A stretch of 19,220 nucleotides of DNA from Oscillospiraceae bacterium (GTDB lineage: Bacteria; Bacillota_A; Clostridia; Saccharofermentanales; Saccharofermentanaceae). Every line of letters begins with the position of its first letter. Positions within the stretch are counted from its first letter, which is position 1. Location: positions 1 to 19,220 of the forward strand of contig CADAXO010000020.1 of assembly GCA_902791885.1 (NCBI GenBank), in the 5' to 3' direction. The notes beneath the pieces were generated by a model. It ran no database searches. It was given only the letters and a program-made list of their open reading frames with translations, and was not told the origin of the DNA. The position numbers and the translations under genes are program-made. Below are positions 1-19,220 of the stretch, one piece after another.

Positions 1-87
1 TGGTGCGGATGGCGGGACTTGAACCCGCACGAGATTGCTCCCACTAGCACCTGAAGCTAGCGCGTCTGCCAATTCCACCACATCCGC
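1..87 (-). tRNA. tRNA-Leu, anticodon CAG
   Basis: On the minus strand the sequence folds as a class II (long variable arm) tRNA. The 7-bp acceptor stem pairs GCGGATG (81-87 complement) with CATCCGC, followed by discriminator A and an encoded CCA at 3-1. The T arm is GCGGG / TTCAAGT / CCCGC. The anticodon stem CTAGC/GCTAG encloses the loop TTCAGGT, which gives anticodon CAG and so decodes CUG leucine codons. A D-loop-like GGAATTGGCAGAC and a variable arm of the size expected for tRNA-Leu are present. The CCA end lies exactly at the left edge of the window, so anything downstream of it is not visible. Confidence 0.97.
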
Positions 88-100
88 AAAACGCATAGGA

Positions 101-129
101 ATATTACATTAAATCATCTTTAAAATCAA
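101..129 (-). promoter_or_regulatory. sigma-A-type promoter of tRNA-Leu
   Basis: Read on the minus strand, a -35 hexamer TTGATT (complement of 124-129) is followed after exactly 17 bp by a -10 hexamer TAATAT (complement of 101-106). Transcription would start near 94, about seven bases before the mature tRNA 5' end at 87. That short leader is what RNase P processing would expect. The promoter is divergent from, and very close to, the promoter of the lipoprotein gene. Confidence 0.6.
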
Positions 130-136
130 CTGACAT

Positions 137-162
137 TATAATGCTATAATCAATTACGGAGG
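137..162 (+). promoter_or_regulatory. extended -10 promoter and RBS of lipoprotein gene
   Basis: Two TATAAT hexamers occur at 137-142 and 145-150. The second is preceded by TG plus one base, making a perfect extended -10 (TGnTATAAT, 142-150). No good -35 is present at the usual distance, which is acceptable for an extended -10 promoter. A start near 157 would leave a 5' UTR of only about ten bases, and the first hexamer would give about eighteen. The ribosome binding site GGAGG is at 158-162, four bases before the ATG at 167. Confidence 0.5.
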
Positions 163-166
163 ATAT

Positions 167-1354
167 ATGAGTAAACGTCTTATTTCTGTAGCTTTGGTTA
201 TATCATTGATGATGTCCTGCATTTTTATGTCAGGTTGTGCTGCCGAAGAGAATGTTTTTCCTCACCTTAATTTTGAAGACGAATCGTTGAGCTCATCACG
301 CCAGATAAGTTCCGAAGAAGAGGTTATAGAATCTGATCTTCATGAGATTACCGTAGCACTTCCTTTGTCAGAGGATACGGTCAATCTTTTGATGAAGCTA
401 TATTATGCCAAGAGTAATAATCTTTTCCCTGACGGTATGACGGGCGCTGACATAAGTATCGAGTATCTTGATGCCATAAGTACTCCCTGGGTAGTAAATA
501 CGATCACTACAGCAGGAACGGGAGAGACGTATACTTCATTCGAATCACTTCATGAAGATGATATTTATCCCGATCTGTTCCTTACAACGGATATGGAGGA
601 CATGATCTCTCATAATGAAGCATTATCGTTCGATCCTTATCTTTCCAATGATTACAGTCTTTCTTCATCGTCGATATATCTCGGGGCAGTGGAGGCTTTA
701 AGACACGGACAGGATCATTACGGACTTCCGTTCTATTCTTCTGTCTATATGCTCGCGGGAAGCAGCGAGTTTCTTCCTGAAGACGGCGTTCCTTCATACA
801 ACTTAAGCGGTGAAGAACTTATTGAATATATCAGAAGCATTCCCGGTATAAACGCTGACGGATCAGTTTATATAACGAGGTTTTACGATGCCGGAAGTCT
901 TACTCCTTTCATGGGCGAGGAGTATTCAAGCAGTCTTATCAATGAAGGCTTGTCTTCTACTACTGATAACTTCGGCGCAGATCCCAGGGTATCCAGATCC
1001 TGCGGCATGTGGCTTATGAACTCCGGAGAATTCGATACATGGGAATACTATTATCCTGACGGCCTTTACTTTACGATGCTGCCGACGGATAACGTTAATG
1101 CGGTAGTTTATCCTCTTTGTCTTTCGGCTTCATCGTCTGACCCTGAGTTCGCGGCAGGATTTGCTTCTTTCATCTGTTTTGATAAGGATGCGCAGATGCT
1201 CCTAAGAAGACTTGAACCATTGCGCGGTTATTTCCCTTCCATAAGTTCCAGAGGAGTTTGGGATGTAATAAGTACCGATGAGAAGTTCGGCACTTCCGCA
1301 ATGCTTTACGAGCAGTATATGGAGCAGGCTGTGTATACGGCTGCGGAGGCTTGA
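167..1354 (+). CDS. putative lipoprotein, extracellular solute-binding-like
   Basis: The 395-residue product has a typical lipoprotein signal: positive start (SKR), hydrophobic stretch and lipobox Met-Ser-Gly-Cys with Cys24 as the acylation site. It should therefore be anchored on the outer face of the membrane. A Ser/Glu-rich linker of about 30 residues follows. The rest (from residue about 60, EITVALPLSED) resembles the family 1 extracellular solute-binding proteins of ABC importers, including a GLPFYSSVYMLAG segment like the hinge-region motif of sugar binders. No permease or ATPase gene is adjacent, so the ligand cannot be inferred and the protein may work with a distant transporter or as a sensor. 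GGAGG at 158-162 supports the ATG at 167. The stop is one base before the next ATG, so the genes are probably co-transcribed. The lipoprotein call is firm; the binding-protein call is moderate. Confidence 0.75.
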   Translation: MSKRLISVALVISLMMSCIFMSGCAAEENVFPHLNFEDESLSSSRQISSEEEVIESDLHEITVALPLSEDTVNLLMKLYYAKSNNLFPDGMTGADISIEYLDAISTPWVVNTITTAGTGETYTSFESLHEDDIYPDLFLTTDMEDMISHNEALSFDPYLSNDYSLSSSSIYLGAVEALRHGQDHYGLPFYSSVYMLAGSSEFLPEDGVPSYNLSGEELIEYIRSIPGINADGSVYITRFYDAGSLTPFMGEEYSSSLINEGLSSTTDNFGADPRVSRSCGMWLMNSGEFDTWEYYYPDGLYFTMLPTDNVNAVVYPLCLSASSSDPEFAAGFASFICFDKDAQMLLRRLEPLRGYFPSISSRGVWDVISTDEKFGTSAMLYEQYMEQAVYTAAEA

Positions 1355-1355
1355 T

Positions 1356-1907
1356 ATGGACGGGATAAGAAAGGTTCGTATCCAGGATGCATCCAAACTT
1401 AAGGGGATACTCGGCTGTGACACGGCTGTGGCTGCCGAGAACAAGATCAGGGGCAAAGTGATCTACTCCGACATTGAGTTTACAGTTCTGTCTTTTTGCA
1501 CTTTTACAAGCTCCCGGGCTGTTATCATGCGATTCAAGGGACAGACGGGGGATAAGCTCACAGACGATCTTCTGCGCTATTTCTTCTTCGAAAAGAATAT
1601 CTACAAAGTAAGCGTTATCATTCCGATTGATGATCAGACAACTGAAGATGTGCTCATAAGAAACGGGTTTATGCAGGAAGCTGTTCTTCATGAAGAGCTT
1701 TATGTTGACGGCTTCTTCAAGGATGCGGGTCTGTTTTATATAACGCTTCCTATGTATACGAATTACAACGTAGGGTTTATACCGTTCCAAAGAGGTGTAA
1801 TTGCCGTTGCAGGCGGTATCGATTATGTTGACCGTATCTCATTTTTAAGGTTCGATGAGACACCTGCTGATCCTATGAGGCAGATGATCTTCCCGCCGAA
1901 GTTATGA
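1356..1907 (+). CDS. GNAT-like N-acetyltransferase with MGMT N-domain-like tail
   Basis: The chosen start is ATG 1356, preceded by GGAGG at 1345-1349, which gives 183 residues. An upstream in-frame ATG at 1278 lies inside the lipoprotein gene and has no such support. Residues about 65-134 look like the C-terminal half of a GNAT fold: a helix (DDLLRYFFFEKN), strand KVSVIIP, a helix ending in IRNGFMQEAVL (compare the family's LGFxxEGxLR) and a final strand. The usual acetyl-CoA pyrophosphate loop is poorly matched (RFKGQTGDK), so activity is uncertain. Residues about 135-183 do not belong to GNAT. FIPFQRGVIAVAGGIDYVDR and the following ISFLRFDE resemble the TPxGxLxxA...xxF opening of O6-alkylguanine transferases, whose second domain is encoded by the next gene in another frame. 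The genes overlap as ATGA. Either this is a split bifunctional protein or the tail is coincidental. Confidence 0.6.
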   Translation: MDGIRKVRIQDASKLKGILGCDTAVAAENKIRGKVIYSDIEFTVLSFCTFTSSRAVIMRFKGQTGDKLTDDLLRYFFFEKNIYKVSVIIPIDDQTTEDVLIRNGFMQEAVLHEELYVDGFFKDAGLFYITLPMYTNYNVGFIPFQRGVIAVAGGIDYVDRISFLRFDETPADPMRQMIFPPKL

Positions 1908-2269
1908 GAGCTGTTAAGGAGATAAGAGAATATCTTTATAAGGAAAGAACTTCGTTTGATATAAATTATAAGCTTCCGGAGTCTTCTGATTTCAGACTTG
2001 CGGTATGGGAGTGCTTAAGGAAGATTCCTTACGGCTATACCAAAAGCTATGAGGACATAGCTTTGGAACTTACTCACGGCAATATCAAAGAAGCAAGAAA
2101 ACTAACACGTGCAGTGGGACACGCCTGTTCCGAGAACCCTGTACCGATAATAATCCCATGCCATAGAGTAATCGGCAAGGACGGAAAGCTTGTAGGTTTC
2201 ACGGGAGGAGTCGAGTTCAAGGACTTCCTTCTTACGCATGAGCTTTTCGCTGCTATGCCGCTGGCTTAA
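1904..2269 (+). CDS. ogt: methylated-DNA-[protein]-cysteine S-methyltransferase, C-terminal domain
   Basis: This 121-residue protein carries the complete DNA-binding/catalytic domain of O6-alkylguanine-DNA alkyltransferases, which repair alkylated guanine by transferring the alkyl group to their own cysteine. Visible landmarks are VWECLRKIPYGYTKSYEDIA (the helix before the HTH), RAVGHACSENP at 69-79 (recognition helix with the arginine finger), the active-site Pro-Cys-His-Arg-Val at 85-89 with Cys86 as methyl acceptor, and the closing GFTGGVEFKDFLLTHE. Ordinary Ogt proteins are about 160-180 residues, with an N-terminal RNase H-like domain that is absent here. A matching segment seems to sit at the end of the preceding gene. 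The retained PCHR means this is not an alkyltransferase-like (ATL) protein. The start overlaps the previous stop (ATGA) and has only a weak RBS, which suggests translational coupling. Confidence 0.93.
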   Translation: MRAVKEIREYLYKERTSFDINYKLPESSDFRLAVWECLRKIPYGYTKSYEDIALELTHGNIKEARKLTRAVGHACSENPVPIIIPCHRVIGKDGKLVGFTGGVEFKDFLLTHELFAAMPLA

Positions 2270-2283
2270 CGGGAGGAGAAGAA

Positions 2284-2904
2284 ATGGCAAAACACGACAA
2301 GATCATAATAGGTGATTCAACTATCCTTAACCCCGTGCCTGTTGTTATGGTATCGTGTGCAGGAAAGGACCCTTCCGATGAAGCGCAAAGGCCCAATATC
2401 ATTACTGTCGCGTGGACGGGCACAATCAATTCAGAACCTCCGATAGTGTCGGTATCCGTAAGAAAATCACGTCACTCGCATAAGCTTATCTCCGATACGG
2501 GAGAGTTTGTTATAAACCTTGTAAACAAGCAGCTTTGTAAGCCTTGTGATCTTTGCGGAGTGAAAAGCGGCGCTGATATAGATAAGTTCAAAACATGTGG
2601 CTTAACTGCAGTTAAGGCTGAAGGCCTTAATTATGCTTATGCGATCAAGGAAGCTCCGGTGTCGGTATCATGTAAGGTGGAATCCGTGATAGAACTCGGT
2701 TCGCATGATATGTTTACGGCTAAGATAGTCGGAGTTACTGCAGATTCGTATCTTCTTGATAAGAACGGCAGACTTTGCCTTGATAATGCCAATCTTGTGG
2801 CGTATAACCACGGGGAGTATTTCCTCTTAGGGAAAAAACTCGGGTTCTTCGGCTATTCGGTAGCAAGCGAAGATATCATAAAAAAGAGAATGGGAGAGAA
2901 TTAA
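2284..2904 (+). CDS. flavin reductase family protein (FMN-binding split barrel)
   Basis: The 206-residue product matches the flavin reductase-like / flavoredoxin family. It has an opening NPVPVVMVSC strand, PNIITVAWTGTINSEPP and VSVSVRKSRHSHKLI (FMN phosphate-contact region), GEFVINLV, the family's CGVKSGxDxDKF segment near 91-102, and a C-terminal YFLLGKKLGFFGYS. Members bind FMN and shuttle electrons between NAD(P)H or redox partners and oxidases, or act as small redox proteins; the partner is unknown here. Three cysteines (Cys85, Cys88, Cys91) form CxxCxxC. To my knowledge the family normally keeps only the last one. A strong GGGAGGAG (2271-2278) lies before ATG 2284, fourteen bases after the ogt stop. 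The stop overlaps the next start by one base. Confidence 0.85.
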   Translation: MAKHDKIIIGDSTILNPVPVVMVSCAGKDPSDEAQRPNIITVAWTGTINSEPPIVSVSVRKSRHSHKLISDTGEFVINLVNKQLCKPCDLCGVKSGADIDKFKTCGLTAVKAEGLNYAYAIKEAPVSVSCKVESVIELGSHDMFTAKIVGVTADSYLLDKNGRLCLDNANLVAYNHGEYFLLGKKLGFFGYSVASEDIIKKRMGEN

Positions 2905-3479
2905 TGGAATTCATAGGTATAGAGAAGCTTTATGAGAGCAGATTCATCACAAGATATAACGTTCAGTATAAGACGAATCTCGGCAACATCAAGAATTACG
3001 AGATCGTAAGCCGTAACAATAATCTCAAGTCTTTCGAAGATCTTAAGAACAGTCCCGCTGAAGCCGTAGTTCTTATAATCCATGACAAGAGCGGTCAGAA
3101 GATACTGCTCAATAAAGAGTTCAGAATGGCCGTAGGCGATTATGCCTATAATTTCCCGGCAGGACTTATAGATCCGGGAGAGGACTACAAGGCTGCGGCT
3201 GTAAGAGAACTTTGGGAAGAGACAGGTCTTAATCTTACGGAGGTTAAGGATGTCTGGCCTCAAAGCTTCAGTGCCGTCGGTATAATGAACGAGAAATCCA
3301 TTGTTGTTATAGGTGAGGCTGAAGGAGAGTTCGCTCCTTCCACATCTGACGAGGAAGAGATCGAAGCGTTGTGGTTTACCAAGGACGAGATGCGTGAGCT
3401 TCTTAAGAATGATCAGCATTTTGCCGCTAGAACGCAGGCATACTGCTGGTGCTGGGCTCACAGTGAAGGTTTTAAGTAA
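2904..3479 (+). CDS. NUDIX hydrolase, ADP-ribose pyrophosphatase-like
   Basis: The 191-residue product contains a perfect Nudix box, Gx5Ex7REUxEExGU. It runs from Gly87 to Leu109, with Glu93 and the catalytic/metal-binding Arg101-Glu102 and Glu105-Glu106. The flanking layout (N-terminal beta strands with RYNVQYKT, then NFPAGLIDPGED before the box) is that of ADP-ribose/ADP-sugar pyrophosphatases such as NudF, which split ADP-ribose into AMP and ribose-5-phosphate. The exact substrate cannot be read from sequence. GGGAG at 2892-2896 is seven bases before the ATG, and the ATG overlaps the previous TAA (TAATG). The 3' end overlaps holA in the same way, so the gene is firmly embedded in this operon. 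Confidence 0.9.
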   Translation: MEFIGIEKLYESRFITRYNVQYKTNLGNIKNYEIVSRNNNLKSFEDLKNSPAEAVVLIIHDKSGQKILLNKEFRMAVGDYAYNFPAGLIDPGEDYKAAAVRELWEETGLNLTEVKDVWPQSFSAVGIMNEKSIVVIGEAEGEFAPSTSDEEEIEALWFTKDEMRELLKNDQHFAARTQAYCWCWAHSEGFK

Positions 3480-4474
3480 TGATAGTAGCCACAAACAACC
3501 TGAATAAAAGAATAGGCGAGAATGAGGATAAGCTGTTTCTTCTTTACGGAGAAGAGGATTTCTTCATAGATCTTGCCGTCATGACCATCAAGAAGAAGTA
3601 CCTTGAGAAAGGCTTCGAACAGATGGATTATGCGAAACTCGATTTCAACAACAAGGCTGTTTCCGTAGAGAAGATAACCGAGAATATCGAGCTCCCCGCG
3701 TGGGCTTCTAAGAAAAGGGTCATAGAAGTCGTTAATTTCGAATTCGACAAGGATTCTACAGAGAAGCTGCCTTCGGTAATATCTAAGCTTCCTGAAGGAA
3801 CTGTTCTGGTGTTTGTAGCAGCTTCTTTTGACAAGCGTAAGAAGAAGCTCCTCGATGCATTCGATAAGAACGGGATTGTCTGTGAAGTAAAGCATCTTGA
3901 TGAAGCTGTGTTAAGTAAGATCATAAGTTCCGGATTATCCAAAGCAGGACTTACCGTTACGCCTGAAGCGTGCGACAGTATAATAAGCCGTTACGACAAG
4001 TCGATGAGACGCATCGATTCGGCTGTAAAGAGGATCTCGATGTATTGTTCGGCCACTGATACGAAGAATGTTGACTTCGATGTCGTGGAGGAACTGTGTG
4101 AGCCTGATGTCCATGCCAGAGTATTCGATATTATGGATGCCGTAGGAGAGGGTAATGCCGCTAAGGCTATTGTCCTTCTTGATAATCTTATAAAGCTCAA
4201 GGAGCCGCTTCCAAAGATAAGATTCATGATGGCAAGGCATTTCAGGGAACTAATCTGTGCCAAGGAGCTCAACAATAAGAACGCTCTTGTATCCAGAATG
4301 GGCGTTAAGAGCTTCAATGCCGACAAACTCCTAAGGCAGTCAAGAAATTTTAACATGAACAAGCTTCTGACTTTATATAATCTGTGCTTCAAAAACGATT
4401 ACGACTTAAAGCACGGCACGGTGGACGAGAGAGCCAGTCTCGAGTCTTTCATTGTCCTTGCATCAGGTAAGTAA
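3479..4474 (+). CDS. holA: DNA polymerase III delta subunit
   Basis: The 331-residue product has the length and landmarks of bacterial HolA, the clamp-loader subunit that opens the beta sliding clamp together with delta' and tau/gamma. The N-terminal LFLLYGEEDFFIDLAVMTIKKKYL replaces the Walker A motif of true AAA+ ATPases. It is followed by ELPAWASKKRVIEVVNFEF, a VLVFVAASFDKRKKKLLDAF strand-helix unit, HLDEAVLSKII with KSMRRIDSAVKRISMY (the middle domain), and a C-terminal collar domain (LDNLIKLKEPLPKIRFMMAR, DLKHG). The ATG at 3479 overlaps the NUDIX stop by one base, with GAAGG about ten bases upstream. It is the last gene of the six-gene run. In Firmicutes holA more often sits near comEC and rpsT, and neither is visible here. 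Confidence 0.9.
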   Translation: MIVATNNLNKRIGENEDKLFLLYGEEDFFIDLAVMTIKKKYLEKGFEQMDYAKLDFNNKAVSVEKITENIELPAWASKKRVIEVVNFEFDKDSTEKLPSVISKLPEGTVLVFVAASFDKRKKKLLDAFDKNGIVCEVKHLDEAVLSKIISSGLSKAGLTVTPEACDSIISRYDKSMRRIDSAVKRISMYCSATDTKNVDFDVVEELCEPDVHARVFDIMDAVGEGNAAKAIVLLDNLIKLKEPLPKIRFMMARHFRELICAKELNNKNALVSRMGVKSFNADKLLRQSRNFNMNKLLTLYNLCFKNDYDLKHGTVDERASLESFIVLASGK

Positions 4475-4486
4475 TTCCTTTAAAAT
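4458..4486 (+). promoter_or_regulatory. possible icd promoter
   Basis: TTGCAT at 4458-4463 and TAAAAT at 4481-4486 are separated by exactly 17 bp, overlapping the end of holA. A start near 4493 would give a leader of about 24 bases before icd. The -35 matches consensus in only three of six positions, so this is a candidate and not a firm call. The 42-base gap shows no terminator, so readthrough from holA is also possible. Confidence 0.35.
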
Positions 4487-4516
4487 AGTGCAGTTAATAA
4501 GAAGTTGGAGGAAATT

Positions 4517-5713
4517 ATGTCTAAGATTCAGATGAAGACCCCGCTCGTCGAGATGGACGGCGATGAGATGACAAGAGTTGTTTGGAAGCAGATTAAGGAT
4601 ATCGTTATTCTGCCTTTCGTAGATCTTAAGACCGAGTATTTTGATCTTGGTTTGCCTAACAGAGATGCTACAGGTGACCAGGTTACTATAGATTCAGCGA
4701 ACCGCACTAAGGAACTCGGTGTCGCTGTAAAGTGTGCAACTATCACTCCTAACGCTCAGCGTATGGAAGAATATAATCTCCACAAGATGTGGAAGAGCCC
4801 TAACGGAACTATCAGAGCTATGCTCGACGGTACTGTATTCAGATCACCGATACTCGTTAACGGCATCAATCCTTTCGTAAGCTGCTGGAAGAAACCTATT
4901 ACTATCGCAAGACATGCTTACGGTGATGTTTACAGAAACTCCGAGATCCGTGTTGACGGTCCTGCTACTGCAGAGCTTCTTGTTACATATCCTGACGGAA
5001 GACAGGAAAAGAAGACTATCTTCGAGTTCGACGATGCAGGTATCATCCAGGGCATCCACAACACAGATAAGTCCATCGCGGCTTTCGCACGTTCATGCTT
5101 CACTTATGCTCTTGAGGTTAAGCAGAGCATCTGGTTCGCTACAAAGGATACAATTTCCAAGGTTTACGACCACAGATTCAAGGACATCTTCGCAGAGATC
5201 TTCGAGGCTGAGTTCAAGGACAGATTCGAAGCTGCAGGTATCGAGTATTTCTACACACTTATCGATGATGCTGTAGCAAGAGTTATGAGATCCGAGGGCG
5301 GTTTCATCTGGGCATGCAAGAACTATGACGGTGACGTTATGTCCGACATGCTCGCTTCTGCCTGCGGTTCACTTGCTATGATGACTTCCGTTCTTGTTTC
5401 ACCTGACGGTGTATTCGAGTACGAGGCTGCTCACGGAACTGTTACACGTCACTACTACAAGTACCTCAAGGGTGAAGCTACTTCCACGAATCCTATGGCT
5501 ACGCTTTTCGCTTGGACAGGCGCTCTGAAGAAGAGAGCTGAGCTCGATGAGCTCCCTGAGCTTGCTGCTTTTGCCGAGAAGCTCGAAAAGGCTTCCATCG
5601 AGACTATCGAATCCGGAACGATCACAGGTGACCTTAAGAACCTCATCGATGTACCGGTAAAGAATGTTGTTAATACAGAAGACTTCTTAAAGGCTATTGC
5701 CGAGAAGCTTTAA
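4517..5713 (+). CDS. icd: NADP-dependent isocitrate dehydrogenase, homodimeric type
   Basis: The enzyme oxidatively decarboxylates isocitrate to 2-oxoglutarate, giving NADPH and the carbon skeleton of glutamate. It is the short homodimeric subfamily shared with eukaryotic IDH1/IDH2, not the E. coli type. Substrate-site residues are visible: KSPNGTIR at 93-100 (Ser94, Asn96, Arg100), Arg109 and Arg132 in [10 protein letters not shown]. Metal-binding aspartates lie in [16 protein letters not shown] and the following YDGDVMSD. The NADP-specifying segment is [17 protein letters not shown] with TSTNP after it. ATG 4517 is preferred because GGAGG (4507-4511) precedes it by five bases. An in-frame TTG at 4505 would put the ribosome binding site inside the gene. 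Length is 398 residues, normal for the family. Codon choice looks biased toward frequent codons, consistent with high expression. No citrate synthase or aconitase gene is adjacent. Confidence 0.97.
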
Positions 5714-5729
5714 TAAAGGAGACAGAACA

Positions 5730-6251
5730 ATGACTTATTACGAGACATGGATCGATAATTCCGAGAACGTTAAGGATCAGAATTCCTATTCACGTTATAT
5801 CAACACATACTATGCAATGGAGAGGGATGCTTATGACAAGATCCTTTCCGCTTATCCTGATAATAAGGAATTAACTTCCGGCAAAGCTTCTGAGCTTGCT
5901 GCTAAGCTCGGCTTTAATAAGGAGACTATGGATATCTTCGTAGGTTTCCTTGACGGTATCCAGACATCTCTTAACAAGGAGATCGACGTTGAGCATGTTG
6001 ATGACGATACCGAGATCGATCTTGATATCGATTATGAGAAGCTTTACTACAACATGAGAGATGCCAAGGCTTCATGGCTCTTCAAGCTTTCTTCCTGGAA
6101 GAAGGTTCTTGATGAGAACAAGACTGCAGAGATCGCAAGAGCTTACAGAGAAGCTAATATCGCTCATTCCAACAAGGTAGGGAGAAACGATCCCTGTCCT
6201 TGCGGTTCCGGCAAGAAATACAAGAATTGTTGCGGTAAAAAGCAAGTTTAA
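5730..6251 (+). CDS. SEC-C zinc-motif protein of unknown function
   Basis: The 173-residue product is mostly helical and acidic and ends in a SEC-C motif. [19 protein letters not shown] spans residues 151-169, with Cys156, Cys158, Cys167 and Cys168 able to bind one zinc. The same motif closes many SecA proteins, where it contacts SecB or ribosomes, and it also occurs on many stand-alone bacterial proteins. A very acidic stretch ([17 protein letters not shown]) lies near 88-104. No other domain is recognised. ATG 5730 is chosen because AAAGGAG lies about eight bases before it; an upstream in-frame start would fall inside icd. Only a short gap separates it from icd and two bases from mreC, so it is probably co-transcribed with both. 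The motif call is firm; the role is unknown. Confidence 0.85.
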
Positions 6252-6253
6252 AA

Positions 6254-7156
6254 ATGCGAAGACTGCTGACCAACAAGCGGTTCCTAACAGTCGTTTCATT
6301 ACTGATAATCCTGGCTGTGATCATTCTCGGTTCTATTCCGGGAAGTCCGCTTAATGCAGTTTTGAAGCCTGTCGGAGCAATCGTTAATCCGGTTCAGAAA
6401 GTTGTAAAGTTTACCGGTAATGAGATTTCCGGCTTCTGGGCAGCACTTACTGACGGTATCGCCATCAGAAACGAGAACGAGCAGTTAAGAGCCGAGATAG
6501 CCGAACTTCAGTATCAGCTTACGCAAAATGAAGAGGCTGCCATAAGATATGAGGAGTTGCAGGAGGCTTTCCACATAAGGGAAGTCTTCAGTAATTACGA
6601 TATCTTCGGCGCCTCTGTTTTGTCGCGTGAATCTGACGAGTGGTTCTCCGTTATCAGAGCAGGTGTCGGCACTTCTGACGGTATTAACCTCGAACCCGGT
6701 CAGTCACTTGCCGTTGTTGATGTAAGAATGAATCTCGTTGGCCGTGTTATCGAAGTCAATGACGATGATTCCGTAATTCTTTTGCTGCTGCACGAAGGAT
6801 TCCAGGTAAGCGGTAAGGTCAATGCCGTTAACGGTGCTACATTCATCGTAACGGGTGATGCTTCATTGAAGCAGCAGGGTCTTTGTCTCGTTACTGGTAT
6901 CGATCCCGATACTATCCCTTCAGTAGGCGATGAGATCGTAACGTCAGGTGACGGCGGTCTTTTCCCTCAGGGTATTCCGATCGGTGTTATCGAATCAGTC
7001 GACACTTCAAATGAACTTAATATAACGGCTACTTTAAGACCTTATTCAGATGTAGAGGATCTTAATGATATCTTCATTATGGTTCCTTTCGAAGATGAGA
7101 CAGTGACAGATATAGATTCAGGTGAAACTGATGAGACGGTCGTATCAGATTCGTAA
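6254..7156 (+). CDS. mreC: rod shape-determining protein MreC
   Basis: MreC links the cytoplasmic MreB/MreD machinery to periplasm-facing cell-wall synthases and activates PBP2 during elongation. The 300-residue product shows the expected order: a short positive N-terminus (MRRLLTNKR), one membrane helix at about 9-27, a coiled coil at about 72-105 (NENEQLRAEIAELQYQL), and then a double beta-barrel with VLSRESDEWFSVIRAGVGTSDGI, LVGRVIEVNDDDSVILLL and GIDPDTIPSVGDEIVTSGDG. A Thr/Asp/Glu-rich C-terminal tail follows. The start lies two bases after the SEC-C stop with no clear Shine-Dalgarno, so translation is probably coupled. The 3' end overlaps mreD by 26 bases. mreB, which usually precedes mreC, is not here. 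Confidence 0.95.
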   Translation: MRRLLTNKRFLTVVSLLIILAVIILGSIPGSPLNAVLKPVGAIVNPVQKVVKFTGNEISGFWAALTDGIAIRNENEQLRAEIAELQYQLTQNEEAAIRYEELQEAFHIREVFSNYDIFGASVLSRESDEWFSVIRAGVGTSDGINLEPGQSLAVVDVRMNLVGRVIEVNDDDSVILLLLHEGFQVSGKVNAVNGATFIVTGDASLKQQGLCLVTGIDPDTIPSVGDEIVTSGDGGLFPQGIPIGVIESVDTSNELNITATLRPYSDVEDLNDIFIMVPFEDETVTDIDSGETDETVVSDS

Positions 7157-7745
7157 GTTCGTAGTATATGCGATCTATCTTTTGCTGTTCTCCACAGTCC
7201 AGGTAACATTCCCGGGCTATCTTTCTATTTACGGCATCCGTCCCGATCTCATGTTTGTACTTGTAGTGCTTTGTGCTTACATGTTCGGTTTCTATGACGG
7301 GATCATTTTCGGCGCTTTGGCGGGAATGATAAGAGACTATTTCTCGGCTCCTTCGATAACCGGCATAGACGGTACTGTTACAACGGCATTCGGTATCGGT
7401 TTGCTTCTGATGTTCGCGGCGGCGGCATTCGGTTCATCGTTCTTTACCGAAAGGATCGAAAGGAACTTTGTCTTATCTTTGGTTGCCGTGTTAATAGCGA
7501 CTTTGGTATATAAGACCGTCGGTCATACGGTTATATTCATCTGGTCCAAGATAGTCGGAATGACCTATAATCTTGAGCTTTCGCAGATACTTCTTAAGTC
7601 GGTTCTTCCGCAGATGCTTCTTAATCTTGTGGCAGCCGTACCTTTATATCTTTTGCTTCGGTTCGCAGGCCCTTACAAGGGCGGTGTTAATCCCGTGCTT
7701 ATCGATGAGAAGAGAAAGGGGGATAACGCTTGGCTGACAATGTAA
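7131..7745 (+). CDS. mreD: rod shape-determining protein MreD
   Basis: MreD is the small polytopic membrane protein of the elongasome. The 204-residue product is strongly hydrophobic with about five to six predicted membrane spans. It has the typical PGYLSIYGIRPDLMFVLVVLCA and FYDGIIFGALAGMIRDYFSA segments (compare the family's ...PDLLLILVV... and G.v.Gf..Gll.D). ATG 7131 is preferred to the in-frame GTG at 7122 because AGGTG at 7120-7124 is correctly placed six bases before it. The gene overlaps the end of mreC by 26 bases and the start of mrdA by 16, so the three should be translated from one mRNA. Confidence 0.9.
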   Translation: MRRSYQIRKFVVYAIYLLLFSTVQVTFPGYLSIYGIRPDLMFVLVVLCAYMFGFYDGIIFGALAGMIRDYFSAPSITGIDGTVTTAFGIGLLLMFAAAAFGSSFFTERIERNFVLSLVAVLIATLVYKTVGHTVIFIWSKIVGMTYNLELSQILLKSVLPQMLLNLVAAVPLYLLLRFAGPYKGGVNPVLIDEKRKGDNAWLTM

Positions 7746-10033
7746 GCAACGACAAGAAAGAATCCGCAATCTCTTCGATTCTCGATATTATCGGTAACAG
7801 ATACTTTATCTTAGGCCTGATATTCTGCGTATTCGGTGCTGTCATTTTGTATATGACGGCTGCTTTGCAGTTCTCAGGTTATCAGAGGACTATCTCCGCA
7901 TCATCAGAGGGTGTATCGAGACAGTATACCGTAACGGCCCCCAGAGGCGACATAATCGATGCCAACGGTATTGTTCTTGCAACATCCCAGGAAGTCAATA
8001 CGGTTATGATCTCCAACGCTTATATGGAAGATGAAGATCTTAATGCCATGTGCCTGGAATTAAGCTATCTTTTCGACGAGTATAACTGCATAAGCGAGTC
8101 TGAACTCGATGAATACTTTGCTACCGAGCCTTTCAGATTCCTTAAGGATGAGACAGCTATCAGACTTTGGCAGACAGACCATAACCTTTTTGATCTCGAG
8201 GATTATTCCGAAGGAATCATTGTCACGTATTCTGATAATTACGTTAAGACAGATCCGCAGGTTTTCTATCTGTTCTTAAGACAGTTCTTTGATATCGATA
8301 CGAATTATTCCGAAGAAGAGGCATACAGGATCATAAGGATCAGATTCCAGATCTTTAAGGATAACTGGTCATTCCTCACGGGTACGCCCGTCGAGATCGC
8401 TACCAATGTGCCTGATGAGCTTGTTACGATACTTAATGAGCAAAACTACCATTATATGGGAGTCATCACGACCAAGACTTACAGAAGGACATATACTCCG
8501 GCAGCCCAGTTATCGAGCCATGTCGTAGGATACGTAGGAAGGATCTCACAGGAGTCCTTAACACAGCTCGCGCCTTACGGCTATGCGAACAGCGACCTTG
8601 TCGGTCAGTCCGGCGTTGAGTCCCAGATGGAAAGATATCTTCACGGCTATTCAGGTATCTCGACATATAACACATGGACGACAGAGGGACAGGAAGGTGT
8701 ATTCTTCCCGTCTGATTACGGTATGCCTGCCCAAAGAGGCGCAACTGTTCAGCTTACGATAGATACCGATCTTCAAAGAGTGGGAATCGAAGCTCTTAAG
8801 ACGTATATCGAAGATGCCATGAATGCCGAGATTATTGAACAGACGGGATATAAGACCGCTAATGCCGGAGCTTTCGTCGTTATGGATGTTAACTCCGGTG
8901 CTGTCCTTGCCATGGGTTCTTATCCGAACTTCGACCCTAATGACTTCGTTCTCTCGATGTACGGAGATGAGAGGGCAGAGGAGCAGCTCGAATACTATCT
9001 CGGCCTCGGTGAGTATGAGGATATTACTGCCGAGGACATGCCTTTGTGGAACAGAGCCATCATGTCCCAGTATGCTCCGGGTTCAACATTTAAGATGTGT
9101 ACGGCTCTGGCGGCTCTCGAGACCGGCGTTATCTCTCCGGGATCTACCTGGTATTCATGTGATTCGCCTATAGATATCGGCGGTTGGACATTCCGCTGCC
9201 TCGAGTTTGCTGACGGCGGTCACGGACCGCTCGACCTTAACGGCGCCATGGCTACATCATGTAATATCTACTTCATGAGACTCGGTGTTGATACGGGTAT
9301 CGATAATATCGATTCTATGGGTGAAAGACTTGGGCTTGGCGAGTATACGGGTATCGATCTTCCGGGTGAGATCAGAGGTATCAGAGCGAGCCGTGAGACT
9401 AAGATACTTCTTCACGAATATGAATACGACCGTACATGGTTCCCTGCCGATACTGCCCAGTCAGCCATCGGACAGTTTGATAACTGCTTTACGATCATGC
9501 AGCTTTGCCGTTATACGGCGGGAATAGCCACCAACCGTCTCGTAACACCGTATGTTATAGATAATGTAACCTCGGATGACGGTACGATCCTTTATGAAGG
9601 ACAGACCCAGTCTATACCGCTTGATATAAGCGAAGAGAATATCGAAGCCGTAAGATATGCTATGCGCTGCGTTGTTACCGGTACCTCGACATGGCCCGGA
9701 ACTGCACAGGATATCTTTAACAACTTCCCGATAGATGTTGTCTGTAAGACGGGAACGGCTGAGACGGGTTATGAGGAGATACGTAAAGAGTATTCGAACG
9801 GTTTATTCGTGTGTTATGCTCCTGCCGAAGATCCCCAGATCGCGATCGCTCTTGTTGTAGAAAGAGGTGAGTGGGGAGCATCTACTGCCGTAATCGCTCA
9901 GAAACTTCTTTCCGCTTATTTTGATGTTGCACCGTCAAGAGCTCAGGTAATGCTTGATACTATACCTCTTACGGGCGATGATCTTGATGCTCTTATTGAT
10001 ACGATTCCACAGGAAACAGAGCCTGAAATCTAA
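7730..10033 (+). CDS. mrdA: penicillin-binding protein 2 (peptidoglycan D,D-transpeptidase)
   Basis: This class B PBP cross-links peptidoglycan during lateral-wall growth. The 767-residue product has one N-terminal membrane anchor (about 24-46), a dimerisation domain starting at APRGDIIDANG, and a transpeptidase domain. All three active-site motifs are intact: Ser452-Thr-Phe-Lys455 (acylation serine), Ser510-Cys-Asn512, and Lys673-Thr-Gly675. The dimerisation domain carries a long insertion of Asp/Glu/Tyr-rich sequence (about 100-230), as in many Gram-positive PBP2 proteins. It begins with TTG at 7730, supported by AAAGGGGG (7715-7722) seven bases before; no ATG is placed better. Overlap with mreD by 16 bases ties it to the Mre operon. 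RodA, its usual glycosyltransferase partner, is not adjacent. Confidence 0.95.
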   Translation: MADNVSNDKKESAISSILDIIGNRYFILGLIFCVFGAVILYMTAALQFSGYQRTISASSEGVSRQYTVTAPRGDIIDANGIVLATSQEVNTVMISNAYMEDEDLNAMCLELSYLFDEYNCISESELDEYFATEPFRFLKDETAIRLWQTDHNLFDLEDYSEGIIVTYSDNYVKTDPQVFYLFLRQFFDIDTNYSEEEAYRIIRIRFQIFKDNWSFLTGTPVEIATNVPDELVTILNEQNYHYMGVITTKTYRRTYTPAAQLSSHVVGYVGRISQESLTQLAPYGYANSDLVGQSGVESQMERYLHGYSGISTYNTWTTEGQEGVFFPSDYGMPAQRGATVQLTIDTDLQRVGIEALKTYIEDAMNAEIIEQTGYKTANAGAFVVMDVNSGAVLAMGSYPNFDPNDFVLSMYGDERAEEQLEYYLGLGEYEDITAEDMPLWNRAIMSQYAPGSTFKMCTALAALETGVISPGSTWYSCDSPIDIGGWTFRCLEFADGGHGPLDLNGAMATSCNIYFMRLGVDTGIDNIDSMGERLGLGEYTGIDLPGEIRGIRASRETKILLHEYEYDRTWFPADTAQSAIGQFDNCFTIMQLCRYTAGIATNRLVTPYVIDNVTSDDGTILYEGQTQSIPLDISEENIEAVRYAMRCVVTGTSTWPGTAQDIFNNFPIDVVCKTGTAETGYEEIRKEYSNGLFVCYAPAEDPQIAIALVVERGEWGASTAVIAQKLLSAYFDVAPSRAQVMLDTIPLTGDDLDALIDTIPQETEPEI

Positions 10034-10062
10034 AGAGTTTCTGACAGATTAACAATATATCA

Positions 10063-10112
10063 TTGCTTTTTAGCTTGTTTTTTTATACAATGTCAATAGT
10101 TTTTAATGGAGG
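10063..10112 (+). promoter_or_regulatory. promoter and RBS for the MGS-like / MBL pair
   Basis: In the 88-base gap after mrdA, TTGCTT (10063-10068) and TACAAT (10086-10091) are separated by 17 bp. Each is close to the sigma-A consensus, and they lie in an AT-rich stretch. Transcription would start near 10098, giving a leader of about 24 bases. GGAGG (10108-10112) lies nine bases before ATG 10122. No terminator hairpin is visible after mrdA, so some readthrough is possible. Confidence 0.5.
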
Positions 10113-10121
10113 AATTTTGTA

Positions 10122-10529
10122 ATGAAGATCGTTCTGATGGCTGACAACCGTAAAACCGAGCTTCTCGTAAATTTCTGCATTGCTTATAAGACTTTACTCA
10201 CAAAACATCAGCTGATTTCCGTTTACAGTACTGCTAAGTACCTGAAGTCTGCTGTCGGTATTGAAGTATCAGGACTCAATGTAGATTACTTAGGCGGTAT
10301 CGAGCAATTGGCTTCGAGAGCGGAGTTCGATGAGATCGACTGCGTTATTTATTTAAGGGATGCAGCTGCCACTGATGTGGAATCCGCACCTACCGATCTT
10401 CTTAAGACCTGTGATAAGAACAATATTCCTTATGCTACAAATCTCGCTACTGCCGAGATCCTTATACTTGCAGTTGACAGAGGAGATCTCGATTACAGAA
10501 GCTGGCTTAAGGATTCCAAGGTCTCCTGA
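10122..10529 (+). CDS. methylglyoxal synthase-like protein, probably catalytically inactive
   Basis: The 135-residue product aligns by eye along its whole length with methylglyoxal synthase (MgsA), which turns dihydroxyacetone phosphate into methylglyoxal. Shared landmarks are the first strand, KTLLTKHQL, a GGxxQ turn at 58-62, IDCVIYLRD (73-80) and the very characteristic NIPYATNLATAE (101-112). Most of the chemistry is gone, however (E. coli numbering in brackets). His19 is Asp8, the TGTT phosphate loop [45-48] is VYST, Ser65-Gly66 is Val-Asp, the catalytic Asp71 is Ile60, His98 is Glu87 and Asp101 is Pro90. Only Asp91 remains, as Asp80. It is therefore likely a ligand-binding or regulatory MGS-fold protein, or an enzyme with another substrate. 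The TGA overlaps the next ATG by one base. Confidence 0.75.
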   Translation: MKIVLMADNRKTELLVNFCIAYKTLLTKHQLISVYSTAKYLKSAVGIEVSGLNVDYLGGIEQLASRAEFDEIDCVIYLRDAAATDVESAPTDLLKTCDKNNIPYATNLATAEILILAVDRGDLDYRSWLKDSKVS

Positions 10530-11137
10530 TGAAGGTTGATATTTATCCTAACGGTCCTTTAGGGTCAAATATGTACATTATCAACACCGATTTCGGGTGT
10601 TTTCTTATCGATCCTTCAGTTGATCCCGATAAAGTGCCTATCGATGTGCGTCCGTATAAGATCGACGCTATTCTCATGACACACGGCCATTTCGACCATA
10701 TTAATGCCGTCGATGAATGGAAGTGGATCTACAAGGATTCTCCGATCTTTCTTGCAGAAGAAGATCAGGTAATGCTTAAAGATTCGGCGAAGAACGGATC
10801 CGGTATGTTTTCTGAACTTCGTACTTATACTTCCACAGCTTATGATGTGGATAAGCTTAAGTTTGACGGTATTACCGTGATCAAGACCCCGGGACATTCC
10901 ATGGGAAGCGTATGCTACCTTTTCGAAGAGGGCGAAGATAAAGTGCTTTTCAGCGGAGATACTGTTTTCGAAGGTTCTGTCGGAAGGACCGACCTTTACG
11001 GAGGAAGCAGCAGAGCACTTATGAATTCGCTGAAGCTTCTTAAGGATATTCCGGCTTCTACTGACATTTATCCCGGCCACGGACCTGCTACTACTATGAA
11101 AGAGGAGCTCACATTTAATCCCTTCTTTAATTTCTAA
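10529..11137 (+). CDS. glyoxalase II-like metallo-beta-lactamase fold hydrolase
   Basis: The 202-residue product has the complete two-metal site of the hydroxyacylglutathione hydrolase-like branch: THGHFDH at 51-57 (His52, His54, Asp56, His57), His123 in TPGHSMGS, bridging Asp144 in FSGDTVF, and His184 in YPGHGP. The short length, without the C-terminal glutathione-binding domain of classical GloB, places it with YcbL/small thioesterase-like members. These hydrolyse thioesters or are orphans. GRTDLYGGS is typical of this branch. The start overlaps the stop of the MGS-like gene (TGATG), so the two proteins are made together. The pairing hints at methylglyoxal chemistry, but the upstream partner seems inactive and no glyoxalase I is near. 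The fold is certain; the substrate is not. Confidence 0.9.
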   Translation: MKVDIYPNGPLGSNMYIINTDFGCFLIDPSVDPDKVPIDVRPYKIDAILMTHGHFDHINAVDEWKWIYKDSPIFLAEEDQVMLKDSAKNGSGMFSELRTYTSTAYDVDKLKFDGITVIKTPGHSMGSVCYLFEEGEDKVLFSGDTVFEGSVGRTDLYGGSSRALMNSLKLLKDIPASTDIYPGHGPATTMKEELTFNPFFNF

Positions 11138-11145
11138 ATGCGTTG

Positions 11146-11182
11146 TGTTATATTTTTTTAGTTAATGCGCGTTTTAAGGAGG
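11146..11182 (+). promoter_or_regulatory. possible extended -10 promoter and RBS of pheST
   Basis: In the 52-base gap, TG plus one base precedes TATATT (11149-11154), forming an extended -10 with one mismatch and no clear -35. The start would be near 11161, with a leader of about 29 bases. AAGGAGG (11176-11182) is seven bases before ATG 11190. The leader is far too short to hold a T-box. Confidence 0.4.
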
Positions 11183-11189
11183 CTTATTT

Positions 11190-12236
11190 ATGAGCGATCT
11201 TCGGGAAAGTCTTAATCAGACCCGTGAGGAATTCGAGAAAAAGATCAAAGAGATCCAGAGTCTAGCCGATATAGAGAAGATCAGAGTAGAGTACTTTGGT
11301 AAGAAGGGAAAGCTTACCGGCGTTTTGCGCGGTATGGGTAACCTTAAGCCTGAAGAAAGACCTGAAGCAGGACGTATGGTTAATGAAGTCCGTGCGAAGA
11401 TGGAAGAGGCTTTTGCTCAGAATCAGGCAAAGATCAAGGCTTTGGAGAGCTCCTATAAGCTTAAGAAAGAAATCATCGATGTTACTTTGCCCACACATTA
11501 CGAAGGTGCGGGTGCAAGACATCCTCTTAATAATGCGATCAACGAGATCTGCGATATCTTCTTAGGTCTCGGATACAGCATCGGTGAAGGCCCCGAAGTA
11601 GAGTACGATAAGTACAACTTCGAGCTTTTGAGAATCCCTAAGGGACATCCCGCAAGAGATACTCAGGATACGTTCTATATAAGCGACAATATCCTTCTCA
11701 GAACACAGACTTCAGGTATGCAGATCCGTATCATGGAAGAGCTTACCAAGAACGGCGGAAAACCTCCGATCAAGGTAGTCTGCCCGGGTAAGGTATACCG
11801 TCAGGATACACTTGATGCTACACATTCCCCTGTATTCCATCAGATTGAGGGCCTTGTTGTAGATAAGGGCGTTACTATGGGCGACCTTGTAGGTTCCTTA
11901 AGACTTTTTGCCAAGAAACTCTTCGGCGAGAAGACAGAGATCAGATTAAGACCCCATCATTTCCCTTTCACGGAGCCTTCTGTTGAGGTTGACCTTACCT
12001 GCTGGAAGTGCGGCGGCTGCGGATGCAACGTTTGTAAGGGCGAAGGCTGGATCGAGGTTCTCGGTGCAGGTATGGTACATCCGGAAGTACTTGAGAACTG
12101 CGGTATCGATTCTTCTGTATACAGCGGATTCGCTTTCGGTATCGGTGTAGAAAGAACGGCTATGGGAAGATACGGTATTGATGACATCAGACTTCTTTAT
12201 GAGAACGATGTACGTTTCTTAAAGCAGTTCAAGTAA
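11190..12236 (+). CDS. pheS: phenylalanyl-tRNA synthetase alpha subunit
   Basis: PheS is the catalytic half of the (alpha-beta)2 class II synthetase that charges tRNA-Phe. The 348-residue product has an N-terminal helical arm that binds tRNA as a coiled coil (about 1-90). The class II core follows, with HPLNNAINEICDIFLGLGY, GPEVEYDKYNFELLRIPKGHPARD, LLRTQTSGMQIR, motif 2 around VYRQDTLDATHSPVFHQIEG and motif 3 in GFAFGIGVERTAMGRYGIDD. The CWKCGGCGCNVCKGEGW cysteine-rich segment before LGAGMVHPEVL is the usual one for bacterial PheS. AAGGAGG precedes the start. pheT follows after twelve bases in the standard pheST order. Confidence 0.98.
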   Translation: MSDLRESLNQTREEFEKKIKEIQSLADIEKIRVEYFGKKGKLTGVLRGMGNLKPEERPEAGRMVNEVRAKMEEAFAQNQAKIKALESSYKLKKEIIDVTLPTHYEGAGARHPLNNAINEICDIFLGLGYSIGEGPEVEYDKYNFELLRIPKGHPARDTQDTFYISDNILLRTQTSGMQIRIMEELTKNGGKPPIKVVCPGKVYRQDTLDATHSPVFHQIEGLVVDKGVTMGDLVGSLRLFAKKLFGEKTEIRLRPHHFPFTEPSVEVDLTCWKCGGCGCNVCKGEGWIEVLGAGMVHPEVLENCGIDSSVYSGFAFGIGVERTAMGRYGIDDIRLLYENDVRFLKQFK

Positions 12237-12248
12237 GGAGAAAGATTG

Positions 12249-14675
12249 ATGAAAGCACCTGTAATTTGGTTAAAGGATTTTACTGATATTGATGTTTCTG
12301 CCAAGGAATTGGCAGATAAGATGACACTCACCGGTTCCAAGGTTGAGGAAGTTATAGATTATAAGCTTTCCGGCGTTTATGCCGCTAAGATCGTAAGCGT
12401 TGCCGAGCATCCTGATTCCGATCACCTTCATATTCTTAAGGTTGACTTCGGTTCTGATGAATTGGGCCACGATGTTCAGATCGTATGCGGAGCACCCAAT
12501 GTTTATGAGGGTATGCTCTGTCCTGTCGCTGCAGTAGGAGCAGTTCTTCCCGAGATCACCATTAAGAAGGGCAAGATCAGAGGCGTTGAGAGCTTCGGTA
12601 TGTGCTGCTCAGGCGAAGAGCTCGGAGCTATAGCTAACGGCAAGCCCGGCGCTGACGAGTACGGTCTTTGGGACTTAAGCAAGCTCCCCGAGCCTCCGGC
12701 ACTCGGAACAGACCTTCGTGAATTCCTTAAGGTTGATGCTCTTATCACGATCGACTTCGAGATCACATCCAACAGACCTGACTGCTTCTCTGTTGAAGGA
12801 TTGGGCCGTGAGGCTGCAGTTTCACTCGGCAAGCCTTTCCGACCTGTTGATTCCAGGTTAAAGCTTGAGGGTTCTTTGAATTCTGAAGATGTTGCCAAGG
12901 TAGAGATCCTTGCACCCGATCTTTGCTACCGTTACTGCTCAAGAACGGTAGAAGACGTTACTATCGGACCTTCTCCCGAGTGGCTTGCCCAAAAGCTTGT
13001 AGCTGCAGGCATGAGACCCATCAACAATATCGTTGATATCACAAACTATGTCTGCCTCGAATTAGGTCAGCCTATGCACGCTTTCGATCTTGATTATCTT
13101 AAGAATAATCACATTATCGTAAGAACTGCTGAGGACGGTGAGAAGACTGTTACTTTGGACGGCAATGAGCACATTCTTGATAAGGATATGCTTGTTATCG
13201 CTGATGAGGAGAAGGTCTGTGCCATCGCAGGTGTAATGGGAGGCGAGAACTCCGAAGTTCTTCCTACAACGAAAAGCATTCTTTTCGAGTCGGCTACATT
13301 CAATGCCGTAAGCGTAAGAAAAACTGCTATCAGAAACGGACTTCGTACAGAAGCTTCCTCAAGATACGAGAAGGGACTTGATCCCGAGAATGCTTTAAGA
13401 GCACTCGACCGTGCCTGCGAGCTTGTTGAGCTTCTCGGCTGCGGTAAGGTAAGTAAGGGCCTGATCGATGTTTACCCTACAAAGCGCCCTGCGAAGAAGA
13501 TCGAGTTCAGACCAGATTGGATCAATAACTTCATCGGAATCAATGCAACTGAGGACTTCATGAGAAAGACTCTTGCCGATCTCGGCTGCAGCTTCGAGAA
13601 GGATGGCGAAAAGGAGATGATCGTACCTCCGACTTTCCGTCCTGACCTTGAGGGAGAAGCTGATATCGCTGAGGAGATCGCAAGATTCTTCGGTTATAAC
13701 AACATCGAGCCCACACTTCTTTCAGGTAAGGAGACAACTCTCGGCGGAAGAACACGTGAGCAGAATCTTGCTGAGAAGATCAGAAATACGCTTGTTAACT
13801 GCGGTTTCTATGAAGCTATCACATATTCTTTTGAGAGCCCTTCCGATCTTGATCTTCTCAAGGTATCCGAAGACAGTTCTTTAAGAAGACAGGTTAAGAT
13901 CTCTAATCCTTTGGGTGACGATTCTTCCGTAATGAGATCAACAATGCTTCCTTCGATGCTTCGAATCGCTGCAAGAAACTCCAACAGAGGTGTTCCTTCC
14001 GCGAAGGTATTCGAGCTTGCTTATGTTTATATCCCTGATGAGGATCCCGCTTTGCTCCCTGAGGAAAGACCTATGGTAAGCGGCTTCTACTATGATAACG
14101 CCGTAGGTGACAGTGCAGGTATCTTCTATCATGTAAGAGGAATCATCGAGGAATTGGGCAAGGTTCTTGATATCAAGTCTTTGAACTTCGAGCCTTTGAC
14201 AGACAATCCTTCATTCCATCCGGGAAGAACTGCCAAGATCATCGTTAACAATAAGCAGTGCGGTGTTATCGGTATTATCCACCCCGAAGTCGCCGATGCT
14301 TTCGAGGCTCCTGAGAAGGCCTGCTTCTTCGAATTCGAAGCAAATGCATTCATCAATGCAGCTAAGACGGAAAGAGTTTATAAGCAGATCCCTAAGTTCC
14401 CCGGAATCTCCAGAGATATTGCTATCGTCGTTAATAAGGAAGCAGCTGTAGGAGATATCTTGAGAACATGTAAGTCCGCAGGCGGCAAACTTCTTAAGGA
14501 AGTTGAATTCTTCGACGTTTATGAAGACAGCAAGCTCGGCGAAGGCAAGAAGTCTGTAGCTATATCCCTTATCTTCAGAGATGACGGCAGAACACTTGCA
14601 GATACTGACATTAAGGGACCTTACGACACTATTATCGCCAAGCTCGAGAAAACATACGATGCACACCTGAGATAA
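12249..14675 (+). CDS. pheT: phenylalanyl-tRNA synthetase beta subunit
   Basis: PheT supplies tRNA recognition and editing to the synthetase. The 808-residue product shows the complete domain order. First comes an N-terminal segment, then an EMAP/tRNA-binding OB fold (about 40-150, HPDSDHLHILKVDFG, IVCGAPNV). B3/B4 editing region sequence follows (RPDCFSVEGLGREAA, NNIVDITNYVCLELGQPMHA, GVMGG), then B5 (TFRPDLEGEADIAEEIARFFGY) and a catalytic-like domain (SNPLGDDSSVMRSTMLPSML). It ends in an FDX-ACB anticodon-binding domain (KFPGISRDIAIVV to the end). ATG 12249 is preferred over the adjacent in-frame TTG 12246; AAGGAG (12235-12240) is eight bases before it. The stop at 14675 is three bases before the repeat array that controls or borders the next unit. 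Confidence 0.98.
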   Translation: MKAPVIWLKDFTDIDVSAKELADKMTLTGSKVEEVIDYKLSGVYAAKIVSVAEHPDSDHLHILKVDFGSDELGHDVQIVCGAPNVYEGMLCPVAAVGAVLPEITIKKGKIRGVESFGMCCSGEELGAIANGKPGADEYGLWDLSKLPEPPALGTDLREFLKVDALITIDFEITSNRPDCFSVEGLGREAAVSLGKPFRPVDSRLKLEGSLNSEDVAKVEILAPDLCYRYCSRTVEDVTIGPSPEWLAQKLVAAGMRPINNIVDITNYVCLELGQPMHAFDLDYLKNNHIIVRTAEDGEKTVTLDGNEHILDKDMLVIADEEKVCAIAGVMGGENSEVLPTTKSILFESATFNAVSVRKTAIRNGLRTEASSRYEKGLDPENALRALDRACELVELLGCGKVSKGLIDVYPTKRPAKKIEFRPDWINNFIGINATEDFMRKTLADLGCSFEKDGEKEMIVPPTFRPDLEGEADIAEEIARFFGYNNIEPTLLSGKETTLGGRTREQNLAEKIRNTLVNCGFYEAITYSFESPSDLDLLKVSEDSSLRRQVKISNPLGDDSSVMRSTMLPSMLRIAARNSNRGVPSAKVFELAYVYIPDEDPALLPEERPMVSGFYYDNAVGDSAGIFYHVRGIIEELGKVLDIKSLNFEPLTDNPSFHPGRTAKIIVNNKQCGVIGIIHPEVADAFEAPEKACFFEFEANAFINAAKTERVYKQIPKFPGISRDIAIVVNKEAAVGDILRTCKSAGGKLLKEVEFFDVYEDSKLGEGKKSVAISLIFRDDGRTLADTDIKGPYDTIIAKLEKTYDAHLR

Positions 14676-14677
14676 CT

Positions 14678-14717
14678 TTGTCGAAAATTGTCGATTTTTG
14701 TTATCAATTGTCGGTAA
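14678..14717 (+). repeat. four 10-bp phased TTGT direct repeats, Spo0A-box-like
   Basis: Four tandem 10-bp units begin at 14678, 14688, 14698 and 14708. Three open with TTGTCG, while the third is TTGTTA. Spacing is exactly one helical turn, so all copies face the same side of DNA. The first unit contains TGTCGAA (14679-14685), identical to the core of the Bacillus/Clostridium Spo0A box. The second has TGTCGAT and the fourth TGTCGGT. The array starts three bases after pheT and runs straight into possible -10 hexamers. It has the layout of a tandem response-regulator site. Assignment to Spo0A is an inference from the core match alone. Confidence 0.65.
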
Positions 14718-14723
14718 TATAGT
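14715..14723 (+). promoter_or_regulatory. possible activator-dependent -10 for the pilin-like operon
   Basis: TAATAT (14715-14720) and the overlapping TATAGT (14718-14723) directly follow the repeat array. No -35 lies at 16-18 bp. The nearest TTG hexamer, TTGTCG at 14688-14693, is 21 bp from TAATAT. Spacing of about 21-22 bp is known at Spo0A-activated sigma-A promoters such as spoIIE and spoIIG of Bacillus subtilis. Transcription would start near 14727, so the mRNA would begin almost exactly with the hairpin at 14729. Confidence 0.35.
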
Positions 14724-14728
14724 ACCCC

Positions 14729-14774
14729 AAACCCCTGTATCCTTTAGGTAAGACTAAGGAATACGGGGGTTTTT
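14729..14774 (+). terminator. strong hairpin with T-tract: pheST terminator and leader of next gene
   Basis: The left arm (14729-14747) and right arm (14754-14772) pair in 18 of 19 positions, with one C-A mismatch and two G-U pairs, around a 6-base loop. The top is CTTTAG/CTAAGG and the base is AAACCCC/GGGGGTTT, followed by TTTTT (14770-14774). This is a good Rho-independent terminator for pheST. The next ATG is at 14778, and the only Shine-Dalgarno-like run, GGGGG (14765-14769), lies in the 3' arm. The same element must therefore be read through and opened for that gene to be made. Confidence 0.85.
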
Positions 14775-14777
14775 ATT

Positions 14778-15023
14778 ATGAGTACACTGGAGACATCGAT
14801 AGTCATCACATTTGTTATGCTGGTTCTGTGCGGTCTTATCATTCTTCCCGCGAGGCTTTGCGCAGATACGGTCACGGACTGCAGGCTTGCGATCGAAGAT
14901 GTTAATGAGCCTGACTCCGATACAATGTCGGCAGAAAGACTTAACACATTCCTTACAGGAATCTCTGAAAACTACAGGATCATCTACGGATCCATAGCTG
15001 AGGAGGTTTCTGAAGATGAATAA
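14778..15023 (+). CDS. small pilin-like (TadE/Flp-type) membrane protein
   Basis: The 81-residue product starts MSTLETSIVITFVMLVLCG. A Glu at residue 5 leads into one membrane helix (about 6-27), and a 50-residue acidic outer part follows (TDCRLAIEDVNEPDSD...). The Leu-Glu-Thr-Ser-Ile run aligns with Leu-Glu-Thr-Ala-Ile of the third gene in this cluster. It fits the Glu+5 rule of type IV/Tad pilins and TadE-like pseudopilins. There is no visible prepilin leader: the codons before the ATG lie in the hairpin and contain no usual start codon. The GGGGG at 14765-14769 is eight bases upstream. The end overlaps the next gene by eight bases. The pilin-like reading is an inference from the N-terminus; the body is not recognised. 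Confidence 0.65.
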   Translation: MSTLETSIVITFVMLVLCGLIILPARLCADTVTDCRLAIEDVNEPDSDTMSAERLNTFLTGISENYRIIYGSIAEEVSEDE

Positions 15024-16347
15024 AAGAGGAACAACAACGCTCTTTCTGGCTATAATTCTCTCTGCTTTGATCCTTGTGGAGACTACTTATGTTGCTTATG
15101 TCGCGGATCTCAGCAGAAGGCTTACATATACAAGAGCTCTTAAAGAACAGACTGAAGTTTATCTTGCAAGTTACGACAGGCAGTTATTTAAAGCTTACGG
15201 GATATATGCATTTGATTCGTCTTCGATCGATTCGCGGGTGTTTGATGAGGTCCTGGCGGCTAACGGGTATGAGACGGGCGACGTGATATATGCAAGCGGC
15301 ATGTATTATATCGATACCGAAGTATTAAGGCGTTCGGTCGCATCTTTTTATGCCTACAGAACAACAGGAATCCTGTTTCAAAGGTTTGCTTCTCAGATTA
15401 CGGCACTTATAGATCAGGTTAGTAACGGCATCATATCTCAGCTTAGAGAGTTTACTTCAAGCCCTGCTGCAGGGATTCTGAAAAGGATAATCGGCGGAGG
15501 TTCTGAGATTACGGAAGCGATATCAACCGCAATAGAGACCTTAGGCTTTGATGAATCGTCGCCTGCCGTTCAGACGTTCCTTAACATCATCTCGACGTTA
15601 GGTGCGATTACGAATGAGAATCCGGATTTCGGAAACAGCTTTGATCCTTCGGATCTTGGATTCGTATACGACATACTGAATCTCAGTTCGACGATGTTTG
15701 AGGTCGGAACTGATTTCAACGAGAACTTCAATATTCATGCATGTCTTGCCGATTATGCATCAAATAACTTCGACTGCTTCATGAAGGAAGATACAACACT
15801 TAACGGTACTTCGTTTGAGGAGTTTCATGAAAGCAATATCTGTGACTCGGAATATATCCTAACAGGTCTTGAAGGTGTGCCTGCGTGCGCCCTTACAGAT
15901 TTTTATATCTTCGGATGTCTGTATCTTAGAAGCATAGTGGTAAATCTTACGGATCCGACTAAAGCTGAGATAATATCCGCAGTCGCAGATATATTGTCTG
16001 CCGTAATCACCATAGTATCTGCAGGAGCCTTACCGCTGCCGCCATATGTATATCAGATCGTAATTGTGCTGCTTTTGGCTGAGATAGATGCTTTTATCGA
16101 TCTTAATACGGTTTTAAGTGGCGGGGAGATCACTTTCTTAAGTATAGGGGCGATAGATGCACTTACACTTGATTACAGGTCATTTCTTACTGTTTTTATG
16201 AATTACGTGCCGGACGGTCTGCTGTTGGAACGTATGGTCAACGTTTTACAAAGGGATTTTCCTTCTTATCTTACAGGTATAGATACAGAGACGGATTACG
16301 GAAATGAGACACTTATTTATGAGGGACGATATGAATATTATCAATAA
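15016..16347 (+). CDS. Tad-associated membrane-anchored protein, DUF5702-like
   Basis: The 443-residue product opens with KRGTTTLFLAIILSALILVE, a membrane helix at about 7-27. After it come RRLTYTRALKEQTEVYLASY and DRQLFKAYGIYAFD. That pattern (G-x-x-T-x-F..., then a segment like 'SxxAxYxxxLxxxYGLfxxD') is what I know from DUF5702 proteins, found with Tad pilus genes of Clostridia. The large middle is probably extracellular. A second hydrophobic region lies near 320-355 (ILSAVITIVSAGALPLPP and a VIVLLLAEIDA helix). AGGAGG (15001-15006) is nine bases before the ATG, and both ends overlap neighbours (8 and 17 bases), so the three pilin-like genes form a unit. The lack of Glu+5 suggests it is an accessory component and not a polymerised pilin. 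The family call is tentative. Confidence 0.65.
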   Translation: MNKRGTTTLFLAIILSALILVETTYVAYVADLSRRLTYTRALKEQTEVYLASYDRQLFKAYGIYAFDSSSIDSRVFDEVLAANGYETGDVIYASGMYYIDTEVLRRSVASFYAYRTTGILFQRFASQITALIDQVSNGIISQLREFTSSPAAGILKRIIGGGSEITEAISTAIETLGFDESSPAVQTFLNIISTLGAITNENPDFGNSFDPSDLGFVYDILNLSSTMFEVGTDFNENFNIHACLADYASNNFDCFMKEDTTLNGTSFEEFHESNICDSEYILTGLEGVPACALTDFYIFGCLYLRSIVVNLTDPTKAEIISAVADILSAVITIVSAGALPLPPYVYQIVIVLLLAEIDAFIDLNTVLSGGEITFLSIGAIDALTLDYRSFLTVFMNYVPDGLLLERMVNVLQRDFPSYLTGIDTETDYGNETLIYEGRYEYYQ

Positions 16348-17305
16348 GCACGGAACTATCTCACTCGAGACGGCCATATCATTTTCAGTTGTTATGGTCT
16401 TTATAACAGCGATCATAAGCGTTACGGCATTTCTGAGAACTGATATCCTTATGCAAAGAGCTGTCGAACAAAGCTGTGAGGATATAGCTTACTATATGCC
16501 TTTCTCGATAATAGCATCTGATTCGGTTTCTACTCTTGTTAATGCTCTGCCGGATAATTCATCTGATACAAGTATGATCGAACGCGTAGGATCTATCGTT
16601 GCAGGTGTGGATGAATTTTCAAATAACGGATTAAGGGCAGGGGCCATGAATCTTTTGTTCGGAAGGTCGTTTACAGATGACATAGCCTCTGAATATGCAG
16701 AGTATAACGGAAGCCGTTTCTTCGGTCCGGATGAGATATATGTTGATTTTGACATCGAGGATTATTATATCGACGTTTACGTAGTTTACAGCGTAAATAC
16801 CATTATCGGACCTGTCAGCAGACAGATTGTGGCTGCGATCCCGTTTTACGGCGATTTCGAGCTGTTCCTGTCTGAAAGTGAGGCGGAGGAGACTGACGGA
16901 GACAGTATATGGCAGCAAAATAACTTTGTAAGGGGAAAATACTTCCAGGATAAGTACGGAGCCAATCTTCCTTCGACATTTCCGACCATCAATTCCTATA
17001 ACAACGGCAGGATAAGCTCTATCGTAAGTATCGATCTTAACCGTTCGACATATTCTTCGCCTGCGGTAACCATGATGAGGATAACGGAAGAAATAGAACA
17101 ATTGGCAGCATTTGACGGAGCCGATGTTCAGATCAGCGGTTCAAGGTATGTGGTAAACGGCAGCGATATTACTCAAAGAACTTTGATTGTGGTGATTCCC
17201 GAGGATTCTCCCGAATCGGGAAGGTCTGCGATAAACTCTTTAACAGAATATGCAAATGTGCGGGGAATAGAGCTTCAGGTCGTGGAAGACGGCTGTTCTT
17301 TATAA
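16331..17305 (+). CDS. TadE-like pseudopilin
   Basis: ATG 16331 is chosen, with GAGGG at 16321-16325; in-frame ATGs at 16304 and 16319 lie further inside the previous gene. The 324-residue product begins with a short basic leader ending NKHG. TISLETAISFSVVMVFITA follows, so a prepilin-type cut after Gly8 would leave Glu at position +5 followed by a membrane helix, the TadE/TadG pattern. The large C-terminal part is probably extracytoplasmic. It contains DDIASEYAEYNGSRFFGPDE, a short hydrophobic stretch near 150-175, and Ser/Asp/Asn-rich sequence, with no domain I recognise. Genes for the pilus ATPase, platform proteins and prepilin peptidase are absent from the window, so the protein must use machinery encoded elsewhere if it is assembled. 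Confidence 0.7.
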   Translation: MNIINKHGTISLETAISFSVVMVFITAIISVTAFLRTDILMQRAVEQSCEDIAYYMPFSIIASDSVSTLVNALPDNSSDTSMIERVGSIVAGVDEFSNNGLRAGAMNLLFGRSFTDDIASEYAEYNGSRFFGPDEIYVDFDIEDYYIDVYVVYSVNTIIGPVSRQIVAAIPFYGDFELFLSESEAEETDGDSIWQQNNFVRGKYFQDKYGANLPSTFPTINSYNNGRISSIVSIDLNRSTYSSPAVTMMRITEEIEQLAAFDGADVQISGSRYVVNGSDITQRTLIVVIPEDSPESGRSAINSLTEYANVRGIELQVVEDGCSL

Positions 17306-17330
17306 ATAATTATTTGTTTTAAGGGATAAG

Positions 17331-17606
17331 TTGGGTTATTATTGTATGGATTATTTTAGAAAGGTGTGTCCTTCAGCGATGAACAGCAATGTAAGAAAGC
17401 CTTCCATAGCCGTTACTTCGGTAAGCAGCAGTATCGACGGTAAACAGTCGATCGGTGATGTTCTGCGCAAGGCTAAGAAGGAACTTATCATCAGACGGAT
17501 CTGCTTCGGACTTATAATACTTTTATTTGTCCTTTGGGTAGTATATCTGTTTGTAAGCGGTACGGTATCCGACCTGCTTGATGCTTCTTTCGCTCTTATT
17601 GATTGA
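17331..17606 (+). CDS. small single-span membrane protein of unknown function
   Basis: The product has up to 91 residues: a polar N-terminus of about 50, a basic patch KAKKELIIRR, one membrane helix (CFGLIILLFVLWVVYLFV) and a short tail SGTVSDLLDASFALID. The start is uncertain. TTG 17331 has AGGGA at 17322-17326 four bases before it, ATG 17346 has no site at a useful distance, and ATG 17379 has AAAGGTG (17360-17366) twelve bases upstream. The basic patch before the helix suggests an N-in orientation. The arrangement is like the anchor of type I signal peptidases, but no catalytic box follows, so that is not claimed. The stop overlaps the next ATG, which supports the gene being real. Confidence 0.6.
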   Translation: MGYYCMDYFRKVCPSAMNSNVRKPSIAVTSVSSSIDGKQSIGDVLRKAKKELIIRRICFGLIILLFVLWVVYLFVSGTVSDLLDASFALID

Positions 17607-17986
17607 TGATGGAATTCAATACAGACGAGAGAAAGGCTCTGGACAGCCTGTATAAAGCGATCCTCACACTTAAGACTCCGGAAGAGCTTCATCTGTTCTT
17701 CGAAGATCTCTGCTCGAGAAACGAGTTATGTTCCATGTCACACAGATGGCAGATACTCGAACTCATTGATGAAGGCTTGAGCTATGAAGAGATAATAAGA
17801 GAACTGGCGCCCGATAAATCTTCTGATAAGAAGTCTTCAGGAGATGAGAGAGATACCAAGAAGGGTAAAGAGAGGAACGCAACTAAAGTAAGTTCAACAA
17901 CAATTTCGCGTGTTAAGGCATGCTATAACAATCCTGAAGGCGGTTACAGAACTGCATTGGGGAGACTTAAAGGAGACATGAAGTAA
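17606..17986 (+). CDS. YerC/YecD-type TrpR-like DNA-binding protein with HTH insertion
   Basis: The 126-residue product matches the YerC/YecD family of TrpR-like repressors: [27 protein letters not shown], then [17 protein letters not shown], then [20 protein letters not shown]. Members are usually about 100 residues. Here about 26 extra residues (positions about 66-92, rich in Lys, Asp, Ser, Glu and Gly) interrupt the helix-turn-helix between its first helix (YEEIIREL) and the recognition helix ([11 protein letters not shown]). In B. subtilis YerC, as I recall it, the same interval is about 12 residues. No ligand or target is known from sequence. ATG 17606 overlaps the previous TGA by one base, with no Shine-Dalgarno, so translation is coupled; ATG 17609 is equally possible. 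The stop overlaps secA. Confidence 0.85.
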
Positions 17987-19220
17987 TGGGTTTAGAGGCT
18001 ATTTTCGGTACTCACAGCGATCGCGAGATCAAGAAGATCGAACCTATCAAGAAAAAGGTTCTGGCTCTTGAAGAAGAGTATTCCAAGCTTACAGATGAGC
18101 AGCTTAAGGCTAAGACAGAAGAGTTCAAGTCCAGATACAAGGAAGGTGAGACGTTAGACAGTCTTCTTCCTGAAGCATTCGCTACTATCAGAGAGGCTGC
18201 ATGGAGAGTATTGGGCCTTAAGCCTTATCCGGTACAGGTCATCGGCGGTATCGTTCTTCATCAGGGAAGAATCGCCGAGATGAAGACGGGTGAAGGTAAG
18301 ACTCTTGTTGCTACAATGCCTGTTTACCTTAATGCACTGACAGGAAAGGGTGTACACGTAGTTACTGTTAACGATTACCTTGCCAAGCGTGACTCCGAAT
18401 GGATGGGTAAAGTTTATAAGTTCTTAGGCCTTACGGTCGGACTTATCATTCACGATATCCCCAACAAGGACAGACAGGGCATGTATGCATGCGATATCGT
18501 ATACGGAACTAACAACGAGTTCGGTTTCGATTACTTGAGAGACAACATGGTAGTTTCCAAGAGACAGCTTGTTCAGAGGGAACTTAACTACGCTATCGTC
18601 GACGAGGTTGACTCAATCCTTATCGATGAGGCAAGAACACCTCTCATTATTTCAGGCAGAGGAGAGTCTTCTTCAGATCTTTATCAGAAGGCAGATTCCT
18701 TCGTACGTCAGTTGAAGCCTTATACGGTTGTAGAGACTGATGACAAGATCGATATGGATGAACTCGTAGGTGATGCTGACTACGTTATTGATGAGAAAGC
18801 CAAGACTTCCGTTATTACCGCCAACGGTATCAAGAAAGCTGAGAAGTACTTCAATATCACTAACCTTTCAGATCCCGAGAACTTCGATCTTCAGCACTAC
18901 ATTAACAATGCTTTGAAGGCACACGGTAACTTCCATAAGGACGAGCAGTACATCGTTACAGAGGAAGGCGAAGTTGTTATCGTTGATGACTTTACAGGAC
19001 GTCTGATGCCGGGAAGAAGATACAGTGACGGACTTCACCAGTCAATCGAGGCTAAGGAAGGTGTTAAGGTTGCAAACGAGAATAAGACTCTTGCTACGAT
19101 TACTTTCCAGAACTTCTTCAGAATGTATGACAAGCTCTCCGGAATGACAGGTACTGCATATACAGAGGAAGCCGAGTTCAGACAGATCTATAACCTCGAC
19201 GTTATCCAGATCCCCACTAA
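17986..19220 (+). CDS. secA: preprotein translocase ATPase SecA (partial, 5' part)
   Basis: The frame is open from ATG 17986 to the window edge (411 codons and two bases), so the 3' half is missing. The product starts [17 protein letters not shown] and reaches the Walker A motif KTGEGKT (Lys105) in the Q-motif/NBD1 region ([20 protein letters not shown]). [29 protein letters not shown] and Walker B ([20 protein letters not shown], Asp206-Glu207) follow. The preprotein cross-linking domain comes next, then [20 protein letters not shown]. SecA drives protein export through SecYEG with ATP. The ATG overlaps the yerC-like stop by one base, and AAAGGAG (17969-17975) inside that gene is its ribosome binding site. 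The spacing to the ATG is ten bases. Confidence 0.98.

Follow-up and report, generated by a model that had tools for sequence, protein, structure and literature searches.

Introduction

Tandem 0A boxes, the sites recognized by Spo0A, can lie 10 bp apart, as in abrB. In the competence systems of Bacilli one regulator (ComK, ComX/SigX or SigH) presides over genes for DNA uptake, DprA and RecA. For the part of the Clostridia dealt with here, we know of no established competence regulator. Two further systems bear on the present work. Transformation or DNA uptake that depends on Tad has been reported in Micrococcus luteus and Liberibacter (PMC6668835, PMC8513845). For gene e (lysozyme) of phage T4, read-through RNA is described as concealing the ribosome-binding site, while late promoters are located in the sequence encoding the 5' strand of this structure and give RNA without that strand (PMC3014915).

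Here, we analyze a stretch of 19,220 nucleotides (the window) in which four units resembling 0A boxes follow pheT and precede a pilin-like operon. The array, its conservation, the genes behind its copies, the spacing to the -10 hexamer, the hairpin and the Spo0A-type domain were all established in silico. The array is probably an activator site of competence promoters that is read by a short Spo0A-type protein, and at pheT the promoter would reside in a hairpin. An earlier, sequence-only reading of this DNA, which had suggested that a response regulator, possibly Spo0A, switches on the pilin-like genes and links them to developmental state, is partly supported: the element is real and the domain family right, while protein, main promoter and programme were wrong.

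Results

A conserved array downstream of pheT

TTGT recurs exactly every 10 bp in the window (Table 1), three of the copies read TTGTCG, and the first holds the core of the Spo0A box, TGTCGAA (14679-14685), just as had been read before. By itself the window excludes chance only modestly, since TTGTCG-N4-TTGTCG with at most two mismatches matches five times as compared with a mean of 1.27 after shuffling, and 2 of 200 shuffles gave as many. The reality of the array is confirmed by the relatives. A scan with Rfam matched only a tRNA.

Table 1. Features of the window at and around the array
Feature	Position	Strand	Basis or remark
pheT, upstream gene	12246..14675	+	Pfam domains; read-through would cross the hairpin
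Box unit 1, TTGTCG	14678..14683	+	read from sequence; array conserved
Box unit 2, TTGTCG	14688..14693	+	read from sequence; array conserved
Box unit 3, TTGTTA, degenerate	14698..14703	+	read from sequence; looser in several relatives too
Box unit 4, TTGTCG	14708..14713	+	read from sequence; array conserved
Hairpin, loop 14748-14753	14731..14770	+	z -3.4 for 14673-14800; in 10/10 loci
Predicted -10, TATCCT	14738..14743	+	24 nt past unit 4; offset 59-61 rule
Predicted start, in hairpin loop	near 14751	+	inferred from the -10
GGGGG, likely Shine-Dalgarno, hairpin 3' arm	14765..14769	+	10/10 loci, 7-8 nt before ATG
T-rich tract after hairpin	14770..14777	+	sequence; imperfect in several relatives
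First operon ORF, 81 aa, membrane-anchored	14778..15023	+	homologues in 8/8 relatives compared; no Pfam match
TadE/TadG-like ORF, 443 aa	15016..16347	+	DUF5702 17.8 bits, below cut-off; homologues in 8/8
TadE-like ORF, 333 aa	16304..17305	+	PF21111 37.5 bits, above cut-off; weak TadE match in relatives

Comparison of the region downstream of pheT, which had been set as a refutation test, favours the array. Ten MAG loci were available, mostly labelled Clostridiales, Clostridia or Saccharofermentans and many of them from the rumen. In nine of them the array is retained, flanked by pheT and the same pilin-like genes; at L010, the tenth, different DNA with another terminator-like hairpin occupies this place. 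The array is largely a family trait. The exact two-unit pattern was found 168 times in the genomes of the ten relatives (reversed control: 4) and 932 times in 115 genomes of the family (reversed control: 60), 99 of which contain at least one match. Outside the family, 73 genomes of the same order gave 61 matches against 41 for the reversed pattern, and 14 of these 61 stem from two genomes.

A probable competence-type regulon behind the arrays

For further analysis we used 88 distinct arrays, found among the matches listed for nine relatives and the window, with genome G009 mostly missing; this set includes sites that are chance-like or lie inside genes (L062, L033, L076, L023). The first genes behind the arrays belong to a nuclease-like family of about 250 residues (24 arrays), the TadE-like operon (10, window counted), the PDDEXK_2 family (9), a family of about 150 residues without known function (8) and TadZ-like proteins (8), followed by ComM (7), ComEC (6), RecA (5) and others (9), with no gene called in two cases. 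Modules for uptake, pilus formation or recombination thus follow 36 arrays. In the contexts inspected, dprA succeeds comM, tadA and tadBC succeed tadZ, and L087 adds a short Flp-like ORF.

Domain assignments were made with one representative per gene family against NCBIfam and Pfam. DprA and RecA scored above the NCBIfam cut-offs, while ComEC, YifB/ComM and TadA scored below these and above those of Pfam (T2SSE in the case of TadA). The TadBC representative stayed below the Pfam cut-off, Flp was recognized by eye and the TadE matches are weak. The representatives of the TadZ-like, ~150-aa and ~250-aa families had no family match, and Pfam gave none for either of the two ~150-aa proteins tested.

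Together, comEC, comM, dprA and recA form the usual transformation set, and all four occur behind the same element here. In its gene content, the regulon looks like one of the competence type with a Tad pilus. The finding of competence and DNA-processing genes behind the arrays gives no support to the developmental link that had been drawn earlier. The joint presence of the four transformation genes speaks against the idea that the regulon serves the use of DNA as food, or recombination and repair in general, rather than transformation. We consider this unlikely, although recA and nuclease-like families are part of the regulon and uptake of DNA as food by Tad pili has been proposed for Liberibacter (PMC8513845).

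Several members of the set deserve mention in their own right. The ~250-aa family, nuclease-like by eye and without Pfam match, occurs in several copies in each of eight genomes (examples at L045, L061, L072, L088, L111, L113 and L114), and 11 of its genes appear leaderless. The ~150-aa family stands behind one array each in eight genomes (e.g. L050, L068, L073, L091, L096, L101). PDDEXK_2 genes (transposase/Rpn-type nuclease) follow arrays in five genomes (L044, L047, L051, L075, L080). Upstream of recA (L043, L079, L097, L109) the array is accompanied, as judged by eye, by a conventional TTGACT-17-TAGAAT promoter and a GAAC..GTTC palindrome resembling an SOS box, which suggests double control of recA. 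Lower-scoring relatives of the TadA ATPase with about 560 and 375 residues, which by length resemble PilB and PilT of a type IV pilus, are present in many genomes; none of the 88 arrays has such a gene as its first downstream gene. At L049 and L098, arrays precede tiny hydrophobic ORFs with the motif MSDYE that, by eye only, look like holin-like toxins.

A short Spo0A-type protein as candidate regulator

A search with PF08769, the C-terminal domain of Spo0A, yielded a single hit in each of 90 of the 115 family genomes, and all of these hits fall in the locus encoding one and the same short protein (~180-220 aa). The search did not find full-length Spo0A in any of the 115, and classical Spo0A was accordingly rejected as the regulator; what stands of the earlier proposal is the domain type and the likeness of the units to 0A boxes. 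The short protein is encoded in G001-G008 and presumably also in the window's own genome. It was the one regulator candidate screened. A profile of the regulators matched the solved Spo0A structure, and the recognition helix xERxxRYA aligned with VERAIRHAI of Spo0A. A single regulator sequence retrieved nothing when compared with solved structures, and Foldseek on its own produced no hit at E values of 0.001 or below, its top seven rows being Spo0A entries. The N-terminal ~80 residues did not match a receiver domain in five proteins and were modelled mostly with low confidence; two Asp are invariant in the regulator alignment.

A link to sporulation, as put forward earlier, is not borne out by SpoIVA, the sole sporulation marker used. 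In 4 of the 115 genomes its family was matched, in part only; one of these matches exceeded the cut-off, spanning 65 of 237 positions in a frame of 705 aa. Autoregulation was likewise discarded as no exact array occurs beside the regulator gene in 110 loci scanned with flanks of up to 1.5 kb. One database record names a relative "Spo0A C-terminal domain-containing protein", the others shown read "hypothetical protein". No open-access paper with both Saccharofermentans and Spo0A was found, nor, in a search covering mostly open-access literature, one on a Spo0A-type competence regulator.

Recognition helix and boxes changed together

The alignment of 109 regulators (112 minus G064, which has an in-frame stop, G054 and G113) shows Glu at the key helix position in 98 proteins, Val in six, Ser in three, and Lys and Ala in one each. 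The nine Val/Ser genomes contain zero or one exact array each, and in their comM and tadZ promoters arrays with a 10-bp period persist with different letters. In five regions of the Ser clade TTGTGA was counted 12 times and TTGTCG twice; eight regions of the Val clade gave TTCGTA and TTCGGA eight times each and no TTGTCG; in 27 regions of the Glu type TTGTCG occurred 73 times and TTGTGA never, four of these regions stemming from genomes in which the regulator was not found (G009, G075, G084). These counts cover 26 comM regions from a search of 28 genomes (G024 and G038 gave no match and a second hit in G051 was dropped) and 16 of 26 tadZ regions, ten being left out mainly because of an uncertain TadZ start (G034, G088, G016, G110, G107, G105, G115, G109, G020, G038).

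The Val genomes make up one clade and the Ser genomes another, in the regulator tree and in the TadA tree alike, which amounts to two events. It is on these two events that the case for covariation relies and not on the Fisher test (Val/Ser vs Glu by 0-1 vs at least two arrays, 1.4e-7), which ignores kinship. The bases of TGTCGAA that Spo0A reportedly contacts are G2, C4 and G5 (PMC3485338), and the change in the Ser clade hits this very C. As judged in silico from the sequences, helix and boxes changed together in the two clades. Exceptions exist: normal arrays go along with Lys in G003 (13 matches) and Ala in G057 (10), and eight Glu genomes are devoid of an exact array. In G087 the boxes read TTGTGT, and the regulator carries Thr in place of the Gln that many regulators possess two residues ahead of the Glu; this case is only a hint, since some genomes with TTGTCG lack that Gln as well.

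The best candidate for the protein reading the array is the short Spo0A-type protein. As had been claimed, the units are like 0A boxes, and the array very likely serves as a site for a regulator ahead of the pilin-like operon. There is a small chance that another protein binds the array at the same promoters and that the Spo0A-type protein is a bystander. Such a protein would account for G009 and G075, which have many arrays and in which the regulator was not detected, possibly on account of incomplete assemblies. It would likewise fit the arrays retained with the Lys and Ala helix variants and the lack of an exact array beside the regulator gene. On the other hand, the letters and the 10-bp spacing of the units suit recognition of the Spo0A type, and the joint shift of helix and boxes in two clades argues against a bystander.

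Predicted position of the promoter

Among the 88 arrays, 67 are followed by a -10-like hexamer at offset 59-61 from unit 1 (background ~3.1 per offset), and 74 if the register may be shorter by one unit. Relative to the predicted start the array would cover roughly -73 to -38, as suits an activator. At the ten pheT loci with an array (window counted) the gap between the last TTGTCG and the -10 is 23-24 nt in nine cases and 34 in L005; since the search for the -10 at these loci used the motif TGTAT[CT], its presence is partly by construction, while its distance from the array is independent of the motif. The ATG follows the first base of the -10 by 11-12 nt in five of six comEC genes and in 11 of 24 genes of the nuclease-like family; this is the distance leaderless RNAs would have and supports the assignment. 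No TTGACA-like -35 was seen in the window, and a generic promoter scan of 14000-15400 reported no sigma-70 promoter; the hairpin is absent from its output.

Two promoter classes emerge from the aligned arrays, one with four TTGTCG-like units and the other with three such units and then a unit of the GTAG type. At L046, L050, L057 and other loci, (T)CGTAG or AGTAGGTGT takes the place of the fourth unit and resembles TTCGTA, a box found in the Val clade.

Previously, TAATAT (14715-14720) had been taken for the -10 since it lies 21 nt past the TTGTCG of unit 2, the spacing of Spo0A-activated sigma-A promoters. The position is correct, but the peak at offset 59-61 leads us to reject the hexamer as the main -10, and the common -10 with its 23-24 nt from unit 4 does not conform to the 21-nt spacing. 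We regard it as very unlikely that TAATAT drives the operon and that the later hexamer is fortuitous. Offsets 36-38, to which TAATAT belongs (offset 37), are indeed enriched, with 28 hits in the 88 arrays, and L008 has TAATAT in the same place; counted from the later -10, these offsets represent the -35 region. Against TAATAT speak, in addition to the peak, the leaderless genes, which are compatible only with the later -10, several pheT relatives without a good hexamer next to unit 4, and the fact that an RNA from TAATAT would have its 5' end close to the hairpin base and contain the entire structure.

Hairpin and operon at the pheT locus

The comparison of the hairpin comprises the ten loci with an array; L010, with neither array nor operon, was left out. 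All ten have the predicted -10 within the 5' arm of a hairpin whose computed energy is between -19.5 and -24.9 kcal/mol, and the predicted start falls into the loop in nine and at the loop edge in L006. In read-through RNAs the computed probability that GGGGG, the likely Shine-Dalgarno sequence, is unpaired is at most 0.003 in nine loci and 0.196 in L003. In RNAs from the predicted start it is higher in all ten, though just 0.020 for L001 and 0.027 for L006. The terminator tail of the pheT transcript could be the T-rich tract. Since the window has a good tract of this kind and several relatives an imperfect one, both termination and masking of the translation start are possible. That the array acts in RNA, as the end of the pheT transcript between this gene and a terminator-like hairpin, is hardly credible given that copies of it occur upstream of unrelated genes at a fixed distance from the -10 and that its 10-bp period outlasts the letter changes in comM and tadZ promoters.

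PF21111 (CDI toxin EC869-like, restriction-endonuclease-like fold) covers residues 218-326 of the last TadE-like protein of the operon; of four relatives, two reach the cut-off, one of these exactly, and two remain just below. A nuclease-type domain on a pilin-like protein of an uptake regulon is odd, and activity is not implied. Past the operon lie a gene for a Trp-repressor-family protein (YerC-like, 17603-17986) and a SecA-like frame that is open to the window end (17986-19218).

Discussion

We propose that the short Spo0A-type protein occupies the four units in a head-to-tail arrangement along a single face of the DNA. The bound regulator would end just upstream of the -35 region and aid RNA polymerase at the -10 hexamer some 24 nt onward. 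The same element would serve recA, comEC, comM-dprA, the TadZ-TadA-TadBC-Flp operon and the TadE-like operon. At pheT, read-through RNA would fold the hairpin, which terminates transcription and/or hides the Shine-Dalgarno sequence, while RNA from the array promoter would start in the loop, lack the 5' arm and be translatable. Binding, activation rather than repression, the start site and the competence phenotype are what we infer here from genome comparison. We lean, with some reserve, towards the broader picture of a Spo0A-type domain that, free of sporulation, acts as competence master switch, with helix and boxes rewritten by clade, a Tad uptake pilus and a hairpin promoter that lets mainly its own transcripts be translated.

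If this is true, a family of largely uncultured gut Clostridia possesses a competence master switch, and the DNA-uptake genes of a large rumen and gut lineage form a regulon under joint control whose operator code can be read. The code would indicate genes and conditions for transformation trials in organisms that resist genetics. Furthermore, the helix and box changes over ~110 genomes would provide a natural series on DNA reading of the Spo0A type, and the system would be an example of a sporulation-type domain serving another programme.

With Spo0A and the 0A boxes of Bacillus and Clostridioides the system shares the fold of the C-terminal DNA-binding domain, the xERxxRxA helix and the TGTCG core. 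It differs in that the protein is short, with an N-terminal part not recognized as a receiver, that arrays consist of four units upstream of the -35 region, and that competence-type genes follow them in a family in whose 115 genomes the spoIVA family was not found intact. The competence regulons of Bacilli resemble it in the joint control of uptake, dprA and recA genes; regulator fold and box are different, and here it is the Tad and not ComG-type pilus genes that have the element. Tad genes are tied to uptake in Micrococcus luteus and Liberibacter crescens as well, according to the reports cited above, whereas the link seen here is a shared promoter element in a family of Clostridia. Finally, the predicted layout at pheT resembles that described for T4 gene e, with the -10 in the 5' arm of a hairpin, as computed for 10/10 loci, although GGGGG stays largely paired even in the own-start RNAs of L001 and L006; in contrast to the phage gene the promoter is chromosomal, located behind pheT, preceded by the array and followed by a T-rich tract that may also terminate transcription.
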